A stretch of DNA of 40,264 bases from Flammeovirgaceae bacterium BBD 1991-12 (GTDB lineage: Bacteria; Bacteroidota; Bacteroidia; Cytophagales; Cyclobacteriaceae). The notes beneath the pieces were generated by a model. That model searched no databases. It had not been told where the DNA came from and worked only from the letters and a program-made list of their open reading frames with translations. The translations under genes were made by a program, and so were the position numbers. The stretch covers positions 1 to 40,264 of the forward strand of contig LYSV01000149.1 of assembly GCA_001657315.1 (NCBI GenBank), in the 5' to 3' direction. Below, piece by piece: positions 1 to 40,264 of the stretch. The number at the start of each line of letters is the position of its first letter. Within the stretch, counting starts at the first letter, position 1.

Positions 1-288
1 CCCATTCTTCCGGTCATTAAGTTCAGGGATTTTGACCAGGTCGTGGAATATGCCAATGACTGTGAATACGGACTGGCGGCCATGGTATTCACCAAAGATA
101 TGCGGAAGATCATGAGGTGCAACGACGAGCTGGAATTCGGTGAGATCTACATCAACCGGGGCCATGGGGAACAACACCAGGGCTTCCACAACGGGTATAA
201 ACTGAGCGGTAGCGGAGGAGAAGACGGGAAGTACGGATTTGACCAGTACATGGAGAAGAAAACATTTTATGTCAATTATGATAAGTAG
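1..288 (+). CDS. Aldehyde dehydrogenase, C-terminal part; likely 3,6-anhydro-L-galactose dehydrogenase
   Basis: The gene is cut by the left edge and reads in frame from base 1 to a TAG stop, giving 95 residues with no visible start. The sequence has the end of the NAD(P)-dependent aldehyde dehydrogenase fold: a YGLAAMVFTKD segment, then INRGHGEQHQGFHNGYK and SGSGGEDGKYG. This resembles the C-terminus of lactaldehyde dehydrogenase (AldA) and related enzymes. The catalytic Cys and Glu lie outside the window. The next gene is a 3,6-anhydro-L-galactonate cycloisomerase, so the inferred job is NAD(P)-dependent oxidation of 3,6-anhydro-L-galactose to 3,6-anhydro-L-galactonate in the cytoplasm. The superfamily call is firm. 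The substrate rests on context, and lactaldehyde or another sugar aldehyde cannot be excluded from this fragment. Confidence 0.8.
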   Translation, partial: PILPVIKFRDFDQVVEYANDCEYGLAAMVFTKDMRKIMRCNDELEFGEIYINRGHGEQHQGFHNGYKLSGSGGEDGKYGFDQYMEKKTFYVNYDK

Positions 289-293
289 TTATT

Positions 294-355
294 AGTTACT
301 GGTTATTGAGTTAATAAGGTGCTCTACGGTTCCAATAACCCAATAACCAGTAACT
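294..355. repeat. 15-bp inverted repeat between the dehydrogenase and cycloisomerase genes
   Basis: AGTTACTGGTTATTG at 294-308 is matched exactly by its reverse complement at 341-355, with a 32-base loop. The flanks repeat the same words (GGTTATTG, AATAACCCAATAACC), so the gap is built from variations of one short phrase. It could fold in mRNA as a processing or attenuation hairpin inside the operon. There is no U-tract, so a classical terminator is unlikely. Confidence 0.7.
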
Positions 356-377
356 CAATAACCCAATAGATCAAATA

Positions 378-1508
378 ATGACAAACGCAATTAAGAACAT
401 AGAAGTCCGGCTGTTTGAAGTACCATTACCGGAGGTGCTGTCGGATGCCAAACATGGAGATCATTTTTATTTCGAGCTGGTCACGGTCACTATCACTTTG
501 CAGGATGGAAGCAGCGGTACCGGCTATACCTACACCGGAGGAAAAGGGGGGCATGCCATATATGCCATGATCCGGCACGATTTTGCACCTGCTCTCATCG
601 GTAAGGACGGATCGGATATTGCTTCGGTCTGTGATTTTATGGAGTGGCACATCCATTATGTTGGCCGGGGCGGGATCGCCTCATTTGCAATTTCCGCGAT
701 CGACATTGCTTTATGGGATATCCGTTGTCAAAGGGCAGGTAAGCCGCTGTGGAAGATGACGGGAGGTACTGGAAACACCTGCAAAGCCTACTGTGGAGGC
801 ATTGACCTGATGTTTCCGCTGGATAAGCTGTTAAAGAACATCAAAGGCTACCTTGAAAGCGGATTCAATGCGGTCAAGATAAAGGTGGGACGTGATGATC
901 TTGAGGAAGACGTAGAACGTGTCAGAGCGGTACGTGAAATGATCGGTGATGAAGTGATCTTCATGGTGGATGCGAACTACTCCATGAGTGTTGAACAGGC
1001 AATTGCTGCCGCAGAAGCATTTAAACCATACAATATCTTCTGGTTTGAGGAACCTATTATCCCTGATAATTACAAAGGCTACGCTGAAGTGGCGGATGCT
1101 TCGGGAATGCCTTTGGCGATGGGAGAGAACCTGCATACAATCCATGAATTCGAGTATGCCTTCGAGCAGTCCGGACTTTCCTTTATCCAACCGGACGCTT
1201 CCAATTGCGGAGGTATAACAGGATGGTTAAAGGCAGCCGCACTTTCGCGGCAGTACAATATTCCGGTTTGTTCCCATGGCATGCAGGAGTTACACGTGAG
1301 TCTCGTTTCTGCACAACCAAACGCTGGATGGCTGGAAGTACATAGTTTCCCTATCGATCAGTATACCACCCGACCACTTATAGTGGAAAACTACAGAGCG
1401 GTGGCCCCGGATGATCCCGGGACAGGCGTAGTGTTTGACTGGGATAAACTCGCCCCCTATGAATGTAAAATTGAGAACAGCAACACGATAGAAGACCCAT
1501 GCACATAA
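378..1508 (+). CDS. 3,6-anhydro-L-galactonate cycloisomerase (enolase superfamily, MR/MLE subgroup)
   Basis: This 376-residue protein has the full mandelate racemase/muconate lactonizing enzyme layout: an N-terminal capping domain (about 1-130) and a barrel. Catalytic and metal residues are visible: K167 and K169 in NAVKIKVG, metal ligands D198 (DAN), E224 (FEEP) and E250 (MGENLHT), and H300 in [11 protein letters not shown]. The phrases SDAKHGDH near the N-terminus, [13 protein letters not shown], and ENLHTIHEF are those I associate with the 3,6-anhydro-L-galactonate cycloisomerase described from an agar-degrading Vibrio. That enzyme opens 3,6-anhydro-L-galactonate to 2-keto-3-deoxy-L-galactonate. 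The flanking dehydrogenase fragment and GH117 gene support this strongly. The 3' end overlaps the next gene by 10 bases, so the two are translationally coupled. Other acid-sugar dehydratases of the superfamily are the alternative. Confidence 0.88.
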
Positions 1509-2542
1509 CACAACATCATTTTGGAGCATACCGGGATAAGAATATTGAGGAGTATGTCCTTACAAACAATAACGGCCTGATAGTCAAGGTCACCAACTAT
1601 GGTGCCACCATCACCTCCATCATTGTGCCCGGAGATCATGGAGATTGCAACCTGGTTTGCGGATTCGATACCCTTGAAGGGTATTTTTCAGAGGCGTATA
1701 AAAACAACGCTCCCTATTTTGGCTGTACGGTAGGCCGGTACGCTTCCCGTATAAAGGATGGTAAATTCTCGCTTGACGGAAAGGAATATACACTTGCCGT
1801 GAATGACGGCTCCAATCATTTGCATGGCGGACTGACAGGTTTTGACAAGAAGATCTGGACGGCTGAGCCGATTCAAAATGAAAGTGAAGCCGGCGTAGTG
1901 ATGTCACTTAAAAGTCCCCATATGGAAGAGGGTTATCCGGGTAATGTCGAAGTACAGGTCACCTTTAAGTTGAATGATCAGAACGGGTTATCCATGGAGT
2001 ATGAAGGAACTACTGATCAGCCGACGCCTTTGTCCTTGACAAATCACACTTATTTTAATCTGTCGGGTTTTGAGCACACCATCGAAAATCACCGGGCAAC
2101 GATATTTTCGAACCGGCACCTTTTACCTGATGAAACCAACGTGCCGCTCGGGCAGGTGGAAGATCTTACGGGAACAGCGGCAGACCTTAGCCACGGGAAG
2201 ATTTTTAAGGAAGCGTTTGCCGGACTGGAGACGGGTTTTGAGCACTACTTTCTTTTTGATAAGGAACCGGGCAAGCGTGCCCGTGTGGCGGAATTTGCAG
2301 ATACGGACAGTGGCAGGACATTGGAAATAGAAACGACCGAGCCAGGTATGCTCTTTTATACAGGTTATTTCACCTCTGATAAACTGAGGCGTGAGACCGG
2401 AGATCAGTTTGGCAGGTTCCGTGGGTTTTGCTGTGAAACACACCGCTATCCGAACGGACCCAACATAGAAGATTCACTCGGCTCCATAACCAGACCGGGC
2501 GAAAAATATACCAGTCAGACCATTTACAGGTTCGGTTGGTAA
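1499..2542 (+). CDS. galM: Aldose 1-epimerase (galactose mutarotase)
   Basis: A 347-residue protein, the usual GalM length, that interconverts alpha and beta anomers of galactose and other aldoses. Family motifs are in place: NYGATITSI near the N-terminus, [10 protein letters not shown] with H109, [10 protein letters not shown] with the catalytic acid H183, and [14 protein letters not shown] with the catalytic base E313. No signal peptide is visible, so it is probably cytoplasmic. The start overlaps the cycloisomerase gene by 10 bases. In this setting it would serve D-galactose, the other sugar of agar, released together with 3,6-anhydro-L-galactose. The family call is certain; the preferred sugar is inferred. 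Confidence 0.92.
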
Positions 2543-2575
2543 CCAAAGAACAATACCAAACTAAACCTTGAAACT

Positions 2576-3595
2576 ATGACAGAAGGAGTAATATGGGCAG
2601 TATTTGCCGGGCTGATGCTGGGACTTTATGCCTTACCGGAAAAATTTACCAAAGAATTCCAGTTTGAAAACACCTGGGGCCTGTTCTTTATGCTGACTAT
2701 GTTTGTGGTTCCCATCATTGCCTCATTAACGCTGATCAGCGGATTTGGTGATGTCTTTGGGGCAGTATCAACGGGAATATTAACTAAAATGGCTGTTGCC
2801 AGCTTCCTCTGGGGTATCGGGGTGATGATGTGGGGAAAAGCAATCAATCACATTGGCCTGTCGCTTGGATTCTCGTTGTTCATCGGTACAGTGATCCTGA
2901 TCGGCTCTATACTTCCTTTCCTTGTGGATGGAGTACCTGAGACCAATGCTTTTGTGACCATTATGGGGGGGATCATCGTGGTCCTCCTGGGGGTAATTGC
3001 CAATGGCCGGGCCGGGTTGATCAGGGAAGCTGACGAAAAGTCGACCGGCAAGGATAAAGTTGAAGAAAAGAAAAGCTCCATGGGGATTGGGATCCTGATT
3101 GCCGTGGTTGGAGGGCTTTTGGCAACGGGCTTTAGCTATGCCAATGCCGTGGGCCGTCCTTCTCTGCATGAAGCGAGCCAGGCAGCCGGTAATCCGGAAT
3201 GGGTAACTGCCGTTGTGGTCATGTTCCCTATATTCATCACTGGCGGAGTAGTAATGGCTGCCTTCTTCGCGTGGCAGCTCACTCAGAAAAAGGCCTGGGG
3301 AGATTTTAAAACCTCACATTTCGCTGGTAACTTATTGCTGATCCTCATTATGGCTGTTTTCCATTATGCTGCATCCGCACTGTTTGCCTTTGCCGCATTC
3401 AAGCTTGGTGATATGGGAAATACGGTTGGTTATGCTATTTTCAACACGTCCTGCGTAGCTACCGCCATTGTAAGTGGAATTATTACCAAAGAATGGGTCA
3501 ATGCTTCTTCAAAAGCCAGAAGATCACTTTATCTGGGTCTTGTCTGCATGATCGCTGGAATTGTAATTGTAGCCATAGGCAATGGCCTGTCTTGA
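2576..3595 (+). CDS. RhaT-family sugar/proton symporter, possibly for anhydro-galactose or galactose
   Basis: A 339-residue integral membrane protein with about ten hydrophobic segments, organised as in the L-rhamnose/H+ symporter (RhaT) branch of the drug/metabolite transporter superfamily. The N-terminus (MTEGVIWAVFAGLMLGLYA) runs straight into the first membrane helix. A charged cytoplasmic loop rich in Lys, Glu and Asp lies near residues 148-168, and the C-terminal helix ends in VIVAIGNGLS. It starts 33 bases after the mutarotase and ends 33 bases before GH117, so it belongs to the same operon. By context it may carry the monosaccharide released by GH117 across the inner membrane. Rhamnose is unlikely because no rhamnose genes are present, but the substrate is not readable from the sequence. 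Confidence 0.8.
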   Translation: MTEGVIWAVFAGLMLGLYALPEKFTKEFQFENTWGLFFMLTMFVVPIIASLTLISGFGDVFGAVSTGILTKMAVASFLWGIGVMMWGKAINHIGLSLGFSLFIGTVILIGSILPFLVDGVPETNAFVTIMGGIIVVLLGVIANGRAGLIREADEKSTGKDKVEEKKSSMGIGILIAVVGGLLATGFSYANAVGRPSLHEASQAAGNPEWVTAVVVMFPIFITGGVVMAAFFAWQLTQKKAWGDFKTSHFAGNLLLILIMAVFHYAASALFAFAAFKLGDMGNTVGYAIFNTSCVATAIVSGIITKEWVNASSKARRSLYLGLVCMIAGIVIVAIGNGLS

Positions 3596-3628
3596 TGACC
3601 AAATTAAATTGTAACCAATCCTGCAACC

Positions 3629-4855
3629 ATGAAATCAAATACCATTTGTACTGTTTTTATCCTGTTATTGTTCATCTGTCTGGCCGCGTGCATACCTGAC
3701 CCGGTAAGAGAGGCCGCGCCTGAGGAAGATCCGATTGAAATATCACAGGAGAAGATCGACCATTTGGGGATCACCAATCCGGACAAATTAAGCGCTGCCT
3801 CCAAACGTGCCCTTGCCTGGCCTGATCTTGGCAATGAGTGGTTTGGGGAATTCCAGGTGTTTGATCTTAAGGGAGATCTGGCCTACGAAGAGGGAGTGGT
3901 AAGGAGGGATCCGAGTGCTCTGATCTATGAAGAGGGCAAATACTTTGTATGGTACTCCAAGAGCACAGGTCCCACACAGGGCTTTGGTGGTGATATAGAA
4001 AATGAAAAGGTATTTCCATGGGACAGGTGTGACATCTGGTATGCCACTTCAGAAGATGGCTGGACCTGGAAAGAGGAGGGTCCTGCAGTGACAAGAGGTG
4101 CCAAAGGGGAATATGACGACCGGTCCGTGTTTACCGTAGAGATCATGGCACACAAAGGAAAATATTATCTCTGCTATCAAACGGTGAAATCGCCATACAA
4201 CGTCCGTGTAAAAAACCAGGTGGGCCTGGCATGGGCAGATTCACCGGATGGTCCCTGGACAAAAAGTAAAGAGCCCATATTAAGCCCCGCTGACAATGGG
4301 GTATGGAAAGGAGAAGAACAAAATAGGTTTAACGTGACCAAAAAGGGAGATTTCGATAGCCATAAAGTACATGACCCTTGTATTGTTCCCTACAAGGGAA
4401 AGTTTTATCTCTATTATAAAGGAGAACAAATGGGAGAGGAGATCACCTTTGGTGGGCGACAGATCCGGCATGGTGTAGCCATTGCAGACAATCCGCTGGG
4501 TCCGTATGTTAAATCTCCCTATAATCCCATTTCCAACAGTGGGCATGAAATATGCGTATGGCCATTTAAAGGAGGCATCGGGTCCCTGATCACCACGGAC
4601 GGCCCTGAGAAAAATACCATCCAATGGGCACCGGATGGGATCAACTTTGAGATCCGGTCTGTCATCAAAGGAGCGCCTCATGCGATCGGATTGAACAGGG
4701 CGCTTGAGAATTCGGACACCGAACCGTTCAGGATCTTTGAATGGGGACTCACCCATCAATACAAAAACTATAATTATCAATACATACGAAGATTTAGCGG
4801 GAAAAGGAGAGTCCATCATGTGGCAAAAGGGGCCAGTGCTAGGACAGGTGGATAG
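3629..4855 (+). CDS. GH117 alpha-1,3-(3,6-anhydro)-L-galactosidase, lipoprotein
   Basis: The 408-residue protein begins with a lipoprotein signal (lipobox CLAAC, Cys21). A helical arm follows ([14 protein letters not shown], residues 53-66), which in the family mediates dimer domain-swapping, and then a five-bladed beta-propeller. Three catalytic positions can be aligned by eye with the structurally studied GH117 enzymes: D94 (RRDPS), D249 (VHDPC) and H306-E307 (SGHEICVW). The family removes 3,6-anhydro-L-galactose from the non-reducing end of neoagaro-oligosaccharides. The lipobox suggests it is anchored in a membrane facing the periplasm or surface. It closes the anhydro-galactose operon. 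Its last ~14 residues ([11 protein letters not shown]) lie in repetitive DNA that recurs 270 bases downstream, so the native C-terminus may have been rewritten by the repeat. GH43/GH32-type propellers are the alternative, but the HE motif argues for GH117. Confidence 0.88.
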
Positions 4856-4880
4856 GTCTGCTGAAACGACCTTGTTTGGA

Positions 4881-5397
4881 GTCGTGGCACCACTCCCCAT
4901 TGGTACTTTACCGATTCATGGGTATTGAGATCATGAGGTTCATCTTTTTCCATCATGACCAAAGCACCAGTGGTGCCACGACTGTTACAGATAGTTCATT
5001 TACAGATCTTTCGGTTTTAGACATTATTCACTCCAGTGGTACTTTGGATTCCATTGATAACGAGGGTCATGGAATGCATCTTTACATCATGGTAAAAAGG
5101 GCCATTGCCAGGACAGGTGAATAGGTCTGCTGAAGCGACCTTGTTTGGAGTCGTGGCACCACTCCCCATTGCACTTTACCGATTCATGGGTATTGAGATC
5201 ATGAGGTTCATCTTTTTCCATCATGACCAAAGTACCAGTGGTGCCACGACTGTTATATCCACTCCAGTCTCACTTTGAATCCCATCAGGTGTGGAGTCGT
5301 GGCACCACTCCCCATTGGTACTTTACCGATTCATTGGTATTGAGATCATGAGGTTCATCTTTTTCCAGCATGACCAAAGCATCAGTGGTGCCACGAC
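4881..5397. repeat. Three copies of a ~102 bp palindrome-ended element
   Basis: Copies lie at 4881-4982, 5150-5250 and 5296-5397. Each starts with GTCGTGGCACCACT and ends with AGTGGTGCCACGAC, perfect 14-base terminal inverted repeats. In copy 2 the inverted match extends if the left arm bulges out CCCCATT. The middle (GGTATTGAGATCATGAGGTTCATC) is nearly identical in all copies. Copies 1 and 2 also share ~55 bases of left flank, including the DNA encoding the end of GH117. The spacers contain further degenerate pieces such as CTCCAGTGGTACTTTGGA. Open frames here (for example 4876-5124) are products of the repeat and not genes. The element encodes nothing and is best viewed as a REP/MITE-like repeat; it could also end transcription after GH117. 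Confidence 0.85.
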
Positions 5398-5510
5398 TGG
5401 TACTTGAAATTTTAAGCAACAAACTCTGCAGGGAGTCTCAGTACCACCGCTTTTGTTCCGTTTTTCAGGCATCATTGGTGACGTAACTGTTTAGATTTTA
5501 CTTCATTCAC

Positions 5511-5559
5511 TTGCAGGTTTTTTAATTAGTTATAATTTTGTATATATACAATGTATAAC
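5511..5559 (+). promoter_or_regulatory. Consensus Bacteroidota promoter overlapped by a palindromic operator (PadR autoregulation)
   Basis: TTG at 5511-5513 is followed by exactly 19 bases and then TAATTTTG at 5533-5540, matching the TTG-N19-TAnnTTTG promoter of this phylum. A perfect 14-base palindrome, TTGTATATATACAA, covers 5538-5551. It sits inside a wider imperfect palindrome (GTTATA...GTATAAC, 5529-5559) that overlaps the -7 element and the presumed transcription start. The PadR start codon lies 3 bases beyond at 5562, so the mRNA leader is very short. By family precedent, PadR binding here would block its own promoter. Confidence 0.75.
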
Positions 5560-5561
5560 TA

Positions 5562-5894
5562 ATGATGAAGAACAAAGGTCTTGGAGAGTTTGAAGAACTC
5601 GTACTTCTGGCCGTCTGCATTCTGGAAGATGGAGCCTATGGTGTATCCGTAAAACGGGAAATAGAAAAACATACCGGCAGGAGTATCCTGCTGGGTGCCG
5701 TGCACATCACGCTGTATCGCTTGCAGGACAAAGGTCTGCTGCAATCCGAGATGGGGGGTAATACCGGCAAACGTGGTGATCGCAGAAAGAGGCTTTTCAG
5801 GCTCACGGATATCGGTATGCGACAACTGCGCGCAGCACAGGAAGTGCGTCAGAAAATGTGGCGACTCATTCCCAACCTTAACCCTGGTACCTGA
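5562..5894 (+). CDS. PadR-family transcriptional regulator
   Basis: A 110-residue winged-helix protein of the short PadR type, without a long C-terminal dimer arm. Typical features are LGEFEELVLLAVCILEDGAYGVSV, the recognition region REIEKHTGRSILLGAVHITLYRLQDKGLL, the wing (KRGDRRKRLFRLTDIG) and a C-terminal helix. The start at 5562 (second ATG of ATGATG, the first being out of frame by 0 or +3) is supported by the promoter immediately upstream. The stop overlaps the permease start by one base (TGATG), so the two are translationally coupled. In Bacteroidota such pairs are common; the inferred role is ligand-relieved repression of the permease operon. The ligand is unknown. Confidence 0.9.
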   Translation: MMKNKGLGEFEELVLLAVCILEDGAYGVSVKREIEKHTGRSILLGAVHITLYRLQDKGLLQSEMGGNTGKRGDRRKRLFRLTDIGMRQLRAAQEVRQKMWRLIPNLNPGT

Positions 5895-8623
5895 TGAAGG
5901 ATCCCAGGCTGCATAAGACTCCTTCTTTGGCCAACTGGCTGGCTTCCAGATTCATTGATGACGAATATCTCGAAGAGTTCCTTGGCGATCTGCAGGAGAT
6001 CTATGAGGAAAGGAGAGCCAGCCATGGAAAGTTCCGTGCCAAACTTATGTACTGGATCGATGCTCTTCATCTGCTGTTTGGATTTTTCTCTTTCAGCCCG
6101 ATCAAAACTCAAAACAACAACACCATGATGTTCAGAAGTATGTTTAAGATCGTCTGGCGCAATGCCGTGAGGCAAAAGCAATTTACCATTCTTAATGTGC
6201 TGGGGCTTACACTCGGTATTGCCACCTGTCTCATTATCGGGTTATATGTATATGATGAGATAACCCATGACACCTTCCATACCAAAGGAAATCGTATCTA
6301 CAGGGTCAATCAACCCTTTATATGGGGTGACTGGAATAAGCAGTTTGCCTCCACAGGGCCTAATGTGGCGGTGGCATTAAAGGAAGAGGCACTGGAAATT
6401 GAGCAAGTAACAAGAATACTCGATATTGGTCCCCTGACTGTCCGGCCGGGTAATTACGAAACATCATCCAGGCTTTTCAAGGAAAAAAAATGTTATCTGG
6501 CTGAAGAAAACCTCCTGAATGTATTTGATTTTGAACTTCTTCAGGGTGACCCGAAAACCGTTCTTAAAGATCCTGAGAGCGCTGTATTGACTTTAGAGAC
6601 TGCAAGGCGTTATTTCGGCTATGAGGACCCATTGGGAAAAACAATACAGATCAGACAGAGAGATGGCTCATGGAGAATTTATAACGTAAAAGGTGTCCTG
6701 GCAGATCTGTCCCAAAAATCGCATCTGCAGTTTGACATTCTCATATCACTGAATAACATCAGGGAAAGGTTACAACGAGAAGACTGGAAATGGGCATGGA
6801 CAGCATTTTCAACGTACATTCTGGTTCAGGAGGGAGTAGATATAAAAGATCTGGAACATAAGATACAGGCTATTCCTCCCAAATGGGCATCGATCACCAC
6901 CGAGGGTATCTTTAAGCAGACATTCGAAGAATTCACCACAGGAAAGCCATGGAAGCTCTACCTGCAGCCTTTAGGAGAAATTTATCGGTCCGGTAAACCG
7001 GATCATCACCGTTTTGGTCCCACAGGTAACCCTCAATTTATGGAGCTGTTTACTGCCGTGGGCATATTGGTACTGGTGTTGTCAGGAATAAACTTTATGA
7101 ACCTCTCTACGGCCCGGGCGTCCAACAGAGCAAAAGAGGTAGGGGTGAGGAAAGTGCTGGGCTCAGAAAGAAAAGGGCTGATCCGACAGTTTATCCTCGA
7201 ATCGGTACTTTTTGTGACAGCGGGTACGCTATGTGCCTTATTGTTGACGCAGCTTGTTTTGAATTGGTTTAATACACTCACTGAAAAACAGTTGGCCTTG
7301 ACTCCCCATCTGACCAATCCGGTATTTGCAGGAATGTTGTTAACGTTTGTACTGCTGCTGGGTACGATATCGGGGAGCTATCCGGCTTTTTACCTCTCTT
7401 CCTTTAAACCTGTTGAAACTCTGAAAGGGAAGATCGCCGCGGGATTCATGGGAATAAGGAACGGTCTGGTGATATTTCAATTCACCATTTCCATTGCCCT
7501 GATTATCTGTGCCTTCTTCGTAGAAAAACAATTGGCATATACGTCTTCCCTGGATCTAGGGATGAAAAAAGAAAATGTGCTGCAAATCCATAATATTGAG
7601 CAATTGGATGCTAACGCAGAAGTTTTCAAGAGAAAACTGGCAACGCATCATGCCTTTACGAAGGTAGGCAGATCATTTGACATACCACCTCACATTTGGG
7701 ACGGGGAGAGATACAAAGCCTTTGCGTCTGAAAGTAAAGTGGTAAGTATCAGTAATTTCAGGGCAGATGATGACTACATGGCTTTGCTGGGGGTGGAGTT
7801 TATTTCTGGAAGGAATTTTGACCCGAAACGCTTCAACGACAAGCACAAGATCATTCTCAATGAAGAAGCTGTGAGGGTATTGGGTTTGGGTGCAGCGGAT
7901 ATGGAATCAGTGATTGGCAAATTTGTGGTCCAGGCGTTTGACAAGGAGGAAAAACTGGAAGTGATCGGCGTGGTGAGGGATTTTAATTTCAAAAGTTTGA
8001 GGGAAAAGATCGATCCCCTGATGATTATTCATCATCAAAACGACTTGTTTTACAATTATGACCAGGGTAGATCTTATCTCTCCCTACGTCTCAACCCGGA
8101 GGTAATTGAAAGTAGCAGAGACCTTCAGTCGATCATAAACGAAGTAAAGAAAGAGATGGAACAAATAGATTCCTCGGTACTGTTTGAATACAGTTTTATG
8201 GATGAAGAGTTTGAAAGTACTTTTCGTTCGGAGCAAAGGATGGGCAGGGTGCTGAACCTGTTCACGATCATGGCCGTGAGCATTGCCTGCCTCGGCTTGT
8301 TTGGCCTGGCGGCCTTTTCAGCTGAGCGACGTACCCGGGAGCTGGGGATCAGAAAAGTACTGGGCGCCGAAGTATTGAGACTTGTGATCACCTTTTCAAT
8401 GGAATTTGTAAAGCTGATCGTTATTGCCATTGCGTTGGCTTCGCCCATTGCATGGTTTGCTGTAGATATGTGGCTGGATAATTTTGCCTACCGTACTCCC
8501 ATGGACGTATGGGTTTTTGCACTGGCAGCCCTTGGAGCGCTTGCCATTGCCGTAGCCACCATCGGTTATCAGTCGTTCAGCGCAGCTCTGAGAAATCCTG
8601 TGGAGACCTTGAAAGAGGAGTAG
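5894..8623 (+). CDS. MacB/FtsX-type ABC permease with N-terminal prefix domain
   Basis: The 909-residue protein starts with a cytosolic prefix of about 75 residues (NWLASRFIDDEYLEEFLGDL, then a short hydrophobic helix near 50-65), typical of PadR-linked permeases in Cytophagales. The classical permease begins near residue 78 (MFKIVWRNAVRQKQFTILN) with a first membrane helix and a large periplasmic MacB-like domain. An FtsX core follows (INFMNLSTARASNRAKEVGVRKVLGS, about 395-420), then a second helix and periplasmic domain (from about 515) and a final FtsX core (SAERRTRELGIRKVLGAE, near 815). No ATP-binding gene is adjacent, so it would need an ATPase encoded elsewhere. The substrate is unknown; relatives move peptides, lipids or antibiotics, or act in mechanotransmission. 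Confidence 0.88.
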   Translation: MKDPRLHKTPSLANWLASRFIDDEYLEEFLGDLQEIYEERRASHGKFRAKLMYWIDALHLLFGFFSFSPIKTQNNNTMMFRSMFKIVWRNAVRQKQFTILNVLGLTLGIATCLIIGLYVYDEITHDTFHTKGNRIYRVNQPFIWGDWNKQFASTGPNVAVALKEEALEIEQVTRILDIGPLTVRPGNYETSSRLFKEKKCYLAEENLLNVFDFELLQGDPKTVLKDPESAVLTLETARRYFGYEDPLGKTIQIRQRDGSWRIYNVKGVLADLSQKSHLQFDILISLNNIRERLQREDWKWAWTAFSTYILVQEGVDIKDLEHKIQAIPPKWASITTEGIFKQTFEEFTTGKPWKLYLQPLGEIYRSGKPDHHRFGPTGNPQFMELFTAVGILVLVLSGINFMNLSTARASNRAKEVGVRKVLGSERKGLIRQFILESVLFVTAGTLCALLLTQLVLNWFNTLTEKQLALTPHLTNPVFAGMLLTFVLLLGTISGSYPAFYLSSFKPVETLKGKIAAGFMGIRNGLVIFQFTISIALIICAFFVEKQLAYTSSLDLGMKKENVLQIHNIEQLDANAEVFKRKLATHHAFTKVGRSFDIPPHIWDGERYKAFASESKVVSISNFRADDDYMALLGVEFISGRNFDPKRFNDKHKIILNEEAVRVLGLGAADMESVIGKFVVQAFDKEEKLEVIGVVRDFNFKSLREKIDPLMIIHHQNDLFYNYDQGRSYLSLRLNPEVIESSRDLQSIINEVKKEMEQIDSSVLFEYSFMDEEFESTFRSEQRMGRVLNLFTIMAVSIACLGLFGLAAFSAERRTRELGIRKVLGAEVLRLVITFSMEFVKLIVIAIALASPIAWFAVDMWLDNFAYRTPMDVWVFALAALGALAIAVATIGYQSFSAALRNPVETLKEE

Positions 8624-8657
8624 TATCAGGCATTGGCATACCCGGAATTATACATAA

Positions 8658-9869
8658 TCATACCTGCTCGCCTTCTGCTATCCTTAGCTTGTATTCCTGT
8701 GGGGTCATGCCATATTTACGCTTGAAGGCCACAGAAAAATTATTGGCAAACCGGTATCCAATGGCAGCAGCGACTGAGCCTATGGTTGAACCCGGGTCCA
8801 CCAGTAAACGACGGGCATTTTCTAGCCGGATATCATTTAAAAAGGCGATGACCGGTGTGCCAAACAGCGTCTTAAAACCTTTTTTTACTTTAAACGAATT
8901 GATCCCATGGTGACGGGACAGGCTTTGAATGGAAATGTCCTGCTCATAATGGTTTAAAAGGTGATCCCTGATCTCGTACAGTGTAAAAATATCCTGCACA
9001 CTGAGATGGTCGAGCCTGATATCGCCAATGGCCTTTTCTCCTTTCAAAAAGGTCTGCAGGGCCAGCAGCTCTTCTTTTCGTACGCTGAACCATGGCAGAT
9101 GGTCAGCGCCATCAGACAAAATGAGTTGTGAGGCGGATATGTTTTCATGAAGGTAATTCGCATGGCCACTTTCTATAAGCCGGTCCTCTTTGCGGTGCAT
9201 GACCAGTGTAGGTATGCCAATATCCTTCAGCAGGTGACAAATATCTATTTCCGTATTCATTTCGTAAAAGGCTCTGGCGGTGGCAGGACTGGCACTTCGG
9301 CGTAATAGGGTAGCCCACTGTTGCTGAGCCAAAGGATTATCCTTCACACTAGGTGCCATCAGGTGAAGGCCAATGGGTTTGCCCCAATGCATAAAAATAT
9401 GCTCCTTGGTTTGCTCATGCTGTTCACGGGTCAGTCCATAGGGGTAATCAGCGCTCCGGATCCATCGCGCAAAGGCACCGATAAGAATAAGATGACTTAC
9501 TCGATCAGGGTATTGAGAAGCAAAGCCAATGGCCAGCGGTCCACCTTCGGAAAGGCCCAGTAAGGCTGCACTTTTTATACCAATGGCATTCATCACGGCC
9601 AGCAGGTCCATGGTGCGGTGCCCGAAATCGGGTAGGTCCTGTTCGTTCACCCTGTCAGAAAGTCCGGTGCCGCGTTTGTCAAAGATGACCAACTTGCGGA
9701 TAGTGGCCAGGTAACGGAGCCATGCAGCCAGTTGGGGAATGTTCCAGACTTCCTCAATGTTGGACACCCAGCCCGGGACCAGAATGAGGTGATCTGTACC
9801 TGCGCCCATGACCTGATAGGCGATATTCACTCCGCAGGAACGTGCATATCTGGTTTCCGGTAGCTGCAT
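8658..9869 (-). CDS. Alpha/beta hydrolase fused to an AraC-type DNA-binding domain
   Basis: The 403-residue protein combines two modules. Residues 1-275 are an alpha/beta hydrolase (PETRYARSCGVNIAYQVMG, VPGWVSNIEEVW, FDKRGTGLSD) with an apparently intact catalytic triad: S107 in GLSEGG, D229 in HRKEDRLI and H257 in DGADHLPW. Residues 290-395 are a double helix-turn-helix of the AraC family (ISIQSLSRHHGINSFKVKKGF, then GSVAAAIGYRFANNFSVAFKRKYGMTPQEYK). The hydrolase part belongs to the group often joined to adenylate cyclases or LuxR domains. The inference is a one-component sensor that binds, and may cleave, a small ester or lactone. It is divergent from the hydrolase gene at 9989, a likely target. 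The start fits the family PETRYA N-terminus and lies 4 bases after a promoter element. Confidence 0.88.
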   Translation of the reverse strand: MQLPETRYARSCGVNIAYQVMGAGTDHLILVPGWVSNIEEVWNIPQLAAWLRYLATIRKLVIFDKRGTGLSDRVNEQDLPDFGHRTMDLLAVMNAIGIKSAALLGLSEGGPLAIGFASQYPDRVSHLILIGAFARWIRSADYPYGLTREQHEQTKEHIFMHWGKPIGLHLMAPSVKDNPLAQQQWATLLRRSASPATARAFYEMNTEIDICHLLKDIGIPTLVMHRKEDRLIESGHANYLHENISASQLILSDGADHLPWFSVRKEELLALQTFLKGEKAIGDIRLDHLSVQDIFTLYEIRDHLLNHYEQDISIQSLSRHHGINSFKVKKGFKTLFGTPVIAFLNDIRLENARRLLVDPGSTIGSVAAAIGYRFANNFSVAFKRKYGMTPQEYKLRIAEGEQV

Positions 9870-9873
9870 GCGA

Positions 9874-9881
9874 CAAATGTA
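9874..9881 (-). promoter_or_regulatory. TACATTTG -7 element of the hydrolase-AraC gene
   Basis: On the minus strand TACATTTG matches TAnnTTTG perfectly and is followed by TCGC and then the ATG at 9869. Transcription would begin at or within a few bases of the start codon, implying a leaderless mRNA unless a later start is used. No good TTG is seen 19-21 bases upstream, so the promoter may need an activator. Confidence 0.5.
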
Positions 9882-9988
9882 AATGATTGACCCTGTTCGG
9901 TTTGTCTCATGTTACAAAAATACCAATGAAATAGAAGTTAATACCGCTAGCAGCTATCTGCCTTATCGTAGTTGCGTATTTTGTAGCT

Positions 9989-10873
9989 ATGAAAGATGAT
10001 CTGACTATAAATGAACAACAAAGACCCGTCAAAGCTACTGTATGGGATCACCCGGAAAGTACCCGGGTATTGATCATAGCTCCTGCCATGGGTGTTTCCC
10101 GCGGATTCTACTCACCTTTGGCAGCCTGTTTCCATAGTCTTTCCTACACGGTGATCGCTTTTGATTACTGCCAGCCGGGAGACATCAGTGCCCCCGGACA
10201 AGGTGGGTTCCGGTTAACAGACTGGGGATATCTTGATACCTATGCTGTCATTGATCATGCTCTTCAGAATTACCCTGGGCAGGATATTTTCTTTTTAGGG
10301 CATAGTATAGCCGGACAGTTGTTCCCTTTGGCGGCAAACAGCTCAGGAATAAAGGCAGCTTTTTTTGTAGCATCGCAGAATGCCTCTGAAAAGAACTGGA
10401 GTGGCCGGTTCAGAATACTGATAAACTTCTTTTGGTATGTGGTCGTACCTTTTTTTGTGAAGCTGAAGGGATACCTTCCCGGTTTCGCCTACGGCGGGAG
10501 GCATTCACTGCATCGGAAAGTGGCCACAGACTGGGCACGGTGGGGCAAAAATGATCAGGGACTTCTGGGTATCGATATCAATGCATATTTACGTTACTCA
10601 GCGCTGGCCAGCGTTCCGGTTAAATTCCTGAGTTTTGGTGACGATCGTATGATCGCCCCGTGGAAGGCCGTTGAACGGCTGATGATCTCCTATGGTTCTT
10701 TCTGTAAACAACATGTACATCTGACTCCCGCTGATCTGGGAGTAAGGTCCGTTGGTCATTTTGGGTTTTTCAGAAGGCGGTTTTCTCACTTGTGGCCTGA
10801 GATAGATGCCTGGTTCAATGTGATTGAGCGATCAGGTTCAAGACGGTCCGGTGACCAGTGCATATTTTTTTGA
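9989..10873 (+). CDS. Alpha/beta hydrolase, serine type
   Basis: A 294-residue protein with no signal peptide. The fold is readable: VLIIAPAMGVSRGFYSPLA (oxyanion strand and loop), VIAFDYCQPGDIS, the nucleophile elbow FLGHSIAGQ (S106), then FGDDRMIAPW (acid) and SVGHFGFFRR (His) near residues 218 and 255. It resembles a family of uncharacterised bacterial hydrolases in which the lid region (about 140-200) is aromatic and basic. It is transcribed away from the hydrolase-AraC fusion, with 119 bases between the starts, so it may be that regulator's target. Substrate unknown; an esterase or lipase-like role is possible. Confidence 0.75.
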   Translation: MKDDLTINEQQRPVKATVWDHPESTRVLIIAPAMGVSRGFYSPLAACFHSLSYTVIAFDYCQPGDISAPGQGGFRLTDWGYLDTYAVIDHALQNYPGQDIFFLGHSIAGQLFPLAANSSGIKAAFFVASQNASEKNWSGRFRILINFFWYVVVPFFVKLKGYLPGFAYGGRHSLHRKVATDWARWGKNDQGLLGIDINAYLRYSALASVPVKFLSFGDDRMIAPWKAVERLMISYGSFCKQHVHLTPADLGVRSVGHFGFFRRRFSHLWPEIDAWFNVIERSGSRRSGDQCIFF

Positions 10874-11087
10874 TCCTGAATTGTTGGGTTTTGTCCCGGC
10901 TTCTCGAAGATTAACGATTTTTGGATTGAAGATTGACGATTGCGGCATTACGTTTATCCATCTTCATATTTCTGATTTCCACTTTCTGATTTAAAGATGA
11001 CTGCCGTATCATCAGTTAATAATTTAATAAAATACATAGAGTGGATTAATGGGATCTATTTCTCAACTTGGAGGAAAATCCATTCTC

Positions 11088-12926
11088 ATGAAAAACCCAT
11101 TATTTGCCCTGTTGTTTTTATTGATTACCTATGCTTTATCCTACGGTCAGAATCAGTCCAGGATCATCATTGACATACCTTCAGATCAAAAGCCCTGGAA
11201 TAATATTGACTGGAATAATTCGCCGGACAGGTTCCAGTTTGCCATTGTAACGGACAGAACAGGTGGGCATCGTCCGGGCGTGTTCATGCAGGGTGTTAAA
11301 AAGCTCAATCTGCTGCAGCCCGAGTTTGTCATGAGCGTTGGCGACCTGATCGAGGGATATACCCGGGACGTTGGAAAGCTGGATACCGAATGGGCCGAAT
11401 TCAACGGCTTTATTGACAGCCTCGAGATGCCCTTTTTTTATGTGCCGGGTAATCATGATATTACCAATGAGGTAATGGAAGATAAGTGGAAGGAGCTTTT
11501 TGGGGTCACCTACTACCATTTTGTTTACAAGGATGTACTTTTTCTCTGTCTCAACTCAGAAGACAACCGGAGAGGCGCCGGCAGAGGTACCGTGGACGAT
11601 GAGCAATATGAATACATCAAAAAGGTGCTGGAGGAAAATGAAAATGTAAAATGGACCCTGGTGTTTCTGCATCAACCGCTGTGGGTACAGGAAGATACCA
11701 AACGCTGGAGGGATGTGGAAAAGCTGTTGGAAAACAGGGATCACAATGTATTTGCAGGGCACTACCACCGCTATTGGAAAACACAGCGTAATAATGGGAA
11801 GTATATTGCCCTGGCCACTACAGGAGGGAGCAGCAGGCTGAGAGGAACGGCCTACGGAGAATTCGACCATGTTGTATGGGTCACTATGACCGAAGAGGGC
11901 CCCTTACTGGCCAATCTGTTATTGGAAGGTATTTGGGATGAGGATATAGTAACGGAGGATATTATGAAGCTGGTGAGGAACAAGCCGTTTCCCGTACGGA
12001 TAGGACCTGTGTATGTTGAAAACAGTTCTGTAGATCGGATAGAGGCTGAACTAAAGATCACCAATGACAGTGACAAAAGAATGAGCGTAAACATTGAAGG
12101 CATTACCCATTCTTCTTTGTTTTATGAACTGGAAGAGCAATCCATAACGGTCGAGCCGAATGACGTAGCCATTTTCAGCCTGAACGTTACCAACCACAGG
12201 CGTATTGATGTCACCGCGCTCGACCCTGTACGTCTCAAAGCAGAGGTCAGCTACGAGTACGAAGGCCGACCGGACATTACCTTGCGAAAGACTCTTTTCT
12301 TTGCACCGGTCTTTAAACGGAAAGTGATACGAGCACCAAAAAAAGTTATTATAGACGGTAATATAAAGGAATGGCAGGGAGAATGGATCACGCTCCGGGA
12401 GAAGAACATGCGTGGAGAGCCCTTTGACTATGACGGAAAAAAGGACTGTTCAATAAAATTCTCTTCTTCCTATGATGATGAACATCTTTACCTGGCCCTG
12501 GATATCAGTGATGAGGAGATCTATGTCAGTGAAAAGGGATCCCTGTGGCGTCAGGATGCCCTTGTTGTGGGCCTGGATGCCCGTCCGCTGCATGTGAGCG
12601 CCAAGAATACAGGGGAGGGGAGAAATACCGAATGGTTGACCTACCTGCGCACTTTCAAGGAAAAAGACGCTGTGTTCAATGCAGACAGATTGCCTCCGGG
12701 TATAGAATCGGCTGTGGTGCGGAACGAGAAAGGCATACAGGTAGAGCTGGCCTTTCCTGCTGAGTACCTCAACAAAATGCAGGCCGGGCCATGGTCCAGT
12801 GTGCGATTAGGAGTAGGGTACCTGGACTTCGATGATAATGGCAAGGAAAGGACCGAACACTATTGGTACCCGGCGTGGAACAGCGAGGAGAATATCCCCG
12901 GGTCGGGGATGATCTTTAAGGAGTAA
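11088..12926 (+). CDS. Secreted metallophosphoesterase with C-terminal CBM9-like domain
   Basis: I place the start at 11088 because it gives a clean signal peptide (MKNPLFALLFLLITYALSYGQ) and GGAGG lies 13 bases upstream; an in-frame ATG at 11049 is possible. The calcineurin-like phosphoesterase core has TDRTGG (D in the usual DxH position, the His replaced), SVGDLIEG, PGNHD, LHQPLW and AGHYHRYW, all metal-binding motifs. After an Ig-like stretch (about 300-410), residues from ~415 resemble the family 9 carbohydrate-binding fold (VIIDGNIKEWQGEW, then FSSSYDDEHLYLALDISDEE). It would act in the periplasm or outside on a phosphoester held near a polysaccharide or envelope. The actual substrate is unknown. 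About 612 residues; no operon partner is obvious. Confidence 0.82.
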   Translation: MKNPLFALLFLLITYALSYGQNQSRIIIDIPSDQKPWNNIDWNNSPDRFQFAIVTDRTGGHRPGVFMQGVKKLNLLQPEFVMSVGDLIEGYTRDVGKLDTEWAEFNGFIDSLEMPFFYVPGNHDITNEVMEDKWKELFGVTYYHFVYKDVLFLCLNSEDNRRGAGRGTVDDEQYEYIKKVLEENENVKWTLVFLHQPLWVQEDTKRWRDVEKLLENRDHNVFAGHYHRYWKTQRNNGKYIALATTGGSSRLRGTAYGEFDHVVWVTMTEEGPLLANLLLEGIWDEDIVTEDIMKLVRNKPFPVRIGPVYVENSSVDRIEAELKITNDSDKRMSVNIEGITHSSLFYELEEQSITVEPNDVAIFSLNVTNHRRIDVTALDPVRLKAEVSYEYEGRPDITLRKTLFFAPVFKRKVIRAPKKVIIDGNIKEWQGEWITLREKNMRGEPFDYDGKKDCSIKFSSSYDDEHLYLALDISDEEIYVSEKGSLWRQDALVVGLDARPLHVSAKNTGEGRNTEWLTYLRTFKEKDAVFNADRLPPGIESAVVRNEKGIQVELAFPAEYLNKMQAGPWSSVRLGVGYLDFDDNGKERTEHYWYPAWNSEENIPGSGMIFKE

Positions 12927-13029
12927 ACAATTCCTGAAGTTATAGTTTTCAGGGTTGCGTGGTCTGCTGTATTGCATGGGCCGGCCATCCCAATATATCT
13001 TCCGTTGATAGTAGTGTCAGTCTGACAAC

Positions 13030-13054
13030 AAAGATATTGGTCGATATCTTTTTA
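13030..13054 (+). terminator. Short hairpin with T-run before the erythromycin-esterase-like gene
   Basis: AAAGATAT (13030-13037) and ATATCTTT (13044-13051) pair around a 6-base loop and are followed by two more Ts. Just upstream TGTCAG-T-CTGACA (13015-13027) is another small palindrome. Together they could end transcription from the phosphoesterase gene or serve as an operator for the next gene, which starts 15-60 bases on. The stem is AT-rich and weak. Confidence 0.4.
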
Positions 13055-13110
13055 TACCTGTTGCTGTTATGTATCGTTACCTAATGATGTCAGGTATATA
13101 TCCAGGCAGA

Positions 13111-14403
13111 ATGAGATCAATTCTGACAGTAATTAGTGCAGGACTGGTGTGTACCTCATGCCTCGTCGAAAGAGAAACCGGCTGGGTACAGCAAAATGCT
13201 GTTGAAATCTCTTCTGTTGATCCCGAAAATACGGATTATACTGATCTGGAGCTGCTAAGATCTGCTATCGGAGAAGCTCACCTCGTTTTGTTGGGTGAAC
13301 AGGAACACGGAGATGGATCCGCCTATCTCGCAAAGTCGCGTATCGTTAAGTTCCTTCATAAAGAGATGGGATTTAATATTCTTGCCTTTGAGGCGGATTT
13401 TTTTGGCGTCAACAAGGCGTGGTACGATTACAAGGCAGGAAAAAAGAGTTTTAATACTGTACTGGAACAGATGTACATTTTCTGGCAGCAAAGTGAAATG
13501 TGCCGTGATCTGTTCGAATACATTGAGAGATCGCAGGAAACCCATGACCCAATGGTTTTGGCTGGATTTGATGCTCAACTACTTTCCACGATCTCGAAAA
13601 CAGAATTGGTCCCCTCCCTCGATTCGATGCTGCAACGGCACGATGTTCCGATTGGGGATCACGATTTACATTTCTTCCGGACCACACTGAAGGAAGCCAT
13701 GGACAGGTTCCATGACCAGGAGATCACTCCGGAAGAGCAGCTCAGATTTTTTAATATTCTGAGGTCGATCCGGGATGAATTAAAAGACAAGAAGATCGAT
13801 CCATTCCGGGCACAGGAGTTGGATAATATTGAAGGTTTTATGAAGCATACCTGGTACTGGTGGATTGACCGTGAAAATGATATGGTCGACAATAACTACA
13901 GGGATTTCCAAATGGCGAAAAACAGCCTTTGGCTATTGAATAAAAAGTACAGAGGTAATAAGGTAATCCTGTGGGCAGCCAACGGACACATTGCGAAAAC
14001 GGATACACTCTACGACGTGGAGCGGGAAGGATGGAAGCCGGAAATTCGGCAGTATCCCATGGGGGAGGTGTTGTATGACAGTCTTGGGGATAAAATGTAT
14101 TCCATTGGTTTTGTAACCTATAATGGGCGAGGTACTACGCTACGCTATAGCCCCGAGGCAAAGGATTTCCTGTTTTTACCATATCCCTTTGAACGCGCAG
14201 ACAGCAGTTGTCTCGAATACGAGTTTAGGAAAACAGGATATTCTTACGCCTTCCTCGATCTGAAAGGACGCTCAGGCCATTGGTCTGATATCAGCCTGAG
14301 AATGAGGATCTGGAGGCCAGAATATGTGAAAGGACGGCTGCCGGATATATATGACGGCATTTTTTACATTGAAGAAATGCAACCCAATAAAAAGATAAAG
14401 TAG
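13111..14403 (+). CDS. Erythromycin-esterase family lipoprotein
   Basis: A start at 13111 yields a lipoprotein signal (RSILTVISAGLVCTSC, lipobox Cys); the frame is open from an ATG at 13069, which would add 14 residues. The mature part carries the EreA/EreB-type fold: VLLGEQEHGDGSAYL (catalytic His region), GFNILAFEADFFGVNKAW, MVLAGFDAQ, and VILWAANGHIAKTD near residue 300. The family contains macrolide esterases and many proteins of unknown substrate. The helical middle (about 160-260) looks complete. A lipoprotein form facing the periplasm is common in Bacteroidota and does not by itself imply macrolide resistance. Stand-alone gene; no resistance or mobility context. Confidence 0.82.
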   Translation: MRSILTVISAGLVCTSCLVERETGWVQQNAVEISSVDPENTDYTDLELLRSAIGEAHLVLLGEQEHGDGSAYLAKSRIVKFLHKEMGFNILAFEADFFGVNKAWYDYKAGKKSFNTVLEQMYIFWQQSEMCRDLFEYIERSQETHDPMVLAGFDAQLLSTISKTELVPSLDSMLQRHDVPIGDHDLHFFRTTLKEAMDRFHDQEITPEEQLRFFNILRSIRDELKDKKIDPFRAQELDNIEGFMKHTWYWWIDRENDMVDNNYRDFQMAKNSLWLLNKKYRGNKVILWAANGHIAKTDTLYDVEREGWKPEIRQYPMGEVLYDSLGDKMYSIGFVTYNGRGTTLRYSPEAKDFLFLPYPFERADSSCLEYEFRKTGYSYAFLDLKGRSGHWSDISLRMRIWRPEYVKGRLPDIYDGIFYIEEMQPNKKIK

Positions 14404-14904
14404 CCTGCTGATGTGAAAGCCTTTCTTTCGCATGGTAAAAGTTATAAAAGCTCTCCGGAGATGAATTGGCATGGACGGATGCCACGCTCTATCCGGGATT
14501 GCACCGAATGGAGTGGTCACCGGGGTGCTGGGGTTCGAAACCTGAACCTGAATGATCGTGGCAAAAACGGATGCGGTAAAAGTGTTGGTTGAAGAATAAT
14601 GACTTCTATCGAATGGTTTCTGTTTGAATCCGGATAATAGTCCTGGTTATTGAGCGCTTCTTATGTTGGCTTTTGCACAAACACATGGTTTTTCTGACAA
14701 ACATCATATAAATCTGCACCCCGGTACTGGCACAGCTTCGGAAGAATAGTTGTATCTTTAAAAATCATTGTCAGCTTAGATCTTTATATCCGGTCAGATT
14801 TCACCTGCATGAAATCTTTATTGCACATCTGATTTTTGCTGAAAATGTTTCTGATGGTAGTGGGGAAGTCTTTATCCCTTTGTTTTACTAAAATTGAATA
14901 GCCT
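14404..14904. other. 501-base gap without a recognisable gene
   Basis: I find no convincing coding frame. The first half (14440-14600) has only short broken frames with no family resemblance. TATCTTTA at 14753-14760 is a weak -7-like match that could serve the small gene at 14905, but no matching TTG lies at the right distance. The run from 14760 to 14890 is AT-rich leader sequence. Confidence 0.5.
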
Positions 14905-15123
14905 ATGGCAAAATCGAATAATGCATTCATTAAAAAACTAAAAGCTGAAAAGAAGCGGAAGAAGCGTGCGGAAAAGCTTCAAAAGAAGATCGATAAGAAG
15001 AATAACGAAACGAGTGGCGCTTTGGAAGATATGATGGCCTGGGTCGATGAGGATGGTAATATAGTTTCCCGGCCTGAAGAAGAAGGCGAGGATACCGCTG
15101 ATGAAGAAGATGAACAGAAATAG
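14905..15123 (+). CDS. Small charged Bacteroidota protein of unknown function
   Basis: A 72-residue protein with two halves. The first (residues 4-34) is almost all Lys and Glu with some Arg and should be a highly basic helix. The second is acidic (EEEGEDTADEEDEQ) and includes MMAWVDEDGNIVSRP. Proteins with this design, a Lys-rich start plus a phrase like MIAYVDENG, recur in Bacteroidota, in my recollection often beside cold-shock protein genes. No cold-shock gene is adjacent here. The charge pattern suggests RNA or ribosome association, but this is inference. It starts after an AT-rich leader and ends 47 bases before the broken dehydrogenase. Confidence 0.75.
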   Translation: MAKSNNAFIKKLKAEKKRKKRAEKLQKKIDKKNNETSGALEDMMAWVDEDGNIVSRPEEEGEDTADEEDEQK

Positions 15124-15170
15124 CAAGGGCCTTTTCCGGGTTTTTTGAGCCATGATCTTCGGGCTGAATT

Positions 15171-16515
15171 ATGTTTAAATCAGTCAATCCCTATAATCAG
15201 GAGGTAATAGCTACCTTTGACCATCAAAGCGAGGATCAGGTAAGGCAAATTCTGAATTCAGCGAATACTACCTTTACCAAATGGAGAACCACCCCTTTTG
15301 CCGCACGTGCGGAATTTTTGAAAAAAGTATCCGTTGAAATACGTGATAACCAGGTCCGGTATGCAGAGACTATCACACGGGAGATGGGGAAACCTATCCT
15401 GCAGGCCAGAGCCGAGCTGGAAAAAAGTGCATGGGTATGCGAATTTTATGCGGACCATGCCGAAGCATTTCTCAGAGAGGATATAGTAGAAACCGATGCA
15501 TCCAAAAGCTGGGTAAGCTATGAGCCTCTGGGAGTGATACTGGCCATTATGCCGTGGAACTACCCCTTCTGGCAGGTGATGCGATTCCTGGCCCCTGCCG
15601 TGATGGCCGGTTATACTTAAACACGCTCCTAATGTGATCGGAAGCGCTCTGCTGATCGAAGAAGCTTTTCAAAATGCGGGGTCCCAGGAAGGGCTCTTTC
15701 AAAATCTGATCATTGATGTTGACAGGGTAGAGGCTGTAATACGCAGCCCTGAGATAAGCGCTGTTACCCTTACAGGAAGTGAAAAGGCTGGAGAAGCCGT
15801 AGCCGCGCAGGCGGGTCGTGCTTTAAAGAAAACAGTGATGGAACTGGGGGGCAGTAATGCTTTCATTGTCCTTGAGGATGCTGATATGGAGCAGGCGGTA
15901 GAAACAGGTGTCCAGGCACGTATGCAGAACAATGGGCAGAGCTGTATTGCTGCCAAGCGCTTTTTGGTACATGAAGCGGTGGCAGACGAGTATATCCGCC
16001 GTTTTAAAGAACAATTGGAAGGCTTTATGGCAGGTGACCCCATGGATGAACAAACGACTATTGGACCACTGGCCCGTGTAGACCTTGCCGAAAAGCTGGA
16101 ACAACAGGTGGATCTGTCACTCAGGAAAGGAGCAAGACTGATCCTGGGTGGCGAAAGGAAAGGCGCTTTTTACAGTCCTACTGTCCTTACCAACGTGCAC
16201 CCCGGCATGCCTGCCTTCGATGAAGAACTGTTTGGCCCTGTGGCGACGTTTACCATCGTGAAAAGCCTTGAACAGGCAATTGAGTTGAACAACCGCTCCA
16301 CCTTTGGCCTGGGGGCTACCATTATGACCCGTAACACTACACGGGCTCAGGAAGCTGCCAAAAGCATTCAGGATGGAGCTGTTTTTATCAATACGTTGGT
16401 AAAGTCAGACCCCAGGCTGCCTTTTGGCGGCACAAAACATTCCGGTTACGGCCGTGAGCTGGGGGCGCATGGCATTCGCGAATTCGTGAATGTGAAGACC
16501 ATGTATATGGCCTGA
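15171..16515 (+). pseudogene. Succinate-semialdehyde-type aldehyde dehydrogenase, broken by a small deletion
   Basis: Two frames together make a ~450-residue enzyme of the GabD/Sad group: 15171-15620 (N-terminal Rossmann part, FKSVNPYNQEVIATF to MPWNYPFWQVMRFLAPAVMAG) and about 15623-16515. The second holds the catalytic Glu (MELGGSNAF) and Cys (NNGQSCIAAKR) and ends INTLVKSDPRLPFGGTKHSGYGRELG. Relatives read PAVMAGNTxLLKHAPNV at the junction. Here GCCGGT is followed by only TATA before CTTAAACAC, which fits loss of about 8 bases and shifts the frame to a TAA. The rest is undamaged, so the lesion is either recent or an assembly error. The intact enzyme would oxidise succinate semialdehyde or a similar short aldehyde with NAD(P). 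Confidence 0.85.
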
Positions 16516-16597
16516 AGCTCTGAGGGACCTGTCTGAGAAAGCTCCTGTATACAAAACCTGAGGCCGTTTAAAACGGCCCCGTTCCTTTAGTGGTTAC

Positions 16598-18004
16598 TTA
16601 CACTTTATGTAGCTGTGGCTTTGTCAGTTTGTCGGGAGCCAGAATATCATCCAGCTCCTCTTTGCTCAAAAGCTTATTCCTTAATACCAGGTTATAAATA
16701 CTGTCGCCAGAGTCCAGTGCCTCCTTTGCCAGACTGGAGCAGGTCTCGTATCCCAGTACAGGACTGAGCGCGGTGACAAGCCCGATACTGTTGTGAACGG
16801 TATCCAGGCAATGTTCCACATTTGCCGTTATCCCTTCTATACAAAGCTCTCTCAGAGTACGCATCCCGTTTTTAAGCATGAGCATCGATTCAAAAAGGCT
16901 GTAGGCAATAATGGGTTCGAAAGCATTGAGCTCCAGTTGTCCTGCCTCAGAGGCCAGGTTTACCGTCAGGTCATTGCCCATTACCTTAAAGGCGATCTGG
17001 TTTACCACCTCAGGGATCACGGGATTCACTTTTCCCGGCATGATCGAAGACCCGGGCTGCACCGCTGGCAGGTTGATCTCGTTGAGACCGGCCCTGGGCC
17101 CGGAGGACAACAGCCGCAGGTCGTTACACATTTTTGAAAGCTTAAGGGCCAGCCTTTTTACGGCTGATGAAAACATGATGAATGCCCCGGTGTCCTGCGT
17201 GGCTTCCACCAGGTTTTCAGCTTTTACGATCTCCAGCTTGCTGAATTTAGCCAGACTTGCTATGACACATTCACCATACTCAGAAGAAGTGTTTATTCCC
17301 GTGCCAATGGCCGTGCCGCCCATATTCACCTCAAGAAACAAAGCAGCGTTGTTTTCAATGCGCTGTATCTCTTCAGCGAGTGTAGTGGCATACGAACCGA
17401 AGGTTTGTCCAAGGGTCATCGGCACTGCGTCCTGTAGCTGCGTCCTTCCCATCTTTAGTATATCCCTAAACGCCTCCGCCTTGCTGTTGAGGCTCCCGAT
17501 CAGGCTGTTCAGTTCCTGTATAAGGGGATCCTTTGCCAGCATAAGCGCTATTTTTAATGCCGTAGGGTAGGCGTCGTTGGTGGATTGGGACATATTCACA
17601 TGATTGTTCGGATGACAATGCTGATAGTTCCCGCGGTTGTGTCCAAGGATCTCCAGCGCCCGGTTGGCGATGACCTCGTTGGCATTCATGTTGGTAGAAG
17701 TGCCCGCACCCCCCTGTATCATATCCACTACGAAATGCTCATAGTGTTGCCCGGCGATGATCTCTTCACAGGCAGTGCAAATAGCGTCGCGTATCTCTTT
17801 TTTGAGGAATCCCACCTGATGATTTGCATCGGCAGCAGCCATCTTTACAATGGCAAAGGCTTTCATGAACTCTTTGTAAAAGTCAAGTTTTACACCACTG
17901 ATCTTGAAATTCTCTACGGCCCGCTGGGTCTGGATACCGAACAGGTGGCGGTCATCGATCTCAAGATTGCCTATGAGATCGTGTTCGTTTCTGGTGTTGG
18001 ACAT
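16598..18004 (-). CDS. aspA: Aspartate ammonia-lyase
   Basis: A 468-residue member of the fumarase/aspartase superfamily, the normal length for aspartase. It opens with RNEHDLIGNLEIDDRHLFGIQT, has the substrate loops GGAGTSTNMNANEV (98-111) and NMSQSTNDAYPTA (137-149), and the signature GSSIMPGKVNPVIPE (318-332) with the active-site Ser in the mobile loop. It converts L-aspartate to fumarate and ammonia in the cytoplasm, feeding the TCA cycle. The Asp-specific features (QGGAGTS, DTGAFIMFSSAVKRLALKLSKM) favour aspartase over class II fumarase. It is transcribed alone. A large palindrome lies only 18 bases before the start codon and may control it. Confidence 0.92.
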   Translation of the reverse strand: MSNTRNEHDLIGNLEIDDRHLFGIQTQRAVENFKISGVKLDFYKEFMKAFAIVKMAAADANHQVGFLKKEIRDAICTACEEIIAGQHYEHFVVDMIQGGAGTSTNMNANEVIANRALEILGHNRGNYQHCHPNNHVNMSQSTNDAYPTALKIALMLAKDPLIQELNSLIGSLNSKAEAFRDILKMGRTQLQDAVPMTLGQTFGSYATTLAEEIQRIENNAALFLEVNMGGTAIGTGINTSSEYGECVIASLAKFSKLEIVKAENLVEATQDTGAFIMFSSAVKRLALKLSKMCNDLRLLSSGPRAGLNEINLPAVQPGSSIMPGKVNPVIPEVVNQIAFKVMGNDLTVNLASEAGQLELNAFEPIIAYSLFESMLMLKNGMRTLRELCIEGITANVEHCLDTVHNSIGLVTALSPVLGYETCSSLAKEALDSGDSIYNLVLRNKLLSKEELDDILAPDKLTKPQLHKV

Positions 18005-18021
18005 ATGGATCTGATTTTTCG

Positions 18022-18102
18022 ATTATTGTGCAATTTTCCCTTGTCGCATACCAGTGTATGCGTTCTATGCATTGATTTGGTCACTCGAAATTGCACAATA
18101 AT
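18022..18102. repeat. 81-base nested palindrome in the aspA leader
   Basis: Outer arms ATTATTGTGCAATTT (18022-18036) and AAATTGCACAATAAT (18088-18102) are perfect 15-base inverted repeats. Inside lies a second perfect hairpin, CGCATAC-CAGT-GTATGCG (18045-18062). The element sits just upstream of the aspA start and would fold in its mRNA. It may be a small non-coding mobile repeat (MITE-like) or a true leader control element; no T-run on the minus strand marks it as a terminator. Confidence 0.7.
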
Positions 18103-18153
18103 TTGATCAAATTCCTGAGTTACAGGTCAAAGATTCTCCGTATGTAAAAGGTT

Positions 18154-19026
18154 TTATTCTTCCAGGTTATTGTTCAATACCTGATTGATCTCCCTGAGTA
18201 TCTCATCAAGATCCTTTGCATTGGAGCGGAGCTCCTCAAAGTAGTACATTCGCTTGTCTTCGATGTTCAGGTCTTCATACCGGGTCAGGTTGACCAGTCC
18301 GAGGATCCGGGCCAGTGGGCTTCTGGCTTTATGAGAATTTAAATAAGCAAACTTCACCATGTCCTGGCTTTGCTCCCGGAGTTTTCTTGTTCTTGCCTCC
18401 AGTAATCCCTCCATTTGATGGTGTGCCTTAAGTATAGCTTCTTTTTGCTTTTGTATTTTGTCACGCTGTCTTTTGAGTTTTCGCTCGTACCGCAGATGTT
18501 CGGTTTTGAAAAGCACATAGCCAAAATAGATCAGCAGACTGCTGGTAAGGATGTTCAGGTAATAAGGTACCACCTGTCGCTCCAGTGGCATTACAGGCTC
18601 AACATATCCGTACAATACTTTAACAGCCATGTAAGTAGCCATACTTATCATGAACAACGAAGTATAATGCACCTTTTTCTCAAAGAACAGGACCGGGGTC
18701 AGTGCCGTAGCAAAGAAAAGAAAATCAAAGCCGCCGTTTTCACCATGATACAAACTGCCATAGACCTGCATGGTAATGGCAAAAAGAAAGAAGATATACC
18801 GTGATACGACGATGTACCCTCGGATATGTGCTACCAGAAGAAAGGAAAAAATGAGCATTTCACCCATGCATATCCAAAAAGAGGAGATGGCGTTGATCGT
18901 CAGAAGAAAAATGGCAATCCCCAATACCATTACAATGACCAGAATACTCATGATGTTGAATATTCTATAGATCCGATTGGCTTTAAAGGAAAGTGACGGT
19001 TTGGAAAAAAGTGGTTTGAACAACAC
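18154..19026 (-). CDS. Six-helix membrane protein with HisKA phospho-acceptor helix but no kinase ATPase domain
   Basis: The 290-residue protein has about six hydrophobic segments (roughly 22-44, 49-68, 74-90, 101-115, 121-141, 153-173), then a coiled coil rich in Lys, Arg and Gln (175-220) and a histidine-kinase dimerisation helix: FAYLNSHKARSPLARILGLV with candidate phospho-His H232. The helix hairpin ends with DLDEILREINQVLNNN and the protein stops there. The N, G1 and G2 boxes of the HATPase domain are absent, and I see none in the ~150 bases after the stop. It may be phosphorylated by another kinase, pass phosphate as an HPt-like relay, or dimerise with full kinases. A truncated kinase is the alternative. 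Confidence 0.75.
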   Translation of the reverse strand: MLFKPLFSKPSLSFKANRIYRIFNIMSILVIVMVLGIAIFLLTINAISSFWICMGEMLIFSFLLVAHIRGYIVVSRYIFFLFAITMQVYGSLYHGENGGFDFLFFATALTPVLFFEKKVHYTSLFMISMATYMAVKVLYGYVEPVMPLERQVVPYYLNILTSSLLIYFGYVLFKTEHLRYERKLKRQRDKIQKQKEAILKAHHQMEGLLEARTRKLREQSQDMVKFAYLNSHKARSPLARILGLVNLTRYEDLNIEDKRMYYFEELRSNAKDLDEILREINQVLNNNLEE

Positions 19027-19175
19027 TAAAAAATAGGATAATGCTAGCTAATGACCTTATTGTCAAGGCTTAAAATACAAATTAAGGTTTTATTTTAATA
19101 GCCAGCCAAACATAAATGTTAAGAATTACCTGATGGCTGCTACCTTTTTCATTATCCATTCCAACTGTACAAATT

Positions 19176-19208
19176 ATAAAATTGCAGCCATAAAGGCTGC
19201 AATTTTAT
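19176..19208 (-). terminator. Strong hairpin terminator after the small peptide gene
   Basis: ATAAAATTGCAGCC (19176-19189) and GGCTGCAATTTTAT (19195-19208) form a perfect 14-bp stem with a 5-base loop. On the minus strand the stem is GC-rich at the tip and ends in a T-rich arm, five bases beyond the peptide stop codon. It also works from the plus side. It shows that transcription of the peptide operon ends here, before the membrane-kinase-like gene. Confidence 0.8.
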
Positions 19209-19213
19209 AGTGA

Positions 19214-19333
19214 TTAACCACAAGGTACCACCCAGCACTTTAACCAACAATCATCACCACGGCATAAAGAATTAAACTTGTCCGTCTTTTTGCTTAAGAT
19301 CTCTTCAATAAGCTGCTCTTTTTTCGTTTTCAT
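19214..19333 (-). CDS. 39-residue Cys/Trp-rich peptide, candidate modified-peptide precursor
   Basis: This short frame starts at ATG 19333 and ends at TAA 19214-19216. The first 23 residues (KTKKEQLIEEILSKKTDKF and following NSL) look like a charged, helical leader. The last 16 are CRGDDCWLKCWVVPCG, with four Cys (24, 29, 33, 38), two Trp and a terminal Gly. Leader plus Cys-rich tail is the layout of ribosomally made, modified peptides or small bacteriocins. It lies 50 bases after the GRDP-like gene on the same strand and directly before a strong terminator, so both likely share one mRNA. I recognise no homologous family. Alternatives are a small metal-binding protein or a chance frame; the tight placement between gene and terminator argues against chance. 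Confidence 0.6.
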   Translation of the reverse strand: MKTKKEQLIEEILSKKTDKFNSLCRGDDCWLKCWVVPCG

Positions 19334-19383
19334 AATAGAATCATTAAATGTTTAAAATGCGCCTACTCTATTTTGTCAGGTTT

Positions 19384-19935
19384 TCAGCTTCCCCCTGTTT
19401 TGCTTTTTAATATTTGCAATTTCTCTATGTTTTCTTCGCTATATTTTTCAGGATAGAGTTCAAACCATTTTCTTACCGTTTCCTCTCCCAGATGATCGTA
19501 AGTGGTGCTCACGAGATCTTTAAGTTGCTTGAGAAATACTTCTTTGATCTTTTCCGGCTCTTCTTTTTTTTGCCGTTCCCTTTCCTGCTTTTCCTGATAA
19601 CTGGTGGGTGTGTGATGCACATAGCGACCGAAATATTTTCGGCAGAATTCATGATAATCCTTTGTGAATAGGATGAAATTATGCCACATCTCATCAATCA
19701 TCAATAAATCGCTATTGATAAAAATCCCTTCTTTCGATTTCCTTCCCAAATAGATAAACTTGAGGGTTTCGCTGAACAGATCAACTGCCTCTTCCTGACT
19801 TACATCGAACTTCTCCGTAAATCTGGAAATCACATTTTCGTTACGGTACTCCAATATCTCACGCAGGGAGGCTGAATTTTCTTGAGAAGACTGGTTGTTA
19901 AGTGACCTAACCGCTTCATTTGGATTTGTTTTCAT
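19384..19935 (-). CDS. GRDP-like (glycine-rich domain protein-like) protein
   Basis: A 183-residue cytoplasmic protein. The recognisable part is residues ~75-115, LMIDEMWHNFILFTKDYHEFC followed by FGRYVHHTPTSY, which matches the short conserved DExWHxFILFTxxYxxFC...FIHHxP pattern of GRDP-like (DUF1399-type) proteins. The N-terminal 25 residues are polar and probably disordered. A Lys/Glu-rich helix (QEKQERERQKKEEPEKIKE) follows, then a short C-terminal region. The conserved His and Cys residues could bind metal, but the family's biochemistry is unknown to me. It is the first gene of a likely two-gene operon with the Cys-rich peptide, and might serve that peptide. No transporter or known peptide-modifying enzyme is nearby. 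Confidence 0.7.
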   Translation of the reverse strand: MKTNPNEAVRSLNNQSSQENSASLREILEYRNENVISRFTEKFDVSQEEAVDLFSETLKFIYLGRKSKEGIFINSDLLMIDEMWHNFILFTKDYHEFCRKYFGRYVHHTPTSYQEKQERERQKKEEPEKIKEVFLKQLKDLVSTTYDHLGEETVRKWFELYPEKYSEENIEKLQILKSKTGGS

Positions 19936-20324
19936 GTTCTTAACTTTTTAAAATCTTATAACTAATAGATTTATGTTTTACTGTCGGATTTTAAACTGTT
20001 GTTAAAAAATTATTATATAATATTATCATTCAATTATATATCGATGACTGTAACGTTATAGAATATGATTTAAAAAATATTAAATTGTTTTAATTTCAGG
20101 TATATGTAGATGCTTTGTAGACTTTTATGAGGAGTGTAGTTACAGCACCCTCTGAGGTGACTCCCTTTGAGGCATCTGATCGGGTAGTGTTGGGTTTAAC
20201 AATCCTGCATGGAAATACATAAGCCAATACCGGGTAATGTGTCTTGCCTTGCGTTGGCCGTCACAAGTTTTTTAAATTGTTAATCCTACTGCCCTGACAG
20301 CATGCTGTATAATACTGTGCCAGA
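19936..20324. other. AT-rich gap between divergent units
   Basis: From 19936 to about 20110 the DNA is extremely AT-rich, as expected for the upstream region of the minus-strand GRDP-like gene; no clear TAnnTTTG element is visible there. From 20110 to 20324 the composition is ordinary but I find no plausible gene. Confidence 0.4.
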
Positions 20325-20383
20325 TTGTTGAGTAGTTTTTGTGATCTAAATTTGCACTCCTCCCAAAAAATTTATTACCTTCG
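20325..20383 (+). promoter_or_regulatory. Two tandem Bacteroidota promoters
   Basis: P1: TTG at 20325-20327, exactly 19 bases, then TAAATTTG at 20347-20354. P2: TTTG at 20351-20354, 21 bases, then TACCTTCG at 20376-20383, one mismatch from TAnnTTTG. The TTTG of the first -7 box doubles as the upstream box of the second. Transcripts would start near 20360 and 20390 and run into the structured RNA. Confidence 0.7.
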
Positions 20384-20389
20384 CATCTC

Positions 20390-20514
20390 TTTACAAATCT
20401 TCAAATTGAAGCTTATGTTGGTGCAGAATTATCATATCGGAATAATGACCGGGCCCAGGTGACCGAAACCTGGTGAAGTATAATTCTGCCCGGTCTCTCA
20501 GATCGGGTTTTTTT
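20390..20514 (+). ncRNA. Structured RNA candidate with intrinsic terminator
   Basis: A ~100-125 nt transcript is predicted between the tandem promoters and a terminator. A long-range stem joins GCAGAATTAT (20423-20432) to ATAATTCTGC (20480-20489), closing over a hairpin CCAGGT-GACCGAA-ACCTGG (20455-20473). ACCGGGC (20448-20454) can also pair with GCCCGGT (20488-20494), which overlaps the 5' arm of the terminator, so the folds exclude each other. No tRNA, tmRNA, SRP or known riboswitch core is recognised. It could be a free small RNA or an attenuator for the TPR-like gene at 20609. Confidence 0.5.
20489..20514 (+). terminator. Rho-independent terminator of the structured RNA
   Basis: CCCGGTCT (20489-20496) and AGATCGGG (20500-20507) form an 8-bp stem with one G-T pair and a CTC loop, followed by seven Ts. 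This is the best canonical terminator in the window. It precedes the TPR-like gene by 95 bases. Confidence 0.8.
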
Positions 20515-20608
20515 GTGCCATTTCCGGCACAGACCTTAATAGATTCTTACAAACACCGGCAAGGGAAAACCGAAGATCGGATCTTCCTCGCCACTAACTA
20601 TAACAATC

Positions 20609-21124
20609 ATGGCACTGACATTGGCAGATCAATACTACTTAAAGGCACTGGATGACTATGACTACGACCTGGAGGTAGTGGTGGAGAACCTGGGGTATGC
20701 TCTTGGCTATGATTCAGAGCATGCCGGTGCCAACCACCTGATGGGCAAACTGTACATGGAGAAGTTCAGGAAGTTTGACCTCGCGGAAGAATACTTCATA
20801 GCCTCGCTGGCATCGGAACCTTCCAATGTAGATGCATGTGAAAGCTACAGCCGGCTATTGATCCGTACAGGAAAATTTCCTGAGGCACTGAAGCTGATCA
20901 GGTATGCGTCAGGGCTAAGTGGAGCGGTGATCTCTAAATTCCTGCAATTGGAAGCCCTGGTACATGAATTACAGAAAGACTTTGGTAAGGCAAAGGAACT
21001 GTTGCAGGCAGCTGTTCTGGAGAGTTATGATTCTCACTACATCTATTTCCTGAACCAGGAGATCGACAGAGTGGAAAAGAAAATGTGCTTGTCCGGAGAG
21101 GTAAACTATGATTTTACAGGATAA
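20609..21124 (+). CDS. Tetratricopeptide-repeat-like protein
   Basis: A 171-residue, all-helical protein without signal peptide. Helix pairs with TPR-type residues recur at the 34-residue spacing: NHLMGKLYMEKFRKFDLAEE with YFIASLASEPSN (about 48-80), then SYSRLLIRTGKFPEALKLIR (85-105), and LVHELQKDFGKAKELLQAAV (120-140). The start at 20609 is followed at once by ALTLADQYYLKALDDYDY. It probably acts as a cytoplasmic protein-protein scaffold, partner unknown. Its leader holds the structured RNA and terminator, plus a further palindrome (GAAGATC-G-GATCTTC, 20572-20586), so its expression may be controlled by read-through. The next gene starts 151 bases on. Confidence 0.7.
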   Translation: MALTLADQYYLKALDDYDYDLEVVVENLGYALGYDSEHAGANHLMGKLYMEKFRKFDLAEEYFIASLASEPSNVDACESYSRLLIRTGKFPEALKLIRYASGLSGAVISKFLQLEALVHELQKDFGKAKELLQAAVLESYDSHYIYFLNQEIDRVEKKMCLSGEVNYDFTG

Positions 21125-21275
21125 GGGGGTGTCGGCAAGCAAATCATCTGAATACTTACGGGTGTTCAATTAGCCTGTTTGCACCCCTGTTTCTGAACAA
21201 TAGCTACCTCTGCCGGCTCACGGATTAGGCTTTTATTTGATAGGATAAATCAGGTTCTGATGAATTTTCAAGGAT

Positions 21276-22361
21276 ATGAAGATCACCTGCCCTGTAAAAG
21301 CCTTTTTCTACAGTGTCATGATGACTGCATTGCTGTTGATATCCTGCGAGGACGATGATATCCACAGGGATACGGAAAAGCCTACCATTACTGTTAATTC
21401 TCCTGTGGATGGTACATCTGTGGAATGCGGTGGTACTCTTTCAGTAAACGTGGACTTTAGCGACAATGAAAGGTTGAAAAGCATAGCGATACAATCTGCG
21501 GGCATGGGCATTGATGAGTCTGAAGCTCTGGATGGCATACCGACATACAATTTCACCCGGAACTTTGTGCTGGATGGGGTGGCCATTGGACCACATGTAC
21601 TTGTCATAGCCGCCACGGATATCCAGGGTAATGAGGCAGTTTTCGAAGTTGCTGTGAATGTGACCGAAGTTACTGCTCCTGAAGGAGAGGTATTTGCCAT
21701 AGGTGAAGTGGCCTGGTATGGCTGGAATCCCAAACTGGCCATGCCCATGGCACGGGATAGCGAAAATGAAGGATGGTATGAGATCACGCTGTTCAGTCCC
21801 GGGGGTACGGATGCAGGAGTGAAATTCATAGGGCAGCCGGTGTTGACTCCGGATAACTGGGGGCTTTTGGATAACGCTGACCCGGCAGGAGGCATGGTCA
21901 ACAGTGATGCCAGTGAGGCCATACTCATGCCAGAAAAGGGGTATCATGTAGTGCGGTTCAATCCCTCACTGTTGCAATATGAAATAACCGCAGTGGAAGA
22001 GGCTACCCTTCCGGCCCCGGTAGGGCAAATGCACCTGATGGGCTGTGGATTTGTTGATTATGACCTGTGCTGGCAGTTGGAAAAGGCCATACCCATGGCT
22101 CAGGATATTGATAACGAGTATCAGTTTGAAATAGAGATCGGATTCTCCGATGAGGTAGACCTGAAATTGAATGCCAACCAGGCATGGGATGAACATGACT
22201 GTGGCTTTAACGGTCATGATCCGCCGCCGGGAAATATAGTTTTTACGGAACTGAGCTGTGGTGATGGTACTCCCGATCTCAAATACAGGGACAGGGCCGG
22301 CACATATTTGATCATAATGGATCAGTATCTGCGAAGAGCTTCAGTGGTGAAAATAGAATAA
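21276..22361 (+). CDS. Surface lipoprotein with Ig-like and SusE/F-like carbohydrate-binding domains
   Basis: The 361-residue protein starts with a lipoprotein signal (lipobox LLISC, Cys24) followed by acidic residues (EDDD), which in Bacteroidota often direct surface export. Residues ~35-125 are an Ig-like domain (KPTITVNSPVDGTSVECGGTL...DFSDNERLKSIAI) of the DUF4625 type. Two repeats resembling SusE/SusF starch-binding-like domains follow: GEVFAIGEVAWYGWNPKLAMPMARD (about 135-235) and GQMHLMGCGFVDYDLCWQLEKAIPMAQD (about 250-361). Each repeat presents Trp or Tyr that could stack on sugars. It opens the second carbohydrate locus; the glycan is not readable. No SusC/D genes adjoin, which is unusual for this family. 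Confidence 0.72.
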   Translation: MKITCPVKAFFYSVMMTALLLISCEDDDIHRDTEKPTITVNSPVDGTSVECGGTLSVNVDFSDNERLKSIAIQSAGMGIDESEALDGIPTYNFTRNFVLDGVAIGPHVLVIAATDIQGNEAVFEVAVNVTEVTAPEGEVFAIGEVAWYGWNPKLAMPMARDSENEGWYEITLFSPGGTDAGVKFIGQPVLTPDNWGLLDNADPAGGMVNSDASEAILMPEKGYHVVRFNPSLLQYEITAVEEATLPAPVGQMHLMGCGFVDYDLCWQLEKAIPMAQDIDNEYQFEIEIGFSDEVDLKLNANQAWDEHDCGFNGHDPPPGNIVFTELSCGDGTPDLKYRDRAGTYLIIMDQYLRRASVVKIE

Positions 22362-22450
22362 TACAATAGTCTGGGTAGAGACAGGTTTACCTGGTCTTTA
22401 TCCACTTGTGGAATAACGATGATATGAGCATCAGTAACAATGAAAGACCC

Positions 22451-25400
22451 ATGTCAAGGACCAATATGTACTCCGTGCTGTGCCGGTGGTGTTTGGGATG
22501 GTTTTTTGTGTTGGTTGGGATGGCCTGTAGTACATCGGTTGGTGAACGGGCAGGCTCAAAAGAATCGTTGTTCCGTACTGTACCGGGTGAGGAATCAGGT
22601 GTGCTGTTTGAAAACACGATCGTGGAGAGCGCCGACCAGAATGGCATACTCTACGAATACCTGTACAATGGTGGTGGAGTAGCAGCCGGGGATCTGAATA
22701 GCGACGAGTTACCTGACCTTTACTTTGTGTCCAATCTTGAAAAAAACAGGCTGTACCTCAACCAGGGAAATCTGAGATTCCATGAGGTTACGGATGTATC
22801 CGGTGTTGGTGGAAACGCGGGTTTTCCTACCGGTGTGACCCTCGTAGATATCAATGCAGATGGCCTTCTGGATATATACGTATGCAAATCCGGGAAATAT
22901 TCCAATCCTCAATACCTCAAAAATGAACTTTACGTCAATCAGGGTTTGAATAGCGATGGCATTCCAACATTTCAGGAGCAGGCAGCCCGGTATGGGCTCG
23001 ACCTGCCCCATCACTCCACACAGGCGGCATTTTTTGATTATGACCGTGACGGAGACCTGGATATGTTCCTGCTGAATCATGGTGTTAAAATGTATGAGAA
23101 CCATGAGCTGCCGGTGCTGCTGGCTTCCAAAAATGAATGGCAGGCAGAAAAGCTGTATGAGAACAGGGGTGGGCATTTTAAAGATGTGAGCGACAAGGCA
23201 GGGATCATTCAGAATGCACTGGGTTTTGGGCTGGGAGTAGGTATTGGGGATGTCAACAACGACGGTTGGCCCGATGTACTTGTCAGTCATGATTTTTCCG
23301 AAAAAGACCACTTATACCTGAACCAAAAAGACGGAACTTTTCGTGAGGTGATCCGGCAAGCCACGGGTCATATCTCCTTCTTTTCCATGGGCAATGATTT
23401 GGCAGATTTCAATAACGACGGCTGGCTTGATTTTATGACCCTGGACATGGCCGGTGATAACAATTACGACATAAAGACCTCCATGAGCAGCATGGATCCT
23501 GATCAATTTTACAGGCTGGTAAACCAGGATCTTCACCATCAATACATGTTCAACTGCCTTCAGCTCAACAACGGTATTCCTGATAATTCGGGTATCCCAT
23601 TATTTTCAGATATTGCCCAGCTGGCCAGGGTTTCAAGCACAGACTGGAGCTGGGGGCCTCTGTTCTTTGATGCAGACAACGATGGTTTTAAAGATCTGTT
23701 TATCTCCAACGGGGTGAAGAGGGATTTCAGGAATAATGATTTTGCGCTCTACAAGCAAAAAGTCTTTAATGAGTTCTTCAATAATTTTCCGGATAATACT
23801 CATGAGAACAAACAGCGTGCCCGGCAATTGACCGAGCTGCTGATCGAAAAGATGCCGGAGAGGCCGCGCTCCAATTACTTTTTCAGAAATACCAATGGCT
23901 ACCGGTTCGAAAAAACATCCTGGGTAACGGATGAACCTAACGTGTCCAACGGTGCAGTTTACTCCGACCTCGATCTTGATGGTGATCTTGATCTGGTGTT
24001 GAATAACATGGATCAGCGCGCTTCAATATATGAAAACCTGAGCTCCGGGAGTACCCGGAATGGATTCATTCAGGTCCGGCTAAAGGGAAGTGATAAAGAC
24101 CCCTTTGGAACCGGCGCCCGCGTAACGATTGTCATAGAGGGAAATAAACAGCTTGTGGAGAACCATGGCAGCCGGGGTTTTCAGTCCTCTTCGGTTGGTC
24201 TCATTCATTTTGGTATTGGCAACGCATCTAAAGCAGACCTTATAGAAGTCCGCTGGCCCGATGGGCGGTGCAATGTACTGGAAGATGTAGCGGCAAATAC
24301 CCGGATCACCGTTAGCCATAATGAATCCATGGAACCTGTCAGTGATCGGGCTACTCCCGAGGCGTATGCCCTATTCAAAGATATCACTGCTCAAGCAGAG
24401 ATAGACTACCGGCATGTCGAAAATGAATTTGATGATTTCCGTAGGGAAAGCCTGCTACCGCACAGGATGTCTCGTTTTGGCCCAGCGTTGGCGGTAGCTG
24501 ATGTGAATGGAGACGGGCTTGAAGACATCTATGCCGGTGGAGCAGCAGGTACGGAAGGTCAGATCTTTTTGCAAATGCTGGGAAACTCCTTTCAACGATG
24601 GGAAACCACTGTTTTTTCTGAGGATGCAGCCTGTGAAGATGTATCAGCCCTGTTTGTGGATATGGATGGGGACGGTGACGCGGACCTTTACGTGGTAAGC
24701 GGTGGCAATGAATATGAATCCGGCAGTGTCTTTCTGAAAGATCGCATTTATGAAAACCGGTCAGGAACGTTTACAAAGCTTTCGTACCTGGACATGGGGG
24801 GTATGAGTGGTTCGGTAGTCAGCGCCTCTGATTTTGATAAAGATGGTGACCTGGACCTTTTTGTGGGAGGAAGACAGGAACCAGGCCATTACCCTGCTCC
24901 GGCATCAAGCTATCTTTACAGGAATACAAGCTCCAACGGCCGGATCTCATATGAAGTGCATCAGCACTTCGAAGCTCTGGGCATGGTCACAGACGTCACA
25001 TGGGCAGACCTGGATCAGGATGGCTGGAAAGACCTCCTGGCAGTTGGGGAATGGATGCACCCGGTCATTCTGCAGAATGACCATGGAATGCTGACTGATA
25101 AGACTCTTTCATCCGGACTGACCACCGAAAGGGGGTGGTGGAGAAGCGTGGTGGCCGCGGATTTTGACAGGGATGGAGATATTGATTTTGTGGCCGGTAA
25201 CAATGGACTTAACTACAAATACAAGGCTACCCGGGAAGCACCCTTTGAGATCTACCTTGACGATTTCGACCAAAACGATGCCGGTGATATCGTATTGGCC
25301 TATATGGAAAAGGGTACCCGCTTCCCACTGCGGGGCCGGGAGTGCAGCTCCGGACAGATGCCTTTCATAAAAAAAAAGTTTGCCACCTACCATGACTTTG

Positions 25401-25861
25401 GGAAAGCTTCACTGTCAGAAGTGTATGGCCGGGACAAGCTCAGAAAGGCTATGCACTTCAGTGTGACCAACTTTGCTTCCAGCTACTTTGAAAACCTTGG
25501 CCAGGGTAGATTTTCCTGTCAGGCTTTACCGCTTGAGGTACAGCAGTCGGCCATTAACTCCATACTTGTGAATGATTTTGACCATGATGGTGATCCTGAT
25601 CTGGTGCTCATGGGAAATTTTTACCCGGTTGAAGTGGAGACACCACGAAATGACGCAGGGTATGGCCATTTTCTGCGGAATGATGGCAATGGACAATTCA
25701 CCGCTGTGCCACCGTATGAAAGTAATTTGTATGCCATGGGCGATATACGTCATGCCCTCCCTGTTGGGCTAAGTGATGGTTCCAGCGCTATGGTGATCGC
25801 CAGGAACAATGATGCCCTGCAATTTGTCCAATCCAAAAATGAAAAGAATGACGACTTTTAG
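22451..25861 (+). CDS. FG-GAP/VCBS repeat lipoprotein with ASPIC/UnbV domain
   Basis: A ~1136-residue surface protein. The frame is open from 22406, but starts at 22451 or 22466 give a proper lipoprotein signal (LGWFFVLVGMACS). It contains many Ca-binding FG-GAP/VCBS blades (for example LVDINADGLLDIYV, FFDYDRDGDLDMFLLNHG, FVDMDGDGDADLYVVSGG, ASDFDKDGDLDLFVGG) arranged as two beta-propellers. Between them lies an ASPIC/UnbV segment (GARVTIVIEG, SRGFQSSSVGLIHFGIG, IEVRWPDG, about residues 550-620). Such proteins accompany glycan-use loci in Bacteroidota; their molecular role is unproven, with adhesion or polysaccharide binding suggested. Its end overlaps the GH30 gene by 23 bases, indicating one transcript. 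Confidence 0.87.
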   Translation: MSRTNMYSVLCRWCLGWFFVLVGMACSTSVGERAGSKESLFRTVPGEESGVLFENTIVESADQNGILYEYLYNGGGVAAGDLNSDELPDLYFVSNLEKNRLYLNQGNLRFHEVTDVSGVGGNAGFPTGVTLVDINADGLLDIYVCKSGKYSNPQYLKNELYVNQGLNSDGIPTFQEQAARYGLDLPHHSTQAAFFDYDRDGDLDMFLLNHGVKMYENHELPVLLASKNEWQAEKLYENRGGHFKDVSDKAGIIQNALGFGLGVGIGDVNNDGWPDVLVSHDFSEKDHLYLNQKDGTFREVIRQATGHISFFSMGNDLADFNNDGWLDFMTLDMAGDNNYDIKTSMSSMDPDQFYRLVNQDLHHQYMFNCLQLNNGIPDNSGIPLFSDIAQLARVSSTDWSWGPLFFDADNDGFKDLFISNGVKRDFRNNDFALYKQKVFNEFFNNFPDNTHENKQRARQLTELLIEKMPERPRSNYFFRNTNGYRFEKTSWVTDEPNVSNGAVYSDLDLDGDLDLVLNNMDQRASIYENLSSGSTRNGFIQVRLKGSDKDPFGTGARVTIVIEGNKQLVENHGSRGFQSSSVGLIHFGIGNASKADLIEVRWPDGRCNVLEDVAANTRITVSHNESMEPVSDRATPEAYALFKDITAQAEIDYRHVENEFDDFRRESLLPHRMSRFGPALAVADVNGDGLEDIYAGGAAGTEGQIFLQMLGNSFQRWETTVFSEDAACEDVSALFVDMDGDGDADLYVVSGGNEYESGSVFLKDRIYENRSGTFTKLSYLDMGGMSGSVVSASDFDKDGDLDLFVGGRQEPGHYPAPASSYLYRNTSSNGRISYEVHQHFEALGMVTDVTWADLDQDGWKDLLAVGEWMHPVILQNDHGMLTDKTLSSGLTTERGWWRSVVAADFDRDGDIDFVAGNNGLNYKYKATREAPFEIYLDDFDQNDAGDIVLAYMEKGTRFPLRGRECSSGQMPFIKKKFATYHDFGKASLSEVYGRDKLRKAMHFSVTNFASSYFENLGQGRFSCQALPLEVQQSAINSILVNDFDHDGDPDLVLMGNFYPVEVETPRNDAGYGHFLRNDGNGQFTAVPPYESNLYAMGDIRHALPVGLSDGSSAMVIARNNDALQFVQSKNEKNDDF

Positions 25862-27446
25862 AACAGCCATAGTATTTTATATCCTGCTTACCTTACTCGG
25901 TGGCTTTGCCTGTAATGATGACAATAGCTCAAAAACTGAACAGGATACCGTGGCTACTGATCCCCCTGGACTTTTGGAGATAACTGTAGATCCTGCCAGT
26001 ACATTCCAAACCATCCGCAATTTCGGCGCTTCCGATGCATGGTCCGTTCAGTTTGTGGGTAAAAACTGGCCGGAATCCAGCCGCAGGCAAATGGCCCGGT
26101 TGCTGTTCAGCACTGAAACCTACGAAAACGGAGACCCAAAAGGAATAGGGCTGACTGCCTGGAGGTTCAATATAGGCGGTGGTAGTGCCGGGCAGGGAAC
26201 TGCCAGCCAGATCGATGACGAGTGGCGCAGGGCTGAAAGCTTTATTGATGAAAACGAAACTTATGACTGGACAAAGCAGCAGGGGCAGCTTTGGTTTTTG
26301 CAGGAAGCAAAGGCGCTTGGAGTTCAGGATTTTATCGGATTTGTGAACAGCCCGCCGATCGTCTACACCAAAAACGGGAAGGCCTGGTCGGGGGATGGAC
26401 GGTCATCCAATCTGCCGCCGGAAAACTATGACAAGTATGCCGATTTTCTCAGCAATGTGGTGAAGGGAGTAGAAGAACAGACCGGGGTGACCTTCGACTA
26501 TATCAGCCCGTTCAACGAACCACAATGGGAGTGGAAATGCTGTGGACAGGAAGGTTCTCCATGGAATAATGATGAGCTGGCTGAAGCCGTCAGAGCCATT
26601 GACAAGGCATTCCAGGCGAACGGGATCACCTCCCGAATAGAGGTCACCGAAGCTGCACAGATCGATTTTCTGTACAGAAAAACCGGTCTTAATGGCAGAG
26701 ATGACCAGTTGGATGCGTTCTTCAACGAGTCTTCTGAAACGTATATCGGTGACTTAAGTACCGTGGCCCGGAAAATTGCAGCTCACAGCTATTTCACCAC
26801 ATGGCCAGTGGGGCAGCTGGTCACGCACAGGCAGGCGTTGAGCAACAAGCTGAAAAGCCATCCGTCCCTCGAGTACTGGATGAGCGAATACACGCTGCTG
26901 GAAAATAACGAGGAGGTGAAAGGCAGTGGCCGTAACCTCGGTATGGATCCGGCGCTGTTCATGGCCCGCGTCATTCATGCTGATCTCGTGTTTACCCCGG
27001 CGGTGGCATGGCACTGGTGGCTGGCTATCAGCCCCTATGACTATAAAGATGGTCTGGTCTATATCGATCATAACAAATTCAGTGGCAACATCTACGAATC
27101 CAAAATGCTTTGGGCACTGGGGCATTTTTCCAGGTTCGTCAGGCCCGGTATGACGCGTATAGCAGTGTCCCGGTCCGATAAGCTCACTGAGGCCAAAAGC
27201 ATTGATAACCTGCTGGTATCTGCCTATAAAAGTGATGACGAAATGGTGCTGGTGCTGGTCAACCAGCTCAACAGGGAAGAGGTCGTCAGGATTTCCGGCC
27301 TTTCCACGGATTTTAATGAGATGAAGGTCTACCAAACTACCGCGAAGGAAAGTGATAATTTGTCGTTTAAAGGTTCTGTGAAGACTGATGAGGTGATCAA
27401 AATGCCCAAAAGGTCTCTGGTGACCCTCGTTGCAAAAAGGCAATAG
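25839..27446 (+). CDS. GH30-family glycoside hydrolase, lipoprotein
   Basis: I choose ATG 25839 because it gives a clean lipoprotein signal (TLLGGFAC, Cys25); an upstream ATG at 25809 is inside the previous gene. The 535-residue protein is a clan GH-A barrel with the GH30 side beta-structure. It has WRFNIGGGSAGQG, FVNSPPIVYTKNG, the acid/base Glu in SPFNEPQWEWKC (E227), and the nucleophile in YWMSEYTLL (E350). The C-terminal beta-domain (from about 455) includes LLVSAYKSDDEMVLVLVNQ. The family acts on beta-glycans: 1,6-galactan, glucuronoxylan or 1,6-glucan by subfamily, and I cannot fix the subfamily by eye. Next to a beta-galactosidase and a second GH30, beta-galactan is the best guess. Confidence 0.82.
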   Translation: MKRMTTFRTAIVFYILLTLLGGFACNDDNSSKTEQDTVATDPPGLLEITVDPASTFQTIRNFGASDAWSVQFVGKNWPESSRRQMARLLFSTETYENGDPKGIGLTAWRFNIGGGSAGQGTASQIDDEWRRAESFIDENETYDWTKQQGQLWFLQEAKALGVQDFIGFVNSPPIVYTKNGKAWSGDGRSSNLPPENYDKYADFLSNVVKGVEEQTGVTFDYISPFNEPQWEWKCCGQEGSPWNNDELAEAVRAIDKAFQANGITSRIEVTEAAQIDFLYRKTGLNGRDDQLDAFFNESSETYIGDLSTVARKIAAHSYFTTWPVGQLVTHRQALSNKLKSHPSLEYWMSEYTLLENNEEVKGSGRNLGMDPALFMARVIHADLVFTPAVAWHWWLAISPYDYKDGLVYIDHNKFSGNIYESKMLWALGHFSRFVRPGMTRIAVSRSDKLTEAKSIDNLLVSAYKSDDEMVLVLVNQLNREEVVRISGLSTDFNEMKVYQTTAKESDNLSFKGSVKTDEVIKMPKRSLVTLVAKRQ

Positions 27447-27560
27447 TCTTCACCACACTTAATGCTTTGGACTTAACAACCTTGAACACCGTCACAAATA
27501 ATCGTTAACTTTAATTTGGTCCCCTTAATTACTGGATTTCTTTATCACCCATAACTACGA

Positions 27561-30500
27561 ATGAAAGGGTTTCTTCTATCTGTCTTTGCCGTACTTCTGT
27601 TGACCAGTGCAGGCTTCAGCCAGCAACAGTCTTTGTTTACGCAGTATAAGTTCAACCGGCTCACAGAAAACGAAGGACTGACCAATAACATTATTACGGA
27701 CATCATTCAGGACACACTGGGACATATCTGGGTAGGTACTGAAGACGGACTGTTCCGTTATATGGGCGGCAATTTCAAGAAATTCATGCGGGAAAGGGAC
27801 AACGGTTATACACTGCCCAATAATCACATCAACGGTCTGTATGTAGATCACCTGAATGACCTCTGGATCCTGACACAAACAGGAGTGGGTAAGTACAGTT
27901 ACCAGCAAGACGCAGTTGTTCCATACCATCCTGAAACGATCAATAAAAATGTTATTTCCATGGTTCGTGACGGCAATGTTTGTTACCTGGACAGGTACGG
28001 AGGAGGAGTATGGCGTGTGAGCAATGATTCTATCAATGCATTGCCCCTTTACGATCATGAAAGTAAGACAGATTATTCTCATTGGCCTGTGGTGAGAATG
28101 GACAAGGCTGGTGACATGCTTTGGATGGCATTCCTCGAACGGGGTATCCTTGGCATGGATCTGACCGACGGTACGTTTACCTATTTTTCATCTCATGAAA
28201 TATGTGGTAAGGATAAATTGCAGGTATTCGAAGTTTTTACAGATAGGCTGGACCGTGTTTGGCTGGGAACAGATTCCGGTCCCTTCTTTATTTCAGAGCA
28301 AGGTGAAGGTAAATATGGAGTGAACCGTATTTTACCAGACCACCTGCCTGCAGATGATTACCTGAGTGTAAGCCTGGATCTCAGCAACAACCTGTGGCTC
28401 GGGACCCGTCAGAACGGGTTATTTGCTTGACCTGTCCGCCAGGGATATGGAAGCCTCGCTGCAGCACTTTCTGCCTTCTATTGATGACAACAGCATCTCA
28501 CACAGAACCATTAGCAAGATATTTACAGACAGGGCGGGCCTCCTTTGGCTGGGCACGCATAACGGAGGGATCAACGTATTCGATCCGCGAGGTGTGAAGG
28601 TCCACACCGTTACCCACCTGCTGAACAGCGCGAATACCATCAGCTATCAGAATGTATGGGGGATCGCTGAGTCTGGGGAAGGTTTGATCTGGGTGGGCAC
28701 AGATGGCAAGGGCATCAACCTTTTCGACCCCAATACCGGTGAGGTGATCGACGATATGCTTCCCGAACTCCGCAACAAAGCCATTCTTTGTATTCTGGAA
28801 GATCGAAAGTCCCGGGTCTGGATAGGTACGTATGAGAACGGGGTCTATCTTTACAACAGAAACATGGGACTTGTACAGTCCTACCGTAAAGACGGCGCCA
28901 ATTCCGATTTAACCGTAAATGATATCCGGTGTTTTTATGAATCACCTTCCGGAACGGTATACGTCGGTACCAACCGGGGTGGACTTTACCGCTTTGAGGA
29001 AGGAACGGGGAGGATAACGCTCCTTCAACGTACCTATAATCATGACATCAGGGCCATTTCAAGCACCGCGGAAGATCAGCTATGGCTGGGTACCTACGAA
29101 GAGGGGCTGGTGAACTTTGACCTCACCCGTGACAGCCTGGTCTATTACAAATGGACAAACAACAATACATCTATCCGGGTCATTTTTGATATCCTTAAGG
29201 ATGATAGTATACTCTGGCTCGGTACAAGTCAGGATGGATTAAAAGCGTTCAATACCAAAACGCTGGAGTATGTTTCCACTCCGCTCATCGGATCGCTGCA
29301 GGGAAGTACGGTAAAAGGTGTATCCATTGATCATCACAATAATCTGTGGCTCACTACCAACAATGGCATAATTGCTGCCAATCTCCAAAGCGGAGGGACC
29401 AAGCGCTTTGATCACCGGAATGGTTTTCAAAAAGGTCAGTTCAATGATGGGTCCGTATTCTTCTCCGGCCACGGCTACATTGTGGCCGGCGGGATCTTCG
29501 GTATGAATGTGTTTTACCCAGGACAGCTATTGGAGAAAAAAGCTTTTCCGGATGTAGTTTTCAGTGAGTTGCGGATATTGAATAAAAAAATGACCCCGGT
29601 AAATTCCAGGGTATTCCCCGATGGAAAAAGCATTTTCCTCACTGAAGAGGTACAACTCAACTACGACGACAACTTCTTTTCAGTGGATTTCATGATCCCG
29701 GGCTTTTACAGTGAAAGACAGAATGACCTTGAGTACCGGCTGGAAGGATACGATGAGGGGTGGCAGTCCATTCGTGATTTTCATACGGCGGTGTATCGGA
29801 ATGTATCCCCTGGAAACTACCTGTTCCAGGTGAAGTATGTGGACAGTGAGACCGTTACCCGGCAATTAAGCATTACCGTCACGCCGCCCCTTTGGAGGAC
29901 CTGGCAGGCTTATTTGTTGTTTTTTGTCGTCATCCTGTTGATCGTATGGAGGCTGATCAGGTTCAACAACAGCAGGATCGTACTTCGTCAGAATTTGGCA
30001 TTTGAAAAACAATTACGGTTACAGGAGTCGAAGGATATGAAAGAGAAACTAAGGTTTTATACCAATTTCTCCCATGAACTCAAGACCCCACTGACCCTTA
30101 TCCAGGGCCCTGTTAATGACTTGATCAAAAAGACAAGCGATGAGGAGCATTTGCATTACCTGCGCCTGATCAAAAAGAATACCTCCGTTCTGCTCCGGTT
30201 CATCGGTAAGATCCTGGAGTTCCGTAAGATTGAAATGAACCGAACCTTACTGAACGTAGGCTATTATGACCTGAACGTACTGGCGCAGGAAGAAGCCGAA
30301 AGCTTTGCCTATCTGGCCAGGGAAAAGGAAATGAAATTTGGCTTTTACTCGGAGACCGACCTCTATGCCTGGGTGGACATTGAGAAGATACAGATCATAA
30401 TGAACAATCTACTGTCCAATGCCATCAAGTTCTCAGAAAAGGGACAGACCATAAAGTTTGGTGTGTTCCATGAGCAGGAAGACATCGTGATAGAGGTGAA

Positions 30501-31611
30501 GGACGAGGGGGTGGGAATACCTCAGAAAGAAATAAAAAAAATATTTACACCTTTTTACCAGGCTGAAAACTCGGCTGGTTCCGGAGGCACAGGCATAGGG
30601 CTGACACTGTGCAAGCGGTTTATAGAGCTTCATGGAGGGCGAATAATACTGAACAGCGAGGCTGGAAAGGGGACACAGTTTCTCGTTCATTTACCCCAGG
30701 GGAAACAGCACCTTGCCGATAAGGATTATATACGGTTTGTAAAAGTGAAGCAGGAAGAGATTGAGGAAGGCTTATCAACACATGCTGAAGATCATCCTGA
30801 GGTACAGCATGACATTTCAGATTCTGACAGGGTAATTCTGATTGTGGATGACAATGCCGATATTACCGCTTACATGCACACCCTCTTTTCTCCGGCTTTC
30901 AAGGTATTGCAGGCTGGAAACGGCAGAGAAGCCCTGGACCTTGCAATCAACAACATACCGGATGTGATCATTTCTGACTGGATGATGCCTGATATGGACG
31001 GGCTGGAATTTTGCAGGTCTGTGAAAAGTTTGACAGCAACCAGTCATATACCCGTGATCATGGTGACGGCAAGGAACTCCGATGAATCCCGGATGAAGGG
31101 ATATGAGTTTGGCGCCGACGATTACATAACCAAACCTTTCAACTCCGATCTGCTGCTCGTGAGGGTCAACAGTATTCTGGGTAACCGGAAGCTGATACAG
31201 CTTAGATATCAGGCTGGTGCAAGTCTGGAAAATGAGGACAACGCTCCATCCAAAGAAGTGAAATTTATTTTGAAGGTGGAAGCTGCTATTCTCCATCTGC
31301 TGGAAATCTCAGCATTCAGTGTACCTGACCTCTGCAGAGAGGTAGGCCTCAGCCAGACCTCTCTGTACCGGAAGATCAAGACCCTTACCGGTGATTCCAT
31401 CCAGATGTTTATCCGCAAGGTAAAGATCAAACGTGCCGCGGAACTTTTGGTAAGTGATGACCTTTCCGTTACCGAGGTAGCCTTCAGTCTCGATTTTTCA
31501 GATCTGAAGTATTTCCGCAAGTGCTTTAAGGAGCAGCTCGGTATGACACCCTCGGCTTACCGGAACACTCATGCCAGCACTGTGAGTGGTATCAGGATAC
31601 AGGAATTGTGA
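27561..31611 (+). pseudogene. Hybrid two-component system regulator (HTCS), interrupted by a one-base frameshift
   Basis: Two frames, 27561-28430 (signal peptide, first propeller repeats, ending NNLWLGTRQNGLFA) and 28423-31611 (from LDLSARDMEA), make one ~1350-residue HTCS of normal length. At the junction one extra base in GGGTTATTTGCTTGAC would read GLYLLDLS, so a single base is missing. The second part has reg-prop propeller repeats (DRAGLLWLGTHNGGINVFD onward), a Y_Y_Y domain (~412-485), a membrane helix (~497-513), HisKA with H551 (FSHELKTPLTL), HATPase (NNLLSNAIKFSEKG; DEGVGIP; GTGIGLTLC), a receiver with D852 (SDWMMPD) and KPF, and an AraC-type HTH (~960-1050). It would sense glycan fragments in the periplasm and switch on the locus. 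A TTG start for the second part is unlikely to give a functional sensor. Confidence 0.88.
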
Positions 31612-31624
31612 ACACCGGACCTGG

Positions 31625-31726
31625 TTGATGGTTGTTTGTTTTGTGTTTCTTGTTTCTTGTTTTCTTCAAACGGGAAACACCAAACATCGAACAAGAAACA
31701 CAAAACAGGAAACACCAAACCATCAA
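31625..31726. repeat. Long imperfect inverted repeat after the HTCS gene
   Basis: TTGATGGTT (31625-31633) and GTTTTGTGTTTCTTG (31638-31652) pair with CAAGAAACACAAAAC (31692-31706) and AACCATCAA (31718-31726). The whole block is built from the words GTTTC, CTTG and AAACAC on one arm and their complements on the other. It begins 13 bases after the HTCS stop and may end or stabilise that mRNA. The style resembles the phrase-built inverted repeat at 294-355. Confidence 0.7.
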
Positions 31727-31851
31727 TTATATCCTTTCCAGCTGTACCATTACATAATTCCATTCTAAAATGAAAGATCACACCCTCATGTAGGGCTGAT
31801 TACACCCCCCTGTATAACGGAGCGCCTGCCGACATTTGATCCGTCACATAA

Positions 31852-34986
<3,135 letters not shown>

Positions 34987-35027
34987 TCTCCTGTGATCAG
35001 GAAGGTAAAGAGAACGTAAATTCCCGT

Positions 35028-36188
35028 TTAACGTCGGGTCAGGGATTTGATAAAATCTACTTCAGCCGTATCATAGGGGGTGCCGTCGACTCTTAAAATA
35101 TCATGAAACCATACTTCCGGTTCGCGTTCAAAGGCCTTATCCCAGGATGACCACGGATAGATCGTGTTGGTCTTGCCCGCAACAAGCCCCCAATTCATCG
35201 CTCCGATCTTCTCTCTTTTTAGTATAGGTAGTACTCCGTAGAATGTGTTTTGATTCGATCTGGCCATATACTCGGTGCACATAATTGGGCGGCCATATAA
35301 TTTAAGCTGAGTTATTTTTCTCTCCACATCCTCAGCCTTGCTGTCATAGGTATGGAACGAAACAATATCTGAGTTTTCTATCATTACACGGTTCAGTTCG
35401 GAAAGCTTGTCCGGCGACCCCCACGTGTCTGTATTTCCTTCCCATATACCCATGGTGATGGGTTGGGAGGGATTGACTTCCCGGGCCCATTTGAAGCATT
35501 TTTTGACCAACAATAGCGAATACCTCAGCTTATCATCATGCGGTAGCTCAGTTTTATATTCCGATGTCGCCCCGTACGATCCACCATTGGAATTGCCAGG
35601 CTCATTGTAAATATCCCAAATGCTGACCCGGGGATCGTTTTTAAATCGTCGCATAACACTTTTTACGTAAGTTTCCAGTTTGACATGTTTTGTAGAGTCC
35701 TCCAGATAAAGACGACCAGGCGACTGAACCCAACCCGAGTTATGCCTGCCTGCCACGGGTTCTCTCTGGGGGCCTGACTGTGGCAAAGGGTCCCATACAT
35801 CATCAAAAAGGACCAGCATCGTCTTAATACCATGCTGATCTGCTATCGTCAGGAACTGATCTACTCTGTCCAGAAATGCCTCATTGTCCTGCTCCCATAC
35901 CAGGTTATGCAGGAATACCCGGTGCATATTCATACCCAGGTCCGCTGACCACCTGAGCTCCCTGTCTATCGTTACGGGATCGAAAGTTTCTGCCTGCCAC
36001 ATCTCCAGTGGGTTGATAGCGGTGTTTGGAACGAAATTCGTACCAACAAACCATGGCTGCTGATTGTACCATTCCCACGCTTTTTCTTCAGGCCATTTTT
36101 CGCCCGTCAGGGATTTCTGACAAGCTGTACTGAACAGGAAGCCAATACTAAGTACTATCAAGGCTGGATTACAGATTTTTTTCATCAT
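35028..36188 (-). CDS. GH5-like (clan GH-A) glycoside hydrolase, lipoprotein
   Basis: The 386-residue protein has a lipoprotein signal (lipobox FSTAC, Cys23) and a single TIM barrel. Key features are RWSADLGMNMHRVFLHNLVW (strand 2-3), WDIYNEPGNSNGG with acid/base E196, SFHTYDSKAEDV, and PIMCTEYMARS with nucleophile E306. The N-terminus (WVGTNFVPNTAINPLEMWQ-like, residues 44-65) has the WGTNF type of opening found in GH5-related enzymes acting on mannan, glucan or galactan. I cannot assign a subfamily. It is the only minus-strand gene of the second locus, divergent from GH30-ricin with 241 bases between the starts. The usual barrel length suggests it is complete. Confidence 0.78.
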   Translation of the reverse strand: MMKKICNPALIVLSIGFLFSTACQKSLTGEKWPEEKAWEWYNQQPWFVGTNFVPNTAINPLEMWQAETFDPVTIDRELRWSADLGMNMHRVFLHNLVWEQDNEAFLDRVDQFLTIADQHGIKTMLVLFDDVWDPLPQSGPQREPVAGRHNSGWVQSPGRLYLEDSTKHVKLETYVKSVMRRFKNDPRVSIWDIYNEPGNSNGGSYGATSEYKTELPHDDKLRYSLLLVKKCFKWAREVNPSQPITMGIWEGNTDTWGSPDKLSELNRVMIENSDIVSFHTYDSKAEDVERKITQLKLYGRPIMCTEYMARSNQNTFYGVLPILKREKIGAMNWGLVAGKTNTIYPWSSWDKAFEREPEVWFHDILRVDGTPYDTAEVDFIKSLTRR

Positions 36189-36429
36189 GTTATAGCATGT
36201 TTTGCATGTGAGACTTTATTTAACCGGTATTTGTCTCCAACATCCGGCTGCATCGTACCATGGGGTCAAAATAGTGAAGATTTTAGGGAACCCACACAGT
36301 CAAAAAATACCGGAAAGCAGAAATAAGGATGCTACCCCTTTTTTTGGAGCCTCAGCCCCCCGGGAGGCACGGTCTTGTTCTGTCTCTTTGTCAGGCAGAC
36401 CCTTTCCAAACACCTAAAACAAAAATCCT
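36189..36429. promoter_or_regulatory. Divergent promoter region between the GH5-like and GH30-ricin genes
   Basis: The 241-base region must hold both promoters, but no perfect TAnnTTTG element is visible on either strand, which would fit activation by the HTCS. A GC-rich stretch near 36340-36376 (GAGCCTCAGCCCCCCGGGAGGC) can fold into a small hairpin. A purine/CT bias runs through 36300-36420. Confidence 0.35.
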
Positions 36430-39084
36430 ATGCAACAACATTATACCTTATTTTATTCCTTTAAGACATTGGTTCCATCCTTGGTGGCAGTGATACTTGC
36501 ATGTATCTGTTCTCCAAATGCTTATGGTCAGACAGACGTGTACATTAGCCCTGATGAGATCATGGTCGATAACTTCGATGGCTGGGGCACCTCCCTGGCG
36601 TGGTGGGGCGAGGAGGCCGGGAAGGTACATAAAAATGATACGACAAAGCTGGATGACCTGGCCCATGCGTTGGTGAACGAGTTGAATTTTACGATCTTCC
36701 GGTACAATATTGGCGGAGCATGTGATCCCGACAAGGAGTTGAACTGCTCCACCATTAACCAGGGACTGGACTCCTACAAGGCCATTCCCAACATGAATGA
36801 AGCGGACCGGGGCTTAAATCAGAGAAGAATGCTGAAGGCCATTGCCAGGACCGGACAGCAGGGAGGGAAAGACCTGCTTTTGGAAACATTTTCAAACTCA
36901 CCGCCCTATTGGATGACCATTTCAGGCTCTACTACAGGGGGTGTAGGGGGCTCCAACAACCTTGACGCCACCAAATATGATGATTTCGCTGAATACCTGG
37001 TCAGAGCTACGGGATACATTGATGATGACCTCGCTCCCTATGGGTTCCAGGTGGATTATATAGAGCCGTTCAATGAACCGGAGGAAGGCTGGTGGCAATA
37101 TACCACCAGTGGCAGCGCTCAGGAAGGCTGTTCCTTTTCAAGAAGTAATCAGGTAAAAATGATCAACGCCTTACAAACCGAACTGGCCAACAAGGGATCT
37201 GCCATAAACATAGCGGCCAATGATAACTTCAGCATTAACCCTGATGTGATAAAACACTACAAATCAAATGATGTGTTCGGTAAGGTGGACAAGCTGAACT
37301 TTCATGACTACAGCGGGAACAATGCAGCCAGAAGTGCCGTATATGCTGAGTCCGTTTCAAAGGACATATGGATCTCCGAAGGTGGTCTGATCGGACTACC
37401 GGGATCGGGTTATACCCAGCAGATCAACTTTGCGGCAAGGATATGTGAAGACCTGAAATACATGCGCCTGAAAGCCTGGGTGGACTGGCAGGTCGTAGAC
37501 AAGGCTGACAGCTGGACAGCATTTGACTTCAACCAGTACATGAACAACGGGGTGGTCTCAAGAACCAAAGGGTTTTATTTGCTGGAACAATTCTCCGGTC
37601 ATATTCTCGAAGGTTATGATCTTATGTGGAGTACCATGACTGAAGGGAATCTGGTAGCCTTCAGGGGACCGGGTAAGCTTGTGATCGTGATGGTCAACAA
37701 TGGCTCTACTTCCAAAAGCTACAATGTAGACCTCGGTAATTTTTCAGTTACGGGTACAACGGCTACCCACTGGAGGACCAGCAATACCGAAGATCATGCG
37801 CTGCAAACCGCCGTTATGCTGTCTCCTTCCAATGTGTTGAGCATTACCCTTCCCTCACAATCCATTTCTACGTTTGAGGTCCCTGTTTCCGATCCTCAGG
37901 CCTCACAGGACAGTCCTGCTATTGCCGATGGGATCTACAGGATCATTAACAAAACGAGTTCCGGCCGGGTGGATGTAGATGGTGCTTCAGGAGCCGCCGG
38001 AGCGAATATAGAGATTAATCCGGATAATGGCAGCAGCAGTCAGCTTTGGGAATTCACCCATTTAGGCAACAGTGAATACCAGATCACGAATGTTAACAGT
38101 GGACTGTCACTCGACGTAGCCGGTGAATCCACTGCTTCCGGAGCCAATGTAATTCAATACACATGGAGTGGGAATATCAACCAGCTCTGGAAAGTAAAGC
38201 CACAGGCGGGGGGGTACTTCACTATCTCGCCAGTCCATGCGATCAGTAATTGTCTCCATACCAACGGTACATCCGGTGGCAGCAATGTGAATGTACAAAG
38301 TTGTATCAGCCCGGTTGCTGACAGTCAACTTTACCAACTGGAGCTGCATTCCTCCACGATCACCTCGGCTACTTATACACTGACGAACTTCAACAGCGGG
38401 AAGCTCATGGAAGTGCAGGGCAACAGCACAACCAATGGTGCCAATATACACCAGTGGCAGGACACAGGAGCAGATAATCAGCAATGGGAAGTGACAGCCC
38501 TTGGCAGCGGTGAATACAGGATCATCAATGTGAACAGTCAGCTTTCCCTTGATATCTCCGGTGTAAGTACGGCTGATGGTGCCAATGTAATACAATGGCA
38601 GGAAACAGGAGGAGACAATCAGAAATTCAGGTTTGTGGCTACGGGTGATGGCCACTATACCCTGCGTCCCGTACACAGTAATAAATGTCTGTCAGTCAAC
38701 GGAGGGGGGCTGGCCGATGGCACCAATATCATCCAGTGGTTGTGCAATGGGGCCAATGATCAAAAGTGGACCCTTACGGCTGTCTCTTCCGGTGCCGGGG
38801 CCAGACAGTCCACGCCCTCAGCACAAGAATGGACTACGTACGATACTGAAGGTCTGTCATTCTTCCCCAATCCCGTGAGTGAATACCTTACCCTTCGTTT
38901 GCCCTCGGAAATAAGGGCGATTACCGTTTACGATCAGCAGGGCCGGGTGATGCTGTCCGAAAATGACATTGGCAAAAAAGAGTTTATACTGGATGTACGT
39001 GAGCTCAGGGGTAATGCGTTTTACTTTATTCGACTAACGGATACACCAGGCGGCCAGACTCACCTGAGGTTTTTGAAAGAATGA
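36430..39084 (+). CDS. GH30-family endo-beta-galactanase-like enzyme with two ricin domains and T9SS sorting tag
   Basis: The 884-residue secreted protein has a signal peptide (about 1-34, ending NAYGQ). The GH30 catalytic part (40-490) has GWGTSLAWWGEEAG, FSNSPPYWMT, acid/base E216 (EPFNEPEEGWW) and nucleophile E317 (IWISEGGLIG). The GWGTSLxWW opening is typical of fungal and bacterial endo-beta-1,6-galactanases (GH30_5). Two ricin-type beta-trefoils follow (505-650 and 655-795), each with three QxW-like repeats (SSSQLWEF, NINQLWKV; ADNQQWEV, GDNQKFRF, ANDQKWTL). The last ~70 residues (LSFFPNPVSEYLTLRL...YFIRLTD) are a type A T9SS C-terminal domain, so the enzyme leaves the cell or is bound to its surface. 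Substrate inferred: beta-1,6-linked galactan. Confidence 0.87.
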   Translation: MQQHYTLFYSFKTLVPSLVAVILACICSPNAYGQTDVYISPDEIMVDNFDGWGTSLAWWGEEAGKVHKNDTTKLDDLAHALVNELNFTIFRYNIGGACDPDKELNCSTINQGLDSYKAIPNMNEADRGLNQRRMLKAIARTGQQGGKDLLLETFSNSPPYWMTISGSTTGGVGGSNNLDATKYDDFAEYLVRATGYIDDDLAPYGFQVDYIEPFNEPEEGWWQYTTSGSAQEGCSFSRSNQVKMINALQTELANKGSAINIAANDNFSINPDVIKHYKSNDVFGKVDKLNFHDYSGNNAARSAVYAESVSKDIWISEGGLIGLPGSGYTQQINFAARICEDLKYMRLKAWVDWQVVDKADSWTAFDFNQYMNNGVVSRTKGFYLLEQFSGHILEGYDLMWSTMTEGNLVAFRGPGKLVIVMVNNGSTSKSYNVDLGNFSVTGTTATHWRTSNTEDHALQTAVMLSPSNVLSITLPSQSISTFEVPVSDPQASQDSPAIADGIYRIINKTSSGRVDVDGASGAAGANIEINPDNGSSSQLWEFTHLGNSEYQITNVNSGLSLDVAGESTASGANVIQYTWSGNINQLWKVKPQAGGYFTISPVHAISNCLHTNGTSGGSNVNVQSCISPVADSQLYQLELHSSTITSATYTLTNFNSGKLMEVQGNSTTNGANIHQWQDTGADNQQWEVTALGSGEYRIINVNSQLSLDISGVSTADGANVIQWQETGGDNQKFRFVATGDGHYTLRPVHSNKCLSVNGGGLADGTNIIQWLCNGANDQKWTLTAVSSGAGARQSTPSAQEWTTYDTEGLSFFPNPVSEYLTLRLPSEIRAITVYDQQGRVMLSENDIGKKEFILDVRELRGNAFYFIRLTDTPGGQTHLRFLKE

Positions 39085-39439
39085 AGGCGGGGGGATACTT
39101 TATGTAGCCGTTGTATGAATTATAGCATATAAATTCAGCGTTTTTACGATCGAATTATGATGAAAAAGTTTTTGGTTTCATTCCTCACATTCACAGAATC
39201 CTGCGGATCCACGGGACCCCGTGGGGAGTCCGATGGGCAGCCGGTGGTTGTGAGGGCTCATGCAAGAGCCTTCTGCAGGAAATCTGCCAGGTCGTTGATC
39301 GTGAATGGTTCTCCTTGTGAGTGTACCAGGCTTTCGTTTCGCGGATTCACAGATTCCGGCTCCAACCATCCCACAGAATCGACGCACGGTGAATGGCGAT
39401 CTGAGAGAATATTACGTTTAGGAATAAAGCACAAGCAAT
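39085..39439. other. Unassigned segment between GH30-ricin and the transposase remnant
   Basis: Open frames cover parts of both strands but none resembles a known family; a minus-strand frame ends ...GEPFTINDLADFLQKALA (stop near 39258) and looks vaguely protein-like. The stretch 39200-39290 is GC-rich with hairpins (GGAC...GTCC at 39214-39231; GGCTC-ATGCAA-GAGCC at 39255-39270). The composition jumps to AT-rich IS DNA near 39420. It may be debris of an insertion or recombination. Confidence 0.35.
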
Positions 39440-39459
39440 AAAGTGTTTTAGCGGCTATT

Positions 39460-40097
39460 TTGCATAACAACAAAATATATATCCAAATAGAAGAGCTCTT
39501 AAACGATGGGCTTACCAACAAAAAATCTGGTTTGCCCTTACGAGAGGTTAAAAAGAAAAAAGCTCATAAAAATGATCTGAGGTTTGATCTTAGGCCTATT
39601 GCTTACCAAATCTTCAGTGTCGATTTGTACCAAATAAATGGCATCAGTCATGGCACAGCGCTGTGTTTGCCAAGTACAATTGGAGAGGGCATCCATAAAT
39701 TCCCAGGCTCTAAACATTTTGTGAGTTGGATGGGGCTTGCGCCTGATAATAAAATCACCGGTGGAAAATTGATTAGCAGTAGAACACTGAAAGGGAAGAA
39801 TAAATTAAGCCTGGCGCTTAGACAAGCCGCTAATGCCATTGGTAATACAAAAGACATCCTCTTAAAAAATTCTTCAACCGAGTTGCTTATAGAAAAGGAC
39901 AAGGTGCCGCCATTACAGCTATCGCCAGAAAATTAGCTGTCATTATATACCATATGCTCACTAACGAGGAGGAATTTAGCCCTGATTATCCTGGTCAGGG
40001 TCATGATTATCAAAGACAGAAGAAAATTATCTCTACCAGGAAAATGTTAGCCAAAGTCAGTTTATCAGAGCAGGAAAGAAATTATATTTTCTCTTAA
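39460..40097 (+). pseudogene. IS110-family transposase, C-terminal remnant with a frameshift
   Basis: Only the C-terminal half is present. A linker (IQIEELLNDG, then KKKKAHKNDLRFDLRPIAYQIF) leads into the Transposase_20 domain (VDLYQINGISHGTALCLPSTIG, HFVSWMGLAPDNKITGGK) with the conserved region through ALRQAANAIG. At 39874-39879, inside TTAAAAAATTC, the frame shifts by -1. The product continues as KKFFNRVAYRKGQGAAITAIARKLAVIIYHML and stops at 40095-40097. The N-terminal DEDD (RuvC-like) catalytic domain is missing; an in-frame TAA lies at 39439-39441, so the left break is near there. No active element is expected. The site A AAA AAT is also a slippery heptamer, discussed as a finding. Confidence 0.85.
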
Positions 40098-40264
40098 AAT
40101 CAATTAAGGAGTTGTACGGAAATAGGTTGACAGGTTTTACATTAATTCTAAAGGTTTCGATCGAAATACCCCGATCCCGTCCCGATAGCTATCAAGGATT
40201 TTATTGGGTTGATTTATTTTAGTGTTTTTTATTTAAACCGGAAGTCAAGTTTAAAATCGAAGAG

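Follow-up and report, generated by a model that had tools for sequence, protein, structure and literature searches.

The larger protein of the locus described here resembles the plant and viral GRDP domain (PF07173, DUF1399); plant GRDPs are reportedly described for growth, stress and ovule development and not for peptide maturation, and the literature searched holds no description of GRDP-linked precursors or of such a pairing. Further points of reference are peptides with double-glycine leaders and ABC export, and the TIGR04222 membrane proteins. A separate group comprises the MNIO (DUF692/PF05114) RiPPs, including bufferins, methanobactin and the TglH/ChrH products, in which a Cys-motif precursor lies beside a dedicated partner and the Cys residues are the presumed targets (PMC12452194); the terms GRDP, glycine-rich, PF07173 and DUF1399 each have zero occurrences in the main text of that paper.

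The window, that is, the whole stretch of 40,264 nt analysed here, is an entire contig of an 8.6-Mb genome. On its minus strand, the gene for a 183-aa GRDP-like protein (19384-19935, motif D81-E-M-W-H85 ... H107-H108-x-P110) is the first of a pair and is followed, after a 50-nt spacer (19334-19383), by a precursor-type peptide ORF (19214-19333, stop codon included), distinguished by its leader-profile rank and by a leader/Cys rule given below. Its translation, MKTKKEQLIEEILSKKTDKFNSLCRGDDCWLKCWVVPCG, has 39 residues, divided into a charged 23-residue leader, MKTKKEQLIEEILSKKTDKFNSL (19265-19333), similar to the leaders of other GRDP-linked precursors, and a variable 16-residue Cys/Trp core, CRGDDCWLKCWVVPCG (19217-19264). 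Both this 23 + 16 layout and the 50-base gap agree with the initial annotation, which had also placed a perfect 14-bp terminator 5 bases beyond the peptide. A perfect hairpin is indeed present on the same strand (19175-19209, 5-nt loop) and is likely a terminator, possibly a bidirectional one, but its stem measures 15 bp, it begins 4 nt past the stop codon, its U-tract is weak, and a simple terminator scan of the window did not list it. Bacteroidetes-type promoters follow a -33/-7 pattern, and none was found in the 685 nt upstream of the GRDP-like gene. From the evidence below we conclude that the 39-aa peptide and the GRDP-like gene are a genuine pair belonging to a genuine family, for which we infer a mechanism.

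For an ORF this short, the simplest alternative is a chance reading frame or a non-coding stretch in the tail of a transcript. The core has no convincing homologue in its own genome or in 97 relatives, and a search with the peptide alone across these 98 genomes returned only the peptide itself, the best other match (E 0.014) lying inside a 507-aa frame. Pfam, NCBIfam, PHROGs, PADLOC and Rfam assigned no family to the peptide or the locus; the best values at the locus for the defence families of PADLOC (E 0.021) and the phage families of PHROGs (E 0.078) were insufficient for an assignment. Against chance stands the composition of the ORF, which is the only one among 292 window ORFs of 28-60 aa with at least four Cys in its last 16 residues. 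It is also the only one of 378 window ORFs of 28-110 aa to pass a rule, devised after examples had been seen, that asks for the leader motif in a charged context followed by at least two Cys. A profile of 24 other leaders, the first such profile and one devised after the peptides had been seen, ranked the peptide first of 572 small window ORFs (E 2.3e-5; next 1.6). When the profile was instead built from 21 leaders found in genomes of the window's family, the peptide itself excluded, it again came first of the 572 (E 7.9e-6; next 1.2), and it was recovered by the nine TonB-type leaders alone (E 6.2e-5) and by the remaining 15 (E 0.0072). Since a leader profile built without the peptide ranks it first of 572, the ORF, judged on its sequence, is not due to chance, an explanation that we regard as extremely improbable.

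The pairing recurs well beyond the window. GRDP-like matches occur in 13 of 15 genomes of the genus and, at E 1e-8, in 36 of 390 genomes of the family. In most of the first ten homologous stretches, the GRDP-like gene is directly preceded by a short ORF, as with MKTNKEALISRILADKATKAVGGTHCSNCGHCTSTL at L065; the window's own genome has a second GRDP locus (L074), where MSVKLKKQTTSNKAKRDLIENLISKNQGKSSIKCMGCIGEGEGPGF takes that position. At family level, a candidate upstream precursor was found at 26 of 30 loci, the exceptions being L161, L165 (at a contig edge), L173 and L184. We then drew on a survey of the contigs of 84,980 species, which yielded 130 relatives, the best 80 of which were analysed; the set is biased in favour of the residues that make up the survey patterns, DEMWH[NT][FM] and [DE]I[FL]xET[KL]K[WF]L. 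The leader/Cys rule was satisfied by a same-strand ORF no more than 800 nt away at 57 of these 80 GRDP loci, compared with 53 of 4594 control windows taken from the same loci and overlapping each other. One related type, defined by a 306-aa gene and here called TonB-type, accounts for 37 of the best 80 loci; the rule held at 31 of these and at 26 of the 43 others. The ORF lies upstream of the GRDP-like gene at 47 of the 57 rule-positive loci and downstream, in the window's order, at 10. Represented among these loci are Bacteroidota and Pseudomonadota, together with a cyanobacterium (L151), a planctomycete (L140) and, as a weaker case, a myxobacterium (L142). The remaining 23 of 80 fail the rule, although plausible, uncounted precursors are visible by eye at some of them (e.g. 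L082, L083, L110, L137, L153).

For a held-out test, 18 of the 80 loci were set aside, and a profile of 21 family leaders was applied to all small ORFs of the 62 that lay outside its training group. The top-scoring small ORF was adjacent and on the same strand in 43 of 62, with 1.44 expected, while 19 failed. By type, the test was passed at 27 of the 29 loci that have the 306-aa gene and at 16 of the remaining 33; several of these 16 score low (L142, 0.2 bits; L144, 2.7), and for the TonB type, present in both training and test sets, independence is taxonomic only. The GRDP-linked ORFs have in common a related leader, KKxxLIxxLLxKN, joined to a variable Cys core. A short ORF with a conserved leader and a variable core, and recurrent linkage of such a precursor to one protein family, are expected of a RiPP precursor/maturase pair; both were found here, the latter at 57 of 80 loci and in 43 of the 62 held out. 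The initial annotation had inferred a two-gene system that the absence of any similar peptide at other GRDP-like genes would refute. Short Cys ORFs with a related leader recur beside GRDP-like genes across phyla; that outcome therefore did not occur, and the two-gene inference has good support. Its expectation of four conserved Cys behind a variable leader was reversed: within the precursor families conservation is seen in the leader, while the core differs from one member to the next, including the number and spacing of its Cys, with the exception of one large subfamily whose cores are mostly HCSNCGHC-like.

Coding constraint was estimated on sets of equal-length precursors, leaving out two 42-aa members of g86 (L180, L182) as well as TonB-type precursors of other lengths and repeated copies. 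For seven precursors of g86, which come from one Marivirga-like genus, we obtained dS 0.753 and dN 0.331 (dN/dS ~0.44), and for 13 TonB-type precursors dS 1.43 and dN 0.18 (dN/dS ~0.13). dN is thus below dS in two sister precursor families; for the window's own peptide, no close relative was found.

Together, these data make it likely that the peptide is a RiPP-type precursor and that the GRDP-like protein is its dedicated partner, carrier or maturase. The initial annotation noted no classical RiPP enzyme close by, and this holds: Pfam scans of 28 window ORFs, two of them being the pair itself, brought up neither a known RiPP enzyme nor a dedicated peptide exporter. A MacB/FtsX-type permease (5894-8623) lies ~11 kb from the pair with no sign of a link. 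Because these 28 ORFs include no modifying enzyme or exporter, and because the 306-aa partner of the TonB-type loci has no match in the window's genome (in a search that had no positive control), the lone pair could be a remnant. Elsewhere in the window, consecutive plus-strand ORFs (15171-15620 and 15634-16515) cover positions 9-154 and 168-460 of one aldehyde dehydrogenase profile, so that this gene appears split; a hybrid two-component sensor with HTH (28423-31611, +) begins inside a Reg_prop-only ORF (27561-28430, +), the two possibly being one sensor gene in two frames; and an IS116/IS110/IS902 transposase family match lies near the contig end (39460-39936, +).

Beyond the terminator, the window encodes a 290-aa protein with a sub-threshold HisKA match, which bears on a reading of the product as a peptide pheromone that is exported and sensed by a histidine kinase. 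In keeping with this, 7 of the 80 loci have a kinase-like gene (~1100 aa) whose start is no more than 1.5 kb downstream of the GRDP-like gene (the one scanned contains Reg_prop, Y_Y_Y, HisKA and HATPase), and a 1094-aa gene, kinase-like by eye, lies directly downstream at the own genome's second GRDP locus. The 290-aa gene, however, has homologues at 50-63% identity in seven other genomes of the genus, none with a GRDP-like gene within 1.5 kb, so that its nearness is probably accidental and its coupling to the pair unlikely; for the same reason, the pair itself seems to be a lineage-specific arrival at this locus. The pair also has no exporter. We consider a pheromone role unlikely; it would concern what the product does and not how it is made, and is compatible with the precursor reading.

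Neighbouring genes at the best 80 of the 130 loci were counted on the same strand up to 9 kb downstream, with clusters named from one scanned member each. The TonB-type set predominates, with the 306-aa protein at 36 loci, a TonB receptor at 34, a DUF3526 permease at 34, a DUF4374 lipoprotein at 33 and an ABC ATPase at 30. The 306-aa protein itself gave a beta-rich model whose fold matches are Ig-like proteins at low TM. This setting favours the idea that the peptide undergoes no covalent chemistry and binds metal as it is, a Cys/His ligand of metallophore or metallothionein-like kind that the GRDP-like protein chaperones: the largest subfamily combines the conserved, metal-ligand-like core HCSNCGHC with the TonB receptor, the DUF4374 lipoprotein and the DUF3526 ABC permeases. 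According to PMC12452194, moreover, bufferins, the largest MNIO product families, chelate copper, and TIGR04222 proteins, which some GRDP proteins resemble (L023, 21.3 bits; cut-off 43), are discussed as possible MNIO substrates. The window core, on the other hand, contains no His, many cores (CMTLCASN, RFCGCVICLVD) are not obvious metal sites, and modifying-type enzymes adjoin the pair at Pseudoalteromonas loci or a GRDP protein with a Cys tail (L216). On balance, we find an unmodified ligand unlikely.

The Pseudoalteromonas loci are six in number (L114-L118, L120) and show the GRDP-like gene and then the peptide, as in the window, followed by a methyltransferase and a P450. This row is a candidate compact RiPP cluster; one P450 from it was scanned and matched the NCBIfam RiPP P450 ApyO at 20 of 525 bits, far below the cut-off and not as its best hit. 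More generally, the neighbours found elsewhere, whether methyltransferase and P450, radical SAM and TauD, HlyD and ABC exporter, or TonB receptor and ABC permeases, suit modified, exported peptides. Separately, very Cys-rich precursors of 91 and 89 aa lie directly downstream of GRDP-like genes at L126 (2963-3238, +) and L113 (6981-7250, +), and in the cyanobacterium (L151) a pyridoxal-dependent decarboxylase gene (7627-9081, +) comes after the peptide and GRDP-like genes.

The same 9-kb counts gave an ABC exporter at 10 of 80 loci, HlyD at 8, MATE at 8 and an S9-type peptidase at 4. Exporters of this kind would also suit a bacteriocin whose producer is protected by the GRDP-like protein, as would the GG motif that precedes the Cys-rich core in several precursors at exporter or HlyD loci. 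Cognate immunity proteins are, however, usually not far more conserved than their toxins, as the GRDP-like protein is relative to the cores, and GRDP domains that carry Cys-rich tails in cis do not suit an immunity function; we therefore judge this explanation very unlikely. At one exporter locus, L133 of Shewanella waksmanii, the GRDP, HlyD and ABC exporter genes are preceded, upstream of 10001, by a tandem series of five similar precursors (ELIEEALL..VSGGQLDI..C.ISCISC.ECLF).

We next consider the GRDP-like protein, which on the precursor reading would handle the peptide. Its AlphaFold2 model is mainly helical (mean pLDDT 86.4, pTM 0.79) and contains no strand of three or more residues, so that it is not the winged helix with beta strands of a PqqD-like RRE, and 0 of 21 members have an RRE-type Pfam match. 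The top BFVD match of the model is a Harvfovirus 'Glycine-rich domain-containing protein-like' entry (E 0.018, probability 1.00, TM 0.55 by query and 0.71 by target). Foldseek against the PDB gave no usable match (best E 4.7), and the best hit of a PDB sequence search (E 0.02) was short and not meaningful. The name 'GRDP-like' used in the initial annotation is supported by this fold, by the WH/HHxP motif common to the window protein and PF07173, and by distant homologues that match PF07173 weakly and below its cut-off (at best 20.7 bits, with 22.7 required), but Pfam gives no such name to the window protein or to 20 close homologues, none of which exceeds the PF07173 cut-off; a PF07173 search of the own genome returned no match, with its controls equally silent. 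In 81 of 81 sequences, F39, D81, E82, M83, W84, H85, Y94, H108 and G150 are invariant, and P110 (80/81) and H107 and W157 (79/81 each) nearly so, the conservation of the DEMWH block being biased by the search pattern and by the way the gene was located. The tree places the window protein at the base of a supported set of 47 rows (98/92) that are otherwise mostly TonB-type.

Cys-rich segments are also found on GRDP proteins themselves. Among 11 distant GRDP-like homologues (L022-L031, L184), nine have a C-terminal tail with Cys, of the type CGSC (L022, L184), CWHDCENRCWHAC (L027) or Gly/Ser/Cys runs (L023-L026, L028, L029), and L030 and L031 have none. Seven PF07173 matches were obtained in 395 genomes of the class, and four of them carry a Cys-rich tail: L205 (CWHYCQDECWHYC), L206, L210 (just below the cut-off) and L208 (read in L217). 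L207, L209 and L211 are without one, and L207 has lost the WH motif. At the L027 locus (L216, 4094-6782, +), genes for a radical SAM protein (weak B12-binding match) and a TauD dioxygenase lie upstream of, and in one run with, a GRDP protein ending in CWHDCENRCWHACSDE; the L205 locus (L212) likewise has a TauD gene, with two ORFs in between. At L146 (9923-11035, +), an unbroken ORF joins a GRDP-like domain to a leader-like, Cys-rich segment, KEELIGKITEHNAK...SCGCSGKGCGAGCSC, and is a candidate natural fusion of partner and substrate.

Within the precursor reading, the association of the two genes is an observation, and from it we infer leader binding, Cys chemistry and an activity of the lone pair. 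The 39-aa ORF would be ribosomally made as a precursor with a charged 'KKxxLIxxILxKK'-type leader and a 16-residue Cys/Trp core. The helical GRDP domain may bind it through the leader and act on, or present, the Cys-containing core, and a metal could be bound by conserved D81, H85, H107 and H108. Proteins encoded elsewhere in the genome would then remove the leader and export the product; at some other loci, genes for candidate exporters and enzymes lie close by. A broader proposal, which we advance tentatively as possible though on balance doubtful, is that an unrecognised RiPP class, present in several phyla, has the bacterial GRDP domain as its founding maturation protein. The domain would bind and chemically alter Cys-rich segments, whether these are separate short precursors (in trans) or Cys/Trp or Gly/Cys tails at the C-terminus of GRDP proteins (in cis), possibly with a metal at the conserved Asp/His. 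The same ancestral activity might lie behind the GRDP domains of giant viruses and plants.

If correct, the precursor reading would make a family without known biochemistry the way into a widespread group of peptides missed by the profile libraries used here, whose precursors are short and varied and whose close GRDP-like partners have no convincing Pfam or NCBIfam match. The GRDP domain would also gain a function that can be tested directly, through leader binding and Cys chemistry, and many new candidate peptides would become minable beside GRDP-like genes. Recurrent pairs in distantly related bacteria point to an unrecognised way of making modified peptides.

Compared with the known systems, the window has the gene layout of the MNIO RiPPs and differs from them in several respects. 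PF05114 has no match in the window genome or in five other genomes of the genus, while it is present in 13 of 29 genomes searched, and MNIO-dependent maturation is accordingly rejected for the window genome; no DUF2063 or RRE profile matches any of 21 GRDP-like proteins, and the window precursor shows no Sec signal by eye. Several Pseudomonadota and cyanobacterial GRDP loci, with GG-type leaders and ABC exporter or HlyD genes, are similar to the double-glycine-leader systems, unlike the window, whose leader has no GG and which has no such exporter adjacent. With the plant and viral GRDPs the window protein has in common the fold, as seen in the Harvfovirus protein, and the WH...HHxP motif, although its close family is below Pfam detection by sequence. 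Finally, the Gly/Ser/Cys tails of TIGR04222 membrane proteins, which are putative MNIO substrates, are comparable to those of the long GRDP proteins L023, L025, L026, L029 and L217, of which L023 alone was scanned, with the sub-cut-off match given above; in TIGR04222 the Cys tail is part of a long protein, in cis, whereas the window has its 39-aa peptide encoded apart from the 183-aa GRDP-like protein.
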